DNA of 64,000 nucleotides from Anaerolineales bacterium (GTDB lineage Bacteria > Chloroflexota > Anaerolineae > Anaerolineales > UBA4823): the NCBI GenBank assembly GCA_025057645.1, contig JANXBJ010000003.1, positions 1-64,000 on the forward strand, read 5' to 3'. Shown here in pieces: positions 1 through 64,000 of the stretch; positions within the stretch are counted from its first letter, which is position 1, and the number at the start of each line of letters is the position of its first letter. The position numbers were made by a program, and so were the translations under genes. The notes beneath the pieces were generated by a model. It had not been told where the DNA came from. It did not search any database and worked only from the letters and a program-made list of their open reading frames with translations.

Positions 1-1117
1 GCGAATGAGATTGAGGAGCGAATTTGTGCAACTTGCCCAAGTGGAAGGCGTGAATTTCAGCGAGCTCTGCCGTCGTTTTGGCGTCAGTCGCAAGACGGGG
101 TACAAATGGTTGCGTCGCTATCGTCAAGAAGGTGCAGAGGGGCTGGCTGATCGCTCGCGGCGGCCGCATCACAGTCCGAAGCGCAGTGCTGCAGAAGTTG
201 AGCAAAGGGTCTTGGAAGTGCGTCAAGAACATCCGGCTTGGGGCGGGCGGAAGATCAAGGCTTATTTGGAGCAAACGCAGGGGGTGCAGGCGCCGAGTGC
301 CAGCACGATCACGGCTATCTTGCATCGTCAGGAGCAAATTGATGCAGAAGAGTCGCTCAAACATCGGGCCTTTCAGCGTTTTGAGATGGCGCACCCCAAT
401 GAACTGTGGCAAATGGACTTCAAGGGATATTTTCGGCTGGAAGCGGGGGGGAAATGTCATCCCTTGACCGTTTTGGACGATTATTCTCGCTTTTTGATTG
501 GCTTGCGGGCTTGTAGCGACCAGAGCCACCTGACCGTCAAAACGCAACTGAGCGAGTTGTTTCGCCAGTATGGCTTGCCCGAGCGGATGCTGATGGATAA
601 CGGTTCGCCATGGGGAGATGACGCCGAAACCCATCACACGGTTTTGACCGTCTGGTTGATGCGCTTGGGTATCCAGGTTTGCCATAGCCGTCCGTATCAT
701 CCCCAAACCTTAGGCAAGGATGAACGCCTCCACCGCACGCTTCAAGCGGAATTGCTGCGTTATCTCAAGCCCGATCATCTGGCTGCTTGTCAAACTCAGT
801 TTGACCGCTGGCGAGCAGTCTACAATGCACAGCGTCCCCATGAAGCTCTAGACCTCCAACCACCAGCCATCCGTTACCAACCCAGCCCGCGCCCCTTTCC
901 CGAAGTCTTGCCCCCCATCGAATACGAACCCCAGGACTTGCTCCGCTGCGTCGATGTCAACGGTCGTTTCCGTTTTCGCAACCGTGTCTTTCGAGTCGGG
1001 AAAGCCTTCCGCAGTCAAATTGTTGCCTTGCGTCCGCAAGAGATCGATGGTATGTTTGCGGTGTACTTCTGTCATTCGAAAATCGCTGAGATCAACCTCA
1101 GAGAAGTGAAACCTTAA
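1..1117 (+). CDS. IS481-like family transposase (HTH + integrase core), probably 5'-truncated by the window edge
   Basis: NFSELCRRFGVSRKTGYKWLRRY HTH; DDE core (WQMDFKGYF, LDDYSRF, DNGSPWG, HPQTLGKDERLHRTL...FDRWRAVYNAQRPHEAL). The frame stays open to base 1, so the real start probably lies upstream. Confidence 0.93.
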   Translation, partial: RMRLRSEFVQLAQVEGVNFSELCRRFGVSRKTGYKWLRRYRQEGAEGLADRSRRPHHSPKRSAAEVEQRVLEVRQEHPAWGGRKIKAYLEQTQGVQAPSASTITAILHRQEQIDAEESLKHRAFQRFEMAHPNELWQMDFKGYFRLEAGGKCHPLTVLDDYSRFLIGLRACSDQSHLTVKTQLSELFRQYGLPERMLMDNGSPWGDDAETHHTVLTVWLMRLGIQVCHSRPYHPQTLGKDERLHRTLQAELLRYLKPDHLAACQTQFDRWRAVYNAQRPHEALDLQPPAIRYQPSPRPFPEVLPPIEYEPQDLLRCVDVNGRFRFRNRVFRVGKAFRSQIVALRPQEIDGMFAVYFCHSKIAEINLREVKP

Positions 1118-1180
1118 CAAATTCACTTGTAACCCATGTCTCCGAACACCTGTTACCCATGTCTACGGTCTATACAATGG
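1118..1180 (+). mobile_element. Putative right end of the IS481-like element with duplicated terminal motif
   Basis: TGTAACCCATGTCT (1128-1141) and TGTTACCCATGTCT (1151-1164), 23 bp period, directly after the transposase stop; the left end is outside the window. Confidence 0.6.
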
Positions 1181-2272
1181 GAGAGGGGAGCTAAATCCCC
1201 CTCTCCCACCGGGAGAGGGGAAAGGGGTGAGGGAAAAGCGCAGCGATCCCTAGTGCTGTTCGCCCTATTCCTCTTTTCTGCGCTCTCCCTCCTCTTGGCT
1301 GCCTCCGACCCCGTCCACGCCCAAGCTCCGATCCAAGTGGGCTTGGTGGTTCAATCGGCGCCGGGGAACGTGCTCACTAAATGTGTCACTCTGAGCCAGC
1401 CCAACCCCACGGGTTGGGATGTGCTGGTGGCAGCCAATGTCGGTGTGGTGGGCTCCCCCAGCGGCATGGGCATGGCGGTTTGCGCAATCGGCAACGTGGG
1501 CTGCCCACCGAACGACTGTTTTTGCAAATTCAACACGGGAGAAAATCTCTATTGGTCTTACTGGCACTCGAAAGGGTCAGGTTGGGTGTATTCCAACTTG
1601 GGCGCCAGCAATTACATTGTCTCGCCGGGCGAGGTCGAGGGCTGGATTTGGGGCGATGGACGCACTCCCCCACCGCTCATTCCTTTTGAGCAGATCTGCG
1701 CTGCGCCTGCGACGGCGACCTCTACGAGCACTCCCCTGCCCACCTCGACCTTCACCTTGACCCCACTGCCGACGTCTACGTTTACCCTCACTCCTCTGCC
1801 GTTGGCGACCACGGCTTCTCCACCCAACCCTTCGCCAACGCCTCGATTGCCTACCTCGGCCCCCGTGAGCCTGCCCACTTCCTCCCCGACGCCCATCCCC
1901 CCTACTGCAACGTCTGCGCTCCAAGGGCCGCTGCGCACGCCAACCCTAACTCCCAGCCCAACCATCACTCTGCCGTTTGGCGCGTTCGTGGCAGCGACCA
2001 CCGTTGCGCCGGCGCAGAACCCGCCGCAATCGCTTGCCGAGCAACCCACCGAGGTCGCACTGGACTTACAAGCCATCTCCCTCACCGCCACAGCCGCTGA
2101 AGCAGCCCGGCAATTCGAGTCGCCTAGCGGAGAAGGGCAACAGCCACAGGAGGCAAGCCAGGTCGGTTTTGGCATCCCCGCTTTGGATATCGCCTATTTC
2201 GTTTTCTTCGCCATCGCAGGAGGGTTGTTGATTACCCTAATTGTTCTCGTCCGCCGCCGGGGTGGGGCATGA
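1136..2272 (+). CDS. Secreted, C-terminally anchored protein with putative DUF4430/transcobalamin-like domain and Thr/Pro-rich stalk; N-terminus uncertain
   Basis: Hydrophobic signal (SLVLFALFLFSALSLLLAASDPVHAQA), YWSYWHSKGSGWVYSNLGASNYIVSPGEVEGWIWG motif, T/P-rich linker, C-terminal TM (AYFVFFAIAGGLLITLIVLVRRR). Overlaps the next ECF gene by 4 bp. Confidence 0.75.
   Translation: MSPNTCYPCLRSIQWERGAKSPSPTGRGERGEGKAQRSLVLFALFLFSALSLLLAASDPVHAQAPIQVGLVVQSAPGNVLTKCVTLSQPNPTGWDVLVAANVGVVGSPSGMGMAVCAIGNVGCPPNDCFCKFNTGENLYWSYWHSKGSGWVYSNLGASNYIVSPGEVEGWIWGDGRTPPPLIPFEQICAAPATATSTSTPLPTSTFTLTPLPTSTFTLTPLPLATTASPPNPSPTPRLPTSAPVSLPTSSPTPIPPTATSALQGPLRTPTLTPSPTITLPFGAFVAATTVAPAQNPPQSLAEQPTEVALDLQAISLTATAAEAARQFESPSGEGQQPQEASQVGFGIPALDIAYFVFFAIAGGLLITLIVLVRRRGGA
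1197..1239. repeat. Dispersed GC-rich palindromic element
   Basis: CCCCTCTCCC-ACC-GGGAGAGGGG followed by AAAGGGGTGAGGG; related copies near 44.7, 45.3, 50.9 and 53.4 kb. Confidence 0.8.
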
Positions 2273-3096
2273 TCGGGAGCAGAGGGGAACGCTTGCTAAG
2301 CAATCTAGTTATTCTCGCCAGCACACTATTGGGATGTTTTTCCTTTCTTTACCCGTTCTTCTTGCCCAATTTCCAGCAAACCCCCAGCCCGGCAGGCATT
2401 CGCTTGAGTGAGATGCCCCTGACTATGACCCTGGTGCTGGGCTTGTGTGTGATTGCCCTTTTGTTCGAGTCTCAGCAGGGTGCCTCCAATGCCCGTATGG
2501 TAGCGTTGATGGGGGTTCTGGTTGCCCTGAACTCCGTTTTGCGCTATATCGAGGTGGCAATTCCGGGTCCTGGGGGGTTCAGCCCGGTCTTCTTCTTGAT
2601 CATCCTATCCGGGTATTTGTTCGGGGCGAAGTTCGGCTTCCTGATGGGGGCGATGACCTTGTTTGTCTCGGCGATTCTGACCGGCGGGGTCGGTCCGTGG
2701 CTTCCCAGCCAAATGTTCACCGCCGGTTGGGTTGGGATGAGCGCAGCGATTCTCTCACCGCTGGTCGTCCGCTTGGGCTGGCAGCAAAGGCGCGGGGAGA
2801 TCGTCCTGCTTGCGCTATTTGGGTTTGGATGGGGCTTGTTATATGGAGCGATTATGAATTTGTGGTCTTGGCCGTTCATCACCGGGCCCGCCGATCAGTA
2901 TTGGCAGCCAGGCATTTCTTTTGCCGAGACCATTGCCCGTTATGGTGTGTTTTACCTCGCCACTTCTCTGGCCTGGGATTTGGGTCGCTCGCTGGGCAAT
3001 GTGCTACTGATCGGTTTATTCGGCACAGCCACTTTGCGCGTGCTGCGCCGCTTTCGGGAACGGTTCACCTTCGTGTATCAACCAGCGGAGGTGTAG
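2269..3096 (+). CDS. ECF transporter S component (substrate-specificity subunit)
   Basis: Multi-TM protein with RMVALMGVLVALNSVLRYIEVAIPGPGGFSPVFFLIILSGYLFGAKFGFLMGAM; followed by ECF T and A genes. Confidence 0.85.
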   Translation: MIGSRGERLLSNLVILASTLLGCFSFLYPFFLPNFQQTPSPAGIRLSEMPLTMTLVLGLCVIALLFESQQGASNARMVALMGVLVALNSVLRYIEVAIPGPGGFSPVFFLIILSGYLFGAKFGFLMGAMTLFVSAILTGGVGPWLPSQMFTAGWVGMSAAILSPLVVRLGWQQRRGEIVLLALFGFGWGLLYGAIMNLWSWPFITGPADQYWQPGISFAETIARYGVFYLATSLAWDLGRSLGNVLLIGLFGTATLRVLRRFRERFTFVYQPAEV

Positions 3097-3099
3097 CCG

Positions 3100-4161
3100 A
3101 TGCCAGGAGGACACGCGCCCATACACTTTCATCCATGGGTATGGCTAACTTGGACAGGAAGCACTCTCCTGTGCGTCTCGCTGACGCGCAATCCTCTCTA
3201 TCTGGTGGTGGTGTGGTTGTGTGTGGCGATTGTGCATGCCGCAGGCGGCATGGGGGAGCTAGCTAGGGGGAGCGCTCCCTTTCCTCTCTGGCTTAGTCTC
3301 ACTGTTGTGCCGTTGGGAGCGCTGTTTAACGCTCTGACGGTGCACGTGGGCGAAAACATCCTCTTCGTCATCCCCGGAGCAATTCCCCTGCTAAGCGGAC
3401 GCGTTACTTGGGAAGCCGCCCTCTATGGGGCAACCAACGGATTGGCGTTGGGGGTTATCCTGCTCGTTTTTTGGGTTTTCAACCGCAATGTCTCAATTCC
3501 TTCATTTCTACGGCTATTGCCCCGTGCCTTTCATTCCCTGGCAGTTGTCGGGTCGATCGCTATGACGTTTGTTCCTTGCTTGCAACAGCAATATCAACAG
3601 ATTCAAGAAGCCCAGGCAATTCGCGGCAAGCAGCTCAGGGGCATTCGCGATCAGCTCGGATTGCTTTTGCCGCTTTTGGTCAGCTCGTTGGAGCATGCCT
3701 TTCAATTGGCGGAGGTGATGACGGCGCGCGGTTTTCTCGCTTCCCTATCCCCCCTGACTCGGAGCAACCTGCGGGCTGCCTTTTTAGGCGGCTTTGGTTT
3801 GGTTCTAGGAGGTTGGCTGTCTCGTTTTTGGGGCCTGCCGGGTTGGATTGCTAGTCTTCTGTTTTGGTGTGCCTTGGCGCTCTTTGGGGCTTTGTTCTTC
3901 TTGGCAATGCGTCAAGTGCGTTACACGATCTATCGCCCCCGGCGTTTTGGCGTGCGCGATGGGTTGGCAATCGGCGGGCCTTCTTTGCTTTCGCTGCTTC
4001 TGGTCTTGAATCACCTTTTCCCTGAGCGAGGCCTCCTCGCCTACACCCCCTATCCCGCCTTGACCCTGCCGCCCTTTGAGCCTTTGGTGGCCTTCCTCCT
4101 GTTAGGCATTCTCAGCCCATTCCTTGTTGCCGTTTTTGCTGGCCATGATTCGCTTTCGTAG
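3100..4161 (+). CDS. ECF transporter T component (EcfT-like)
   Basis: Multi-TM with coupling-helix-like segments (IQEAQAIRGKQL, AEVMTARGF) typical of CbiQ/EcfT. Confidence 0.88.
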   Translation: MPGGHAPIHFHPWVWLTWTGSTLLCVSLTRNPLYLVVVWLCVAIVHAAGGMGELARGSAPFPLWLSLTVVPLGALFNALTVHVGENILFVIPGAIPLLSGRVTWEAALYGATNGLALGVILLVFWVFNRNVSIPSFLRLLPRAFHSLAVVGSIAMTFVPCLQQQYQQIQEAQAIRGKQLRGIRDQLGLLLPLLVSSLEHAFQLAEVMTARGFLASLSPLTRSNLRAAFLGGFGLVLGGWLSRFWGLPGWIASLLFWCALALFGALFFLAMRQVRYTIYRPRRFGVRDGLAIGGPSLLSLLLVLNHLFPERGLLAYTPYPALTLPPFEPLVAFLLLGILSPFLVAVFAGHDSLS

Positions 4162-5872
4162 AGTCTCTTTCCGCTACTCTCGGACCGAGCCTTGGGTGGT
4201 TCGGGCGGCGAATTTTGAGATTCCTCGGGGCAGCTTTTGTCTGGTCTGTGGTGCATCGGGCAGCGGCAAATCCACCCTCTTGCGCCTGATCAACGGCTTA
4301 GTGCCGCACTTCAGCGGGGGAGTCGTAGAGGGAGAGATCGAAGTCAATGGTCTCAACCCCATTCAGCTTGGACCGGCGCCGATGAGCCGAGTGGTGGGGT
4401 TCGTCTTTCAAGACCCCGAAACGCAGTTCATTCTGGATAATGTTGAGGATGAGATCGCCTTCAATCTAGAGAATGCGGCTGTACCAGCGCAGCAAATAAC
4501 CTATCGCATCGAAGAAACACTCCGGGGTTTGGGGATTGAGCATTTGCAGCGGCGGCGGCTGGAGAGTCTCTCTGGAGGAGAAAAGCAAAAGGTAGCTATT
4601 GCTACGGTCCTGTCTCTCGCTCCAAGCATCTTGGTGTTTGACGAACCAACTTCCCAATTGGATGGTCAATCCGCAGAAGAAATCTTGACTTTGATTCAAA
4701 CCCTTGCTCGACAGCGGCAGATGACAATTGTAGTTGCCGAGCATCGCCTCGACCGCCTGTTACACTTTGCCGATCGTCTCGTTTATCTTCCGGCATGTGG
4801 AGAACCACCTTTGGTGGGCGAGCCGCAGCATATCCTGCCGCACATAGAGGCTGTGCCGCCAGTGGTGCAATTGGGCAAGCGCTTGGGGTATCGACCTCTT
4901 CCACTTAGCATCAGCGAGGGGCGTCAAATGCTCCAAGACTTGGGGGTGGATCAGGCGGATCATCGGGATCGTCTGCTTGCTACCGATTCGGCTAGTCTGC
5001 CCTCTCTGCCGCCTCTGCTGTCGGCTGAAGGGGTGAGCGTTCGTTACGGCAAGACACAAGCCTTATCCGAGGTCAGCCTTGATCTTTTTCCTGCGCAGAT
5101 TACCTGTCTGATGGGAGCCAACGGGGCGGGCAAGACCACCTTGTTGCGGGCCATTCTCGGGCTGGTGCCCTTGCAACAAGGGCAAATCCGGTTACAGTCT
5201 GAGGATATCACCAGCCTGCCCACTTGGCGGAGAAGTCGTGTGATCGGTTACTTGCCGCAGGACCCAAATGCCCTCTTGTTTTCGGAGACGGTCCTAGAAG
5301 AGTGCTTGCTTACCCTGCGCAATCATGCGCTGCCCGAGGAGCAGGGCAAGGTCCTGGATTTATTAAGCCAGTTAGGGCTAGCGGAGCTTGTCCAGCGTTA
5401 TCCACGCGAGCTGAGCGTTGGGGAGCGGCAACGTGTGGCCTTGGGGTCGATTTTGATTACCGAGCCACGAGTGCTTCTGCTGGATGAACCGACGCGCGGC
5501 TTAGACGAGCGGGCAAAAGCTAGGTTGGGCGAGCTATTGCGCGCTCTAAAGACGAAGGGGATGGCGGTTCTGGTGGTCACCCACGACGTCGAATTCGTGT
5601 TGAACCTTGCGGACCGATTGTGTGTTCTCAAGCAAGGGAAAGTGATTGCCGACGGCATGCCGATAGAAGTGTTGCGCAAGACAGGCCTTCCGCCTCCCCA
5701 AATTATGCAGTTATTTCCTGAGCACGAGTTTCGAAATGTCGAAGAGGCTTTGGCGGCTATTGGCGAAGTTTTGTCCCACATGCCCGACAAAAGCGATCGC
5801 CGGGCAGCGCCCGCTTGCCACAATGGTGACAATAAACTGTGCCCTCGGGAATCACCTCCCGTGGTTCGATGA
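4145..5872 (+). CDS. Fused dual-domain ECF ATPase (EcfA-EcfA)
   Basis: Two Walker A motifs (GASGSGKSTLL, GANGAGKTTLL), two signatures (LSGGEKQK, LSVGERQR) and Walker B motifs; start assigned to ATG 4145, overlapping the T-component stop. Confidence 0.93.
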   Translation: MIRFRRVSFRYSRTEPWVVRAANFEIPRGSFCLVCGASGSGKSTLLRLINGLVPHFSGGVVEGEIEVNGLNPIQLGPAPMSRVVGFVFQDPETQFILDNVEDEIAFNLENAAVPAQQITYRIEETLRGLGIEHLQRRRLESLSGGEKQKVAIATVLSLAPSILVFDEPTSQLDGQSAEEILTLIQTLARQRQMTIVVAEHRLDRLLHFADRLVYLPACGEPPLVGEPQHILPHIEAVPPVVQLGKRLGYRPLPLSISEGRQMLQDLGVDQADHRDRLLATDSASLPSLPPLLSAEGVSVRYGKTQALSEVSLDLFPAQITCLMGANGAGKTTLLRAILGLVPLQQGQIRLQSEDITSLPTWRRSRVIGYLPQDPNALLFSETVLEECLLTLRNHALPEEQGKVLDLLSQLGLAELVQRYPRELSVGERQRVALGSILITEPRVLLLDEPTRGLDERAKARLGELLRALKTKGMAVLVVTHDVEFVLNLADRLCVLKQGKVIADGMPIEVLRKTGLPPPQIMQLFPEHEFRNVEEALAAIGEVLSHMPDKSDRRAAPACHNGDNKLCPRESPPVVR

Positions 5873-6689
5873 TCAACCGCCGCCGGCGCGATCGGTCGGT
5901 CTTCTTGCGCGGCTGGACCATGCGAGCTTGCCAGAACCACCAAGCGACGGAGCCGAAAATCAACAAAAGGCCTAATCCGCCCAGCAGCCAGGGGAGTGCG
6001 TTTTCTGTGGCAGGGATGCTTGAGGTAGCACTGCCCATCGGGGCGCTGGGCTGCACTTGTAAACCCTCGGCGGTTAGGGCATCGCTGGGTTTGCGATATT
6101 GAATCGTGACTTCAAAACTTTGTCCTGCTGCCAGCGAATCGACCTGGGTGACGTAATAGGTGAGGCCGTCTTTTCCGATAGCGAGATTGCTTGTGTGGGG
6201 AGTGATCCTCATCTCGGCTGCGCCGAGCGGCCGTTGAACTCGGAGGGTGAATTCGTCAACAGCATAGTCTCCCGGCCATTGGTAATGAAAGGTGCGCTCG
6301 GGGCCCTCTTTTTTCAGCGAGGGATCATAGTATTCTAATTGCACCTCGGGCAGAGTGGTGGTAAAGACAACTTCGCTCCATTCGCCTAAAATGTTGCGGC
6401 TATACACAAGATTGATTAGGGTGCCGTCTGCCTCGCGCATAGCTAGCGCGTTGGGTTCACCGGCTGCAACCGGGGTGCGCATGCGCAGTTCAACGGGCAG
6501 CCCGATCTCCTTCGGTAAGGTGATGCGGTAAATCACAAGCACCGAGGGACGGTCATACTCCGGCCAGATGTCTACTTCGAGAGAGTGAAGCTTGAGCGGG
6601 GTGTTCTGTGCCTTGGCACTGGGGGGGAGCGCACCAAGCCAGAGAAGGAGCAGACTCCCGAGGAAGAGCAAGAAAGCTTTTCTCCTCAT
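5757..6689 (-). CDS. Signal-peptide/TM protein with C-terminal cytoplasmic zinc ribbon
   Basis: N-terminal signal MRRKAFLLFLGSLLLLWLG; C-terminal TM (WLLGGLGLLLIFGSVAWWFW) then CHHCGKRALPGDRFCRACG. Confidence 0.8.
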   Translation of the reverse strand: MRRKAFLLFLGSLLLLWLGALPPSAKAQNTPLKLHSLEVDIWPEYDRPSVLVIYRITLPKEIGLPVELRMRTPVAAGEPNALAMREADGTLINLVYSRNILGEWSEVVFTTTLPEVQLEYYDPSLKKEGPERTFHYQWPGDYAVDEFTLRVQRPLGAAEMRITPHTSNLAIGKDGLTYYVTQVDSLAAGQSFEVTIQYRKPSDALTAEGLQVQPSAPMGSATSSIPATENALPWLLGGLGLLLIFGSVAWWFWQARMVQPRKKTDRSRRRRLIIEPREVIPEGTVYCHHCGKRALPGDRFCRACGTKLRQ

Positions 6690-6906
6690 AGGCTTCTATC
6701 TTACCACGAGCACCTGCGGCCGAAAAGGTGCTTTCTCGACTCTGTAGGGGGACTTTCGATGGAAAGGGGTCTCAAAGAAACCTTTGAGTAAGCGCTTATA
6801 CGACCGTTAGTGGGCTTTCGTCTCTGCGACCGGGGAATGCTTCCTCCGCGTTACCAAAAATCGAGGGGGCAACCTGTGTTTCTAAGGACTTCGAGTAAAA
6901 TTAGAG

Positions 6907-7482
6907 GTGATGGCGCGAGACGACGCACTCCGATGGGACTCCCGCTACCGAGAAAGCAGCCTATTGAGCCTGCGCAAGCCGCGATCGTTTCTGCTCGAGG
7001 TCGAGGAGTGGTTGCCGCAGCGAGGCTGGGTATTGGATTTGGCGATGGGCTTGGGGCAAAACGCAGCGTTCCTAGCCGAGAGAGGGCTTAGGGTGGTGGG
7101 GGTCGATATTTCGCTCACCGCTCTAAGACGGGCAAAAATTCTTTATCCACAGGTGATGACAATTTGTGCTGATCTGGAACATTTTTCTCTGCCCGAAAAA
7201 ACCTTTAATGTGGTTTTGAACTTTTATTACCTTCAACGATCTCTTTGGGAGGGTGTGCGGAGGTGGCTTAAACCCGGTGGACTGTTAATTGTGGAGACCA
7301 TGACCCAAGAAATGAAAAGGGTCAAGCCGGAAATTGACGAGCGGTATCTTCTTCGACCTGGTGAATTGGAGAAAAGTTTTGAGGATTTCGAAATCTTACT
7401 CTATTGGGAAGGCTGGCGGGACCTAGGAGGAGAGCATCCTCGTGCCGTAGCCTCTTTATTGGCGCGTAAGCCGGAAGTTTAG
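6907..7482 (+). CDS. Class I SAM-dependent methyltransferase
   Basis: VLDLAMGLGQNAAFLAERGLRVVGVDIS motif I region, WLKPGGLLIVETM. Confidence 0.88.
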   Translation: MMARDDALRWDSRYRESSLLSLRKPRSFLLEVEEWLPQRGWVLDLAMGLGQNAAFLAERGLRVVGVDISLTALRRAKILYPQVMTICADLEHFSLPEKTFNVVLNFYYLQRSLWEGVRRWLKPGGLLIVETMTQEMKRVKPEIDERYLLRPGELEKSFEDFEILLYWEGWRDLGGEHPRAVASLLARKPEV

Positions 7483-7494
7483 TTGAGCAAGTCG

Positions 7495-8157
7495 ATGTGC
7501 GGACGGTTCACCCTTTCTGCTGAACTGGAGGAGCTGCAGAGGGCATTTCCCGGGGTGGAATTTCCTCCTCAAATGGCCCCACGCTACAATATTGCTCCTT
7601 CTCAGCCAGTGGCTGTAATTACCAACCAGAATCCGCGAAAGGTGGATTTCTTCGTCTGGGGGCTGATCCCGAGCTGGGCAAAAGACCCTCGCATCGGTCA
7701 ACGGCTGATCAACGCACGCGCAGAGACCTTGAGCCAAAAGCCGGCTTTTCGCGGTGCTTTTCGCTATCGCCGCTGTTGCGTCCTCGCCGATGGTTTTTTT
7801 GAGTGGCGTAGGGAGGGGAAAACGAAAATACCACATCTGGTGCGGCTGAAGTCCAAAATGCCTTTTGCAATGGCCGGTTTGTGGGATCGATGGCAAAGCC
7901 CTGACGGCTCGGAGATCTTTTCCTGTACGATCATCACCACTGACGCTAACGAACTGGTTCAGTCTCTCCATTCGCGGATGCCTGTGATCCTTCCTGCTTC
8001 CGCCTACTCCGTTTGGCTCGGAACGCCTGCTGCCGATCTTGAGCAACTGAGCGCCTTGCTTCGTCCCTATCCGGCTTCGGAAATGGAACTCTTTGCGGTC
8101 TCTCCATCGGCTAATAATCCCCGATGGGATCGAGCCGAATGTATCCAACCTGTGTGA
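7495..8157 (+). CDS. yedK: SOS response-associated peptidase (SRAP, YedK/HMCES family)
   Basis: Start placed at ATG 7495 so the conserved catalytic Cys is residue 2 (MCGRFTL); PRYNIAPSQ, WGLIPSWA, NARAETL, CCVLADGFFEWRR. Confidence 0.95.
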   Translation: MCGRFTLSAELEELQRAFPGVEFPPQMAPRYNIAPSQPVAVITNQNPRKVDFFVWGLIPSWAKDPRIGQRLINARAETLSQKPAFRGAFRYRRCCVLADGFFEWRREGKTKIPHLVRLKSKMPFAMAGLWDRWQSPDGSEIFSCTIITTDANELVQSLHSRMPVILPASAYSVWLGTPAADLEQLSALLRPYPASEMELFAVSPSANNPRWDRAECIQPV

Positions 8158-9528
8158 TTGAGAATGCCGGTTGAGTTTCTTCCACCTCTCCCTTATAGTT
8201 TGCAGTCGCATCCCTGGCGGACTGTGGTTCTGGACGCACTCTGTGCTGCTCTTAATGCAGTTAATGGGGAGCAAGCCGTATGCCAGAATTTGCATCTTGA
8301 GGGAGATCAGCTGTGGGTTGGAGAGCAAAGGTTTCCTCTTGAGCCTCGAGGACGCCTTGCCGTTTTGGCAGTAGGCAAGGCTGCGGTTGCTATGGCTCGG
8401 GGCGCCAAAGCGGTTTTAGGTGAACGGGTCTCCCAAGGATTAATTGTGACCAAATTTTTGCCCCAAGACGAGCTGGCTCCCTTTCCCGTGATGCTGGGAG
8501 ACCACCCTATCCCAAAACAGCGGAGCTTGCGGGCAGCGCAGGCCGTAGGGCGCTTCCTGAAGTCCTTGCAACCCGGGGACACCTTGCTCTGCCTAATCTC
8601 CGGTGGGGCCTCTGCTCTCCTGACTCTTCCCCGTTCTCCCTTGCGACTGCGCGACCTGCAAAAAACTACGCAGTTACTTTTGCGTTGTGGTGCCACTATT
8701 TACGAGCTGAACACGCTTCGCAAACATCTCGAACGTCTAAAGGGTGGCGGAATTGTTAAGAGCGTAAACTCAGTTCGGGTGATCAGCCTGATCATCTCGG
8801 ATGTGATCGGGGATGCAGTTGAGGTGATCGGCTCAGGGATGACCACAGCCGATCCAACCACGTTTGGGGATGCGATCGAGGTGATCGATCGGTATGAGCT
8901 TCGCCGCTTGATTCCCCCTAGCGTTCTGGAGTATTTGCTCCAAGGAGCTCAAGGCTTGTATCCTGAGACCCTCAAACCCAATGAGGTTGCTCCCGATCGA
9001 GTGCTCAACCACGTTATTGCAAGCAATCGCCATGCCTGCGAAGCGGCGCAGCGTTCACTTCAGAGTTCGGGGGTAGAAGTTTTCTATCTGACTTCCTACT
9101 TGCAAGGTGAAGCGAGTCAGGTGGGGCGCGTCTTTGCCGCTTTTGCGCGCCATCTTTGTGCAACTCGGAGCGCTTCAGCACCTCCGTTGTGCTGGATCGC
9201 CGGCGGAGAGACCACTGTGACCGTGCGCGGGAATGGCATCGGAGGGCGCAACTCAGAGGTGGCACTAGGGGCCGTGGCGGAAATGAGCGGTTTGGAGCGT
9301 GCTTTACTGATCACGCTCGCCTCTGATGGAGATGACGGTTTCAGCCCTGCAGCAGGAGCAGTGGTCAACGGTTCGACAGCGACCCGAGCAAGCCAGATGG
9401 GCTTGTCGCCCGGGGCATTTCTCAAACGCAATGATTCCTATACATTCTTCAATCGGCTTCAAGATTGCCTTTATACTTCACCAACGCACACCAACGTTAA
9501 TGACCTAATTTTCTTGTTTATTGGTTAG
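8158..9528 (+). CDS. Glycerate 2-kinase (MOFRL/DUF4147 family)
   Basis: GKAAVAMARG, LISGGASALL, LNTLRKHLERLKGGGI, SDVIGD, GGETTVTVRGNGIGGRNSEVAL, PTHTNVNDL. Confidence 0.93.
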   Translation: MRMPVEFLPPLPYSLQSHPWRTVVLDALCAALNAVNGEQAVCQNLHLEGDQLWVGEQRFPLEPRGRLAVLAVGKAAVAMARGAKAVLGERVSQGLIVTKFLPQDELAPFPVMLGDHPIPKQRSLRAAQAVGRFLKSLQPGDTLLCLISGGASALLTLPRSPLRLRDLQKTTQLLLRCGATIYELNTLRKHLERLKGGGIVKSVNSVRVISLIISDVIGDAVEVIGSGMTTADPTTFGDAIEVIDRYELRRLIPPSVLEYLLQGAQGLYPETLKPNEVAPDRVLNHVIASNRHACEAAQRSLQSSGVEVFYLTSYLQGEASQVGRVFAAFARHLCATRSASAPPLCWIAGGETTVTVRGNGIGGRNSEVALGAVAEMSGLERALLITLASDGDDGFSPAAGAVVNGSTATRASQMGLSPGAFLKRNDSYTFFNRLQDCLYTSPTHTNVNDLIFLFIG

Positions 9529-9546
9529 TGTTCGTAAGGAGAGCAT

Positions 9547-10473
9547 ATGGAGACAATTAAAGTTGCAAGTTATGTGGGCCTCGATCCGCAAACTCTTGCC
9601 GAGCGAGCCGAAGCCGCTCGCGAACACTTGGCGCACTGCGACCTATGCGGTTGGGAATGTGGAGCGAACCGCTTAGCAGGAAAGTTCGGGGTCTGTAAAA
9701 CCGGCGAAATGGCCTATGTCAGCAGTTATGGCCCTCACTATGGGGAGGAGAACCCTTTGCGCGGATGGCGTGGCTCCGGCACGATCTTTTTTGCCGGTTG
9801 CAACTTGCGTTGCCAGTATTGTCAGAACTATGAGATCAGTCAGTTCTATCAAGGCCATGCGGTCACTCCAGCCCAACTAGCCGAGATCATGCTTCGCCTC
9901 CAAGCAATGGGCTGCCATAACATCAACTTTGTGTCACCCTCGCACGTGATTGTGCCGATTTTGCAAGCCTTGGTTATTGCCCGCTCGAAGGGTCTCCGCA
10001 TCCCGCTGGTTTATAACACCGGTGGATATGACTCGCTGGTGGCTCTGAAGTTCTTGGAAGGGATTGTCGACATCTACATGCCGGATATGAAGTATAGCGA
10101 TGCTTCTCTTGCCCGCAAGTATTCTAAAATTCCTCATTACCCTGAAACGAACCAGCAGGCCGTAAAGGAGATGCACCGTCAGGTGGGCGACCTAGTTTTA
10201 GATGAGCATGGGATTGCTCAGCGGGGGTTATTGATTCGGCACTTGGTCTTGCCGAATCGGATTGCGGGGAGCGAGCAAATTCTGAGGTTCATTGTGGAAG
10301 AGATTTCGCCGAACACTTATGTGAATATCATGGAGCAATACCGTCCCCTCTATCTGGCTCATCAATACCCCGAGCTGAACCGTCGTATCACCCTCCAAGA
10401 GTATGAGGAAGTTGTCGCCTTGGCGCGATCTTTGGGCCTAAGGCGACTGGATGGAGCGCTTTTTCGGCCTTGA
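9547..10473 (+). CDS. Radical SAM protein (pyruvate formate-lyase-activating-enzyme-like)
   Basis: GCNLRCQYCQNYEIS CxxxCxxC motif; N-terminal CDLCGWECGANR; NINFVSPSH. Confidence 0.92.
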   Translation: METIKVASYVGLDPQTLAERAEAAREHLAHCDLCGWECGANRLAGKFGVCKTGEMAYVSSYGPHYGEENPLRGWRGSGTIFFAGCNLRCQYCQNYEISQFYQGHAVTPAQLAEIMLRLQAMGCHNINFVSPSHVIVPILQALVIARSKGLRIPLVYNTGGYDSLVALKFLEGIVDIYMPDMKYSDASLARKYSKIPHYPETNQQAVKEMHRQVGDLVLDEHGIAQRGLLIRHLVLPNRIAGSEQILRFIVEEISPNTYVNIMEQYRPLYLAHQYPELNRRITLQEYEEVVALARSLGLRRLDGALFRP

Positions 10474-10679
10474 CACTACTCTACATAATGGTAAACTACT
10501 TCTAATGAGATTGATCAAATCGCTCAGCGAACTCTCCCCGTTCCCGCCTCCCCGGAAACCGTAAGGTGGCTTTCGGCTTCTGAGAGTTCGCCGGCGAAAG
10601 TCTACACCCCTTTGCCCTCTGGAGCGAAAGCCACAGAGGGCAATTCTGTTGCTACAATCCATACCCTGAGGAGGAAGCC

Positions 10680-12452
10680 GTGAGAGTTTCGCAATTGTTC
10701 AATGTGACCTTGCGAGAAGCTCCTGCCGAGGCCGAGGTGGCCAGTCATCAACTCTTGGTGCGGGCGGGGTTTATCCGTCAACTGGCAGCGGGGATCTTCA
10801 GCTTTATGCCCCTGGGCCGTCGCACTTTGACCAAGATCGAAAATATCATGCGCGAGGAAATGAACGCCATTGGGGGGCAAGAGGTGACAATGCCCGTGGT
10901 TCATCCTGCCGACATTTGGAAGGAGACCCAGCGTTGGTACCAGATCGGCAGCGAGATGGGGCGCTTCAAGGACAAGAACAACCGCGATATGGTCTTAGCA
11001 ATGACCCACGAAGAGGTTGTCGCCGATATCGTGCGCAAGGATATTCGATCATATCGGCAACTTCCACGCCTGATCTATCATATTCAGACCAAATGGCGGG
11101 ATGATCCTCGTCCTCGCGCCGGGTTGATCCGCGTGCGGGAATTCACGATGAAGGACAGTTACAGCTTGGATGCAGACTGGGAGGGATTAGATAAACAATA
11201 TCGCGCCCATTATCAAGCCTACTTTAACATCTTCCACCGTTGTGGGATTCCGGTGATTGCGGTGAAATCCGATGTGGGGATGATGGGCGGCCAGATGGCA
11301 CACGAATACATGTACCTCACCCCTATCGGAGAAGACACGATTGTCTTATGTGACAGTTGTGGTTATTCTGCCAACCGTCAGATTGCTTTCTTCCAGAAGA
11401 CCCCTCCCCCCGCTGAGATGCCCCTTCCCGCCGAGAAAGTTTACACGCCAAACGCAAAGACCATTGAGGCTTTGGCCAACTATCTCCAAATCCCTAAGCA
11501 GAAGACAGCTAAAGCAGTTTTTATGGTGGCGACCTTGCCTGCCGATGGAGGGTATAAGGAAGCCTTTGTATTCGCCATCGTACGGGGAGACATGGAGCTC
11601 AATGAGACCAAACTTGCCAACGTACTCAAGGCTAAAGATTTGCGTCCGGCAACGGAAGAGGAAATCCTTGCCACCGGCGCTGTTCCGGGTTATGCTTCGC
11701 CTGTGGGGTTAAAGGACGTTTTGGTGGTGGTGGACGATCTCATCCCTCAATCGCCAAACCTAGTCGCCGGTGCGAATGAGGAGGAATACCACCTCCGAAA
11801 CGTCAATTACGGGCGGGACTTCCAGGCCAATCTTGTTGCAGATATTGTGGCGGCTCAGGATGGTGATCCTTGCATTCGCTGTGGGGCTCCTCTGCGCACT
11901 GCCCGGGGTGTGGAGGTTGGTAACATCTTTAAGCTCGGCACCCGCTACTCGGATGCGATGGGATGCACCTTCCTCGACAAGGACGGTGTAGAGAAGCCGA
12001 TCATTATGGGCTCGTATGGAATCGGCAGCGGAAGGCTGATGGCCTGTATCGCCGAAGAGCACCACGATGAACAAGGGTTAATCTGGCCGATCACGGTGGC
12101 TCCGTACCAGGTCATCATTGTCTCGATCGGCGGTCACCAGAGCGAGAAGGTTCAGGCCGCAGCGGATGCCCTCTACCAGGAGCTGGTCTCCAAAGGTTTG
12201 GAGGTGTTATATGATGATCGCGAGGAAAGCCCGGGGGTGAAGTTTATGGATGCCGACCTGATCGGCATCCCCATTCGCCTCACCGTGAGCGAAAGGACAC
12301 TGCAGCAGAACTCGGTGGAGTTTAAGCGCCGTGATCAGAGTGAGAAACGGTTAGTTCCAGTTTCCGAGGTCTATGGAGTTGTAAAATCTGAGATTGACCT
12401 GCTCCACCAGGCGATTCAAGCAAAGGTGGTTGAAGTGCCCTTTGAGGGGTGA
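10680..12452 (+). CDS. proS: Prolyl-tRNA synthetase
   Basis: MRVSQLFNVTLREAPAEAEVASHQLLVRAGFIRQLAAGIFSFMPLG; class II motifs; GTG start preceded by GAGGAGG. Confidence 0.97.
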   Translation: MRVSQLFNVTLREAPAEAEVASHQLLVRAGFIRQLAAGIFSFMPLGRRTLTKIENIMREEMNAIGGQEVTMPVVHPADIWKETQRWYQIGSEMGRFKDKNNRDMVLAMTHEEVVADIVRKDIRSYRQLPRLIYHIQTKWRDDPRPRAGLIRVREFTMKDSYSLDADWEGLDKQYRAHYQAYFNIFHRCGIPVIAVKSDVGMMGGQMAHEYMYLTPIGEDTIVLCDSCGYSANRQIAFFQKTPPPAEMPLPAEKVYTPNAKTIEALANYLQIPKQKTAKAVFMVATLPADGGYKEAFVFAIVRGDMELNETKLANVLKAKDLRPATEEEILATGAVPGYASPVGLKDVLVVVDDLIPQSPNLVAGANEEEYHLRNVNYGRDFQANLVADIVAAQDGDPCIRCGAPLRTARGVEVGNIFKLGTRYSDAMGCTFLDKDGVEKPIIMGSYGIGSGRLMACIAEEHHDEQGLIWPITVAPYQVIIVSIGGHQSEKVQAAADALYQELVSKGLEVLYDDREESPGVKFMDADLIGIPIRLTVSERTLQQNSVEFKRRDQSEKRLVPVSEVYGVVKSEIDLLHQAIQAKVVEVPFEG

Positions 12453-12539
12453 GAAAGGCGCTGAGGTGCAAGGGATATTTGGTGTCGTACGGAGAGATCA
12501 AGGGGGGAAAGTCTTTCTCTCTGGTATCGGCGAAGGTCG

Positions 12540-12570
12540 GCCTTCCGAAGTCCACCGGACTTCGGAAGGC
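12540..12570. terminator. Hairpin between convergent proS and the beta-oxidation operon (no clear T-tract)
   Basis: CCTTCCGAAGTCC (12541-12553) pairs with GGACTTCGGAAGG (12557-12569), plus the outer G12540/C12570 pair. Confidence 0.5.
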
Positions 12571-12647
12571 GGCTTAGAGTGTCCTAGAGCGAAGAGAGTT
12601 ATGGAGGCAGGGCAGACGAGTGTCGATTAGCCAAGCCCGGACTCGTT

Positions 12648-12977
12648 TTAGCCCATCTTAAAGAATTGAGTTAACTTCGTCGCCAGGTTCAAGTCGCCCG
12701 ATAGCTTGAGTTTTCCCTGCATGAAGTACTGCATTCCGTTGGCCTTGCCGGTGAGAATATCTTTGAAGTCTTGGGCGTCTGCGGTCAGGGTCATGGTCGG
12801 ATTTTCAGCCACCCCGCTGGCCACCGTGCATGTCCCATCTTTGATAGTGATGATGTAGTCACCTCCCTCTTCGCCGGTGAGGTGATACTGGATCACTGCG
12901 TTGACTCCCTGTGCCTTTTCTGGGATGAACGCTTTAGGGTGATTTTCGATCAACTGCTTTACGGTTATTTCGGCCAT
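12648..12977 (-). CDS. SCP2 sterol/lipid-binding domain protein
   Basis: VNAVIQYHLTGEEGGDYIITIKDGTCTVASG...TLTADAQDFKDILTGKANGMQYFMQGKLKLSGDLNLATKL. Confidence 0.92.
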   Translation of the reverse strand: MAEITVKQLIENHPKAFIPEKAQGVNAVIQYHLTGEEGGDYIITIKDGTCTVASGVAENPTMTLTADAQDFKDILTGKANGMQYFMQGKLKLSGDLNLATKLTQFFKMG

Positions 12978-12989
12978 TTTGTGCTCCTT

Positions 12990-14192
12990 TCAACTGGGAA
13001 GATTCTCGAAGATGCCGGCGGCACCCATTCCACCGCCGATGCACATTGTCACCATTCCGAATTGTACATCACGTCGTTTCATCTCATAGATTAATTGGGT
13101 AGTAAGCTTCGCTCCCGTGCATCCGAGGGGATGTCCTAGGGCGATTGCACCGCCGTTCACGTTCAGAATCTCGGGGTTCAGGTCTAGCTCTCGGATTACG
13201 GCTAGAGACTGGGCAGCAAAGGCTTCATTGAGCTCAATCAAGCCGATTTCTCGCAGCGATAATCCGGCCAACTTTAGCGCCTTGGGGATAGCCACAACCG
13301 GCCCGATTCCCATGATTTCCGGTGCAACCCCCCCCACAGCGAAGGAAACAAACCGTGCTAGGGGCTTTAGGCCTAGCTCTTCTGCTTTTGCTTGGGACAT
13401 GATCACCACTGCGGCTGCGCCGTCCGACATTTGGGAAGAGTTACCCGCAGTGACCGTACCCCCCTCTTTGAAAGCCGGCTTGAGTTTGGCTAAAGCCTCT
13501 AGGCTGGTATCCTTGCGTGGTCCTTCGTCGACCTTGAAGGTGAACTGGTTGATTTGCGTTTTCCCCTCCTCGTCCAGTTCAACTTTGATCACCTCGACCG
13601 GGACGATTTGGGTCTCAAAGTAGCCTTGTTCGATCGCCCGGATCGCTTTTTGGTGGCTTTGCAAGGCAAACCGATCTTGGTCTTCGCGGGAGATGCCGTA
13701 CTTTGCTGCCACGTTTTCGGCAGTCAATCCCATATTGGTGAAGACCTCTGGCTGATGCTGAGCAAGGTAAGGGGTGGGGGCGAACTTGAAGCCGGTCATC
13801 GGCACCATGCTCATCGACTCCACTCCCCCGGCGATAGCGACTTCGATTTGACCAGCTAGGATAGCATACGCCGCATGAGCAATGCTCTGCAGCCCGGAGG
13901 AACAGAAACGATTGATGGTCTCCGCCGCCACAGAAACCGGCAAACCCGCCCGCAGGCCAACCAGACGCGCAATGTTCATGCCCTGTTCACCCTCCGGAAA
14001 GGCGCACCCTAGGATCAGGTCGTCTACCATCTGCGGCTCGAGGCCAGGGGCACGCTTGAACAAATCTTGGACCACAGCCGATGCAAGTTCCTCGGGACGG
14101 GTGGTTGCCAGGCTTCCTCGCTTGGCCTTTCCCACGGCTGTGCGGGCAGCCGCTACGATTACGGGAATTCTAGATGGATCCTTTGTAGCCAT
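12990..14192 (-). CDS. Acetyl-CoA C-acyltransferase (thiolase)
   Basis: [58 protein letters not shown]; start at [11 protein letters not shown] (14192) with GGAGGG upstream. Confidence 0.95.
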
Positions 14193-14215
14193 CAGTCGTC
14201 CCTCCTTTGCTTTAC

Positions 14216-16636
14216 CTAATTGCGCAATGGCTTGCCCGTTTGAAGCATGTGCCATAGGCGTTGCTGTGTCTTTTCCTCGCCACACAAAGAGAGGAAGGCT
14301 TCTCGCTCTAGATCGAGGAAATATTGTTCGTCCACCCAAGTTGGATGGCTGAGTTCTCCACCGCACAGGACATAGCCTAGCTTTTCACCGATGTGGCGCT
14401 CATAGTCGGTGATGTAGCCTCCCTGGTTCATCAGGTAAATCCCAACCCGTAGAGCGGCTAGGGCATCTCGCCCCGCAGCATAGAGCTTTTCGGGCAGAGG
14501 AGGTCGATATCCATTGGCGGCTAGGTGTAAAACCTCTCGCTTAGCCTCGGCAAGCAAGTGACTGCGATTCATCACTACTCGGTCGGCCGAGCTAAGGAAG
14601 CCGAACTGACGGGCTTCGTCTGCGCTGATGCTCACTTTGGCCATGCCGATGGTTTCGAAGACGCGTTGTAGGAAGGGCAAGGCTTCGGCGTTTTGTGTGC
14701 GCATTGGAGGGGAGATGAGGCGCCGCACCATTTCCTTCGTTCCTCCACCGGCAGGGATCACTCCTACCCCGACCTCGACTAAGCCACTATATAGTTCGGC
14801 ATGGGCGACCACCCGGCTGCCGTGCATCATCACTTCACACCCACCCCCGATGGCCAGGCCGGCCGGAGCAACAATTACCGGTTTCGGAAAGTAGCGCATG
14901 CGCAAGTTCATGTTTTGCAGCTTCCTGACTGCGGCATCCAGCGTGTCCCACATGCCGCTCTGGGCTGCCATCACGATCATAAAGATGTTCGCTCCAGCCG
15001 AGAACTGCTCGGCATCGTTTCCGATCACGATCCCTTCGTAGTCTTTCTCGGCCAGATCCATCGCTTCGAGGATCATGTTGAAGATGTCGTCATCGAGTGC
15101 GTTGACCTTGGTATGAAACTCGACACAGAGCACGCCGTCTCCAAGGTCGATCAGACTTGCCCCGGGGTTGACCTTCAAGCGTTTGCCAGCGCCCTTGAGT
15201 TCCGAGAGCACAATTGCAGAAGGGTGAGGAGGGATCGGCTCGTAGGCGTGTTTGCCGGGGTGGTAGACGCCGATTTTACGGCCGCTTTCCACCCGGTAGA
15301 AGGTGGAGAAGCCCCGGGCGAGCATCTCATCCACCCAACCTGCGGGTGGGAAGCCGGCTTCCTTCATCGCTTGTACGGTTGGAGCAACGCCTAGTAAATC
15401 CCAGGTCTCGAAGGGGCCTGCTTCCCGCCCAAATCCCCACCGCATCGCGTCATCAATTGGCTTCGGGGTCTCGGCGATTTCCGGAATGCGCTCGGAGGCA
15501 TAGGCAAGACTTTGATACGTAAGCGCCCGCACTAACTGTCCGGCGCGGTCTGGGGCCTCGATAAGCGTCCTTAACCGCTTCCCCAAATCTTCGTCTTTTA
15601 CTTTTCCGATCGACTCAAACCGGGGCTTCTGAGGCGGTTCGTATTCTAGTGTCTTAAGGTTAAGTGACCAGAATTCTTTCTTGCCGTCAGGCTGGACCAT
15701 TTCTTTATAAAAACCCTGCTTGGTTTTGTTACCTAGCCTTCCTTGGGACAGCAGAGCGCAGATCAGGTTGTTTACCCGCTCGGAATTGAGGTACTTTTGA
15801 GCTTGAGCGTCGTGGGGGATTGCCGAAGCCAGATTTCGCCTGACGTGTTCCCAAACATCGATGCCAACCAAGTCCAACAAGCGGAATGTTGCTGTCTTCG
15901 GATTCCCAATTGGAGGGCCAGTGATGGCATCCACCTCTTCGACCGTGTATTCATTTTCTAGAATGTAATCCAAGGCAAATGCTGCGCATCCGAATGCAAT
16001 GCGATTGGCGATGAAGTTGGGGGTGTCTTTACATAATACAATCCCCTTTCCGAGACGGTATTCTGCAAAGTGGCTGATCGACTCAATCACTTCGGGCAGC
16101 GTATCCCGGGTGGGGATCACTTCCAGAAGCCTTAGATACCTTGGAGGGTTAAAGAAGTGGGTGCCTAAGAAGTGTTGACGAAAGCCCTCACTGCGCCCTT
16201 CTGCGATCGAGGCGATGGGAATCCCGGAGGTATTGGTGCTGACGATTGCGTAGGGAGAGCGCGTTTGATCTACCTTTTCCATTAATCGGCGTTTGATCGC
16301 TAAGTCTTCGACCACCGCTTCGATGATCCAATCGGCCTGAGAAATGCTCCCGAAGTCGTCTTCCAAATTACCTAAGCGCACCAAGCTGGCATGATCGGCT
16401 GTGAAGAAACTCGCCGGACGTGACTGCAAGGCGCGTTCGAAGCCTTCGCGCACGATGCGGTTGCGCACCTCGCGGTCGGCAAGGGTCAGCCCCCTTGCCT
16501 CTTCCTCAGGCGTTAGCTTCTGTGGCACAATATCCAGTAAAGTCACCCGTATACCAGCGTTTGCCAGATGCGCAGCAATGGCGGCGCCCATGGTGCCAGC
16601 GCCGATGACGGCTGCGTGTCGAATGAAGTACTTCAT
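14216..16636 (-). CDS. 3-hydroxyacyl-CoA dehydrogenase / enoyl-CoA hydratase fusion
   Basis: [57 protein letters not shown]; crotonase part [32 protein letters not shown]. Confidence 0.95.
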
Positions 16637-16656
16637 CTTGCCTCCTTTCTGCTCCC

Positions 16657-17916
16657 CTAGCGCAGTTCCCGCCCGGAGTAACCGAGGATGTTTCGGGCGA
16701 CCACCAGCCGGTTAATTTGTCCTGTGCCTTCGTAGATGTCGGTGATTTTTGCATCGCGGAACCACTTTTCCAAGAGATAGTCGCGTGAATAGCCGATCGG
16801 GCCCATCAGCTCGACTGCGCGTTGGGTGATCTTGGTCACGATATCTCCGGCGCGCAGTTTCGCCATCGAAGCTTCGAGGGGATTGGGTTTGCGGTTGTCG
16901 GCCATCCAAACGGCTTTGAGCACCAGTAGCCATGCAGAGCGGAGCATCACTTCCATGTCGATGATTTCCCTTTCGATGTTGGTCAGCTTAGAGCGGGGTA
17001 AGCCATAACGAATCTGGATTCCCTGTTTGGCGAGCAGTTCCTTGACCAATTCGAGCGTCGCTCGAGCAACCCCGACCCCGGTGGCCGCAACCAGTGGTCG
17101 GGTGGCATCGAAGGTGGCCATAGCGCCCTTGAAGCCTTTGCTGGTATCGGGTTGGATTTCGGGGCTGCCGAGCAAGTTTTCAAACGGCACTCTTGCATCT
17201 TGGAGGACGATCGAAGCGGTGTCGCTAGCGCGAATACCCATCTTATGTTCCAATTTTGTCACCTTGACCCCTGGCGTGCCAGCTTCGACCACAAAGGAGC
17301 GAATTCCTGCTCTGCCTGCGCTTGGGTCAATGGTTGCCCAAACGACCACGAAGCCGTTGCTCTCCACTAATGCCTTGTGTCCGGCGGTGACAAAGATTTT
17401 TTCCCCATTCAAGACCCACTCGTTGGTGTTCCTGTCTAATACAGCCGTTGTGCGGATGGCAGAGGTATCCGAGCCGCAGTGCGGTTCGGTCATCGCCATG
17501 GCGGCAAAAACAGGCTTTTCTTCGCTAAAGCGGGCGAGGAATTTCTGCTTTTGCTCGGGAGTTCCTGCGGCTTCCACGGCGGCCGCCCCTAGCCCTCCAC
17601 CAGGGGTGCATAAATAGATGCCCACGTCTCCCCAAGAAAGCATTTCGAGCATAAAGGCCAGCATTTGGTAACCAATGGGCGGTCGTTTCTCCTTCTTTTC
17701 TTCGGTTTCTGCCCCCTCTTTCTTCTCTGAACTGGGTGCCATTGATCCGGCACCGGTAGCGCGCATCGCCATATGCATAAAGTTAATGTAATCCCAGGGA
17801 ATTTCGTGCTCGTGCTCGTCGAAGTAACGGGAGACCGGGCGCATCATGTTTTCTGCGATCGTTTGAAGCACGTATCTCTGTTGAGCGATCGGTTTTGGCA
17901 TCTCAAATTCGATCAT
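16657..17916 (-). CDS. Acyl-CoA dehydrogenase
   Basis: MAMTEPHCGSDTSAIRTTA, LNGEKIFVTAG, KITDIYEGTGQINRLVVARNILG. Confidence 0.94.
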   Translation of the reverse strand: MIEFEMPKPIAQQRYVLQTIAENMMRPVSRYFDEHEHEIPWDYINFMHMAMRATGAGSMAPSSEKKEGAETEEKKEKRPPIGYQMLAFMLEMLSWGDVGIYLCTPGGGLGAAAVEAAGTPEQKQKFLARFSEEKPVFAAMAMTEPHCGSDTSAIRTTAVLDRNTNEWVLNGEKIFVTAGHKALVESNGFVVVWATIDPSAGRAGIRSFVVEAGTPGVKVTKLEHKMGIRASDTASIVLQDARVPFENLLGSPEIQPDTSKGFKGAMATFDATRPLVAATGVGVARATLELVKELLAKQGIQIRYGLPRSKLTNIEREIIDMEVMLRSAWLLVLKAVWMADNRKPNPLEASMAKLRAGDIVTKITQRAVELMGPIGYSRDYLLEKWFRDAKITDIYEGTGQINRLVVARNILGYSGRELR

Positions 17917-17937
17917 TATTACCTTCCTTCTCTTTCC

Positions 17938-19032
17938 CTAAATTATCCCCAGACCGGTGAGCATGGCAAAGCCACGCCCGTTGCGCATCCATAGTTCGAC
18001 CGGGTGTTCACGGATATACCCATGTCCCCCGAGGATTTGAACCGCGCGGTCGGTCACCATCATTGCCATGTCCACAGCGCCGATATGCGCTAGGTAGGCT
18101 TGCTTACTGGCTTCCTCCCTTTTTTTGTCCACCATCCAGGCAGCTTCCCAGGTCAGTAAGCGGATAGCTTCGATCTCCGTTGCCATTTCAGCCAGCATGA
18201 AAGCGATAGCTTGCTTTTGGGCAACTTTGACCCCGAATACTTCGCGCTCCTTGGCATAATCTCGGGAGTATTCAAAGGCCGCTCGACTCACTCCAACGGC
18301 CATTGCAGCCATTGCCAGGCGCATCAAGTCGAATACCGGATTGAGATCACATCCGTTCACTCCCCCCAGACGCCGTTCGGCTGGGACTATAACATCTTCT
18401 AGGGAGACTTTGTAAATCGGTAGGGCATTGACTCCCAGAGTCTTTTGACGTTCACCGACAATGAGCCCTGGCGTGTTGGGGTCTACAATGAAGCCTTGGG
18501 TCCTTCCCTCTAAGTTGGCATAGACGAGGAATTGTCTGGCTTCATTGGCAAAAGGGACATAAATTTTCTCTCCGCGCAGCACGTAGTGGCCGTTTTTCTT
18601 TTCAGCTATTGTGCGCATTTCGAGTAAATCGAAGTCAAAAAAGGGTTCAATACAAGCGGCGGTGTAAGGCTGCCAACCTCCTTCGGCAATTGGGGGTAGA
18701 TAGGTTTTCTTCTGTTCCTCGCTGCCACAGGCGAGAATCGGGAGAGCAAACAAGGCCGGTGTGAGCACAGCCAGTGTGCCTGCGAGATCCCCGTAGCTCA
18801 TTTCCTCTGCTGCCAGAACACCGGTTAGAGCGGAGTGCTCGCCAAACCCACCATAGGTCTCAGGAATCGAGCCCTGCAAGACACCCAGTTGCCATCCTTT
18901 ATCGATGATTTCTTGAGGAAACCCATACCCCTCGTCAGCCTCATGGGCTTTGCGTCGTAAGTCATTGAGGGCGTAACGGTTGACGGCATCGATCAACATT
19001 TTTTGTTCATCTGTTGGTTCAAAAGAATACAT
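17938..19032 (-). CDS. Acyl-CoA dehydrogenase (second paralog)
   Basis: MYSFEPTDEQKMLIDAVNRYA start; VQILGGHGYIREHPVELWMRNGRGFAMLTG. Confidence 0.93.
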   Translation of the reverse strand: MYSFEPTDEQKMLIDAVNRYALNDLRRKAHEADEGYGFPQEIIDKGWQLGVLQGSIPETYGGFGEHSALTGVLAAEEMSYGDLAGTLAVLTPALFALPILACGSEEQKKTYLPPIAEGGWQPYTAACIEPFFDFDLLEMRTIAEKKNGHYVLRGEKIYVPFANEARQFLVYANLEGRTQGFIVDPNTPGLIVGERQKTLGVNALPIYKVSLEDVIVPAERRLGGVNGCDLNPVFDLMRLAMAAMAVGVSRAAFEYSRDYAKEREVFGVKVAQKQAIAFMLAEMATEIEAIRLLTWEAAWMVDKKREEASKQAYLAHIGAVDMAMMVTDRAVQILGGHGYIREHPVELWMRNGRGFAMLTGLGII

Positions 19033-19095
19033 GGAACCCTCCTTTATTCTCTCCAGACCCGGTGAAATCAAACATGCCTCTCGTGAAAGATGGAT

Positions 19096-20136
19096 TCATA
19101 CTCGGCGGTAGCGGATGGGAACAACCCGATAGGTGTTCTTGAGCTCCTCTAAGTTAGCAATTTCGAGCAGACCCCGTTGGTAGAGATATTCCACGTGCGC
19201 CCCGGTTTCTTCCAAAGCCAGCAGAACGTTATAGCCATTCACCTCTCCGAACAAGGTGCGGGAGACTTCCGCCACGGTATGGGGTTGCTCCAAGATCGCC
19301 AACACTCGTTTCAATCTCTCTTGGTGGACTTCTCGGATCTCCTGAATACGTTGATGGAGGTTGAGGATTGGAGCACCGTGCCCTCCGAAGGCAACCTCAG
19401 TGTCCTTTGCCCATGCCTCGAGCTTTGAGAGCGACTCGAGATAATGTCCCAGTCCTGTATAGTGGGTCAACCGTTCGGGGGCTTGATGAGGGCTAACGTG
19501 TCCTAGGACCATATCGCCGCAGAAGAGCAGATTGTCTAACTTCAATACCACGTGGCCGGCACAGTGGCCAGGGACATGGAGCACCTCGAAGCGACCGACA
19601 CAATAGTTCTCTGCTTCGTATGTGCGTTCAACGGCAATGGAACGCCCTAAGCTTTTTGTAATCCGATAGAGTTCTAGACAGCGCTCCTGTAGGGGCGCGC
19701 TTACTCCGGCTTCGAGCAAGAACTCAGCTAAGTGTTTCGAGACAATAACAATTCGCTCCTCATAGTTCGTTAGATTGCGCAAATCCAGTTCGTGAATATA
19801 CACCTGGGCTGTAGTTTGGTGACGTAGTTGGGCAATCCCGCCGAAATGATCGATATGACCGTGAGTAATCAGGATTCGGTGTAGCTGGGAGAAGTCTATA
19901 GGTCGATCGAGTCTTTCGCCTACCGCTTGAATTCCGCTCAGCAGGTCTGCATTTGACTCAGGCATTCCGGAGCCGCTGTCAATTAGGGTGAAAGTCGGAG
20001 GATGCTCATTTTCTTCGACCACTAAGTAGGCATAGCCGCGCAGAACCGGGAAGAGCCGCAGAGGGATGGCAAAGACCCTTGCCCCACCTGACGAGCGGTA
20101 TTCCTTAATTGTCTCGATCTCCCCTGTCATCTTCAC
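19096..20136 (-). CDS. MBL-fold metallo-hydrolase
   Basis: ILITHGHIDHFGGI (HxHxDH), HVPGHCAGHVVL, LLFCGDMVLG. Confidence 0.93.
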   Translation of the reverse strand: MKMTGEIETIKEYRSSGGARVFAIPLRLFPVLRGYAYLVVEENEHPPTFTLIDSGSGMPESNADLLSGIQAVGERLDRPIDFSQLHRILITHGHIDHFGGIAQLRHQTTAQVYIHELDLRNLTNYEERIVIVSKHLAEFLLEAGVSAPLQERCLELYRITKSLGRSIAVERTYEAENYCVGRFEVLHVPGHCAGHVVLKLDNLLFCGDMVLGHVSPHQAPERLTHYTGLGHYLESLSKLEAWAKDTEVAFGGHGAPILNLHQRIQEIREVHQERLKRVLAILEQPHTVAEVSRTLFGEVNGYNVLLALEETGAHVEYLYQRGLLEIANLEELKNTYRVVPIRYRRV

Positions 20137-20701
20137 CTAGCCGTTTCTTTAGACCGAGCAAGAAGAGGTTGGCACATTGGTGTGCCAGTTGAGCGGGAGT
20201 CAAAGGTCCGTCTTCCCGATACCAAGTGACCGTCCAGTTCATTACCCCTAGAAGAAAGCGGCAGATAAGAGGAATATCCGAAACCGCAAATATCCCTTGC
20301 TCTGCACCCTCGCTCAACAGTTTGCGCCATAAGGCTTCATACTGATCGCGGCGCTGGATATGCTGCTGCCTGCACTTTGGGTCCAAGGAGCGGTACTCTA
20401 AGAGCAGCACCGCAGAGAGATCGCGCTGTTCCAGCATGGTTTGTAGGTAGACGAGGATTGCTCGGCGAAGCTTCTCTTCGGGAGGCAAATCTAAGGCCAA
20501 GACCTCTTCCATCCTTTCAATGAGCAAATCCAGTGCTCGATCTAAAAGGGCGAGCAGGATTTCTTGTTTGCTGTTTACGTGGTGATAGAGGCTGGCCTTT
20601 TGGAGTTTGACTGCATCGGCGATGTCTTGCATGGAAGCAGCATGATAGCCTTTTTGACGGAAGATTTGGGCAGCAGCTTCTAGGATCGCGTCCCGGGTCA
20701 T
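20105..20701 (-). CDS. TetR/AcrR family transcriptional regulator
   Basis: MTRDAILEAAAQIFRQKGYHAASMQDIADAVKLQKASLYHHVNSKQEIL N-terminal HTH. Confidence 0.96.
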   Translation of the reverse strand: MTRDAILEAAAQIFRQKGYHAASMQDIADAVKLQKASLYHHVNSKQEILLALLDRALDLLIERMEEVLALDLPPEEKLRRAILVYLQTMLEQRDLSAVLLLEYRSLDPKCRQQHIQRRDQYEALWRKLLSEGAEQGIFAVSDIPLICRFLLGVMNWTVTWYREDGPLTPAQLAHQCANLFLLGLKKRLGEDDRGDRDN

Positions 20702-20706
20702 GGCCT

Positions 20707-20730
20707 AATCTACCGAACGGTCGGTAGATT
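20707..20730. promoter_or_regulatory. Likely TetR operator: 10-bp perfect inverted repeat with 4-bp spacer
   Basis: AATCTACCGA-acgg-TCGGTAGATT directly upstream of the tetR ATG. Confidence 0.85.
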
Positions 20731-20782
20731 AAGCATAGCAAACTTGGGAGGTGGTGTCAAGTTAAGAGCAGATGAGCATCCG

Positions 20783-21589
20783 CTAATCTCCGCCCCGGCC
20801 TAAAACCAGCATGGGGTCGATTGCTCGGAATTCTCCCGAGGTCCTCCAGCGGAGGTAGGCCCGGCGCTCCTCTGGCGAAGCATCGGCGACATAAGATGCC
20901 ATACTGGGGAAGGTTTGCGCTTCTTTGCCGATCCGAACTTCCAAGTGTAAGTGGGCAACGCCGGCGTTTCCGCTTTGTCCGACAGCCCCAATCAACTGGC
21001 AAGAGGAGACCCTCTCTCCGACTTCTTTTGGGTAGAACTCAGCTAAGTGGGCGTAGAGCACATAGAGCGACTCCCCTTCAGCCAGCTCCAGTGTTTCCTT
21101 GACCCAAGTTGGCAACTGGCTAGAGAGGGTTTCGATGATCACAGCGTTCCCGTACGGGAAGCGCTCACGCACTAACCCTGAGACTTTCCCTGCTAGGATA
21201 GATTGGACGCTTTCCCCGGCGATCGAGTTACGCCCAAACCTGCGGTAATAAGCGAAATCCACTCCTTGGTGACGGCCGTCCTGCCCTGGCGGTGGCGGAT
21301 GAAAGCCATTCGAGACGATGGAGTAGAGTTCTTCTAAAGGGGTTGAGGATAGGGGAGAGCAAATTTTGGCCTCGGAGGTGGAGGTTGCCGGGAACTCCTT
21401 CAGAGACGGGGGGCTGGGTGTGCGGGTGGGATAGGGAGAGGGAGATATGCTTGAAGGGAGCGGAGAGAACGTTGGCGTTATTGCTGTGGTCGGGGGGAGT
21501 CTCGTATCCGCCTGTGCAACTTCTTCAGTAGCAGAGCACCCAAGTAAGATTATTACACTGCTGAATACAAACAACCGATAGCAAGTCAT
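20783..21589 (-). CDS. M23/LytM-type peptidase-like lipoprotein
   Basis: MTCYRLFVFSSVIILLGCSATEE (lipobox); GRHQGVDFAYY..., YVLYAHLAEFYPKEVGERVSSCQLIGAVGQSGNAGVAHLHLEVRIG. Start at 21589 preferred over the longer ORF. Confidence 0.9.
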   Translation of the reverse strand: MTCYRLFVFSSVIILLGCSATEEVAQADTRLPPTTAITPTFSPLPSSISPSPYPTRTPSPPSLKEFPATSTSEAKICSPLSSTPLEELYSIVSNGFHPPPPGQDGRHQGVDFAYYRRFGRNSIAGESVQSILAGKVSGLVRERFPYGNAVIIETLSSQLPTWVKETLELAEGESLYVLYAHLAEFYPKEVGERVSSCQLIGAVGQSGNAGVAHLHLEVRIGKEAQTFPSMASYVADASPEERRAYLRWRTSGEFRAIDPMLVLGRGGD

Positions 21590-21732
21590 AATCAGTGGAG
21601 AAGAGGACCGCCTAACCTTGGGAGGAAGTGGAGGAACAAGGGGGCTGACGATGAGTCCAAACAAACTCTTATGGAACCTTATCACCTTGTTGATGAAAGC
21701 CCAGCATCCGCCGTGCACTTTCGATTTTGCGC

Positions 21733-21761
21733 TTGTCAGAAAGGCTCACCTGCGCTATAAT
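21733..21761 (+). promoter_or_regulatory. Sigma70-type promoter of tRNA-Pro
   Basis: TTGTCA (21733-21738), 17-bp spacer, TATAAT (21756-21761), 12 bp before the tRNA. Confidence 0.8.
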
Positions 21762-21773
21762 GCAAGTTGACAA

Positions 21774-21848
21774 CGGGGCGTGGCGCAGCCCGGCTAGCGC
21801 GCTTGCATGGGGTGCAAGAGGTCCTGGGTTCAAATCCCAGCGCCCCGA
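21774..21848 (+). tRNA. tRNA-Pro (anticodon GGG)
   Basis: Acceptor CGGGGCG/CGCCCCG, anticodon stem CTTGC/GCAAG with loop ATGGGGT, T-loop GGTTCAAATCC; CCA not encoded. Confidence 0.96.
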
Positions 21849-22035
21849 CTAGCAGAATTTCGGTCGATGGTTCATATCTTTTCTCCAAGGCGCATGTCCC
21901 CTCGAACAGGGCGAGGGGACTTGTTTCTTTTCCAGAAGCTTCAACGATCTCTTTCAGTTTCCCGAGGTCCTATAACGATTTTCTCCACACTTGATGTTTA
22001 CTCCTTGCTGAATGAGAAGTTTGTCAAGGAAGTTT

Positions 22036-22284
22036 TTAGCGGGTTTCTTCCTCCTCTTCCTCTTCATCGTCTTCGTCCCTTAAGACGTTGAAGCCGATTT
22101 TTACGGTCACCTGCCACTGATCGACGTGATCTTGATCAACCCGGCCGCGGATTTCTACCACTTCGATCCACCTCATCTCGCGCACCGTCTGCGCCGCTCG
22201 CTTGAGTGCATTTTGAACCGCATCCTCGATGCCGACCGGGGAAGTGCCGATGATTTCAATTTTCTTATAGACGGGATTGGCCAT
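22036..22284 (-). CDS. Dodecin-like protein with acidic C-terminal tail
   Basis: VYKKIEIIGTSPVGIEDAVQNALKRAAQTVREMRWIEVVEIRGRV...WQVTVKIGFNV; ends DEDDEEEEEEETR. Confidence 0.92.
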   Translation of the reverse strand: MANPVYKKIEIIGTSPVGIEDAVQNALKRAAQTVREMRWIEVVEIRGRVDQDHVDQWQVTVKIGFNVLRDEDDEEEEEEETR

Positions 22285-22388
22285 TGGGACAGGAACTCCT
22301 TTCCTTTTGGATGTGAGGTGTGTTGTAATTGTACTTGAATTGGCACGTTTTTTCCATCGGAGCTTTCTGTGCTGGTCTCTGATCTATA

Positions 22389-22433
22389 AAATGCAGATGC
22401 CCGGGTGAGGGGGGCACCCGGACATCTGCATTT
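22389..22433. other. Strong RNA hairpin between dodecin and wecB
   Basis: AAATGCAGATG (22389-22399) with CATCTGCATTT (22423-22433); inner CCGGGTG/CACCCGG. Confidence 0.6.
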
Positions 22434-22878
22434 GTAATATATCATATAAATCCGAAAAAATCAATAGGAATTTCAGATTTTTATAGAGTCTAGCTCAGTT
22501 TTTTGCGGGAAGGGGTATCACTCAGACACAATCGATTGCTTGCTAAAGGTGCAAAAATTTGAATTACGCCCCTAAATTTTTTCTAGATTTTAGCTTCTTT
22601 CTTCATCAATAAGAGGGTCTCGACTCGAGAAGGACCTTTTCCCAAGCGGGAAATGAAGTGGTATATTCAAGGAGGAGTCTGTGCGGTGAGCAATCAGGAG
22701 TATGCCAAGCGCTGGCGGGAGGTGTCCCCGTGCCTCGTAGCAACTCGGGTGTGGACCGGGTGGGAAAAAGCACTTTTTGCCTACCCGAGACCTCGAATTT
22801 GCATCTACCTATGGCCTTTATAGGGTATTCAAGGGATCGCCGTCCTGCCGTGGGCTCATAGCTTTAGAAGAAGCGGAG

Positions 22879-24021
22879 ATGAAATTGCGCGTCCTTTCGG
22901 TTTTGGGCACACGTCCCGAAGCGGTGAAGATGGCCCCGGTCGTTCGGGAGCTAGCTGCGCAGCGGGAAGTCGAGTCGCTGGTTTGCGTCACTGCACAACA
23001 TCGTGAGATGCTGGATCAGGTTCTCGGCCTTTTTGACATCCGCCCCGATATCGATCTAAACCTGATGCGGCCCAACCAGTCTCTGGCCGAACTGACGGCA
23101 GCGATCTTCACTCACCTCGACCCCGTCCTAAGCCAGTTGAAGCCGGACTGGATCCTAGTGCAGGGTGACACGACCACCGTAATGGCCACTGCTCTGCTGA
23201 GCTACTATCATCGCATTCGGATAGGACATGTCGAAGCCGGTTTGCGCAGTGGAGATAAGTGGCAACCCTTCCCTGAGGAGATCAACCGCTCGGTGGTTGG
23301 GGTGGTGGCGGACCTCCATTTTGCTCCTACCGAGTGGGCGCGCCAGAATTTGCTCCGGGAGAATGTTGCTCCGGAACGGATTTTGGTCACCGGTAACCCA
23401 GTCATTGATGCCCTACAACATGTGGCAAACCTTCCCCTCTCTCCCGAAGCGGAAGCCTTTTTCCGTCATTATCGTCTGCCGCCTTACCACCCGCCTGAGC
23501 AGAGCCATTTGATTCTGGTCACCGCCCATCGGCGTGAGAATTTTGGTAAGCCGCTGGAAAACATCTGCCGGGCTTTGCGGGCACTTGCAAGTGAATACGG
23601 AGAGAGCCTGCGAATCGTCTATCCGGTTCATCTTAATCCCAATGTCTGGGAGCCGGTTTATCGCTGGTTGGGCGATATTCCGAATATCACCTTGCTCCCC
23701 CCTATGGACTATTTACCCTTTGTCCATCTGATGAAGAACGCCACCTTGATTTTGACCGACTCGGGGGGACTACAGGAAGAGGCGCCAGGTCTGGGGAAAC
23801 CTGTGTTGGTTCTGCGCCAGGTTACCGAACGCCCGGAGGGCGTCCAGGCCGGCACAGTGCGCTTAGTTGGCACGGATGCAGAGATAATCGTAGCAGAGAC
23901 CCGCCGTCTGCTCAACGACCCCGAAGCCTATCGAGCTATGGCGCAAGCGGTGAACCCTTATGGTGACGGCAGAGCTGCCCAGCGAATCGTGCAAGCCATT
24001 TTAGAAAGAGCGAGATCTTGA
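22879..24021 (+). CDS. wecB: UDP-N-acetylglucosamine 2-epimerase (non-hydrolysing)
   Basis: MKLRVLSVLGTRPEAVKMAPVV, VTAQHREMLDQVL, VQGDTTT, HVEAGLRSGD, PFPEEINR, TDSGGLQEEAPGLGKPVLVLR. Confidence 0.97.
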   Translation: MKLRVLSVLGTRPEAVKMAPVVRELAAQREVESLVCVTAQHREMLDQVLGLFDIRPDIDLNLMRPNQSLAELTAAIFTHLDPVLSQLKPDWILVQGDTTTVMATALLSYYHRIRIGHVEAGLRSGDKWQPFPEEINRSVVGVVADLHFAPTEWARQNLLRENVAPERILVTGNPVIDALQHVANLPLSPEAEAFFRHYRLPPYHPPEQSHLILVTAHRRENFGKPLENICRALRALASEYGESLRIVYPVHLNPNVWEPVYRWLGDIPNITLLPPMDYLPFVHLMKNATLILTDSGGLQEEAPGLGKPVLVLRQVTERPEGVQAGTVRLVGTDAEIIVAETRRLLNDPEAYRAMAQAVNPYGDGRAAQRIVQAILERARS

Positions 24022-24113
24022 GTAAGTGAGACCGAGAGATGTTTTCTCTTCAGGTGGTTGTCTCACTCTGCGATCATCGATATTGGGTGAGTAGAGGGGC
24101 CAGAGTGCCAACC

Positions 24114-24157
24114 ACCCTCTATTAGGAAGCAGGCTAATAGAGGGTCGCTGGGCTTTT
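24114..24157 (+). terminator. Rho-independent terminator downstream of wecB
   Basis: ACCCTCTATTAG (24114-24125) / CTAATAGAGGGT (24134-24145), then CGCTGGGCTTTTTT. Confidence 0.7.
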
Positions 24158-24202
24158 TTCGTCGGGGGTTGTTTTTTCTGCGCTCGGGCAGGCGGCAGAG
24201 CC

Positions 24203-26956
24203 TTATCCCGTGTTTTGTAAGCCGGCGGCGATCCCATTGATCGTGAAGACAATGACATCGAAAACAGCCTGTGCGGCCGGGCTCTCCGGATCGTGGAACT
24301 TTCGCCACCTTCCCAGCATTTCTACTTGCAGGTAATTCAAGGGATCGATGTAGGGGTTGCGTCGCTGTGCTGCGCGTTGGGCGATCGGTTCATCGTCGAG
24401 GAGCTGGGTGTTCCCGCTGGCGTGTAGTACCCACTCTACGGTGCGTTCGTATTCTTCACGGATTTGCTGATAGTAGCGCTGGCCCTGCTGAGAGTCTCTG
24501 ACCAGGTCTAGGTAAAGCGCTGCAATTTCCATATCGGCTCGGACCAATGAACTCTCGGCGTTGCTGATCAGGGTGTGAAAGAAAGGCCAGCCTTCGTACA
24601 TCTCACGCAGGCAAGCCTTATCTCCCAAGGCGGCCAGGCCGCTGCCCAACCCATACCAACCCGGCAAGTTATAGCGGCTCTGCATCCAAGAGAAGACCCA
24701 AGGAATGGCGCGCAAACTCTCTATAGTAACAGTTGGCTGACGGGCTGCCGGCCGTGAACCGATCTGCAGCCGACGAATGACGTCGATCGGGGTCACCGCT
24801 TGCCAGAAGTCTATAAACTCGGGATTGTTTTTGACCAATTGAGCATAGGCGTGAAAGGATTGTCTTGCCATCTGCTCCATTGCCGAACGCCAGCGCTCTT
24901 CAACGGGGGTTCGGTTATCTGGGGCAGAAGCAAGCAAGACGGCGTGAACCAATTGTTCCAGATTGCGGTGGGCCAAGGCGGGATTGGAGTAGCGAGCAGC
25001 AATCACTTCTCCTTGTTCGGTAACCCGAAAACGGCCTTGGATAGTGCCGACCGGCTGGGCACGGATAGCACGGTTGGCAGGCCCTCCTCCGCGCGCAATA
25101 CTCCCTCCTCGGCCATGGAAAATGGTCAGCTTGATCCCCGCTTGCTGGGCAACTTTGACCATTCTCTCTTGAGCGCAATAGAGCGCCCAATTTGCCATCA
25201 GCAGCCCCCCATCTTTATTGCTATCCGAGTAGCCGATCATCACCATTTGCTCATCGTTACAGGTTTGCAGATGTTGACGATAGAGCGGCAGGTTGAAAAG
25301 CTCCTCGAGAATGTTCGGTGCGTTTTCAAGATCGGCTATTGACTCGAAAAGCGGACAGATTGCAAAGCCATCTGCACACCCTGTCCAATAGGCGATCAAC
25401 AGGGCGCATAGAATATCCGCTGCGCAATGGGTCATGGAGATGATCAAAGGACCGATGAGTTCTTCACCGTAGGTGCGCCGAGCGCGATTGATCAGGTTAA
25501 ACAGCGCCCAAGTCTTGGCGGTCTCAGTTGTGACCCCCGGGCTTTCTGCCAAAGGAGGGGTGGGTGAGGATAGCACCTTAACTAGGATTTCTAATCGCTG
25601 TGCGGGCGATAATCGTTCGAATTCGGGGGTCACCCCTAGGGCTCGCAACACTTCCCCTACGCTTCGGTTAATCGTATCAGAGTGTTCGCGAATATCTAGA
25701 CGGGCTGCGTGCAGACCGAAGATGGCAAGCTGGCGCTGCAGGCGGCTGAGGTTGTTTTTATGCAGAACCGGGGGCAAGGTTTCTTCCATCCAACCTAGAG
25801 GACGGCGCAAATGTTCGACTGTGATCCGGGAAGGCTGTGGCTGCGGTGAAAGCAGATTCGCCTTCATGTCGGCTTGGGAGGCAAAAGCAAGATCGTTAGC
25901 TAAAAGGGAGAGAATCAGCCGATAAGGCTCGTGAGCATAGCGTTTGGCAATGTATTGACTATGTTCTGGAAGAGGCTGACGCTCATCCAACCATTTTTGG
26001 AGGGTGGATGGAAGAGGAAAGCGGCGAGCGCTGACGCTCAGCCGTCGCGCCTGTTCGCTGAGCTCGCGGCGGTAGTTTTCAATCGCCAGACCGCGATGCA
26101 AGCGCAACGTTTCAAGGGTGATCTCGGGGGTGACGTTGGGATTGCCATCCCGATCACCGCCGATCCAAGAGGCCAAACGCAACCAAGGATGCTCAACCTT
26201 GATACTCGGGTAATGTTCGACCAATGCGCGGTCTAAATCCTCGTAGAGTCTGGGCAAAGTATGCCAGAAAACGTTTTCGATGTAATACAAACCCGTGCGC
26301 ACCTCGTCAGTTACTTCATATCGATTTACGCGAGCCCTTTCGGTTAGCCAGAGAGCGGCGATCTCTGCCCGGATCGTTTCGATCACCTCCTCTTCTTCTC
26401 CGGGGGTGCAAGCAGACTGAGTCAGCTTTTCAAGGGCTGCAGCGATGCGCCGTAGTTTGGATAGGATGGTGCGTCGTCTTGCTTCGGTGGGGTGGGCGGT
26501 GAGTACGATTTCAATGGAGAGGCTGTGAAGTAACTCGCTCATCTGTTCAGGAGTAAGGCCGCGTTCTTTCAGCAGGGCAATCGCCTCGCCGATGGAGTCA
26601 TGCTCGGGACGGGGATAGATCTCCCGCTGGCGTTGACGCAGAGTATCGAGGCGGGAGCGCTCCTCGGCTAGGTTGACCAAGTCGAAATAAGCGGCAAAGG
26701 CTGCGGCAATCCTTTGAGCCTCTCCGAGTTGGATGCTTTTGAAGAGAGAGCGTAACAGGGCATCGGCTTCTGTGTTTCCCGAGCGGCGTTCTTTGGAGTA
26801 GCCCCGAATGCGCTCAATCATTTCAAACTGCGCCTTCCCTTCGAACTCTAGGATCACTTTCCCTAGTAGGTCTCCTAGCAAGTGAATCAATTGAGAGATC
26901 TCTAGAGGCTTGCCACGGGAAGGGTTGAGGGCAGAAGGTTGGGTGTAAGCGATCAT
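24203..26956 (-). CDS. ppc: Phosphoenolpyruvate carboxylase
   Basis: VLTAHPTEARRRTIL, SWIGGDRDGNPNVT, MIGYSDSNKDGGLLMANWALY, FHGRGGSIARGGGP, C-terminal NTG. Confidence 0.97.
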   Translation of the reverse strand: MIAYTQPSALNPSRGKPLEISQLIHLLGDLLGKVILEFEGKAQFEMIERIRGYSKERRSGNTEADALLRSLFKSIQLGEAQRIAAAFAAYFDLVNLAEERSRLDTLRQRQREIYPRPEHDSIGEAIALLKERGLTPEQMSELLHSLSIEIVLTAHPTEARRRTILSKLRRIAAALEKLTQSACTPGEEEEVIETIRAEIAALWLTERARVNRYEVTDEVRTGLYYIENVFWHTLPRLYEDLDRALVEHYPSIKVEHPWLRLASWIGGDRDGNPNVTPEITLETLRLHRGLAIENYRRELSEQARRLSVSARRFPLPSTLQKWLDERQPLPEHSQYIAKRYAHEPYRLILSLLANDLAFASQADMKANLLSPQPQPSRITVEHLRRPLGWMEETLPPVLHKNNLSRLQRQLAIFGLHAARLDIREHSDTINRSVGEVLRALGVTPEFERLSPAQRLEILVKVLSSPTPPLAESPGVTTETAKTWALFNLINRARRTYGEELIGPLIISMTHCAADILCALLIAYWTGCADGFAICPLFESIADLENAPNILEELFNLPLYRQHLQTCNDEQMVMIGYSDSNKDGGLLMANWALYCAQERMVKVAQQAGIKLTIFHGRGGSIARGGGPANRAIRAQPVGTIQGRFRVTEQGEVIAARYSNPALAHRNLEQLVHAVLLASAPDNRTPVEERWRSAMEQMARQSFHAYAQLVKNNPEFIDFWQAVTPIDVIRRLQIGSRPAARQPTVTIESLRAIPWVFSWMQSRYNLPGWYGLGSGLAALGDKACLREMYEGWPFFHTLISNAESSLVRADMEIAALYLDLVRDSQQGQRYYQQIREEYERTVEWVLHASGNTQLLDDEPIAQRAAQRRNPYIDPLNYLQVEMLGRWRKFHDPESPAAQAVFDVIVFTINGIAAGLQNTG

Positions 26957-27062
26957 AAACGTACATCCTAGACTAAATTAGGCGTTTTCATCCCATTATA
27001 CCAGTAGACCGGTTTTTTTTAGCTTTTTCCCCCGATTCGCCTGGGGAGAACAGTATAAGGGT

Positions 27063-27686
27063 TCAGTCGAACACGGTCGGCGCAGAGGGGTCGGCGTGGG
27101 CGCGGAAGGCATCGGCGATGTGGCGGGGCAGGGTGCGCTCTCCTGAAAGCACAGCGGGAATCTCCTCTGCACGGAAAAAGGCCACTGCGCTGGTCTCATA
27201 ACCCGGGGTTGGCTCTCCTCCTATAATTTCGCAAAGAAAAACCAATTTGAAAGCGTGGAATAGCTCCAAATCGCCCATGCGGTTAGCATCGTAGATCCCC
27301 ACCACTTTGCGCGCTTTGACGCGCAACCCGGCTTCCTCAAAGACCTCCCGTTCGACGGCTTCCGAAGGAAGATCACCGACATCCGCCCAGCCACCCGGCA
27401 TGGTCCACCCTCCATCCGCCCGTTCGCGCACCAGTAATAGGCGATCGCCTTGGAACACCGCCGCCCGAACGTCGATGCGTGGCGTAGCATAGCCTTTGGG
27501 TTCGCGGAACAAACGATGAACTAGGGCGAAGTCCAAATTCCCCGCCTCGCTGGCAATTTCCGCCGCGATCTCTAGCAGTCGTTCGTAGCGTTGGCGGTCG
27601 TACTCGTTGGCCGAATAGTGAAGGCCTGTCTGGGCGATAGCTTGAATTTGGCGCGCCCACTCCAGCCAACGCAGCAAACTAGGCAC
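27063..27686 (-). CDS. NUDIX hydrolase
   Basis: Nudix box GGWADVGDLPSEAVEREVFEEAGL. Confidence 0.93.
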   Translation of the reverse strand: MPSLLRWLEWARQIQAIAQTGLHYSANEYDRQRYERLLEIAAEIASEAGNLDFALVHRLFREPKGYATPRIDVRAAVFQGDRLLLVRERADGGWTMPGGWADVGDLPSEAVEREVFEEAGLRVKARKVVGIYDANRMGDLELFHAFKLVFLCEIIGGEPTPGYETSAVAFFRAEEIPAVLSGERTLPRHIADAFRAHADPSAPTVFD

Positions 27687-30498
27687 GGCTCAACTCTCGC
27701 ACGATCACTTCTTGATCCACCGGAAGACGATCGATGCGCACCCCCACGGCGTTGTAAATGGCGTTGGTGATAGCGGGGGTGGTGGGAATGCTGACGATTT
27801 CTCCCACCCCTTTGGCACCGTATGGGCCGGCTTCGACCGGATGCTCTACTGCGTAAGCGGTGATCTTAGGCGTGTGCATAATAGAAGGCATGCGGTAACG
27901 CGCAAGGCGATCGGTAATGACAATCCCATTCTCCACAATGAAGTGCTCGGTTAGGGCGTTGCCGATACCCATCATGATTCCGCCTTCGAATTGCCCTTGC
28001 AACCCGAGAGGGTTAATTACCTTGCCGACATCGATGGCTGAGATTACCTCAAGCACCTTAACTTCGCCGGTGAGCGTGTTGACCTCGACCTCTGCCGCCT
28101 GAGCAGCAAATGAGAAAGCAAAGTGCATGTCCCCGCCTGTCCCAAGAGGCTGGGTTTTGGGTGCCCAGTATTCGTAGAAAGCTTTAGGAGTGCGCCCCTC
28201 TTGACGCACAATTCTCGCCACCTCTCCAAGCGTCAGGGTGTGCCCGTTGACTTGCGCCAGACCCTCGACAAAGCGAATACGTTCCGGCGATACGTCGAAC
28301 TTCTCTGCAAGAGAGGCAGCTAGAGCTTCTCGTAGCGACTGAGCGGCGTGGCGTGCAGCGTTGCCGGTGACGAAGGTTTGGCGCGAGGCAGTGGTTGGGC
28401 CACCGTCAGGGGTAAGGTCAGTATCCATAACCACGACACGCACCCGTTCGGGGGGCAGGGCGAATTCCTCGGCCACAATCATCCGCAAGACTGTTACCAA
28501 GCCCTGTCCTAACTCGGCAGAAGAGGTGCGAACTTCCAACGAGCCATCCTCGTAAAGTTCGACCTCAGCACCGGCTTTGTCCGGCGCTCCACCCCCAAGT
28601 CCGGTATTTTTATAGGCTACGGCAAAGCCCCAGGCGCGGCGCAAATGGGGCTGTCCCTCAACGATGCGAGAGGTGAAGGGGTTCTCCCCAGCTCGCTGCT
28701 TGAGCTCTCGGGCGACCGTTTCAATGCAATCCAGCAAGCCTACACTTTCCCTTAGCACCTGGCCTGTGTTAGTTACGCTCCCCACGCGCAGGGCGTTGAT
28801 CCGGCGCAGTTCGATCGGGTCGATGCGCAGGGCATGAGCGAGCATGTCCATTATGCTCTCGATAGCAAAAGCTGACTGGGTGACGCCAAAACCGCGAAAT
28901 GCCCCGGCCGGTGGGTTATTGGTATACATGGCATAACAATCGGCGCGTGCATGGGGCACCTCATATGGACCGGCCGAGTGGGTAGTGGCCCGAGTCATCA
29001 CTTTTTCGCCAAGCGAAGCGTAAGCACCTGTATCTCCGTAGAGCTCGGTTTCCACGGCGGTTAGACGCCCATCCCGTTTAGCCCCAATCTTGACCCGGAT
29101 TTGGGTGGCATGACGCTTCGGATGCACCAACAGACTCTCGTGACGGTCAAAGAGCAACTTGACCGGCCGACCAGTGGCGTGCGCTAGCAGAGCGGCGTGA
29201 ATCTGACCAGCGATGTCCTCTTTTCCGCCGAAGCCGCCACCCATGAGTTGACCGATGACATGCACTCGCTCATCGGGCCAACCCAAAGCCCGTGCTACCT
29301 GATGGCGGTCAGCATAGGGGATTTGTGAGCCAACGTAAATCTCCATCCGCCCATCAGGCGTGGGGCGAGCGATGCTGCACTCGGGCTCCATGAACGCATG
29401 CTCGGTGATGGCTGTGTGGAAAGTGTGTTCGAGGATCACATCCGCTTCGGCAAAACCCTGATTCACGTCCCCTTTGCGCACTTTGATGTGCTTGAGCAAG
29501 TTGCCTTTAGGGTGTAGCTGAGGTGCATCCGGTTGGCGAGCACGAACCGGGTCAGAAATCACCTCCTGCAGTTCGTACTCCGCCTTGATCAGCTCTAGGG
29601 CCTGGGTCGCGATTTCACGTGTTTCGGCGGCAACAATGGCGATTGCATCGCCGACATAGCGTACCCGCTCGCCGATCCCAACCAAGATTGGCCAGTCAAA
29701 GATGACTAAACCGTGGTTTCTTTCGCCGGGGATGTCTTCAGCGGTCAGCACTGCATGCACACCGGGTAAAGCGCGCGCTTTTTCTACATCTAAGCATTTG
29801 AGAATAGCATGGGGGACCATAGCTCGCTTCACTCGGGCATGCAACATGCCGGGGAACTTCAAATCGTCCGTAAACTTGGCGGTGCCGTTAACTTTTTCGA
29901 CCGCATCGGGGCGGGGTTGAAGGGTGCCGATTACATGTAGGGAGGGTTGGGATCTGCCCGATTCGGAAATCACGGGGGCCACCAACGGCGGTAATGGCTC
30001 TTCGCCGCGCAGCCGGCGCGCAGCCGACTGCACTGCACGGATAATCGAGGGATAGCCGGCGCAGCGACAGAGCGTATCCTTCAGAGCATGGCGGATCTCC
30101 TCTTCGCTGGGCTCGGGATTGTGCTGCAGAAGTGCATATGCGGTCATAATCTGACCGGGAATGCAAAAACCACACTGTACTGCTCCGTGGCGAATAAATT
30201 CTTCTTGTAGAGGGTGCAACATCGGCTGTTGTTCTGCCCCTTCTTGAGAGCGCCCAACAAAATAGGTGTCTGCTAGCCCTTCGATGGTCAAGACCGACTT
30301 CCCGGCGGCCCGAGCTGCCGGATAGGTGCAACTTAATATGGGTTCTCCGTCTACCAAGACGGTACAAGCGCCACACTCTGCTTCCTCGCAACCAATTTTG
30401 GTGCCGGTCAGACCGAGACGCTCCCGCAGTAGGTGGGCCAGCATTTCGCCGGGCTCGGGTTCAACCTCGACACGATTTCCGTTGACGATCAGTTCCAT
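27679..30498 (-). CDS. Xanthine-dehydrogenase-family Mo oxidoreductase: [2Fe-2S] small subunit fused to Mo-binding large subunit
   Basis: CEEAECGACTVLVDG, CGFCIPGQIMTAYALL, CRCAGYPSIIRAV; GQLMGGGFGGKED, NNPPAGAFRGFGVTQS, YGAKGVGEI. Confidence 0.95.
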   Translation of the reverse strand: MELIVNGNRVEVEPEPGEMLAHLLRERLGLTGTKIGCEEAECGACTVLVDGEPILSCTYPAARAAGKSVLTIEGLADTYFVGRSQEGAEQQPMLHPLQEEFIRHGAVQCGFCIPGQIMTAYALLQHNPEPSEEEIRHALKDTLCRCAGYPSIIRAVQSAARRLRGEEPLPPLVAPVISESGRSQPSLHVIGTLQPRPDAVEKVNGTAKFTDDLKFPGMLHARVKRAMVPHAILKCLDVEKARALPGVHAVLTAEDIPGERNHGLVIFDWPILVGIGERVRYVGDAIAIVAAETREIATQALELIKAEYELQEVISDPVRARQPDAPQLHPKGNLLKHIKVRKGDVNQGFAEADVILEHTFHTAITEHAFMEPECSIARPTPDGRMEIYVGSQIPYADRHQVARALGWPDERVHVIGQLMGGGFGGKEDIAGQIHAALLAHATGRPVKLLFDRHESLLVHPKRHATQIRVKIGAKRDGRLTAVETELYGDTGAYASLGEKVMTRATTHSAGPYEVPHARADCYAMYTNNPPAGAFRGFGVTQSAFAIESIMDMLAHALRIDPIELRRINALRVGSVTNTGQVLRESVGLLDCIETVARELKQRAGENPFTSRIVEGQPHLRRAWGFAVAYKNTGLGGGAPDKAGAEVELYEDGSLEVRTSSAELGQGLVTVLRMIVAEEFALPPERVRVVVMDTDLTPDGGPTTASRQTFVTGNAARHAAQSLREALAASLAEKFDVSPERIRFVEGLAQVNGHTLTLGEVARIVRQEGRTPKAFYEYWAPKTQPLGTGGDMHFAFSFAAQAAEVEVNTLTGEVKVLEVISAIDVGKVINPLGLQGQFEGGIMMGIGNALTEHFIVENGIVITDRLARYRMPSIMHTPKITAYAVEHPVEAGPYGAKGVGEIVSIPTTPAITNAIYNAVGVRIDRLPVDQEVIVRELSRA

Positions 30499-30505
30499 AG
30501 CTCTC

Positions 30506-31414
30506 TCATCCTTTCACCGATAAAGGACCTAACTCTTCTGCAAAATTCAATTGGGTTCGTTCCCAAGCTGTTTGGAGAGTTTGGCGCAATAGGACTCCCG
30601 CTAAGTGGTAGCGATATTCTGCTGTGGCCCGATGTGGACTGGTGCGGAAGCGCGCCTCTGACTTCAAAACCTTCTCCGCTTCGGCAAGGGTTTCTTCGTC
30701 CAACGGCTTGCCTCGCAAAACCTGTTCGGTTTGCCGAGCGCGGAAAGGCATTGGTCCAGAGGGGCCAACAGCAATGCGGATGTCCTCAATACGCTCGTCT
30801 TTGCGTCTCAACCAGATGCCCATATTCTCGATGGCGATAGCCACGCCTTGCGGACGCATCACGCGCCGGAAAGCGGAAGCCTCCTCTTTTTCACAAGCCG
30901 GGACTTGAAAAGCGACAATAATCTCAGCCCTCTGCAGCGCAGTTTTACCCGGGCCGGCGTAGCACGCCAGCAAAGGTTGGAGGCGCTGACCTTCTGGCGA
31001 AGCAACGAGTACCTGAGCGTCCAGAGCGAGCAGGGCAATCGCCCCATCGGCGGCAGGCAAGGCGTGAGCGACATTGCCGCCCAGGGTTGCAACATTGCGC
31101 ACCTGTGGGCCACCGATCAGCGAAATCGCCTCGCAAAGCGCAGTGGCGAAGTGGCGAACTGGGGGCCAAGCGATCACCCGGTTCAGAGGTACGCTGGCTC
31201 CGATCCACAATGCCCCTTGGCTCATTTCAAGCCGTTGTAGTGCAGCAATTTGCGAAAGGTCCACCAGAGTGCGGACCGGGGGATGTCGACCTTGTTGTAA
31301 CTCGAGAAGCAAGTCGGTTCCCCCCGCTATCGCTTTGCTCTGCGGCTCTCGGCATAGGAGCGAAAGTGCTTCGTCCAGCGTTTGAGGAATGTAATAATGG
31401 GTCCAAATAGCCAT
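30506..31414 (-). CDS. FAD-binding subunit of xanthine dehydrogenase/CoxM-type oxidoreductase
   Basis: YYIPQTLDEALSLL, AIAGGTDLLLELQQG, RNVATLGGNVAHALPAADGAIALLALDA. Confidence 0.95.
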   Translation of the reverse strand: MAIWTHYYIPQTLDEALSLLCREPQSKAIAGGTDLLLELQQGRHPPVRTLVDLSQIAALQRLEMSQGALWIGASVPLNRVIAWPPVRHFATALCEAISLIGGPQVRNVATLGGNVAHALPAADGAIALLALDAQVLVASPEGQRLQPLLACYAGPGKTALQRAEIIVAFQVPACEKEEASAFRRVMRPQGVAIAIENMGIWLRRKDERIEDIRIAVGPSGPMPFRARQTEQVLRGKPLDEETLAEAEKVLKSEARFRTSPHRATAEYRYHLAGVLLRQTLQTAWERTQLNFAEELGPLSVKG

Positions 31415-31701
31415 GGATCGGCGTGACTCCTGTTCCCGTTTAGATTGAGAACGGCGGCACTTTTCGACGGAAACTCTTCCGACGCCGACGCAGCAAAACC
31501 CCCTGCGCCGACCGCCGATCCAACATATAAATTATACCATAGAGTGCCGGTCCATTGGAGAACTGTGGAATTCGCAATCCTAAATTCGATGAAAAACGTC
31601 GATTTATGTCAAAAGCCGCAGCTTTCTATTATGTAAGGAGGTAGTCCGGTGAAGCATCATGAACTTAGATTGCTGATGAAGATAAGTAAGGTATTTCCCC
31701 C

Positions 31702-31730
31702 TTGTCAGTGGTGGACGGATAGAGTATGCT
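31702..31730 (+). promoter_or_regulatory. Sigma70-type promoter of selC
   Basis: TTGTCA (31702-31707), 17-bp spacer, TATGCT (31725-31730), 7 bp before the tRNA-Sec 5' end. Confidence 0.7.
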
Positions 31731-31737
31731 TAACGGT

Positions 31738-31831
31738 GGGAGTGGTTGAGCCCCGGTGGGTTCCTCGGTCTTCAAAACCGGTGGCGGGTCGCGTTGCGAG
31801 CCGCGGTGGGTTCGACTCCCATCCACTCCCG
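31738..31831 (+). tRNA. selC: tRNA-Sec (anticodon UCA)
   Basis: 8-bp acceptor GGGAGTGG/CCACTCCC, anticodon loop CTTCAAA, long variable arm GCGGGTCGC-GTT-GCGAGCCGC, T-arm GGTTCGACTCCC, discriminator G; CCA not encoded. Confidence 0.96.
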
Positions 31832-31842
31832 TTGGAGGTCTC

Positions 31843-33057
31843 ATGATGTTCTCGACGGAATACGACCCACTTACTTCAATTATAGCCCGCCATTTGCGTA
31901 TCAGCGATGTCACTCAAGGCGATGGCAAACAGCCCTACGCAGTGCGCTATCGCGGGCAGTTGTACGGTGACTCCGAACAAGCCTACGAACAGCTCTCTGC
32001 TGCGCTCAAACCCTTGGGCTATACTCCCCTCTTTCGTATGGAGAAGGGTCAGCATGTGATCTATCTGGTGGCGGCTCTTCCGGATGCCAAACCCGGAAAA
32101 ATGGCCTTGAACGTAATTCTGTTTGTGCTTACTGTGATCAGTGTAATCATCGCCGGAATACTTTATTCCTTGGGTGGCCAAGAACTACCTCTCACTTCGC
32201 GCAACTTAGAAGATTGGCTTCCCGCTCTCCGCGCCAGCTTAAGCAATGGAGTTGCCTTTGCTATCAGCTTGTTAGCGATCCTCCTCGCTCATGAATTTGG
32301 TCACTACCTTGTTGGACGAGCGCATGGTGAACAGGTCACTTTGCCCTATTTCCTGCCCTTTCCGTTCAGCGCTTTCGGCACCCTAGGGGCGTTTATCAAT
32401 ATGAAGGCACCCCCGAAGAATAAGCGTGCTCTGCTAGATATTAGCTTAGCTGGCCCTCTGGCCGGTTTGGCGGTTGCCTTCCCGATCTTGATCCTCGGAC
32501 TGGCCCTATCGGAAGTCACTCCCTTGCCTAGTAGTCCGCACAGCGGGGTGGGCATTCAGATTGAGGGGAATTCGCTTCTTTACTTGTTTGCAAAGTGGAT
32601 CGTGCACGGCAAGTTGTTACCTCAACCGCCCACTTATGGGGATTTACCCCCTTGGTTGTATTGGTTACGATATATTTTCACCGGCCGCCCGTTCCCTTAC
32701 GGAGGCGTTGATGTGTTGCTCCATCCCGTGGCATGGGCAGGTTGGGCGGGTCTTTTAGTCACTTCGCTCAACTTGATCCCCGCCGGACAGTTAGACGGGG
32801 GGCATGTGGCCTATGTCCTCCTGGGCAAGAAGGCGCATCGCATCCTGCCTCTAGTCTTGGGAGCCCTAGTATTGTTGGGGTTTGTTTGGAACGGCTGGTG
32901 GATTTGGGCCTTGCTGGTCTTTGCCTTTGGCCGCCAATACGCCGAGCCTCTAGATCAAATTACCGAGTTGGACTCCGCTCGGCGTCTTGTGGCGTGGTTT
33001 GCGGTCCTTCTATTCGTGCTGGTCTTTATTCCGGTTCCCCTTTTGACCATTAGTTGA
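31843..33057 (+). CDS. Site-2-protease-like M50 family metallopeptidase
   Basis: LLAHEFGHYLVGRAHG (HExxH), NLIPAGQLDGGHVAY; start reset to ATG 31843 with GGAGG at 31834-31838. The track ORF start (31756) lies inside the tRNA. Confidence 0.93.
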   Translation: MMFSTEYDPLTSIIARHLRISDVTQGDGKQPYAVRYRGQLYGDSEQAYEQLSAALKPLGYTPLFRMEKGQHVIYLVAALPDAKPGKMALNVILFVLTVISVIIAGILYSLGGQELPLTSRNLEDWLPALRASLSNGVAFAISLLAILLAHEFGHYLVGRAHGEQVTLPYFLPFPFSAFGTLGAFINMKAPPKNKRALLDISLAGPLAGLAVAFPILILGLALSEVTPLPSSPHSGVGIQIEGNSLLYLFAKWIVHGKLLPQPPTYGDLPPWLYWLRYIFTGRPFPYGGVDVLLHPVAWAGWAGLLVTSLNLIPAGQLDGGHVAYVLLGKKAHRILPLVLGALVLLGFVWNGWWIWALLVFAFGRQYAEPLDQITELDSARRLVAWFAVLLFVLVFIPVPLLTIS

Positions 33058-33065
33058 GGGGTGAA

Positions 33066-34925
33066 GTGACGGACGAAGTCTTGCTGCGGGAGGCCATTGA
33101 GGCTGTTCGCGAGCAGAAATTCGACCGCGCCCGCGATCTCCTGACTCGTCTGTTGCGTAACGATCAGAACAATCCGACTTATTGGCTGTGGATGAGCGCA
33201 GCCGTCCAAACCCCAAAAGAAAGACGCTATTGCCTTGAAACGGTTTTGCGCCTTGACCCTACTCATGAGCAGGCCAAGCAAGGCTTGGCTCTACTAGGCA
33301 TCTCTGAAGCGGAGATCGGCACTCGCCCTCTTTCCTTGCCACGTCGCAAATGGGACGTGGAAGAGCGCATCGCTCTCTCCCCGCAAGAGGAGAAGGACGG
33401 ACGGAAGACGTTTCGGCGAGGCAGAGTAGGGTTCGGCGCGATCCTACTGACCTTGTTGATCTTCGTAGGATGGGGACTTGCGCTGATGATCCCTCGAAGA
33501 GCTGTCCCAACGGTGGTCTTTCCCACGCGCACCCCCGGCCCGCCGCCGACGTTTACGCCCACACCGACCTACATTGGCTTCGTGGCCCCTCTTTCCTCTG
33601 AAAGTCTAGCGCAACCTACACCGTTATGGATGCTTCTGGAGGCAACCTACACCCCTACGCCCCTATACGTCAATACCCCTCATCCTGTGTCTGAAGCGTT
33701 TCGTGCTGGATTAGTGGCTTATCACCAAGGCGCATGGGACAGGGCGATTGCTTTCTTTGAACAGGCCCAAGAAATCGAGCCTCAAGCTGCGGATATCGCC
33801 TATTACCTGGGAGAGACCTTTCGCCTGATGGGAGAACCGCACCGGGCTTTGGAGGCATATGCCCAAGCTCTGCGACTGAATCCGAGCTTTGCACCTGCTC
33901 TGTTGGGGCGCGCTCGGGCAAACCTCTCTCTCAACCCCGGAAGTGACGTCCTGCCGGATTTGAACCAAGCCTTGCAAATCGACCCCAATCTGGCCGAGGC
34001 CTACCTGGAGAGGGCGAAGGTTTACCTGAAGTTGGAAGAAGTGGAAAAGGCCCTGCAAGATGCGGACAAGGCGGAGGAACTATTGCCCTCTTCGCCGTTG
34101 CCGCCCCTGATGCGGGCGCAGATTTTGCTCCAACAGGGAAACGTCCAACAAGCTTATCAGGAGGCGCAAAAGGCCTATGCGCGCGACCGCACGCTTCTGG
34201 AAGCTTACCGCCTGTTGGGCGAAACGGCCCTGCTGAATGGTGAGCTCGAGCAAGCTCGGGAGGTGCTGCAAATCTATCTTGAGCACGAAAGAGAGGATAG
34301 CGCTGCATATACCTTATATGCCAGAGCGCTGATCGACCTGGGTGAAGAGAAGGACCTGATTGACGCCATGATGGTCGGGCTGCCCTCGTCTGAGGGGAGA
34401 AAAGAAGCTTTGCAAGCGCTGGACCGTGCCCTTGCGCTGGAACCGGATAATGCTTGGGCGCGCATAGCGCGCAGTTGTCTCTTTCTCGAACTCGATGAGG
34501 GACAAAAAGCTGTGAACGATCTTACCGAGGCACGCCCTCTTCTGTTCCAGAGAGCAAATGCCCAAAAGGACCCGCTTTGGTTTGCTTACCACCTTGCTCT
34601 AAGCCGCGCCCTTTTGGAAGCTGGTCGATTGGAAGCGGCGGAAAAGCAGTTTAACTATGCGGCAGAATTTGCAAAGAGTAACCGCGAAAAGGCTGCTCTA
34701 TACTATTGGCGCGGACGAGTTTATCTTGCTCTTGAGCAGAAAAGTTTGGCTCAGCGCGATTGGGCAGCTTTGCTTAAGCTGCCTCCCCAGGAAGTGCCGC
34801 TTGAGTGGCGACGCGCAGCGCAGAGCTTTCTGGTGACACCAACCCATACCTCCTTGCCATGGCGTGCTTCCCCCACCCCACAACGCACTCCTTCGCCGAC
34901 TCTTGCAAGGACTGCTACTCCCTAA
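33066..34925 (+). CDS. TPR-repeat protein with single TM and Pro/Thr linker
   Basis: Repeated TPR-like segments (AFRAGLVAYHQGAWDRAIAFFEQAQEIEPQ; LGETFRLMGEPHRALEAYAQALRLNPS); TM GFGAILLTLLIFVGWGLAL; possible GTG start at 33066. Confidence 0.88.
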   Translation: MTDEVLLREAIEAVREQKFDRARDLLTRLLRNDQNNPTYWLWMSAAVQTPKERRYCLETVLRLDPTHEQAKQGLALLGISEAEIGTRPLSLPRRKWDVEERIALSPQEEKDGRKTFRRGRVGFGAILLTLLIFVGWGLALMIPRRAVPTVVFPTRTPGPPPTFTPTPTYIGFVAPLSSESLAQPTPLWMLLEATYTPTPLYVNTPHPVSEAFRAGLVAYHQGAWDRAIAFFEQAQEIEPQAADIAYYLGETFRLMGEPHRALEAYAQALRLNPSFAPALLGRARANLSLNPGSDVLPDLNQALQIDPNLAEAYLERAKVYLKLEEVEKALQDADKAEELLPSSPLPPLMRAQILLQQGNVQQAYQEAQKAYARDRTLLEAYRLLGETALLNGELEQAREVLQIYLEHEREDSAAYTLYARALIDLGEEKDLIDAMMVGLPSSEGRKEALQALDRALALEPDNAWARIARSCLFLELDEGQKAVNDLTEARPLLFQRANAQKDPLWFAYHLALSRALLEAGRLEAAEKQFNYAAEFAKSNREKAALYYWRGRVYLALEQKSLAQRDWAALLKLPPQEVPLEWRRAAQSFLVTPTHTSLPWRASPTPQRTPSPTLARTATP

Positions 34926-34934
34926 ACGACCCTG

Positions 34935-36434
34935 ATGGAAAACCCATTCTCCTCTGAGGACCCCGCTCTCGCAGCTCCTAAGGTCGCCCACCCGAGGCAA
35001 AACGTTTTGCGGGGAGGTCCTGCTTTACGGCGCACTCTTTTTGTAGGATTTTTGATTCTAGCGCTCCTAGTTCTCTTGCCCTCCCAGCGCCCAGATCGCT
35101 ATTGGCTCAGTGCCATGGCGTTGCTCTCCATCCTCTTAGCGGAGACGGCCCTCAGCTTGCGTGAGTTGCGACAAAGGGCCCGGGAGCGGGACCAACAGCT
35201 CTCCACCCTAAGTGCCATCAGCCAGGCGATGCAAAATGCTACCCAACTTGATGAGATTCTGGTGATGATTCAACAACGCGTGCGTCAACATCTTGGGGTG
35301 GATAACTTCTACGTTGCCCTATACGACGAGCCGAACAATCGAATCTGGTATCCTATGGCGGTCAAGGGCGGACAGATTGTCTACTGGGCCGTGCGCCCTC
35401 TGACAAACCGGCTGACCGACAGGGTTATCCTAGAACGGCGCCCCCTCCTTTTGTCTGGACAAGCTCATCGGGAGCTGGAGCGGATTGGATTGCCTCTGGG
35501 AGAAGAGCCGCTTTCGGCTTGGATGGGTGTGCCCTTACTGATGAATGACCGTGCTATAGGTTGCCTAGCCGTTTTTTCCTATTCTCCTCTGACCTCTTTT
35601 TCTTATGAGGATCTTGGGTTTCTCCAGACCCTCGCCGGACAGGTGGCAGTTGTAGCGCAGAACCGCTTGCTCAGTGAACAAATCCAGCAGAGTGAACAGC
35701 GCCTTCAAAAAATGAGCCTTCAGAGCCGCCAGCGCGAATTGCTCACCGAAACCCTGGTGCATGATTTGCGTTCCCCGATCGGAACTGTCCTTAATGCTTT
35801 GGAAGTGATTGCCACAACAGTTGAGGATGAGGAAGTTCCTCCTAAGGAGACCTTGCTCCGTGCAGTAGAGATTGCTCGGCAAGGCGCAACCCGTTTGCTC
35901 AAACTGACGGATCGCGTTCTTGAGATTGCTCGCATGGAAGAGGGGGATGTTGAGCTGCATAGACAACCTATCTCTGTTTCAGAATGGCTCTTTGCAATTT
36001 ATCAAGAGTATCAACCGCGTTGTGCCAAGGAACGGTTGGCTTTTCGCCTTCACCTTGGTGCAGATTTGCCGGTGTTGGATGGGGATGAGGAAAAGCTGAG
36101 CCGCGTACTGCGCAACCTTCTGGATAATGCAATAAACTTCACCCCGCACGGCGGCGAGATCCGCTTGTCTGCTTTCGTGCCGCAGAGAGGCCAGTTGAGG
36201 CTCCAAGTAGAAGATACAGGTCCGGGCATTCCTCCCGCCGATCGTGAAAAAGTATTCGAACGGTTTTATCAGGTTTCTGGACAGCCGGCAAAGCAACGTG
36301 GCACGGGTTTAGGATTGACCTTTTGTAAGCTAGTGGTTGAAGCGCATGGGGGAGAGATTTGGGTCGAGAGCTCGCCTGAGGGCGGTTGCCGCATGGTCAT
36401 TCAGTTTCCGACTCAGCCTTTAGAGGCTGCCTGA
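34935..36434 (+). CDS. GAF-domain sensor histidine kinase
   Basis: TM N-terminus, GAF-like region, HisKA LVHDLRSPIGTVLNALE, HATPase VLRNLLDNAINFTPHGG, DTGPGIPP, GTGLGLTFCK. Confidence 0.93.
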   Translation: MENPFSSEDPALAAPKVAHPRQNVLRGGPALRRTLFVGFLILALLVLLPSQRPDRYWLSAMALLSILLAETALSLRELRQRARERDQQLSTLSAISQAMQNATQLDEILVMIQQRVRQHLGVDNFYVALYDEPNNRIWYPMAVKGGQIVYWAVRPLTNRLTDRVILERRPLLLSGQAHRELERIGLPLGEEPLSAWMGVPLLMNDRAIGCLAVFSYSPLTSFSYEDLGFLQTLAGQVAVVAQNRLLSEQIQQSEQRLQKMSLQSRQRELLTETLVHDLRSPIGTVLNALEVIATTVEDEEVPPKETLLRAVEIARQGATRLLKLTDRVLEIARMEEGDVELHRQPISVSEWLFAIYQEYQPRCAKERLAFRLHLGADLPVLDGDEEKLSRVLRNLLDNAINFTPHGGEIRLSAFVPQRGQLRLQVEDTGPGIPPADREKVFERFYQVSGQPAKQRGTGLGLTFCKLVVEAHGGEIWVESSPEGGCRMVIQFPTQPLEAA

Positions 36435-39400
36435 GCGGTTCCGGCGCTACCGGTCTGGGAGGGGGGTTGGCGGATTGGCAAAGCGAGGTAGAAAGTTGAG
36501 CCGCGGCCAAGCTGACTTTCTACCCAGGTGCGTCCGTGGTGCCGTTCGGCAACGGACTTAACAATTGCTAGCCCTAGACCCGCACCGCTGCTTTGGGAGT
36601 CTTGGCGCTTGACGCGGAAGAACTTATCGAACAGGCGTGGTTGGTCGATCGGCGCAATGCCAATACCGGTGTCGCGCACCGCAAAGAGGATTTGATCTTC
36701 CTTTGCTTGCGCGCTGAGCTGCACTTTCCCCCCTGTCTCCGTGAATTTGATGGCGTTGTCGAGGAGGTTATATAGAGCTTGGCTCACCAATGTAGCGTCC
36801 ACTTCGATCAGGGGCAGGCCTTCGGCCGGCAAATCGATGGAAAGGTGGATTTGCTTCTGATTGGCTTGAAGTTGAACGTTGCTAATCGCCTTCTCGACCA
36901 GATCTTTGGGGGCAACAAGTTCAAGCTGCAAACCAATTCCGGCTTCGATCCGCCCCAAATCGAGCAGATTATTCACTAAGCGGCTCATGTTTCCAACGGC
37001 AAGCAGAATCTTCTGCACGTAGCTCGATTGATGCTCGTTCAAGGAGCCGGCCATCTCTAGCATAGTGGCATATCCTCGGATCAGGGTCAACGGGGCACGC
37101 AAATCGTGGGAGACGTTGGCAACAAATTCCGATTTGAGCTTGTCAAGCTCTTTGAAGTGCGTGATATCGCGCAGCAAGCAGACCCGATTGACCAGACGTC
37201 CTTCGGCATATACATTGGAGATTGTGGCAAAGTAGACTTTACCGTTAGGTAAGGTAAGCTCAATCGACTGGGGACTTTCGTCTGTTGCGCGTATTAGCTC
37301 ATAGAGTTCTTGAGGCAGGCGGACTTGTGTGCCAGAGACAAGTAGCTCCCTTGTGGCGGAGAATGCCTGTAACGCAGCGGGGTTTACCAAAGAGACTCGG
37401 CCTTGGATGTCGGTGACGACAATCGGATCTGAAGTAGAAGCTAAGATCGCTTCTAGGCGCTTACGCCCGATTTCAGCGGTCAAAAAGTGGCGTGCATTCG
37501 CCACGGCTAAAGCGGTTTGGCCGGCCAGGGTGGCGATGAAACGAAGTTCCTCTTCGGTAAAGTTATGAGGGAGGTCAAATGCCAGCCACAAAGCTCCTAC
37601 GGTTTCATTTTGCAGCTTGAGCGCTACGGCAACCAGCGCCTCGGGAATGGGGGCATGCGGTGGATAGGTTAGCAGCCGCGGACGAAAGGGATGAGGGAAA
37701 ATGAGGCGTTCCTGTTGACGACAGAGGTTGAGAATTTGATCATCTAGATCAGCATAAAGTTGGGCAGCGTGCCCGTCAGCAAAGACCGTCAGGCGATTCT
37801 CCCCTTTATCTAAGCTCGGTAATGCGCCGGGGGCTAGGACAATGCGCGCCGAAGCTGCGCCCAGATCGAGAGTCGCTTCGAGGATGGGGCGAACGGCTTG
37901 ACTCAAGTCCAGATTAGAAGCCACCCCTTGGCTGACCCACAACAAGCGGTTGAGCTCTTCCAAGCGTGACTTCAGGCTTATGCGCATGGTCTCAAAGGCG
38001 GCCCGCAGACGTCCTTCCTCATCTTCTCCTTTGACTTCGATCGACTTGTCCAAATGTCCTTCGGCAATGCTCGCAGCTTGCTCGGCGAGAAGCTGGAGAG
38101 AAGAGGCAACCTGACTCAGGTTGAAGTAGAGGTATAGGAGAGCACCGCTGCCCAGGAGGAACGTTGTGACTAAGATCGGTGCTGCAATGTTAATAGCTAG
38201 CTGTTGAGCTTGACGGGCAGGCAAACTTAAGACCACCGTCCACGGTCGCCCGCGGGCGGACTGAATATATACTAGGCGACGGGTTCCGTCCGGCGCAGTT
38301 TCGTCGAGCAAAGTCTCGTGCAAGTCGAGTCGTCCGGGGTAGGATTCCATCAAGCGGCTGGTTTGGGGGTGGAAAAGGATCAGACCGTTCTCGTCGAGGA
38401 GGATTCCCTCTCCCTGATACTGCTTCATGTCGCGCAGGATGTTGAGCAGAGATTGGGTAATTGGGTTGACACTCAGGGATGTGCGTCCGATAAGCACTCG
38501 TTGAGTATTGCCTTGGTCGTCCTGGAGGGCAGCGATAAAGGAGACTTGAGCTGCATCCTCGCCGCTCTGAGGTGGAGCGGAATACGTTTGGAAAGGGACT
38601 CCGCCGAGCGCCAACCGAATGCCCATTTGCTCGGCAACCAAAGCACCACTGCGGTTGTAGTCACCTTGAGGATAGCCAGCGATGCTTTCGCCTTGTTGGT
38701 TAAGAAGATAGAGTTGGGTAAAGAAAGGCACAGCTCGCAGATGTTCCTGCAAGTAGTTCTCGACTTCGCTCGGTGATCCGCTGACCAAACGTCGGTCTTG
38801 AGCAATTCTCTGGATCATGTTCTGGCCCACTTCTAGGAAATACGGGATGCTCTCGGACGAAAGTTGGGAGATCCCTTGCAGGCGGTCGGCGATCATCCGC
38901 CGCGCAGCACTTTCGGAGACTCGCCAAACGATGACGCTCAGGAAGAGGGTGACCAATAGGACCAGCGGCAGAAAAAGGTAAATGAACCGGGCCGACAAGC
39001 TTCTTTCAGCCGGCGAAGGGGCGAGCGTCGTTCTGCTTTCGCGGTGTTTGATGGCAACTAGGTAACCCACCTCGGTGAGGAGACCACCGCTCCATAGCAT
39101 TCCTGCTGTTGCTACCGCAGAGTGAGGCAGATTAGTCAGGACATAATCTAAGCGCACCGCTATGGAGCCGTCCACCTGCCAAATGCGTGTCATCAGGAAA
39201 ATCGGCGGACTCACCCCGGAGAGCACGAGCCCTGCCATAAACGGATGTCGCAGAGCGCGATAAAAGAAGGTGCGATAACGCTGGCGCACCATTGCGCTAA
39301 AACACGCCGCGTAGAATAAGTATTCCAGGGGGGTGAAGATGCTATGGGTTGACCACACCATCAGGAGCAGCCCGCTGACTCCAGCCACAATGAGGGCGGG

Positions 39401-39751
39401 GAAAACGCCGTAAAGCCCGGCAACGATCATCCAGGGAAGGGCAGCGAAGAACATCAACGCCGCAGCAGCGGCTTGGATCGGCAGGCCCGGGGGAGGCAGT
39501 GCATCCCTAGCCGTCAATTGAATCCCCACAAACAGGGTCATTAGGGTAGAAGCGAAAGCCGCTACGAGGGTTACCCCCAATATCTCCCTTTTCCAAGGTG
39601 CAGAGTATTTGCGCCAGCGATAGATGATCCAACCCAAGAGCAGAACAGTAACAGAGCACGTTGCAAGGAGAAGCAAGCGAGATGACCAACTTAGGGGCAA
39701 GGCTAAGTAGGCCGGTAGTTGGATTAGGGAAAGAAGCCATTCGACTTGCAT
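36413..39751 (-). CDS. Large multidomain sensor histidine kinase (multi-TM, Cache-like, HAMP, GAF, PAS)
   Basis: Multi-TM N-terminus, extracellular sensor-like region, HAMP-like segment, PAS EAILASTSDPIVVTD, VANVSHDLRAPLTLIRGY, LYNLLDNAIKFTETGG, GAGLGLAIVKSV. Confidence 0.93.
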   Translation of the reverse strand: MQVEWLLSLIQLPAYLALPLSWSSRLLLLATCSVTVLLLGWIIYRWRKYSAPWKREILGVTLVAAFASTLMTLFVGIQLTARDALPPPGLPIQAAAAALMFFAALPWMIVAGLYGVFPALIVAGVSGLLLMVWSTHSIFTPLEYLFYAACFSAMVRQRYRTFFYRALRHPFMAGLVLSGVSPPIFLMTRIWQVDGSIAVRLDYVLTNLPHSAVATAGMLWSGGLLTEVGYLVAIKHRESRTTLAPSPAERSLSARFIYLFLPLVLLVTLFLSVIVWRVSESAARRMIADRLQGISQLSSESIPYFLEVGQNMIQRIAQDRRLVSGSPSEVENYLQEHLRAVPFFTQLYLLNQQGESIAGYPQGDYNRSGALVAEQMGIRLALGGVPFQTYSAPPQSGEDAAQVSFIAALQDDQGNTQRVLIGRTSLSVNPITQSLLNILRDMKQYQGEGILLDENGLILFHPQTSRLMESYPGRLDLHETLLDETAPDGTRRLVYIQSARGRPWTVVLSLPARQAQQLAINIAAPILVTTFLLGSGALLYLYFNLSQVASSLQLLAEQAASIAEGHLDKSIEVKGEDEEGRLRAAFETMRISLKSRLEELNRLLWVSQGVASNLDLSQAVRPILEATLDLGAASARIVLAPGALPSLDKGENRLTVFADGHAAQLYADLDDQILNLCRQQERLIFPHPFRPRLLTYPPHAPIPEALVAVALKLQNETVGALWLAFDLPHNFTEEELRFIATLAGQTALAVANARHFLTAEIGRKRLEAILASTSDPIVVTDIQGRVSLVNPAALQAFSATRELLVSGTQVRLPQELYELIRATDESPQSIELTLPNGKVYFATISNVYAEGRLVNRVCLLRDITHFKELDKLKSEFVANVSHDLRAPLTLIRGYATMLEMAGSLNEHQSSYVQKILLAVGNMSRLVNNLLDLGRIEAGIGLQLELVAPKDLVEKAISNVQLQANQKQIHLSIDLPAEGLPLIEVDATLVSQALYNLLDNAIKFTETGGKVQLSAQAKEDQILFAVRDTGIGIAPIDQPRLFDKFFRVKRQDSQSSGAGLGLAIVKSVAERHHGRTWVESQLGRGSTFYLALPIRQPPSQTGSAGTAQAASKG

Positions 39752-39769
39752 CCCGCTGCCCCGCTCCTC

Positions 39770-40513
39770 CTAGAGCCATTCTAGAGTGGTCTGGGTTGCT
39801 TGATCGAGCTGGCCATACACGCCGCGTAGTTCGGGCGGCAGGAGGGCAGCCAGGACATACATTGCTTCATCGGTCATCAGACGCAGTTCTTCTCGGGTGG
39901 GACGCCTTAGGCGGGGATGGTAGCGGAAAGGCTTGCCAAATCGCACCTGGACACCGGGTTGTTTCCAGCGGCGAGAGGTGCGCAGGGCGGGGAATCCCAC
40001 TGTTCCCCAAATGGCAGTGGGAATTAGCGGCGCACCGCTGCGCGCTCCCAGGTAGGCAATACCCTCTTTTGCCGGAGCGAGGGCTGGTCGCCGAGTGCCT
40101 TCTGGTGCAATTAGCACAATCTCTCCGGCCTGCAATACTTCCAGGGCCTGCTGTACGGCGCGGCGGTCGAACTCTTCGCGACGCACCGGAATCACTCCCC
40201 AAATGCGCGGGATCAGGCCGATTAGGGGATAATTATACACCTCGATTTTAGCAAGGGGCACGATGTTGCGCGACACAACATGGACGACCACCAGGGGATC
40301 GACAAAGGCAATGTGATTGATGTAGAGAATAGCTGGACCCTCGGCAGGGACGTTTTCGATACCCTCTACTCCATCGAGCTTGACCAACAGGGTCATCCCG
40401 ATGGTGCGCAGAAGAAAACGTAGAACACGCCTTTGGGCTTCCCAGCGCATGTGGTTATAGCGCAGGGAGGTGGAGTGGGGCAGAGAAGCGTTCAGCGTGT
40501 TTTGGCTATCCAT
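39770..40513 (-). CDS. 1-acyl-sn-glycerol-3-phosphate acyltransferase (PlsC-like)
   Basis: INHIAFVDPLVV (HX4D-like: NHIAFVD), VRREEFDRRAVQQAL, LIAPEGTRRPA. Confidence 0.92.
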   Translation of the reverse strand: MDSQNTLNASLPHSTSLRYNHMRWEAQRRVLRFLLRTIGMTLLVKLDGVEGIENVPAEGPAILYINHIAFVDPLVVVHVVSRNIVPLAKIEVYNYPLIGLIPRIWGVIPVRREEFDRRAVQQALEVLQAGEIVLIAPEGTRRPALAPAKEGIAYLGARSGAPLIPTAIWGTVGFPALRTSRRWKQPGVQVRFGKPFRYHPRLRRPTREELRLMTDEAMYVLAALLPPELRGVYGQLDQATQTTLEWL

Positions 40514-41222
40514 GGTCTAATCCTTCTTCGAGTGGAAGCGAAAAGTTGGAATAAACGCCGCGGTATTCGGGGGGCAGAAGGGCGGCAATTGCTAACATCA
40601 CCTGATCGGCATTGCGCTGGCGCGCTCGGCGACGGGCCTTGCCTTTGGCGGGAAGCGGCGGTAGATAAAGCGGTTTCCCGATGTTCATTTCCAAGCGAGG
40701 CCGTTCAAGGCGCAAGACGCGCAGCAAGAAGTCGGCGGTGGCACCGACAATCCCTACAGGCACCACAGGTACTCTAGCTTTCTCCACTAAGAAAGCAATC
40801 CCCGGGTAAGCGCGGCACAAGCCAGGACGGTGCGTTCGACCGCCTTCTGGGGCAATGAGCAAGGGTGTACCCCTGGCAAGAACGGAGAGACCCTGTTCTA
40901 GAGCTCTGCGGTCGTAACGATTACGGTGAATCTGGATTCCATAATACAGATGGGCAAAAATATTCTGTCCCATGCGCTGCCAGACTTCCACAGCTCCGAT
41001 TGCTTCTAGCTCGGTTGGCCAAAAAGTTAGTAAAAACGGCACGTCGTAGAGAGAGACGTGGTTGAAGGCGACAACGTATGCACCGTTCTTGGGTACGTTT
41101 TCCATGCCCTGAATATGCATGGAACTGAGTAGAAAATATAAAGAGCGGAAGATGGGGCGCATAATCTGTCGCGCCACGCGGTTGATGCGCGGCACGCGAT
41201 ACGAGAAGGCTCGATCGTTCAT
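40506..41222 (-). CDS. 1-acyl-sn-glycerol-3-phosphate acyltransferase (second PlsC-like copy)
   Basis: FNHVSLYDVPFLL, IHRNRYDRRALEQGL, LIAPEGGRTHRPG. Confidence 0.92.
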   Translation of the reverse strand: MNDRAFSYRVPRINRVARQIMRPIFRSLYFLLSSMHIQGMENVPKNGAYVVAFNHVSLYDVPFLLTFWPTELEAIGAVEVWQRMGQNIFAHLYYGIQIHRNRYDRRALEQGLSVLARGTPLLIAPEGGRTHRPGLCRAYPGIAFLVEKARVPVVPVGIVGATADFLLRVLRLERPRLEMNIGKPLYLPPLPAKGKARRRARQRNADQVMLAIAALLPPEYRGVYSNFSLPLEEGLDHG

Positions 41223-41242
41223 AGCTTTGATGGCTTCCTTGC

Positions 41243-41965
41243 TTAGAGATTTTCCCTTTTCTGTGAGTGTACGATGTGTAAGACCAGCTCAAGTACCTGC
41301 TCGATATCCTTGTCATTTGAGTCGATGCGGATGGCGTCTGCGGCCGGCCGTAAAGGGGCGACTGTTCGGGTAGAGTCGATCCGGTCCCGTTCGCGCATGG
41401 ATTGTAAGACTTCCTCATACTCAACGTGTTCACCTCGTGCTTGCATTTCTTTAAAACGGCGCCGGGCACGTTCTTCTGGGGAGGCATCTAAGTAGATTTT
41501 GATTCCGGCTTCCGGCAAGACCACTGTGCCAATATCTCTTCCTACCATAACGACTTTGCCACGCAACCCGATGCGGCGCTGTTGGAGGCTCATCGCCCTT
41601 CGTACGCCGGGATAAGAGGAGACAATCGAGACGTAGGCATCCACCTGAGGATGCCGAATAGCCCAAGTGATATCTTGGTCTCCGATCCACACGTCATAGG
41701 CTCTGCCATCCCTCTTTGAAGGGGGCGTCACTTCGATTGGCACTTTCTCGGCCAGAGCAGTAAGTGTTTCTTCATCTTCTACGGAAATTCCCTGTTGGAG
41801 CGCCAGCCAGGTTAGGGCGCGATACATTACGCCGGTGTCAAAGTAAAGATAGCCTAGAGCCTCGGCCAGCCGTTGGGCAAGGGTCGATTTACCTGAAGCG
41901 GCGGGGCCGTCAATGGTGATGATCTCTCGAGGGTCAAACTCCTGCGGGGCTTTAGGGTTGGTCAA
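41243..41965 (-). CDS. cmk: (d)CMP kinase
   Basis: ITIDGPAASGKSTLAQRLAEALGYLYFDTGVMYRALTWLALQ; GRDIGTVVLPEAGIKIYLDASPEERARRR. Confidence 0.97.
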   Translation of the reverse strand: MTNPKAPQEFDPREIITIDGPAASGKSTLAQRLAEALGYLYFDTGVMYRALTWLALQQGISVEDEETLTALAEKVPIEVTPPSKRDGRAYDVWIGDQDITWAIRHPQVDAYVSIVSSYPGVRRAMSLQQRRIGLRGKVVMVGRDIGTVVLPEAGIKIYLDASPEERARRRFKEMQARGEHVEYEEVLQSMRERDRIDSTRTVAPLRPAADAIRIDSNDKDIEQVLELVLHIVHSQKRENL

Positions 41966-43784
41966 GCAGAGACTCCTTTTCAGGTGGGGTATCTAGGGGG
42001 AGTTCCTTCTGCCCGGTTTGGACCTCCTGACCGTCGGGGAAGAGATCAACACGCGCCCAAAGAATAATTGGTCGGATTTCCCACGTGCCATGGCGGAAGA
42101 GCCACCAATTCAGAGGAAAAGGCGGGAGACCCTGCCAATTGGGCTGATATTCCCAGTTGAAATCTTGGCCGCGATAAGCTGCTGAAAGGGGAGGATTTTC
42201 AATCGTGGCGGGCGTGATGAGGAGAGGGGGTGGTTCTCCGACTGACCACGCAGACAGCCGGGCGAGCGCCTGATCCTCAGGGAGCACGGTGAGCTGTGTT
42301 TGATGGCGCAGCAACCAGCGCAAGGCGGGAGAATCAACAGCGATGAGAATGGGTAAGCTGTCGGCGCGTCCGGTCTTCCGGCGCGAGAGGTCGTGCACGG
42401 TTTTCAAAATCAGGTCGGCGTCGCCGATCTGGGGATAGGGCTTCCACAACTCCTGGCGAAAAACCTGGCTCCACGGCAACGAAAAAGCCACTCCCCATAC
42501 CGCCGAAACCGTGTAGAGGGCAAACGCAACCAACGCACCGAGGATCATCCCCTGCCAAGCCAATCGGGGAGACCAGACCATTTCTGCCAGCCAGACAGAG
42601 AGCGCAATCAGTGCTAGGCTGGAGAAAACACCGGCAAAGCGCAGCCAATCGGCGATCCCGTATGCAGCTAAGGAGCTATAAGCGGCAAGTTGCAACCAAA
42701 AGAGGGCAAGCAAAACAAAAGTGACCCCGCCTAGGATCAATGTCGCCCACCACGGTTGTTCCAACGTTTCAACCCAGCGGGTGATCTCCTGGGCGGCAAG
42801 AATCCACAGGGGCAGAATTGCCCAAACCAAGTTCCCCATCTGCCGCCCGGGATAGACTATTGCTAGCAGAAGAGCTACCCCCAGCCAGAGAGCAAGAAGG
42901 CGTTGCCACCGCTGAGAAAGGGAAGGTGGGTGGAGCGGATGCTTTAGCAGGCTGCGCACGATTGAGACTCCCCCGAAGAGGATTGCTAACGGTTGGTAGA
43001 CTCCCAGCGCCAAAAGGAGGTGCGGGATGGAAACCGAGCTAGTCTGCGCCCAACCGGCAAGGAAGCTCAGCAGAGGTGCAAGAATTGCGCCCAGCCCGCG
43101 CAGGTAGAACAGGAAGAGGGTGCTGCTGAAAAGAAGCGTCAGCAACGTTGCCCCTCCGATCGTTCTGAACGCATCTTTGGCGGGCAGTAGCTGCTCCCAA
43201 AGCGCTTGGGAAGAGTCGGATAGCGAAGCGAGGCGCTTCTCCATCGCCGAAAAAGCGATAGCCACGAGCAGGAGCAGGAGGCTGCCGAACCAAAAAGGCG
43301 GCCCGCTCAGAATGCCGAACCCGAGAGCAATCCCTACCCATCCCCAGCGCGCCTGGCTGGCAAAGAGAAGCACTGCGCCGAGGGCGGCCAGCGCCGGCAT
43401 GACAGATCCCATCTGCCGCGATTGCGCCACTAAAGCGGGATCGATTGCTACGATAAAAGCCAAGACCAGGGTGAGAGGTGTGCCTAAGCGCTGATGTAGG
43501 GAAGTCACAATAAGGATCAGCAATGTGCCACTAGCTGCTGCGAGGAAGCGCGCCCAGAAATTGCTGCTGCCAAATAAAAAGAAGAGTGCCGAGGAAACCA
43601 GCACTTCCAGCGGGTAAGTTTGGATTACCGTAGGTTCGCCTTGCGCAATTTGCCAGGCTTGCAAGGCAAGCTCGGCTTCGCTATCCGTCAGCGGGGCTCT
43701 TCCCAAGGCGCTGAAGCGGATCAATGCAGCAATCGCCAAGGGTAGCCAGAGTGTAGTTTGCAGTGAAAACAATCGCTGCTTCAT
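41952..43784 (-). CDS. Multi-TM GT39/PMT-like glycosyltransferase-type protein
   Basis: LGRAPLTDSEAELALQAWQIAQGEP (acidic first loop motif typical of GT-C), many TM segments. Confidence 0.75.
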   Translation of the reverse strand: MKQRLFSLQTTLWLPLAIAALIRFSALGRAPLTDSEAELALQAWQIAQGEPTVIQTYPLEVLVSSALFFLFGSSNFWARFLAAASGTLLILIVTSLHQRLGTPLTLVLAFIVAIDPALVAQSRQMGSVMPALAALGAVLLFASQARWGWVGIALGFGILSGPPFWFGSLLLLLVAIAFSAMEKRLASLSDSSQALWEQLLPAKDAFRTIGGATLLTLLFSSTLFLFYLRGLGAILAPLLSFLAGWAQTSSVSIPHLLLALGVYQPLAILFGGVSIVRSLLKHPLHPPSLSQRWQRLLALWLGVALLLAIVYPGRQMGNLVWAILPLWILAAQEITRWVETLEQPWWATLILGGVTFVLLALFWLQLAAYSSLAAYGIADWLRFAGVFSSLALIALSVWLAEMVWSPRLAWQGMILGALVAFALYTVSAVWGVAFSLPWSQVFRQELWKPYPQIGDADLILKTVHDLSRRKTGRADSLPILIAVDSPALRWLLRHQTQLTVLPEDQALARLSAWSVGEPPPLLITPATIENPPLSAAYRGQDFNWEYQPNWQGLPPFPLNWWLFRHGTWEIRPIILWARVDLFPDGQEVQTGQKELPLDTPPEKESLLDQP

Positions 43785-43824
43785 TGGACACTCGAATTAT
43801 ACTCAATCAGGGGAAGAAACCGTT

Positions 43825-46551
43825 TCAAGGAGTTTGGTAGATGATAACTTGCCCGGCTTGGAAGACAGGGGTAAAGGCGCGCTGGAATTTCGCCTCATAT
43901 AGACCGCCCGGGCAACCGTCGCTGCCGGGGTGGTAGGTGGTGCGTTCCAAATCGCCGACAAAGATATAGCGGATGCGGTATTGCTCCACGATTTGAAGCG
44001 CCTCTTCAAGGCTGCGAGAACAATACAAGCGTGCGAGGTCAGCCTGACGGCTGCCTATCTCTCGTGCTCCACCGCGCCACTGGCTTTCATGTCCGACCCA
44101 CCCGAGCACAATGGGTTGACCGGAGAGCGTCCCCACACGAGCGTATTGGGTATAGCTGCCCCCGGTGGGACTGACCGCCTCGGCAACCGTTCCTAGCGGT
44201 GCTCGGCTGAGCCAGAGGATGGCCTGCATCTCATTGGGGCTTTGCCGCCATAAGTAAGCGGTGCTGTCTAGGGTGTAACCTTCGGGAGGGCGAAAATTGT
44301 TCGCTTTGCTCAAGGTAGCCAAGACGGTATAAACCAGCCCGGCAAGGATGAACAACGTCGAAAGAGCCAAGCTAGCTTGCACACTGCGCCAAGGAGATCG
44401 AGGAGAACTAGAATCTAAGCTTCTCCTTGGACTACGCCGCTTGCTCGGCGAGCGCAGCGAGGGATTCGAACTTGAAGAAAAGGTGTCGGAGATCGGAGAT
44501 CTTGTCGGAGAAGCGAAATGGCTAAACCATGCCACGGCATACGCAGCCGCAATCCCCCAAAGCAGCCAAGCTTGGTAGTAAAACTTGAACACGGTGTTCA
44601 TGCGCCAGCCGAACTGGTCGCGCAGGTAGAAAAATTCAGGGAAAAGGACTAACAATGCGCCTCCAAGAATGAGAAGGGCGATGAAGGCCCCCACCCTTTT
44701 CCCCTCTCCCGACGGGAGAGGGGAAGCCCTCACCCCTGCCCCCTCTCCCAACGGGAGAGGGGAAATTGATTCCTTTCTGCCTTCAGGAGGAGGGTCGAGG
44801 GTGAGGGAAACGAGGGCAGCCAGGCCACCGCTCAAAATCGCCCCTAACGTCAACCAACTGCCGGCATACAATAATCGCCGTTGGATTGCCACCGGCAGCC
44901 AATCGTTCACCGTTTTCGCCCCCAGCGTGCTCATGAACAGCCCCCCGAGGCCTGGTAATGCACTGATCACCAGCCCCATGGCAAGCGAGAGAATCCATAG
45001 TGCACCGAGGAGAGCCCCCGCCCAGCCGATCGCCCGCCGCAGTTGAGATCGAAGCTTACCGAAGTGCAAGCCCAGCCAGGCCAGAATGGGGACGAACAAA
45101 GGAGCGAACATCACCCACAGGTGTGCTCCCCGCGTCGGATAGACAAGATTGGGCAAAAAGCCGCCCGCCTGAGAGGAGAAGCCCAAGTAAAAAGGCAAGT
45201 AAAGAATTCCTCCCCAAATGCCTGTCCAAACCCCGAAGCGCAAGAAGTCCTCGAGAAATCGCCTCACCCCTGACCCCTCTTCTAAGGGGAGAGAAGGAGT
45301 AGGCTTGTCGCTTCTCGTTTCGGGAGAGGGGCCGAAGATGAGGGAAGAAAGCGCATACGCTGCGGCACACAAGGCCACATAGATCGGAAAATCCCAAGTG
45401 TTGAGAAATGCCATCCCGCCCAAGATCAGCGCTGCAACAAAGCTTTCCGCAAAGGGGATGACAAGGGGATAGCGTAGCGCCCAACGCCTCTTCCCAAGAA
45501 CTATCGATACCGCCTCTGAGGAGTTTGGACGGTTTTTCCAAGATAACCACAGGCTGAGCGCCAACGCCATGGATAAGAGTGCAAAAGGCATTGCTAGCAC
45601 GTGCGGGTGCAAATCGGCGAGGACATAGGAAAAGGCGGGAAATTCATCGATAATTTCGCGCGGGGCACCGCTTACATCGTAATCTTGAACTACCCGCGAT
45701 GCTCGCCACCACCAATACCAGCGTTTGGGCAGCCCGTCCAAGGGCAATTGCGGCGGTTCGCTGAGTTCGACCAAATCCAGCCATTTCCAGAAAGGAGAAG
45801 ACCAGACACCATTGCGCTGTTGCCAGAAGATTCCCGCTGCGTGTAGGACTTCCAATAACCCGCCCAAATTGCCCACCAACAGCACCAGCAAAGGTGCCAG
45901 CAAAGGCTTCCAGTGAAGACGTTTGGCGAATTGAAGGCTCAATAGGTTGCTTAATAACCCATAAGCGTTGAGCGCACTTAAAGCAAAGACCAGAGCGGTG
46001 CCCAAGTTAAACGCTACTGCCCCGCTCGTGCCGCACAGCTTGGCCAGCATTGCCACCAGAACGTACCCGAAGTAATAATAGGAAATAGCATAACCGGAAA
46101 GCCAAGGGTCGTGAGGCGGAAAGGTCTCCGAACGCAGGATGGCGTTGATAAATGCCAGTTCCATCGGCTTTTCGGTGCCGAGTGCTTCGGGGTTCGCAGC
46201 GCGGGTCACCGCCATTGCAGCCAAGGAGAGGGCGAACAAAGCTTCCATCACTCCGACCTGAGCGCGGTTTTCGCGCCACCACTGTAAAAACTCCGCCTTG
46301 CCAACTTTGAGGAACGAGAAAAAACTAAACCCAAGCACGATAGCCAAAGCAAAGACGATCCCCTCACTGCGGTTGTAGGTCAGGTGAAGCGAGGTCAACA
46401 GCCAAAAGACGTAGCCCCACAAGAGCAAGCCCAAAGTGCGGCTGAAAGCATAGCCCCGATCGGGCAGGCGACGGAAGAACCAAAACGCAATCGGGAAGCT
46501 CAGCCAACCGAGCAAAGTAACGGCGAAATACCAAAGCAGGACATCGCTCAT
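43825..46551 (-). CDS. DUF2298 (Chlor_Arch_YYY) membrane protein with in-frame repeat insertions
   Basis: PMELAFINAILRSETFPPHDPWLSGYAISYYYFGYVLVAML, EFPAFSYVLADLHPHVLAMPFALL, RMNTVFKFYYQAWLLWGIAAAYA. Confidence 0.88.
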   Translation of the reverse strand: MSDVLLWYFAVTLLGWLSFPIAFWFFRRLPDRGYAFSRTLGLLLWGYVFWLLTSLHLTYNRSEGIVFALAIVLGFSFFSFLKVGKAEFLQWWRENRAQVGVMEALFALSLAAMAVTRAANPEALGTEKPMELAFINAILRSETFPPHDPWLSGYAISYYYFGYVLVAMLAKLCGTSGAVAFNLGTALVFALSALNAYGLLSNLLSLQFAKRLHWKPLLAPLLVLLVGNLGGLLEVLHAAGIFWQQRNGVWSSPFWKWLDLVELSEPPQLPLDGLPKRWYWWWRASRVVQDYDVSGAPREIIDEFPAFSYVLADLHPHVLAMPFALLSMALALSLWLSWKNRPNSSEAVSIVLGKRRWALRYPLVIPFAESFVAALILGGMAFLNTWDFPIYVALCAAAYALSSLIFGPSPETRSDKPTPSLPLEEGSGVRRFLEDFLRFGVWTGIWGGILYLPFYLGFSSQAGGFLPNLVYPTRGAHLWVMFAPLFVPILAWLGLHFGKLRSQLRRAIGWAGALLGALWILSLAMGLVISALPGLGGLFMSTLGAKTVNDWLPVAIQRRLLYAGSWLTLGAILSGGLAALVSLTLDPPPEGRKESISPLPLGEGAGVRASPLPSGEGKRVGAFIALLILGGALLVLFPEFFYLRDQFGWRMNTVFKFYYQAWLLWGIAAAYAVAWFSHFASPTRSPISDTFSSSSNPSLRSPSKRRSPRRSLDSSSPRSPWRSVQASLALSTLFILAGLVYTVLATLSKANNFRPPEGYTLDSTAYLWRQSPNEMQAILWLSRAPLGTVAEAVSPTGGSYTQYARVGTLSGQPIVLGWVGHESQWRGGAREIGSRQADLARLYCSRSLEEALQIVEQYRIRYIFVGDLERTTYHPGSDGCPGGLYEAKFQRAFTPVFQAGQVIIYQTP
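44389..44440. repeat. Inverted repeat arms inside the DUF2298 gene
   Basis: CCAAGGAG (44389-44396) / CTCCTTGG (44433-44440), part of an in-frame Ser/Arg-rich insertion. Confidence 0.45.
44701..44762. repeat. Two tandem copies of the palindromic element inside a CDS
   Basis: CCCCTCTCCC-GAC-GGGAGAGGGG (44701-44723) and CCCCTCTCCC-AAC-GGGAGAGGGG (44740-44762); translated (minus) SPLPLGEGAGVRASPLPSGEGKRVG. Confidence 0.92.
45261..45335. repeat. Degenerate palindromic element inside the DUF2298 CDS
   Basis: GCCTCACCCCTGACCCCTCTTCTAAGGGGAGAGAAGGAG...TCGGGAGAGGGGCCG; translated SPETRSDKPTPSLPLEEGSGVRR. Confidence 0.7.
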
Positions 46552-49500
46552 GGTTGATTTACCTCATAGATCACGGTTTGCCCTTCGCGATAGACTTCTC
46601 GCCAGAGCAAGCCATCCGCAGCCTCGAACTTCTCAAGGCCGGGTCCGGCATATTTGCCTCGCTCTTGTTGTCCAAGGATAATGTAGCGCACGTTGTATTT
46701 CTGTAAAAAGTTCATCGCCGCTTGCAGGTCGAGCGTGCGGTAAAATTCTTCGATTTCCTCAATGCGCTCGGTGACCCAGTTTGCGGGCAGGATAGTGCGT
46801 TGTTGCTGCTGGTGCCATTCCCAGCCCACCACCCCGGGCAAGCCGGTGTAGATGCTAAACCGCGAGCCCCAACGATAGAGATCGCGCAAGTTCGCCTCTA
46901 CGATAACTGGTGACCCCTTAACATTGTCTTGCATCCACAAGATGGCGCGGTAATCCTGGCTCAGGTCCATTTCTCCCCAACTATCGGTGTATTTGGAATA
47001 CGCCATGAAAGCCATGCCGTCTAAGGTATGAGGGGCGGCGTCGCTCATGCGGTCCTTGATCTTGGCTGTTGTGGCCGTGATCGGGTAGAGCGCAGCCGAG
47101 AGGACAAGGAACAGGAACACACCTTTCCAGAGGCTACCCCAACGGCTGCGCCAAGCAAGCAAACCGGGCAACAGCCAGCCTAGGGCAGCTCCGGCTGCAA
47201 CGGCGAACATCGTCCAAGCCTGCAAATAGAACTTGAAGACGGTGTTCATGCGCCCGATATCACCCGCAACGACTACAACCTCAACCATTAAGGTGATCAT
47301 AAGCCCTGTTCCGACAAGGAAGAGCGCAAAGCGTTTCTCATCCGGTTGGTCGGAACGTAGGATAAGCACGCCCGCCCAAGCGGCGAGAGGAAGCACTATC
47401 CAAGCAATTGCCACCTCTAAACCGACCATCAAGCCGAGGATCGCTATAATCAAGGCCAAGGTGGCATAACCTATCCAGGGTAGGTAAGGTTTTAGCTTGC
47501 GCAATGCAGAGAGCGGCGTTTTCGCCATCCAATCAACGCTTTCATAGGCCAGCCAGGAAACGAGGATAAAAAGGAATAACCCCCAATGGACAAGGTAGGA
47601 AAGGCTGGGAGTATGGGTGCCTTTCCATAAATTGATTTGCGAATACCCCCAACCTAACCAACGGGTGTAGGGATAGAACCAGAGGTCCGAGGCAACCACC
47701 AGAAGTCCAACTGCCAGAAGGGCGCTTCCAGCAGTCTCTAGCGATGCTCTGCCGAGGTGAAAGGTTGGCCTTCCTGCGGCGCTCTCGGCAAAGAGCAAGG
47801 GCCGCAACAGGCGGTAGAGTACTACTGCGCTCACCAATGCTAGGTAGGGATAATAATCCGAATAATTGGTGGGGCGCAGAACCCCGATCAAAAGCCCCCC
47901 ACACACAAGACGCCCTGCGTTCCCGAGATTGAGTTTGGCTTCGCCCAAAAGGAGAAAGGAGAGGGCAAAGGATAGGGTGAGCAAGGCCAGAGGCAATGCA
48001 AAGAGGTGGGCATGAGGGTCGCCGTAGAGCACGGTGAAGAAGGGAAACTCGGTGATCGGCTCAACATCGTTCGGCGCCGGGATGGCGCGACTGGGAATCC
48101 AGTACCAATCGCCCAAGCTATAGGGCAGACTCATCCCCTTCAGAACCTCGATAAAGCCTCGTACTGTCCAGACGGCGCGGATGAGTAGGTTAGCACCTTC
48201 GAGATTCCCGCCCGGGGCAGCCAATTTTTGGTAGCCAACCAGGATCATGCGCAAAGTGCCCAGGTTGCCTAAAACCGCCATGCCCAACGCTGCAGCGAGG
48301 CCACTAATCCAAGGGAGGGCGAAGCTGAGTTTGCCGCTTGCCTCATCCGGTTTGCGCCAACGCGCCACCAGATTCCAACCCAGTGAGAATGCCCCTCCGG
48401 CGATCAAGCTGAAGGTGGTGGGCAAGATCAAGTTGTAGGCGATCGCCGGGACGATGCCCAGCCACTTCACCGGCACTCCCATCAGGACAAAGCCATAGTA
48501 GTAATAGTTCAAGTAGCCACCGGCATACCATGGATCATAAGGAGGGAAAGATGTGCTCTTCAGAATGGCATTGAAGTAGGCAAAATCCATCGGCTTCTCG
48601 CCACCTTTCCAAGGGTGCCATAGATCCGGATTGCCCAAGCGGATGAAGAGATCGGCGAGGAAAAAGCCAAGCAAGAGAGCTTCCGTCCAGAGGAATTGTT
48701 TTTTGCGTTGGCGGAACTCTTGGCGCAATCCATTCCAATCGAGCAAGGCAAAGGCAAGTGAGACCAAGAGAAGAGCACCAAAGACGGCGCTGATGGTTAG
48801 CCTTTGAAATGGTACACGCAGCGAACCCAGCAGCCAGACTAGATAGGAGAGCAGGAGCAGACCGAATGTGCGCGATAAGGGGTAGCCGCGATCGTCCAGG
48901 CCGGCGAAGAGTTGGCGGGTGAGAGGGTAAGCTACCCAGCCCAAGAGGCTGATCGTCAAGTACCAGACCAGAACTGTGACTGCTTGGTTGCGGTTATGCA
49001 AGGCGTTGCGGTTAAACAGCTCTGACCAAGTTCCACCGGACTGTTGTTCTTTGAGGCGGTCGGGGGGCAGGAGCAACAAACCGGGGAATTTCGAGGCTTG
49101 GCGCGGCGTGAGGCGGATGACCTTTGAGAGATCAACTGCGGTGAGCAAGCGCCGCACACTCAAGGGGTCGTACTCAGGAGTCTTGCGGAAGATCAGCACT
49201 TTGGGGTGATCGTAAACCGTGAAAGCTTCTTCGGCGAATTGATCGTTGATCCGCCACCGTCCCAGGCTGGGAAAAGACTCAAAGACTTTTACCAGCTCAA
49301 AGCCGAGTTGACCCTTGAACATTCCCGGTTGGGCGACGTTGTAGCACCAGATCACCTCTTTGTCATCCGGACAGCCAATCAAGAGACGATAATAAGCAGT
49401 AGAGAGCGGATAACGTTCTGGCACACGTGGTATCGTGCCCCATTGCCGATTGGAGGAGATAAAGATGTAGTCTGCTTGATCGAGAATAGAGAGGAAACGG

Positions 49501-51497
49501 GCAAGCTTTTCGGCGTTATCGTCCCAATACATCTCGAAAACGAGATCGCGCTGGTAAATCCCCCCGTAACCATCGTAGCCGTCTAAGCGCAAGGGCAAGC
49601 CGTCGTCCCAGGAGCTTTCATTGGCCGGGGCAGCACCGGAAATAGCAAGCGCTGCAGAGCTGGTGGGTTCAAGGGCAAGGGTAAGTTGGTATTGCTGATC
49701 CTCCGAGACAGGGACAGGCTGGCTAAGGCGAAGAGTTACCCTCTCGCCCCGAGGGTCGTTGAAGGCTAAAAAGTCGCCTTGCACCGAAGCGCTCCAAACC
49801 GTTTCGGGAGCAGTGGCTTTGGAGAGGCTGAGGGTCAGGGTCTTCGTTTGACGCAGGTCTGTAATGTCTCTCACATGGGCGAGGGTGATCTGTTCGATGG
49901 TCCCGCTGACCGCAGCGTTGAATAAGGTGCGGTAGGGTGCTTCCGCGGTGATCAGATTATCGTAAGGGAAAGGTAGAGGCTGTCGGTAAAGGCTACCATC
50001 TTCCTGTCGGATGTCGAGGTGAATCGGAGCGGGCACGTTTTGATAAATCCAGCGCGAGGCCTCTACTCGTGTCACCGGACGCACGTAAATGCGAGTGAAG
50101 GCAAAAGCCCAGAGGAAGGTCAAAACGAGGACAAGTGCACCAACCGTGAGCGCAGCAATGCGCCGCAAAGCCTTGCTTTTCCAAAGAGAAAGCTCTGCTG
50201 TTCCCTGATCCTGGCGCCATTGCCACAGGGCAAAGATCGTCCAAGCTGCCATGATGGTCAGGCCGGGATAAGATGGCAACTGATAGCGCATGGTCGGGTT
50301 GGGTTGCAAAGATTGCCAGGTGAAATAAAATGCCGTCCAACCCCACAGGATGCCATGGAGACCGAGTTCACCTTTGATCAGCCTCCAACCCATCCAAAGA
50401 AAACCCGCCCAAGCCAGAAGACCTAAGGGCAAACCCAATCCCCAAACGGTCAAGTTCTGCCAGGAAAACCAGCGCGGGCGGCGTGCCCACTGTAGAGCAG
50501 GTGGAAAATCGACATCGCCGGTGCTTTGGTTGCGTTGCTCGCGGATGTTCGCTACCCAGGCCGGATTGGGCTTGATGCCGAAGAAGCCCGGCCCGGCAAA
50601 TGCGTAAGGCTGAAAGATGCGGAATGTGAGAATGCTCACTGCCCCAGCAGCGACCAAGCATAGCAGGGTTTGACTCCAGAAATCCGCTTGCACTTGCTCC
50701 TGCAATCCTTCTCGGCGAAGCTTCCAGTAGCGCAGTGCGAACGCCACCGGGAGCAAGAAAGCCAAGGGGTAAGCGGTGAGCTTAGAGGCCATAGCACAGC
50801 CAAAACTGAACCCGAACGCCAAGCTGGCCAAGAAGAGAGGCGATCGCAGCCCTTCTATCCACTTTTTTCTCTGTGGGGGAGGCTCTAGGGGGTGAGGGCT
50901 ACTCCCCTCTCCCATAGGCAGAGAGGCTGGGGATGAGGGCTTCTGCACGATCCACACCGCAAAGTACACCCCCAGAAAGATAAAGAAGTTGAGAAAGGTA
51001 TCCTCTTTGAAAAAGTGCGAAAGCTGAATGGGCAAGACGGCTAAGCCGTAGAACGCAGCCGCCAGCAGGCTCACCCCTCTCCCGTAAAGACGCAAAGCCG
51101 TGGCGGCCACCAAAATGAGGGTCAGCAGGTCGAAGATCGCCGAGAGCGGACGGCCGACAGTGAGCATTTCGCGGAACCCCGAATGCCCATAGATGCTCTC
51201 GACTAGGTAGCGCACAAGGAAGATCGGCAGGGTGCCGTAGACAAAGAAGCCGTGCCCGCGATTGTGCGGGTTCAGAGAGGAGATGGCCGTGTTGAAATAT
51301 TCGCTCAGGCTTTTGACCGGGGCAATGTCTGACCCTACCCAAACCAAAAAGCGTTCGTCGGGGTGCAGATATTGCTCTTCGCCCCAATAGATGCCAATAA
51401 AGCGGAAATAGATGGCTATCGCCAAGATAATGGTCAGACCGAGCCAGTAGAGCCCCACGGCAAGGGAACGGCGTTGAGAGGTGGAGAGTCGGGTCAT
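46548..51497 (-). CDS. Giant (1649 aa) membrane protein: N-terminal GT39/PMT-like region fused to DUF2298
   Basis: N-term YLHPDERFLVWVGSDIAP multi-TM; C-term PMDFAYFNAILKSTSFPPYDPWYAGGYLNYYYYGFVLMG, EFPFFTVLYGDPHAHLFALPLALL, RMNTVFKFYLQAW. Confidence 0.9.
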   Translation of the reverse strand: MTRLSTSQRRSLAVGLYWLGLTIILAIAIYFRFIGIYWGEEQYLHPDERFLVWVGSDIAPVKSLSEYFNTAISSLNPHNRGHGFFVYGTLPIFLVRYLVESIYGHSGFREMLTVGRPLSAIFDLLTLILVAATALRLYGRGVSLLAAAFYGLAVLPIQLSHFFKEDTFLNFFIFLGVYFAVWIVQKPSSPASLPMGEGSSPHPLEPPPQRKKWIEGLRSPLFLASLAFGFSFGCAMASKLTAYPLAFLLPVAFALRYWKLRREGLQEQVQADFWSQTLLCLVAAGAVSILTFRIFQPYAFAGPGFFGIKPNPAWVANIREQRNQSTGDVDFPPALQWARRPRWFSWQNLTVWGLGLPLGLLAWAGFLWMGWRLIKGELGLHGILWGWTAFYFTWQSLQPNPTMRYQLPSYPGLTIMAAWTIFALWQWRQDQGTAELSLWKSKALRRIAALTVGALVLVLTFLWAFAFTRIYVRPVTRVEASRWIYQNVPAPIHLDIRQEDGSLYRQPLPFPYDNLITAEAPYRTLFNAAVSGTIEQITLAHVRDITDLRQTKTLTLSLSKATAPETVWSASVQGDFLAFNDPRGERVTLRLSQPVPVSEDQQYQLTLALEPTSSAALAISGAAPANESSWDDGLPLRLDGYDGYGGIYQRDLVFEMYWDDNAEKLARFLSILDQADYIFISSNRQWGTIPRVPERYPLSTAYYRLLIGCPDDKEVIWCYNVAQPGMFKGQLGFELVKVFESFPSLGRWRINDQFAEEAFTVYDHPKVLIFRKTPEYDPLSVRRLLTAVDLSKVIRLTPRQASKFPGLLLLPPDRLKEQQSGGTWSELFNRNALHNRNQAVTVLVWYLTISLLGWVAYPLTRQLFAGLDDRGYPLSRTFGLLLLSYLVWLLGSLRVPFQRLTISAVFGALLLVSLAFALLDWNGLRQEFRQRKKQFLWTEALLLGFFLADLFIRLGNPDLWHPWKGGEKPMDFAYFNAILKSTSFPPYDPWYAGGYLNYYYYGFVLMGVPVKWLGIVPAIAYNLILPTTFSLIAGGAFSLGWNLVARWRKPDEASGKLSFALPWISGLAAALGMAVLGNLGTLRMILVGYQKLAAPGGNLEGANLLIRAVWTVRGFIEVLKGMSLPYSLGDWYWIPSRAIPAPNDVEPITEFPFFTVLYGDPHAHLFALPLALLTLSFALSFLLLGEAKLNLGNAGRLVCGGLLIGVLRPTNYSDYYPYLALVSAVVLYRLLRPLLFAESAAGRPTFHLGRASLETAGSALLAVGLLVVASDLWFYPYTRWLGWGYSQINLWKGTHTPSLSYLVHWGLFLFILVSWLAYESVDWMAKTPLSALRKLKPYLPWIGYATLALIIAILGLMVGLEVAIAWIVLPLAAWAGVLILRSDQPDEKRFALFLVGTGLMITLMVEVVVVAGDIGRMNTVFKFYLQAWTMFAVAAGAALGWLLPGLLAWRSRWGSLWKGVFLFLVLSAALYPITATTAKIKDRMSDAAPHTLDGMAFMAYSKYTDSWGEMDLSQDYRAILWMQDNVKGSPVIVEANLRDLYRWGSRFSIYTGLPGVVGWEWHQQQQRTILPANWVTERIEEIEEFYRTLDLQAAMNFLQKYNVRYIILGQQERGKYAGPGLEKFEAADGLLWREVYREGQTVIYEVNQP
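50888..50941. repeat. Palindromic element inside the giant DUF2298 gene
   Basis: GGGGGTGAGGGCTACTCCCCTCTCCCATAGGCAGAGAGGCTGGGGATGAGGGCT; close match to 53367-53421. Confidence 0.85.
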
Positions 51498-51534
51498 GGC
51501 TTTAGAAATAGCACTCCGGGTTTGGAATTGAAAG

Positions 51535-53895
51535 CTAGGGTTGTGGACTTGACTCGGGGGGCAGGATCAACTTGCCTGGTGGAACAAAATACACGTAGAA
51601 GTTTTTCCCCTCCCAAGGCGAACGTTGTTCCTGCCAAGTGCCCCACGGATAAAGCCGTTGCAGGGCTTCCAAGCCAGCAGTATCTTCGGGTTTGACGATG
51701 AACAACAGAGGACCTTGGAAAGCTAAGGTCTCCATGAGCTGATCTGGCCAGATAGCATAGTCTTTCAGCGGGAAGCCGGCGTTGATCCCCACCAAGCGGG
51801 TGTCCACCCAATGGGGATAAGCGACTACCCAAGCGGTGTCTGGCGTGCCAATGGTGGTGGCAAATTCACGGATGATTTTCCCCATTTGGCTGGTATTCCA
51901 AGCCGATTGGGCATATTGCGTGTAATATTGGCGGAAGATCAAATCGTAATCTTGCGCCATGCTTAACCCCAAAAGGGAAAAGGCCAGCAACCACCCCAGA
52001 GCACGCTGCCAACCGCTGCGGAAGGCCGCTTCAATCGGCCGGATCAGAGCTTCTAGACCGAGGGCAGCTAGGATAAAAACAGGGATAATTGCCCCAGACG
52101 TGCGATTCAGGATCGGATTCTCATCTGGGAAAGCCAACGACAAGACCGAGGGCAACAACAACAAGGGAACAGACACGAGCAGGAAAAGGTCTAACCACTC
52201 CCGGCGGCGCAGGTAACGCATGAGCACAAGAAAGCCGCCGATAAAAAGCAAGGCCGCCGGGACCACACTCAGGGCTGGCCGTCCTGGTATCGAAACCACC
52301 CACACGTTGCCATTGTCCCAGAAGAACATGATCAATGCTCTCCAGAGGTTACTAAAGAAGATTTCGAGCGCTGGTCGATCGAGAGGTTTCTCGATGTCGG
52401 TCAAGCGGGTCAAGCCACGGTAAAAAAAGATTTCGGGGTTCTGCAGGGCATAGCGCAGCAGGGGCAAGAAGACGGTCAACGAGATAATGGCCACAATCAC
52501 CAGGCCGATAATCAGGGAGCGGCGGCTCTGTGGAGTGCTGCGGTGCAGGAGGGCCAAGCCGATGGCAGCCAGAACCACCAGCGGCACGAGGCGGAAGGGG
52601 GAATAGCCGTGCAGTCCCAGCCCTAAAAAGAAACCGCAGAGAATGAAATCTTTAGGGTTAGGGCGGCGCAGAGCACGGATGAGGTAGTATAGTGTCGGGG
52701 CGACAAACAGGGGGTAAAGGCTAAAGCGCAACCCCACCCGGGTGATCACGTTCAGCCAGTAAGAGACACCGGCCAGCATTACAGCAAAGAGTCCGACACG
52801 GCGATTGGCAATCTCTTTACCTAGAAGATAAATATAGAGCAAAGTCAGCAACCCGGCGATGGCGGTGCCAAGCTTTAGGCTCATAAAGCTCAAACCCGTG
52901 CCAAAGAATTTCGCCACGGCAGCGGTGAGGAACATCTGGAAAGCCTCGCGGCCGGTGTTACGGGGGTAGAAGATATGCCATTTGCCGTCCAACACGTCGG
53001 CCACGTCGAGCAACTTTTCGGCATGGTCGCTTACCATCTCCGGCGGCACGTCTGCCAGTCGATAGAAACGGAAGAAGAGCAACACCATCGCAGCGAGAAA
53101 GACCAAAACCGACCAACGAGTGATACGCACCTGCCATTCCTGCTTTTGTAGCCATTCAAATACTTTTTTGATCCACTCTAGGCGAAATAAGTGATAGGGA
53201 TAAAAAGCGCGCACGATTAGCGCAAACGATAAGCTCCATAGGAAAAGATTAAGGGTATTGAAGTCCCCACTGCCGAAGGTCAAAAAAGCCAAAGCAGCGC
53301 TGACCAGCCCCGCCCCGAAAGCCGGCAGATGCAGGCGAAACTCCTTCTCCCCTTGAGAAAGGATTTGGGGGTGAGGGCTTTCTCCCCTCTCCCAAGGGGA
53401 GAGGGGCTGGGGGTGAGGGCTCAAAGGCACCTCAAGACCTGCTCTCAAACTCGCAAACAGCAAGATTAGGGCTGTGATCCCATATAGAACGGCGCCCAGC
53501 GTAGCATCGGGTCGGGGAGGCTCCAACGAGATTTGGGCGAACAGAGCGAGCGTTAGCGCAGAAAGACCGCTCAGAATGGCCAAACGCTCCGCCCGTGAGA
53601 GCCGCTGTGGGAGCGCTTGCTCGGTAGAGACCGTAGCAAAAGCCGCGTCAACGGTCGGGTCTTGCTGCGGAATTAGCGGGGTTGTGGAAACTGCCTTGCC
53701 GGGGTCGCGTACCAACTGACGAGATTCTTCTTCTGGAGTGGCTCCGGTTAGCGCCTCGGCACTGAACGCAGCCTTGCGCACTGTTGTTACCCCTTCCTCC
53801 GCCTTGGGGGATGCCACCTCCTTGAAGAGCGTGAGCAATTGTCGCCAATCTTTTAGCAAAGACTTCACGTAATCCAGGACGGTTGGTTCTTCCAA
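51535..53895 (-). CDS. GT39/PMT-type membrane glycosyltransferase
   Basis: DVPPEMVSDHAEKLLDVADVLDGKWHIFYPRNTGREAFQMFLTAA and multiple TMs. Confidence 0.85.
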   Translation of the reverse strand: MEEPTVLDYVKSLLKDWRQLLTLFKEVASPKAEEGVTTVRKAAFSAEALTGATPEEESRQLVRDPGKAVSTTPLIPQQDPTVDAAFATVSTEQALPQRLSRAERLAILSGLSALTLALFAQISLEPPRPDATLGAVLYGITALILLFASLRAGLEVPLSPHPQPLSPWERGESPHPQILSQGEKEFRLHLPAFGAGLVSAALAFLTFGSGDFNTLNLFLWSLSFALIVRAFYPYHLFRLEWIKKVFEWLQKQEWQVRITRWSVLVFLAAMVLLFFRFYRLADVPPEMVSDHAEKLLDVADVLDGKWHIFYPRNTGREAFQMFLTAAVAKFFGTGLSFMSLKLGTAIAGLLTLLYIYLLGKEIANRRVGLFAVMLAGVSYWLNVITRVGLRFSLYPLFVAPTLYYLIRALRRPNPKDFILCGFFLGLGLHGYSPFRLVPLVVLAAIGLALLHRSTPQSRRSLIIGLVIVAIISLTVFLPLLRYALQNPEIFFYRGLTRLTDIEKPLDRPALEIFFSNLWRALIMFFWDNGNVWVVSIPGRPALSVVPAALLFIGGFLVLMRYLRRREWLDLFLLVSVPLLLLPSVLSLAFPDENPILNRTSGAIIPVFILAALGLEALIRPIEAAFRSGWQRALGWLLAFSLLGLSMAQDYDLIFRQYYTQYAQSAWNTSQMGKIIREFATTIGTPDTAWVVAYPHWVDTRLVGINAGFPLKDYAIWPDQLMETLAFQGPLLFIVKPEDTAGLEALQRLYPWGTWQEQRSPWEGKNFYVYFVPPGKLILPPESSPQP
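53367..53421. repeat. Palindromic element inside the GT39 gene
   Basis: GGGGGTGAGGGCTTTCTCCCCTCTCCCAAGGGGAGAGGGGCTGGGGGTGAGGGCT; translated SPHPQPLSPWERGESPHP. Confidence 0.9.
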
Positions 53896-54004
53896 AGCTT
53901 CTCTTTCCCGATCGGTGAGAATGAATGTCTAAATGATACATCAAGCCGAAATAGCAGGCAAGCGATCAACATGGTAAAATCATCCCCACGTTAGGGAGAG
54001 GTAG

Positions 54005-55783
54005 ATGGAGTTTCAACACGCTTACTTAATTACGGTCATTGTCTTAGCGGTAATTCTCTTTTCCCTCGAGGTTTTTTCAATCGATGTGATCGCCCTTTTG
54101 GTCTTGCTCAGCCTGATCCTCGGCGGGGTCTTGCCATTGGATCAAGCTTTCCTTGGCTTCGGTAGCGAAACCATCGTTATCATTGTGGGGCTGCTGATCT
54201 TGACTGCTTCACTGGCTCGAAATGGGGTGATTGAGTTAATCAACGCTCAGCTCTTAGCGAGACTTCGCGGCGATTCAGCCCGTCTGACACTTATTTTGAT
54301 GGGGATCGTATCAGCGGTGAGTAGTTTCATCAGTAATACTGCGGCGACAGCTTTGTTCATTCCGGTTGCTAGCGGTGTCGCAAGACGAACCAACACTTCC
54401 CTCTCCAAGGTCTTAATGCCGGTCGCTTACGCCGCAATTTTAGCCAGCTCAGTGTCCTTGATCGCCTCCTCGACCAATATCGTGGTTAGCGCTTTCATGC
54501 GCCAGTATGGCTTACCAGGGTTAGGAATATTTGAGTTGACGCCGGTGGGCTTGCCGATCGTGATTGCGGGGTTAATCTATATGGGCCTTTTAGGGCTTCG
54601 CCTGATCCCACAGCGTGAGACACCGCGCCGCCTGAGTGAAGAATTCGGGCTGCGATCCTACCTCACCGAAATTGTTGTCTTGCCTTCCTCTCCATTGGTT
54701 GGCAAGACCTTCGGCGAAGCGAACATCGGTGCCCAGTTTGAGTTGAACGTAGTTGCTATCCTGCGCGGCGATCAGCAAATTACTACCCCGGATGCTTACC
54801 AAACTATCCACGCCAATGATATTTTGCTGGTTGAAGCGACTCGGGATCAGATTCTAAGAATCAAGGAAGCCGCAGGTCTGGAATTGGCCCCCAAAGCAGC
54901 GGTTTCCAATCACGAACTTGAACAGCTAGAGACGCGCTTATACGAAGCGATCATATTGCCCCGCTCGTACTTGATTGGTCGAACTCTTAGAGGGGTAGGC
55001 TTGCGCCGTCGTTTTGGGGTGAATGTTCTAGCGATCCACCGCCAGGAAGAGACCCTGACTCAAAAGCTAAGTCAAATTGTGTTGCGCTTGGGGGATGTGT
55101 TGCTAATCCAAGGAGACCCAGATTCAATTGCTTCTCTGGAGAACAATTTCTTTCTCCGAGTGCTCAACCCGGTGGAGGAGCGCCAGATTGACACGCGGCG
55201 AACCCACTTGAGCCTGATGATTTTTGCGGGCGTGCTGTTGGCTTCCGGTTTAGGCATGCTTCCCCTCTCGGTTGCGATTTTGGGAGGGGTCATCTTGGCT
55301 TTTCTCACCCGTTGTATCACGCCGGAGGAAGCTTACCGCGAGGTAGAATGGAAGGTGGTCATCCTCGTTGGGAGCATGTTGGCCTTGGGGGGAGCAGTGG
55401 AGAAAAGCGGCACGGCAGCGTTTCTTGCTCAGCAGTTAGTGCGGTTGGTGGGGGATACTCATCCTTTGTGGTTGCTAAGCGGTTTCTTTTTCTTGGCTAT
55501 GCTTCTTACCCAGCCAATGTCCAATCAGGCTGCTGCAGCGGTCATCTTGCCGGTGGCGATCCAAACTGCTTTGCAACTAGATCTTAACCCTCGAACCTTT
55601 GCGGTAATGATTGCGGTCGGCGCCAGTACCTCATTCGTTACCCCATTGGAGCCGGCCTGCTTAATGGTCTACGGCTTGGGCCACTACCGTTTCTTCGATT
55701 TTGTCAGAGTGGGGTTTTTGCTGACGCTGGTGATCTTCGGAGTGGCTATTCTGCTTGTGCCGGTAATCTGGCCTTTGAGCTAA
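54005..55783 (+). CDS. SLC13/DASS-family permease with two RCK_C (TrkA-C) domains
   Basis: Multi-TM; SNTAATALFIPVA, SSTNIVVSAFMRQYG; RCK_C-like EIVVLPSSPLVGKTFGEANIGAQFELNVVAILRG. Confidence 0.92.
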   Translation: MEFQHAYLITVIVLAVILFSLEVFSIDVIALLVLLSLILGGVLPLDQAFLGFGSETIVIIVGLLILTASLARNGVIELINAQLLARLRGDSARLTLILMGIVSAVSSFISNTAATALFIPVASGVARRTNTSLSKVLMPVAYAAILASSVSLIASSTNIVVSAFMRQYGLPGLGIFELTPVGLPIVIAGLIYMGLLGLRLIPQRETPRRLSEEFGLRSYLTEIVVLPSSPLVGKTFGEANIGAQFELNVVAILRGDQQITTPDAYQTIHANDILLVEATRDQILRIKEAAGLELAPKAAVSNHELEQLETRLYEAIILPRSYLIGRTLRGVGLRRRFGVNVLAIHRQEETLTQKLSQIVLRLGDVLLIQGDPDSIASLENNFFLRVLNPVEERQIDTRRTHLSLMIFAGVLLASGLGMLPLSVAILGGVILAFLTRCITPEEAYREVEWKVVILVGSMLALGGAVEKSGTAAFLAQQLVRLVGDTHPLWLLSGFFFLAMLLTQPMSNQAAAAVILPVAIQTALQLDLNPRTFAVMIAVGASTSFVTPLEPACLMVYGLGHYRFFDFVRVGFLLTLVIFGVAILLVPVIWPLS

Positions 55784-55796
55784 ACCCTTTGATCCC

Positions 55797-57734
55797 TCAT
55801 TTGGGACGCTTTTGCAAGTTTTCCGGCTCAGCGGCGGGTAACACGACGGTAAACGTGGTACCTTCTCCTAAGGTAGACTCCACCCAGATGCGACCCTGAT
55901 GGTCTTCTACGATGGATTTGACGATCGTGAGGCCTAAGCCTGTCCCCCCAATGTCCTCGGGCAAGTTGCTTGCCCGATAAAACTTATCAAAGATATAGGG
56001 TTGCTCGGCCGGGGGAATTCCAATTCCCTTATCCCAGACCTGTAGAATCAATTGCCCACTCTGTGACCAGGTGCGGATGCCCAATTTTCCCCCTCTAGGG
56101 GTGTATTTGATGGCGTTGCTGAGTAAATTAGCGATCATTTGCTCCAGTCGCACCGGACTGCCCCAAACAAGGGGGGTGTCGGGCGAAATGTCGATTTCCA
56201 GTTGTTGATCTTTGGCGGTGGCCGAAGTTTGGTAGCTTCCGGCGACTTGGTGGAGCAGTGGTCGCAGGTCAATCAGCTCTTTGTGGGCGTCCATCCCGGC
56301 TTCGATGCGTCCGAGGTCTAGGAGATCTGCTATCAGGGCGGTGATTCCCCGTACGCTGGCCTGGACGCGCTTGATGAACTCTTGCTGTCGTTCATTTAGA
56401 GGACCTACCTTGGCGATCAACTCGGTGTAGCCTAAAATCGCAGTTAACGGCGAACGCAGATCGTGGGAAACTGCGCTGACAAATTCGGACTTGGCTCGGT
56501 CTAGCTCCTTTAGATGGGTTATATCGTGCAGGGTCACGACCAAGCCAACACCGGCAATGGAAGAGACCTGACAGTCCAGAATTCGACCATCCTCCAGACG
56601 GATTTCACCCCCTTTCATCCACCGCAAAGGGGGCTGTTTGAGCATCAAGACTAAGTCTGAGTTGAAGAGTACTTGGTCAACGGGCTTGCCGAGGTAGTCC
56701 TCCGCTTTGATGTTAAGGGCTTGGCGACAGGCTTCGTTGATGAGCAAGACGCGTTGTTCTTCATCGAGCACGATCACCCCGTCGCGCACGTGGGTGAGAA
56801 TCGCATATAGCTTTTGACGTTCCCGTTCGCTGGCTGTGTAGTACTTGGCATTTTGGATGGCAATTGCGGCGTAGTCCGCTAGCGTCTCCAGCAGCTTCTG
56901 GTGATAGTCCGAGAAAGTATGCACCCCCTCTCGATTATAGACGCCCAGAACGCCGATCGCTTTTTCCTGTATGAGCAAAGGAACGTAAATCAATGCGCGG
57001 ACGAGGAAGGCAGTCTTGATCTTTGTGAGTTCGCTTCCGCTTAGGTTGATCGCTCTCTTGGTGGCGATAACTTCCCCTAGCAAGGTATCGTACACGGGCA
57101 CGCACAGAAGGCTGGTTTTCCGATCCTCTACTGAGTGCGCTGCTCTCAGGAGCAAGTTTCCGCTTTCCTCCTCCAGAAGCATCAGGTTGCCTTCTTCGGC
57201 CCCCGTCAGTTCGACAGCTGCAACGACGACTTCCCTCAAAACTTGGTCGGTGCTTAGGGAGGCAGAGATCTTTCCCCCGATCCGATGTAGTCGTTCAAGA
57301 TCCTTGATATGGCGTTCGAGAGGTTGGGTATGACGTTTGCGATCCAGTCGTACCCATCTTTGCCAGCTCTCGTGTCGTGCAACGACACGGTGAATCGCCG
57401 CAAGAGCTTTTCTCGGAGCATCTTGGGCTGTGATCACGGCCTGGAAGCCCTCTTGGTATCGTTGGAGTGCTTCCTCGGTAGAGAGTGAGCTCGCATAGTA
57501 GATTAGCGGTAAGAGGGGAAAGTCCTCGGCCAACGAGTGCAAAATCTCGGCAGGAGCAGAGGAATCCACAATAAGGGCACTCGGCGAGCAGAGTTGGAAA
57601 TAGGCCTTTAGATCGGTTCCGGGGGACAGACGCTCGGCTTGATACCCGGCAGGTTGCAAAAAGCGCATAGTGAGCCAATCGGCAATCGAGTCGTCTTCGA
57701 TGAGTAAAGCGATGCGGTTCGTCGATGTCGCCAT
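55797..57734 (-). CDS. Sensor histidine kinase with N-terminal receiver-like, GAF and PAS domains
   Basis: IALLIEDDSIADWLT receiver-like; GAF; PAS; SAVSHDLRSPLTAILGY; IANLLSNAIKYTPRGG; GTGLGLTIVKSI. Confidence 0.92.
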   Translation of the reverse strand: MATSTNRIALLIEDDSIADWLTMRFLQPAGYQAERLSPGTDLKAYFQLCSPSALIVDSSAPAEILHSLAEDFPLLPLIYYASSLSTEEALQRYQEGFQAVITAQDAPRKALAAIHRVVARHESWQRWVRLDRKRHTQPLERHIKDLERLHRIGGKISASLSTDQVLREVVVAAVELTGAEEGNLMLLEEESGNLLLRAAHSVEDRKTSLLCVPVYDTLLGEVIATKRAINLSGSELTKIKTAFLVRALIYVPLLIQEKAIGVLGVYNREGVHTFSDYHQKLLETLADYAAIAIQNAKYYTASERERQKLYAILTHVRDGVIVLDEEQRVLLINEACRQALNIKAEDYLGKPVDQVLFNSDLVLMLKQPPLRWMKGGEIRLEDGRILDCQVSSIAGVGLVVTLHDITHLKELDRAKSEFVSAVSHDLRSPLTAILGYTELIAKVGPLNERQQEFIKRVQASVRGITALIADLLDLGRIEAGMDAHKELIDLRPLLHQVAGSYQTSATAKDQQLEIDISPDTPLVWGSPVRLEQMIANLLSNAIKYTPRGGKLGIRTWSQSGQLILQVWDKGIGIPPAEQPYIFDKFYRASNLPEDIGGTGLGLTIVKSIVEDHQGRIWVESTLGEGTTFTVVLPAAEPENLQKRPK

Positions 57735-57757
57735 AGGTTACCGTGTAGTGCGAGAAG

Positions 57758-58921
57758 TCAGCCTGAGTTGGTCTGTGGTTTTGTCGGTCTGCGCTCGGAG
57801 AGGGCTTCTTGAGCTTGAATAAGTTGCTCGCGCACCTGGAGCACGGATTGTTTTTGTCGAGCGGCGAGCATCTCGCCCTCTTCCGCCAAGAAAGTATCAA
57901 GGGTTATTTGGGCTGTTCGGATCCTCTGATAGGCCGAGGACAATCTGGATTGAAGACGTTGGTTTTGCTTCTCCTGTTGGGATTGAAAGAAACGTCTCTC
58001 AATTGTACGGATCAATTGCAAATTGACCAAAGCAATTGCTGCATAATCGGTGATTGCCTCGGCGAGCGATTGGACGTGGGGATCAAAAGGCTGCGCTTGT
58101 GTGCGCAACAAGATAAACATTCCTAAAACCTCGTTTTTGATCTTGAGAGGTACAATCAGTGCCGATTGTCCATACTTTGACAGGATAAAGGGCTTGAGTG
58201 GCTCGCCGTGAATGGCCAGAGGCACCCCCGACTCGGCGACAAGATAAGATACGCCGTCGTCCCAGTTTCTATTCAGCATTAGGCTGAACTCTGCGGGGAA
58301 GTGGAGAGCCGCACGCAACACGTAGTTTTGCCCTCGGTCGGTGCGTAAGACGACCAAGCCGCGGTCAGCATTGCTGAGAAGAACACAATTCTCCAGCGCT
58401 GTCTGGATAATTTTCTTGGGATCGGTGAGGACCGTGATTGACTTGCTGGCGTTGATTAGGCTGTTTAGATCATTGATCTTCTTCTCCAGCTCCTGATTAA
58501 GACGGGAGAGTTGGTCAACCAGCGCCTGACGCTCTTGGCGAATTCGCACCTGTTTTAGGGCTCGTTCGACAGTGGCGACAATTTCGGTTTCCTGAGCGGG
58601 CCAACTGAGAAAGTCGATTGCGCCGAGGCGGAAGGCTTGGAGAATATCTCCCTCTTTGGTCTCTTCGGCAAGCACAATGAAGGGGATCTCATAGCCCTGT
58701 GCTTGGACGGCAACCAAGAGGTCTTTGCCCGAAAGGCCGGGTAAGTTAAGGTTGGCGATAATCAGGTCGGGTTGAATTCGGCTGATCTCTTGCAGGGCGG
58801 CAGAGGCATGCAGGACAATATCCACTTGATAGCCTAAGGGACGAAGGGACTGCCGTGCAATTCGATCGCTGATAGCAGCGTTATCCTCGACAAGAAGAAT
58901 ACGCTCGCGGTGGGATTTCAT
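57758..58921 (-). CDS. Receiver-like (degenerate) + GAF domain protein
   Basis: ILLVEDNAAISDRIARQSLRPLGYQ...DLIIANLNLPGLSGKDLL; GAF-like C-terminal half; start at MKSHRERILLVED. Confidence 0.88.
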   Translation of the reverse strand: MKSHRERILLVEDNAAISDRIARQSLRPLGYQVDIVLHASAALQEISRIQPDLIIANLNLPGLSGKDLLVAVQAQGYEIPFIVLAEETKEGDILQAFRLGAIDFLSWPAQETEIVATVERALKQVRIRQERQALVDQLSRLNQELEKKINDLNSLINASKSITVLTDPKKIIQTALENCVLLSNADRGLVVLRTDRGQNYVLRAALHFPAEFSLMLNRNWDDGVSYLVAESGVPLAIHGEPLKPFILSKYGQSALIVPLKIKNEVLGMFILLRTQAQPFDPHVQSLAEAITDYAAIALVNLQLIRTIERRFFQSQQEKQNQRLQSRLSSAYQRIRTAQITLDTFLAEEGEMLAARQKQSVLQVREQLIQAQEALSERRPTKPQTNSG

Positions 58922-59037
58922 ACTATAATCATAGCATGGAAGTATTAAAACGGGAACGAAGTTCAAGTGAGGGGGGAGAGTTCCTGGTGTCAACGCTTCG
59001 CTCCCGGAACATCCCTTTAGCTACAGAGGAGGATGGC

Positions 59038-60138
59038 ATGCTAACCGACCGCGACTTGCGCGAGCTTTTGGATTTTCAAGCCCCGAATGCGGTAGTCAGC
59101 CTGTATTTGAACACTGATCCCTCTGAGGGCAATAAGGAAACTCACCGGCGGCATTTGCGTGCCTTGCTGCGTCAGGTGGAACTACCCTCAGACGTAGAAG
59201 TCATTGAACGGTATTTTGAGCACGAGTTTGATTGGGCGGGGCGCAGTGTGGCGGTTTTCTCTTGCGCTACTCGGGACTGGTTTCGCTCCTTCTCTTTGGC
59301 CGTTCCTCTGCGCAGTCGAGTGCGTGTAGGCGATCGCCCCCATGTTAAACCGCTAGCGGATTTATTGGATTCCTACGGAGGGTATGGAGTGGCTATAGTC
59401 GATAAACAGGGGGCGCGGTTCTTCTATTTTCACTTAGGTGAGTTAGTTGAGCAGGAAGGGGTAGTGGGAGAAATCGTTCGTCATACTAAGCGCGGCGGCG
59501 GTTCCCAAGCTGCCGGACGGCGGGGTGGAATAGCTGGGCAGACCAATTACATTGAAGAATTGGCCGAGCGAAACTTACGTGAAGCTGCGGAATACGCTGC
59601 GCGGTTCTTTGCAGAAAACAACGTGCGCCGCATCTTAATTGGTGGCACCGAGGAGAATGTCAATCTCTTTCGGGGTTTCCTTCCGAAAACCTGGCAGAGT
59701 CTGGTCGTTGGAACCTTCCCGATGAGCATGGCGGCTAGTCATACCGAAGTGTTGGAACGGGCGATGAAAATTGGGGAGGAAGCAGAAAGGCATCAAGAGA
59801 GCAGACGAGTTGAGGCTCTGATTACGGCGGCGGCGAAGGGAAAAAACGCTGTTTTAGGGTTAGAGGATACTCTGAACGCATTGAATGATGGACGCATTCA
59901 CACTCTTTTTATCCTCGAGGGCGATCGCCAACCGGGTTATCAGTGCGGGCAATGCGATTACCTAACTTCTGTAGAGGTGCCGAGATGTCCCTATTGTGGA
60001 GGCCAGGTCAAGAGCATTCCTGACATGGTCGAGCTTGCGGTGCGTCGGGTGATGCAAAATGGGGGAGAGGTAGAAGTTCTACGGCAGAATGAAGCTCTTG
60101 CCAAAAAGGGAAGAATTGGCGCTCTTTTGCGTTACTGA
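59038..60138 (+). CDS. Bacterial eRF1/Vms1-like (baeRF family) protein with C-terminal Zn-binding motif
   Basis: AVVSLYLNTDPSEG; KRGGGSQAAGRRGGIAGQTNYIEELAERNLREAAEYAARFF; RRILIGGTEENVNLFRGFLP; CGQCDYLTSVEVPRCPYCGG. Start at ATG 59038 after AGAGGAGG. Confidence 0.8.
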   Translation: MLTDRDLRELLDFQAPNAVVSLYLNTDPSEGNKETHRRHLRALLRQVELPSDVEVIERYFEHEFDWAGRSVAVFSCATRDWFRSFSLAVPLRSRVRVGDRPHVKPLADLLDSYGGYGVAIVDKQGARFFYFHLGELVEQEGVVGEIVRHTKRGGGSQAAGRRGGIAGQTNYIEELAERNLREAAEYAARFFAENNVRRILIGGTEENVNLFRGFLPKTWQSLVVGTFPMSMAASHTEVLERAMKIGEEAERHQESRRVEALITAAAKGKNAVLGLEDTLNALNDGRIHTLFILEGDRQPGYQCGQCDYLTSVEVPRCPYCGGQVKSIPDMVELAVRRVMQNGGEVEVLRQNEALAKKGRIGALLRY

Positions 60139-60154
60139 GATGAGCAGCTTTCTA

Positions 60155-60188
60155 TTGACACAGCCGCCCAGGGGGACGGCTGTGTCAA
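60155..60188. terminator. Hairpin between convergent genes
   Basis: TTGACACAGCCG (60155-60166) / CGGCTGTGTCAA (60177-60188). Confidence 0.6.
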
Positions 60189-60211
60189 CGAATGGCTGAG
60201 AGAAAAAGCGC

Positions 60212-60679
60212 TTAGTGGGTTTGTTCCCCAAGGTATACCTGAATCCCCATTTGGGCGATCTGCTCAAGCTGAGCCTCGAGCCAGTCCAGGTGGTTCTCTT
60301 CGTCTTCGAGGATATCCTCCAGCAGTTCGCGCGTGCCCCCATCCTCCAGCTCAATAGCCTGCCGGATAGCATCGTTATACATTTTGACCGCTTCTGTCTC
60401 TGCCTCCTTGTCGTTGCGCAGTTGATCTTCTACAGTTGCCCCGATGTGAATCTTTCCTAGTTGGCTAACGATTGGCATTCCTTCGAGGAAGAGAATCCGG
60501 GCTATCAACTTCTCAGCATGGCGCATTTCGTCTATGGCGCGCTTCTCGTTTACTTCATGAAGCCTCTCGTAACGCCAATTGGCGCACATTTCAGAATGCA
60601 CCATATATTGGTTGATCGCGGCCAGTTCCTCAGCAAGCAGGGCATTCAAAGTCTCAATGATTTTTTCATTTCCTTTCAT
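60212..60679 (-). CDS. bfr: Bacterioferritin
   Basis: MKGNEKIIETLNALLAEELAAINQYMVHSEMCANWRYERLHE...EMRHAEKLIARILFLEGMP. Confidence 0.96.
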   Translation of the reverse strand: MKGNEKIIETLNALLAEELAAINQYMVHSEMCANWRYERLHEVNEKRAIDEMRHAEKLIARILFLEGMPIVSQLGKIHIGATVEDQLRNDKEAETEAVKMYNDAIRQAIELEDGGTRELLEDILEDEENHLDWLEAQLEQIAQMGIQVYLGEQTH

Positions 60680-60932
60680 ATTTTCCTCCGTGTCTGAAAG
60701 ACGATCGCTGCATTGCTCTCTTGCGTACCTTGTTCACGGTCGCCCGACTTAATGATAATCGATTTTCTCGAGAAGAGCAACACTTGGGCACAAGAAAGCG
60801 CAAGTCAAAGTTTGGCATTTTGAGGGGCGCAGCAACGATCGTGTTTCGATAGAGGGCATCCACCTTTTCCAACTAAAAAGTTGACCCTCCTCGCAGAAGG
60901 GGTGTTTAAAGCTGTTTGGGGCTATCTTGTAT

Positions 60933-60956
60933 AAAAAAGGCGGGCATTAGCCCGCC
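60933..60956 (-). terminator. Rho-independent terminator of hsp20
   Basis: On minus strand GGCGGGC-TAAT-GCCCGCC-TTTTTT. Confidence 0.8.
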
Positions 60957-60977
60957 AATGCACTTTCTGGTTTGGAT

Positions 60978-61466
60978 TTAGTTCTTGCTTTTAATGTCGG
61001 AGACCTTGCCTTCGATCATCTTGGTCGCTTCACTCTTGACTGTGATGCGCTTCGGCCGGGCCTCCTCGGCTTTAGGCAGACGGATCTTCAATACCCCTGC
61101 TTCATAGCTGGCCTCAATCTCGTCTGCTTTCACTGTGCTGGGCAGGGTTAGGCTACGACAGAAGCTGCCATAGCGGCGTTCGCGGAGATGGTAGCGACCT
61201 TTCTTGCTTTCCTCTTCGGACTTGATCTCACCTTTGATGGTGAGTGTGTTGCCAGTATAAGTGATCTCGAGATCATCTGGATTCATCCCTGGCAGAGAGG
61301 CTTCCACAACATATTCGTCATCGTTTTCGACAACGTCAAGCGGCAACTCCCAGTCGAAGCCTGTGTCCACGTCCCAGCTAGCGAAAGCAGAGTCGAAGAG
61401 GCGATCCATCATGCTCCGGATGTTCATCAGTTCACGGAAGGGATCACGGCGCATAATTGGGAACAT
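60978..61466 (-). CDS. Hsp20/alpha-crystallin small heat-shock protein
   Basis: DPFRELMNIRSMMDRLFD; ELPLDVVENDDEYVVEASLPGMNPDDLEITYTGNTLTIKGE; GVLKIRLPKAE. Confidence 0.96.
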   Translation of the reverse strand: MFPIMRRDPFRELMNIRSMMDRLFDSAFASWDVDTGFDWELPLDVVENDDEYVVEASLPGMNPDDLEITYTGNTLTIKGEIKSEEESKKGRYHLRERRYGSFCRSLTLPSTVKADEIEASYEAGVLKIRLPKAEEARPKRITVKSEATKMIEGKVSDIKSKN

Positions 61467-61627
61467 AGACCACCTCCTGCTCGCAGAATTGGATTTTTTG
61501 TTTCTGCCCGTTTATTTAAGAGCAGCGTGTAAGAATAGCATCGGAGGAATATAAGTAAAGCGTAAAAGTCGGGCCGGCTATGGATAAGAGGTGAGTCAAG
61601 AGGAGGGATAAAGCCCGGGCTTTCTTC

Positions 61628-62500
61628 TTACGAGTCGAGCTCTACCCCTTCGAACAGGTCGGTCTCCAATCGCCTTGGGGATAAGGGAGGGTAAGCGCGC
61701 AGATAATAGTCGGAGCTGGAGAATAAACGATTGAACAAGCGAGCGATGGGGTTGCTCATTAATGCACCGTCTAGCTGGCTTTCGTGACAACGGGAAGCTG
61801 TTTGTTTTTTTCCATAGACCGACCCATAGCGGATTCGGGCGTGAACGGGAAAATCGCCCTCTTCGACAAGCGCTACCAAATCGATGTCCCGATTCTTACC
61901 GACACGACGCGGGTCCTTCCCAAAGAGACGCAGAACTCGAATCGCAGCCTTGAGAAACCTTTTAGGGATGAGGTGAAAGTAAAGCTTGGCTGGCTGGTAG
62001 GGCGGGAGACCATCGATGAAGCTTTCGTCAGCGGCTAAATAAAAAGCCTCTACGGTGGCGCGGTGGACAGCAATATGATCGGGGTGTTTGTAGCCGCCGA
62101 TAGGATCGAAAGTGATTAGGACTTGGGGGCGGATTTGGCGGATTAAGTGAGCAATCTTCTCGGCTACTTCGCGTTGAGGCGCGTTGATCAAGGCGTTAGG
62201 ATGTTGGTTGTCAGGCGAGCCGGGCATGCCCGAGTCGCGATAATCCAGAAAGTAGACTTCTTTGACCCCAAGGACCTCGAGGGCACAGCGGAGCTCGCTT
62301 TCGCGCCGGGCTGCCACCGAACTATAGCCCTCCAAGCAATCCTCGTTCATGGATCCAGCTTCGCCGCGGGTGGCACAGATTAGATACGTGTGCACCCCGC
62401 GTTGGGCGTAATAGGCTAATGTGCCTCCCACGCCAAACGTTTCATCATCAGGATGCGCTAAGACTGCCAAGAGTCTTCTTTCGCCTGAGGCTTCTTGCAT
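61628..62500 (-). CDS. PIG-L family deacetylase (LmbE-like)
   Basis: LAVLAHPDDETFGVGGTLA; ATRGEAGS; DPIGGYKHPDHIAVHRAT. Confidence 0.95.
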   Translation of the reverse strand: MQEASGERRLLAVLAHPDDETFGVGGTLAYYAQRGVHTYLICATRGEAGSMNEDCLEGYSSVAARRESELRCALEVLGVKEVYFLDYRDSGMPGSPDNQHPNALINAPQREVAEKIAHLIRQIRPQVLITFDPIGGYKHPDHIAVHRATVEAFYLAADESFIDGLPPYQPAKLYFHLIPKRFLKAAIRVLRLFGKDPRRVGKNRDIDLVALVEEGDFPVHARIRYGSVYGKKQTASRCHESQLDGALMSNPIARLFNRLFSSSDYYLRAYPPLSPRRLETDLFEGVELDS

Positions 62501-62590
62501 ATTCCTGCGATGCTCGTGAAATTGCTAGCGCGGGCTCAAGCTTGTGCCGCAGAATGCGTTGTCGGCCGTTCCGGCCGGTATATTGCTGGG

Positions 62591-63754
62591 TTAGTATATA
62601 GGCAATGAGGGATCAACCTCTCGAGCCCAAGCGTTGATACCACCTTTTAGGTTTTTCACTTTGCGGAATCCGGCGCTGAGCAATAGCTCTAAGGCGCGCG
62701 CAGAGCGAGTGCCGGCTTTACAGAACAGTACGATTTCCTCTGCACTATCTAGCTCGGAGAGTCGAGCAGCGAGCTGACCTAGAGGGATCAACTGCGCGCC
62801 CGGGATGTGCGAGATTTCCAGTTCGTGGGGTTCGCGCACGTCGATAAGACGCAGAGGAGCACCGTTTTTGAGCCGTTGGGCTAGCTCAGTAGCGGTGATA
62901 TCCCATTCCTTGCCCGCTGAGCCTTCTTCATGGTCGTGGCCGGGCACTCCACAAAAGGCTTCGTAGTCAATTAATTCTGTGATTTCCGGCTTGGCGGAAC
63001 AGATCTTACACTTCGGGTTCTTTTTGAGATTAACGAAGTCAAAACTCATATCTAGGGCGTTGTAGAGTAAGAGCCGACCGATCAGGGGCTCGCCGATGCC
63101 AAGTATTAGCTTTAGAGCTTCTGTGGCTTGGATAGTGCCAATTGTGCCAGGGAGAACGCCTAGCACGCCGCCCTCGGCGCAGGAGGGCACCATTCCGGGC
63201 GGAGGCGGCTCCGGAAAGAGGCAGCGGTAGCAGGGTCCACGGCGGGCATCGAAGACACTAACCTGGCCTTCAAAACGGAAGATCGAGCCATAGACGTTTG
63301 GCTTGCCCAGCAAAACACAAACGTCATTGCTGAGGTAGCGTGTAGGGAAGTTATCTGTGCCGTCGATAATCACATCGTAGTCGGCAGCAATGCGCATCGC
63401 ATTCTCGGACGTGAACGGCTCGTTGTAAATCTCGACTTCAATATTCGGGTTGAGGTCGAGCATGCGGCGGCGCGCCGACTCGACCTTGAGCTGTCCTACC
63501 GTACTTGTGCCGTGGATCACCTGGCGCTGTAAATTGGAGGAGTCGACAACGTCATAGTCAACTAGTCCGATATGTCCGACCCCTGCAGCCGCAAGGTAGA
63601 GTGAGACCGGAGAACCCAATCCTCCAGTGCCGATCACTAGGATCGAGGCAGCTTTGAGCTTGCGTTGTCCCTCTAAGCCTACCTCGGGAATCAGCAAGTG
63701 GCGGGAATAGCGCAAGATTTCCTCATGAGATAAACTGGGCAACATCTCTGTCAT
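62591..63754 (-). CDS. moeB: MoeB/ThiF-type adenylyltransferase with C-terminal rhodanese domain
   Basis: RYSRHLLIPEVGLEGQRKLKAASILVIGTGGLGSPVSLYLAAAGVG; DGTDNFPTRYL; rhodanese LIDVREPHELEISHIPGA, IVLFCKAGTRSARAL. Confidence 0.94.
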   Translation of the reverse strand: MTEMLPSLSHEEILRYSRHLLIPEVGLEGQRKLKAASILVIGTGGLGSPVSLYLAAAGVGHIGLVDYDVVDSSNLQRQVIHGTSTVGQLKVESARRRMLDLNPNIEVEIYNEPFTSENAMRIAADYDVIIDGTDNFPTRYLSNDVCVLLGKPNVYGSIFRFEGQVSVFDARRGPCYRCLFPEPPPPGMVPSCAEGGVLGVLPGTIGTIQATEALKLILGIGEPLIGRLLLYNALDMSFDFVNLKKNPKCKICSAKPEITELIDYEAFCGVPGHDHEEGSAGKEWDITATELAQRLKNGAPLRLIDVREPHELEISHIPGAQLIPLGQLAARLSELDSAEEIVLFCKAGTRSARALELLLSAGFRKVKNLKGGINAWAREVDPSLPIY

Positions 63755-64000
63755 TACCCTCCAGCGATACTGGGGATCAACAAAATTCGATCATTATCTT
63801 CAACCGGAGTAGCGACCCCTTGCAGATCGTTAACGTTGTTCTCGCCAATGAAAAGATTAACAAACGGACGCAGCTCACCGTTTTCGTTGAAGATGTGGGT
63901 GCGCAGAGCGGGATACTGTTGCACGAGGTTCTCTAACACCTGCCCTACAGTCTCACCGGCGACGGTGAGCTCGCTCTGTCCGTTGGTGTAGGGCCGCAGC
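63754..64000 (-). CDS. MoaD/ThiS-like ubiquitin-fold sulfur carrier (5' end beyond window)
   Basis: Minus-strand frame is open from the edge: LRPYTNGQSELTVAGETVGQVLENLVQQYPALRTHIFNENGELRPFVNLFIGENNV...RILLIPSIAGG, ending in a diglycine. Confidence 0.9.
   Translation of the reverse strand, partial: LRPYTNGQSELTVAGETVGQVLENLVQQYPALRTHIFNENGELRPFVNLFIGENNVNDLQGVATPVEDNDRILLIPSIAGG

Follow-up and report, generated by a model that had tools for sequence, protein, structure and literature searches.

What transcribes a protease gene that begins a few bases behind a tRNA gene? The question is raised by a locus in an Anaerolineales genome, within a window of 64,000 nt (the whole stretch of DNA that was analysed), where selC, the gene of tRNA-Sec, is followed by a gene for an M50 intramembrane metalloprotease. 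The first-pass annotation of this DNA had proposed that the protease is probably transcribed from the selC promoter. Promoter statistics and conserved synteny now support this proposal, and we consider it highly probable that the M50 gene is co-transcribed from that promoter, with selC leading a tRNA-mRNA operon. The locus contains the following features, all on the plus strand.

31702 to 31707, plus strand: predicted -35 element TTGTCA of the selC promoter (9/12 match, spacer 17)
31725 to 31730, plus strand: predicted -10 element TATGCT of the selC promoter, its end 7 nt upstream of the start of tRNA-Sec
31738 to 31831, plus strand: selC, tRNA-Sec with UCA anticodon and no encoded CCA (ARAGORN, Rfam RF01852, RNA fold)
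31834 to 31838, plus strand: Shine-Dalgarno sequence GGAGG of the M50 gene, read from the sequence
31846 to 33057, plus strand: M50 (site-2 protease family) intramembrane metalloprotease (PF02163, invariant HExxH and LDGGH, AlphaFold fold; alternative ATG at 31843)
33066 to 34925, plus strand: TPR-repeat protein (Pfam TPR), in this genus probably the unit's third gene (order the same in L056, L057 and L058)
34935 to 36434, plus strand: GAF-domain sensor histidine kinase (Pfam), probable fourth gene in this genus (order the same in L056 to L058)

The claim of a full bacterial-type tRNA-Sec is borne out. ARAGORN calls tRNA-SeC(TCA) at 31738-31831, the Rfam covariance model RF01852 matches at 75.5 bits (gathering score 47), and the RNA fold pairs 8 bp in the acceptor stem and 5 bp in the T-stem and shows structure in the variable arm. 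The last base, 31831, is the discriminator G (G73). Of the bacterial tRNA-Sec genes in one survey, 93% encode CCA (PMC5330540), and the selC described here is of the minority form; CCA is mostly missing from the other tRNAs of its genome too. The annotation was also right that selA, selB and selD are absent from the 64,000-nt window. A profile search of the genome finds all three elsewhere and over cut-off, selB on contig C61, selA on C11 and selD on the window's own contig (C33:128059-128991). The selD gene has a TGA in frame near its N-terminus, and the formate dehydrogenase alpha subunit FdhA on C11 has a TGA inside the motif DHCARLUHSSTVAGL. Judged by gene content, the genome uses Sec and selC is part of a working system. 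The idea of selC as a relic, which a genome-wide search for the machinery and for Sec-TGA genes had been suggested to settle, is ruled out by selA, selB, the Sec-containing selD and the Sec formate dehydrogenase. On its other side selC adjoins divergent minus-strand molybdenum hydroxylase genes (27679-31414), the large subunit of which scores 814.2 bits to TIGR03311, a selenium-dependent xanthine dehydrogenase (cut-off 830.45). No match to it lies beside selC in the loci of other relatives, and we take this selenium link to be a coincidence.

The junction of selC and the protease gene is tight. The GGAGG that had been placed 3 nt past the tRNA begins on the third base after it, and a GGAGGT adjoining the tRNA is preserved in four same-genus loci. 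An 11-bp gap to the M50 start had been claimed. The ATG at 31843 that would give 11 nt exists, but the adjacent ATG at 31846, 14 nt from selC, aligns with the start of the M50 gene in the nearest relatives and is therefore the likelier one. The earlier view that no separate promoter fits in between holds for a gap of just 11-14 nt; neither promoter nor terminator is predicted there, and both genes lie on the same strand, as in a tRNA-mRNA operon. Among the 33 tRNAs examined in this genome, selC alone is followed within 20 nt by a clear Shine-Dalgarno sequence and a long ORF that starts with ATG, and in its own genus the unit reaches from selC over M50 and the TPR gene to the histidine kinase gene. 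A fusion or ORF running through selC, as in selB-selC, was considered and rejected: of 38 loci, only 8 keep the M50 frame open across selC, and the window's locus is not among them.

The predicted -10 box ends 7 nt before tRNA-Sec, and therefore the predicted start lies at or next to G1. Upstream of selC in relatives, either CTTGNCA-N17-GGTATNCTTA or a TATAAT box recurs, and TATGCT, TATCCT or TATTCT forms the -10 box in 24 of 44 loci of the order, across families. Unlike selC with its non-consensus -10 box, most other tRNA genes of this genome whose promoters were scored have TATAAT or TAAAAT. We scored 100 nt upstream of selC in 55 loci against shuffles, using a simple sigma-70 matrix with hand-set, rough E. 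coli-type weights that is unproven in Chloroflexota. The best score has a median of 10.37, compared to 6.05 for shuffled sequences (p about 2e-25; this and the following promoter p-values overstate the differences, related sequences not being independent samples). Within selC-M50 gaps of at least 40 nt no promoter signal stands above shuffles (5.64 versus 5.82, p 0.54), and 27 of 56 pairs have a gap of 36 nt or less, which is too short for a whole promoter. Upstream of M50 genes without adjacent selC the score is 8.08 versus 6.06 (p 2e-4). Some longer gaps (e.g. L124, L133, L143, L154) score like promoters, and in some species with such gaps M50 may have a start of its own. Terminators occur in the first 100 nt of 2/39 selC-adjacent and 6/32 non-adjacent loci, a difference that is suggestive only (p 0.13). 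The -10 box ends at most 8 nt before tRNA-Sec in 26/55 loci, versus 2/21 when the scored promoters belong to other tRNA genes of this genome (p 0.003, with related loci not independent). This spacing suggests that tRNA-Sec may be transcribed with almost no 5' leader.

Conservation of the selC-M50 order, proposed earlier as a check, is found from both sides. Of the 42 selC loci of same-order relatives that extend far enough downstream to be judged, 39 are followed by an M50 gene on the same strand; the distance is no more than about 190 nt in 38 of these and 982 nt in the remaining one. The exceptions are L029, L047 and L053, the last with a strong terminator hairpin behind selC. A second view starts from M50, taking the best 80 loci in GTDB genomes, which partly overlap the genomes of the selC-based set and include Leptolinea, Anaerolinea and Ornatilinea isolates as cultured members. 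Here selC adjoins M50 upstream in 59 loci, 56 called by ARAGORN and three missed by it yet evident (L113, L149, L155; a contig start or N gap explains two of the three). In the remainder, selC lies 1.8-3.1 kb upstream in two, is decayed in one (L130) and is not adjacent in 18. Eleven of these 18 belong to a Brevefilum-like clade, in which selA is present and selC, where found, is elsewhere in the genome; six are from genomes without selA; and in the genome of L142 selC is on another contig, with selA not found. Several seemingly selC-less relatives (L090, L091, L094, L102, L155) are artefacts of assembly, where a contig end or an N gap cuts through selC. In L102 and L155 short N runs interrupt selC upstream of M50, and automatic searches call these genomes selC-less. 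One assembly, G055 (L029, L044), has two tRNA-Sec genes; the one with acceptor GGGAGTGA lacks M50 and may be contamination.

In these comparisons protein identity goes down to about 50%. On a quick M50 tree about 12 changes are required to account for the adjacent state, which is present in all major clades; this fits an ancestral selC-M50 pair with repeated loss, although change counts alone cannot separate gain from loss. Other neighbours are poorly kept: the commonest other family within three genes upstream of the pair occurs in 13/47 adjacent loci, and a TPR-family homologue downstream in 12/52 wider loci. Therefore the pair is conserved beyond general gene-order conservation, and by these comparisons the order selC to M50 is conserved across many families of Anaerolineales-type Chloroflexota despite changed surroundings. 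Outside the order, among the matches listed, selC and M50 are mostly on different contigs, with one adjacent case, G329 (compared by eye).

The protein encoded behind selC is a Peptidase_M50 (Pfam PF02163, 67.5 bits, cut-off 27.2). HExxH and the downstream Asp motif LDGGH are invariant across 38 aligned homologues, and the active-site residues of the window's protein are intact, which marks it as a putative intramembrane protease. Its AlphaFold model (pLDDT 84) shows a helical membrane core preceded by a beta-alpha domain at the N-terminus, and the top PDB fold matches are SpoIVFB and RseP (8vjm, 8vjl, then 7w6y); a profile search among solved chains gave no significant sequence match. With these site-2 proteases it shares the HExxH and LDG active-site motifs and a multi-pass membrane fold, while the N-terminal beta-alpha domain of about 80 residues is its own. 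By analogy with the family, it would act in regulated intramembrane proteolysis. In one relative, L038 (G021), HVFGH replaces HEFGH in the zinc motif, so that the catalytic Glu would go; this gene is still next to selC.

Does the protease play a part in selenium biology, perhaps as the enzyme that processes a membrane regulator of selenite or Sec metabolism? The conserved adjacency to selC across many families would suit such a role. However, M50 is kept in at least 10 genomes without selA over cut-off, spread over several clades of the tree, and outside the order, among the matches listed, it is usually far from selC. Since species without Sec keep it, M50 is not a dedicated selenium gene, and of the readings weighed here we give a selenium role the smallest chance. 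The Sec-less genomes L093, L125 and L173 keep M50 with a promoter-like box upstream. In L130, whose genome has neither selA nor an intact selC, a degenerate selC (3855-3960) still separates a TATAAT box from M50; the local alignment score of this remnant is 38, compared to 27 for the best of 200 shuffles. This tRNA-Sec pseudogene has TTA at the anticodon-loop position, and the stem no longer pairs. M50 outlives Sec, and a shared promoter rather than a shared pathway is therefore the simplest reason for the pairing. It is also conceivable that selC and M50 came to lie side by side at some point and merely stayed so, transcribed separately or with a trivial read-through of no consequence. That Sec-less genomes keep M50 without selC, that the two genes are apart in the Brevefilum-like clade and that some gaps measure 100-190 nt would all agree with this. 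Yet the pair outlasts all other neighbours, a promoter signal is missing in the gaps, half of which are too short for a promoter, and the own-genus gap is 11-14 nt. Inertia of this kind thus appears unlikely to us, although it is the strongest of the alternatives.

Co-transcription from the selC promoter would proceed as follows. From the sigma-70-type promoter TTGTCA-17-TATGCT, RNA polymerase would begin on the first nucleotide of the tRNA or no more than one or two bases away from it and, without a terminator after selC, read through into M50; in this genus the transcript would probably continue into the TPR and histidine kinase genes. Because no CCA is encoded, an RNase Z-type endonuclease would probably cut tRNA-Sec at the discriminator base, and the genome has an RNase Z-like gene (290.6 bits, just under the cut-off of 292.95). 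After this cut the M50 mRNA would begin with a leader of about 11-14 nt bearing GGAGG. Transcription of M50 would then depend on the selC promoter, and the 5' end of its mRNA would be set by tRNA maturation. Read-through, cleavage site and any regulatory consequence are what we infer; the genes, synteny, promoter statistics, Sec machinery and RNase Z-like gene are observed. A physical coupling of tRNA-Sec 3' processing and protease mRNA would follow from the geometry, and a regulatory coupling via this processing is put forward as a hypothesis.

Such regulation could mean that folding, charging or 3' cleavage of tRNA-Sec controls whether the M50 Shine-Dalgarno sequence is accessible, with the protease level reporting selenium status or tRNA maturation. 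A comparable idea has been put forward for selC nested in selB (PMC8124441), and in the own genus, where GGAGG begins on the third base past the tRNA, the 30S subunit and the tRNA 3' end would compete for space. Against this, most relatives have gaps of 20-190 nt and so have not conserved the close spacing, M50 is retained where Sec is absent, and the structural support is one fold only; we regard this reading as improbable. The same low expectation applies to a nearly leaderless tRNA-Sec that serves as processed 5' leader of the protease mRNA and whose 3' cleavage or charging tunes protease output. If true, that tuning would amount to a switch that responds to selenium or tRNA maturation and has been retained throughout a bacterial order.

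It is unusual for one special tRNA and one protein gene to stay paired throughout an order, and no report of a selC-M50 pair or order-wide operon was found in the open-licence literature searched. Co-transcription makes a testable prediction, namely that tRNA-Sec and the intramembrane protease are co-expressed in Anaerolineales. The natural series in which selC is adjacent, has moved away or is decayed, or in which Sec is lost, offers a clean system for studying a tRNA gene as mRNA promoter and leader, and lets one ask how it becomes, and then stops being, both.

Bacterial tRNA-mRNA operons have been described before, such as thrU-tyrU-glyT-thrT-tufB of E. coli. There, as proposed here, tRNA genes lie upstream of a protein gene in one transcript that is split by tRNA processing; the locus described here differs in having a single special tRNA and an intramembrane protease. 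The closest parallel for selC comes from Alphaproteobacteria, where selC is nested in or overlaps selB and remnant tRNA-Sec sequences occur (Mukai 2021, PMC8124441). In both cases tRNA-Sec is physically joined to a protein-coding transcript, the arrangement is conserved across genera without being essential, and decayed remnants are found where the genes are separated; a coupling of processing and expression was proposed there too. However, in selB-selC the tRNA gene lies inside the selB frame, and the selB stop overlaps the start of the next ORF (PMC8124441). In the genome studied here selB is on C61 and the M50 frame is closed through selC. Here the phylum is a different one, the putative 5' leader selC precedes the gene of an unrelated M50 protease, and no ORF through selC is conserved. 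Thus, tRNA-mRNA operons and the overlap of selC with an mRNA (selB-selC, PMC8124441) were already known, and what is added here is the order-wide pairing of selC with M50.
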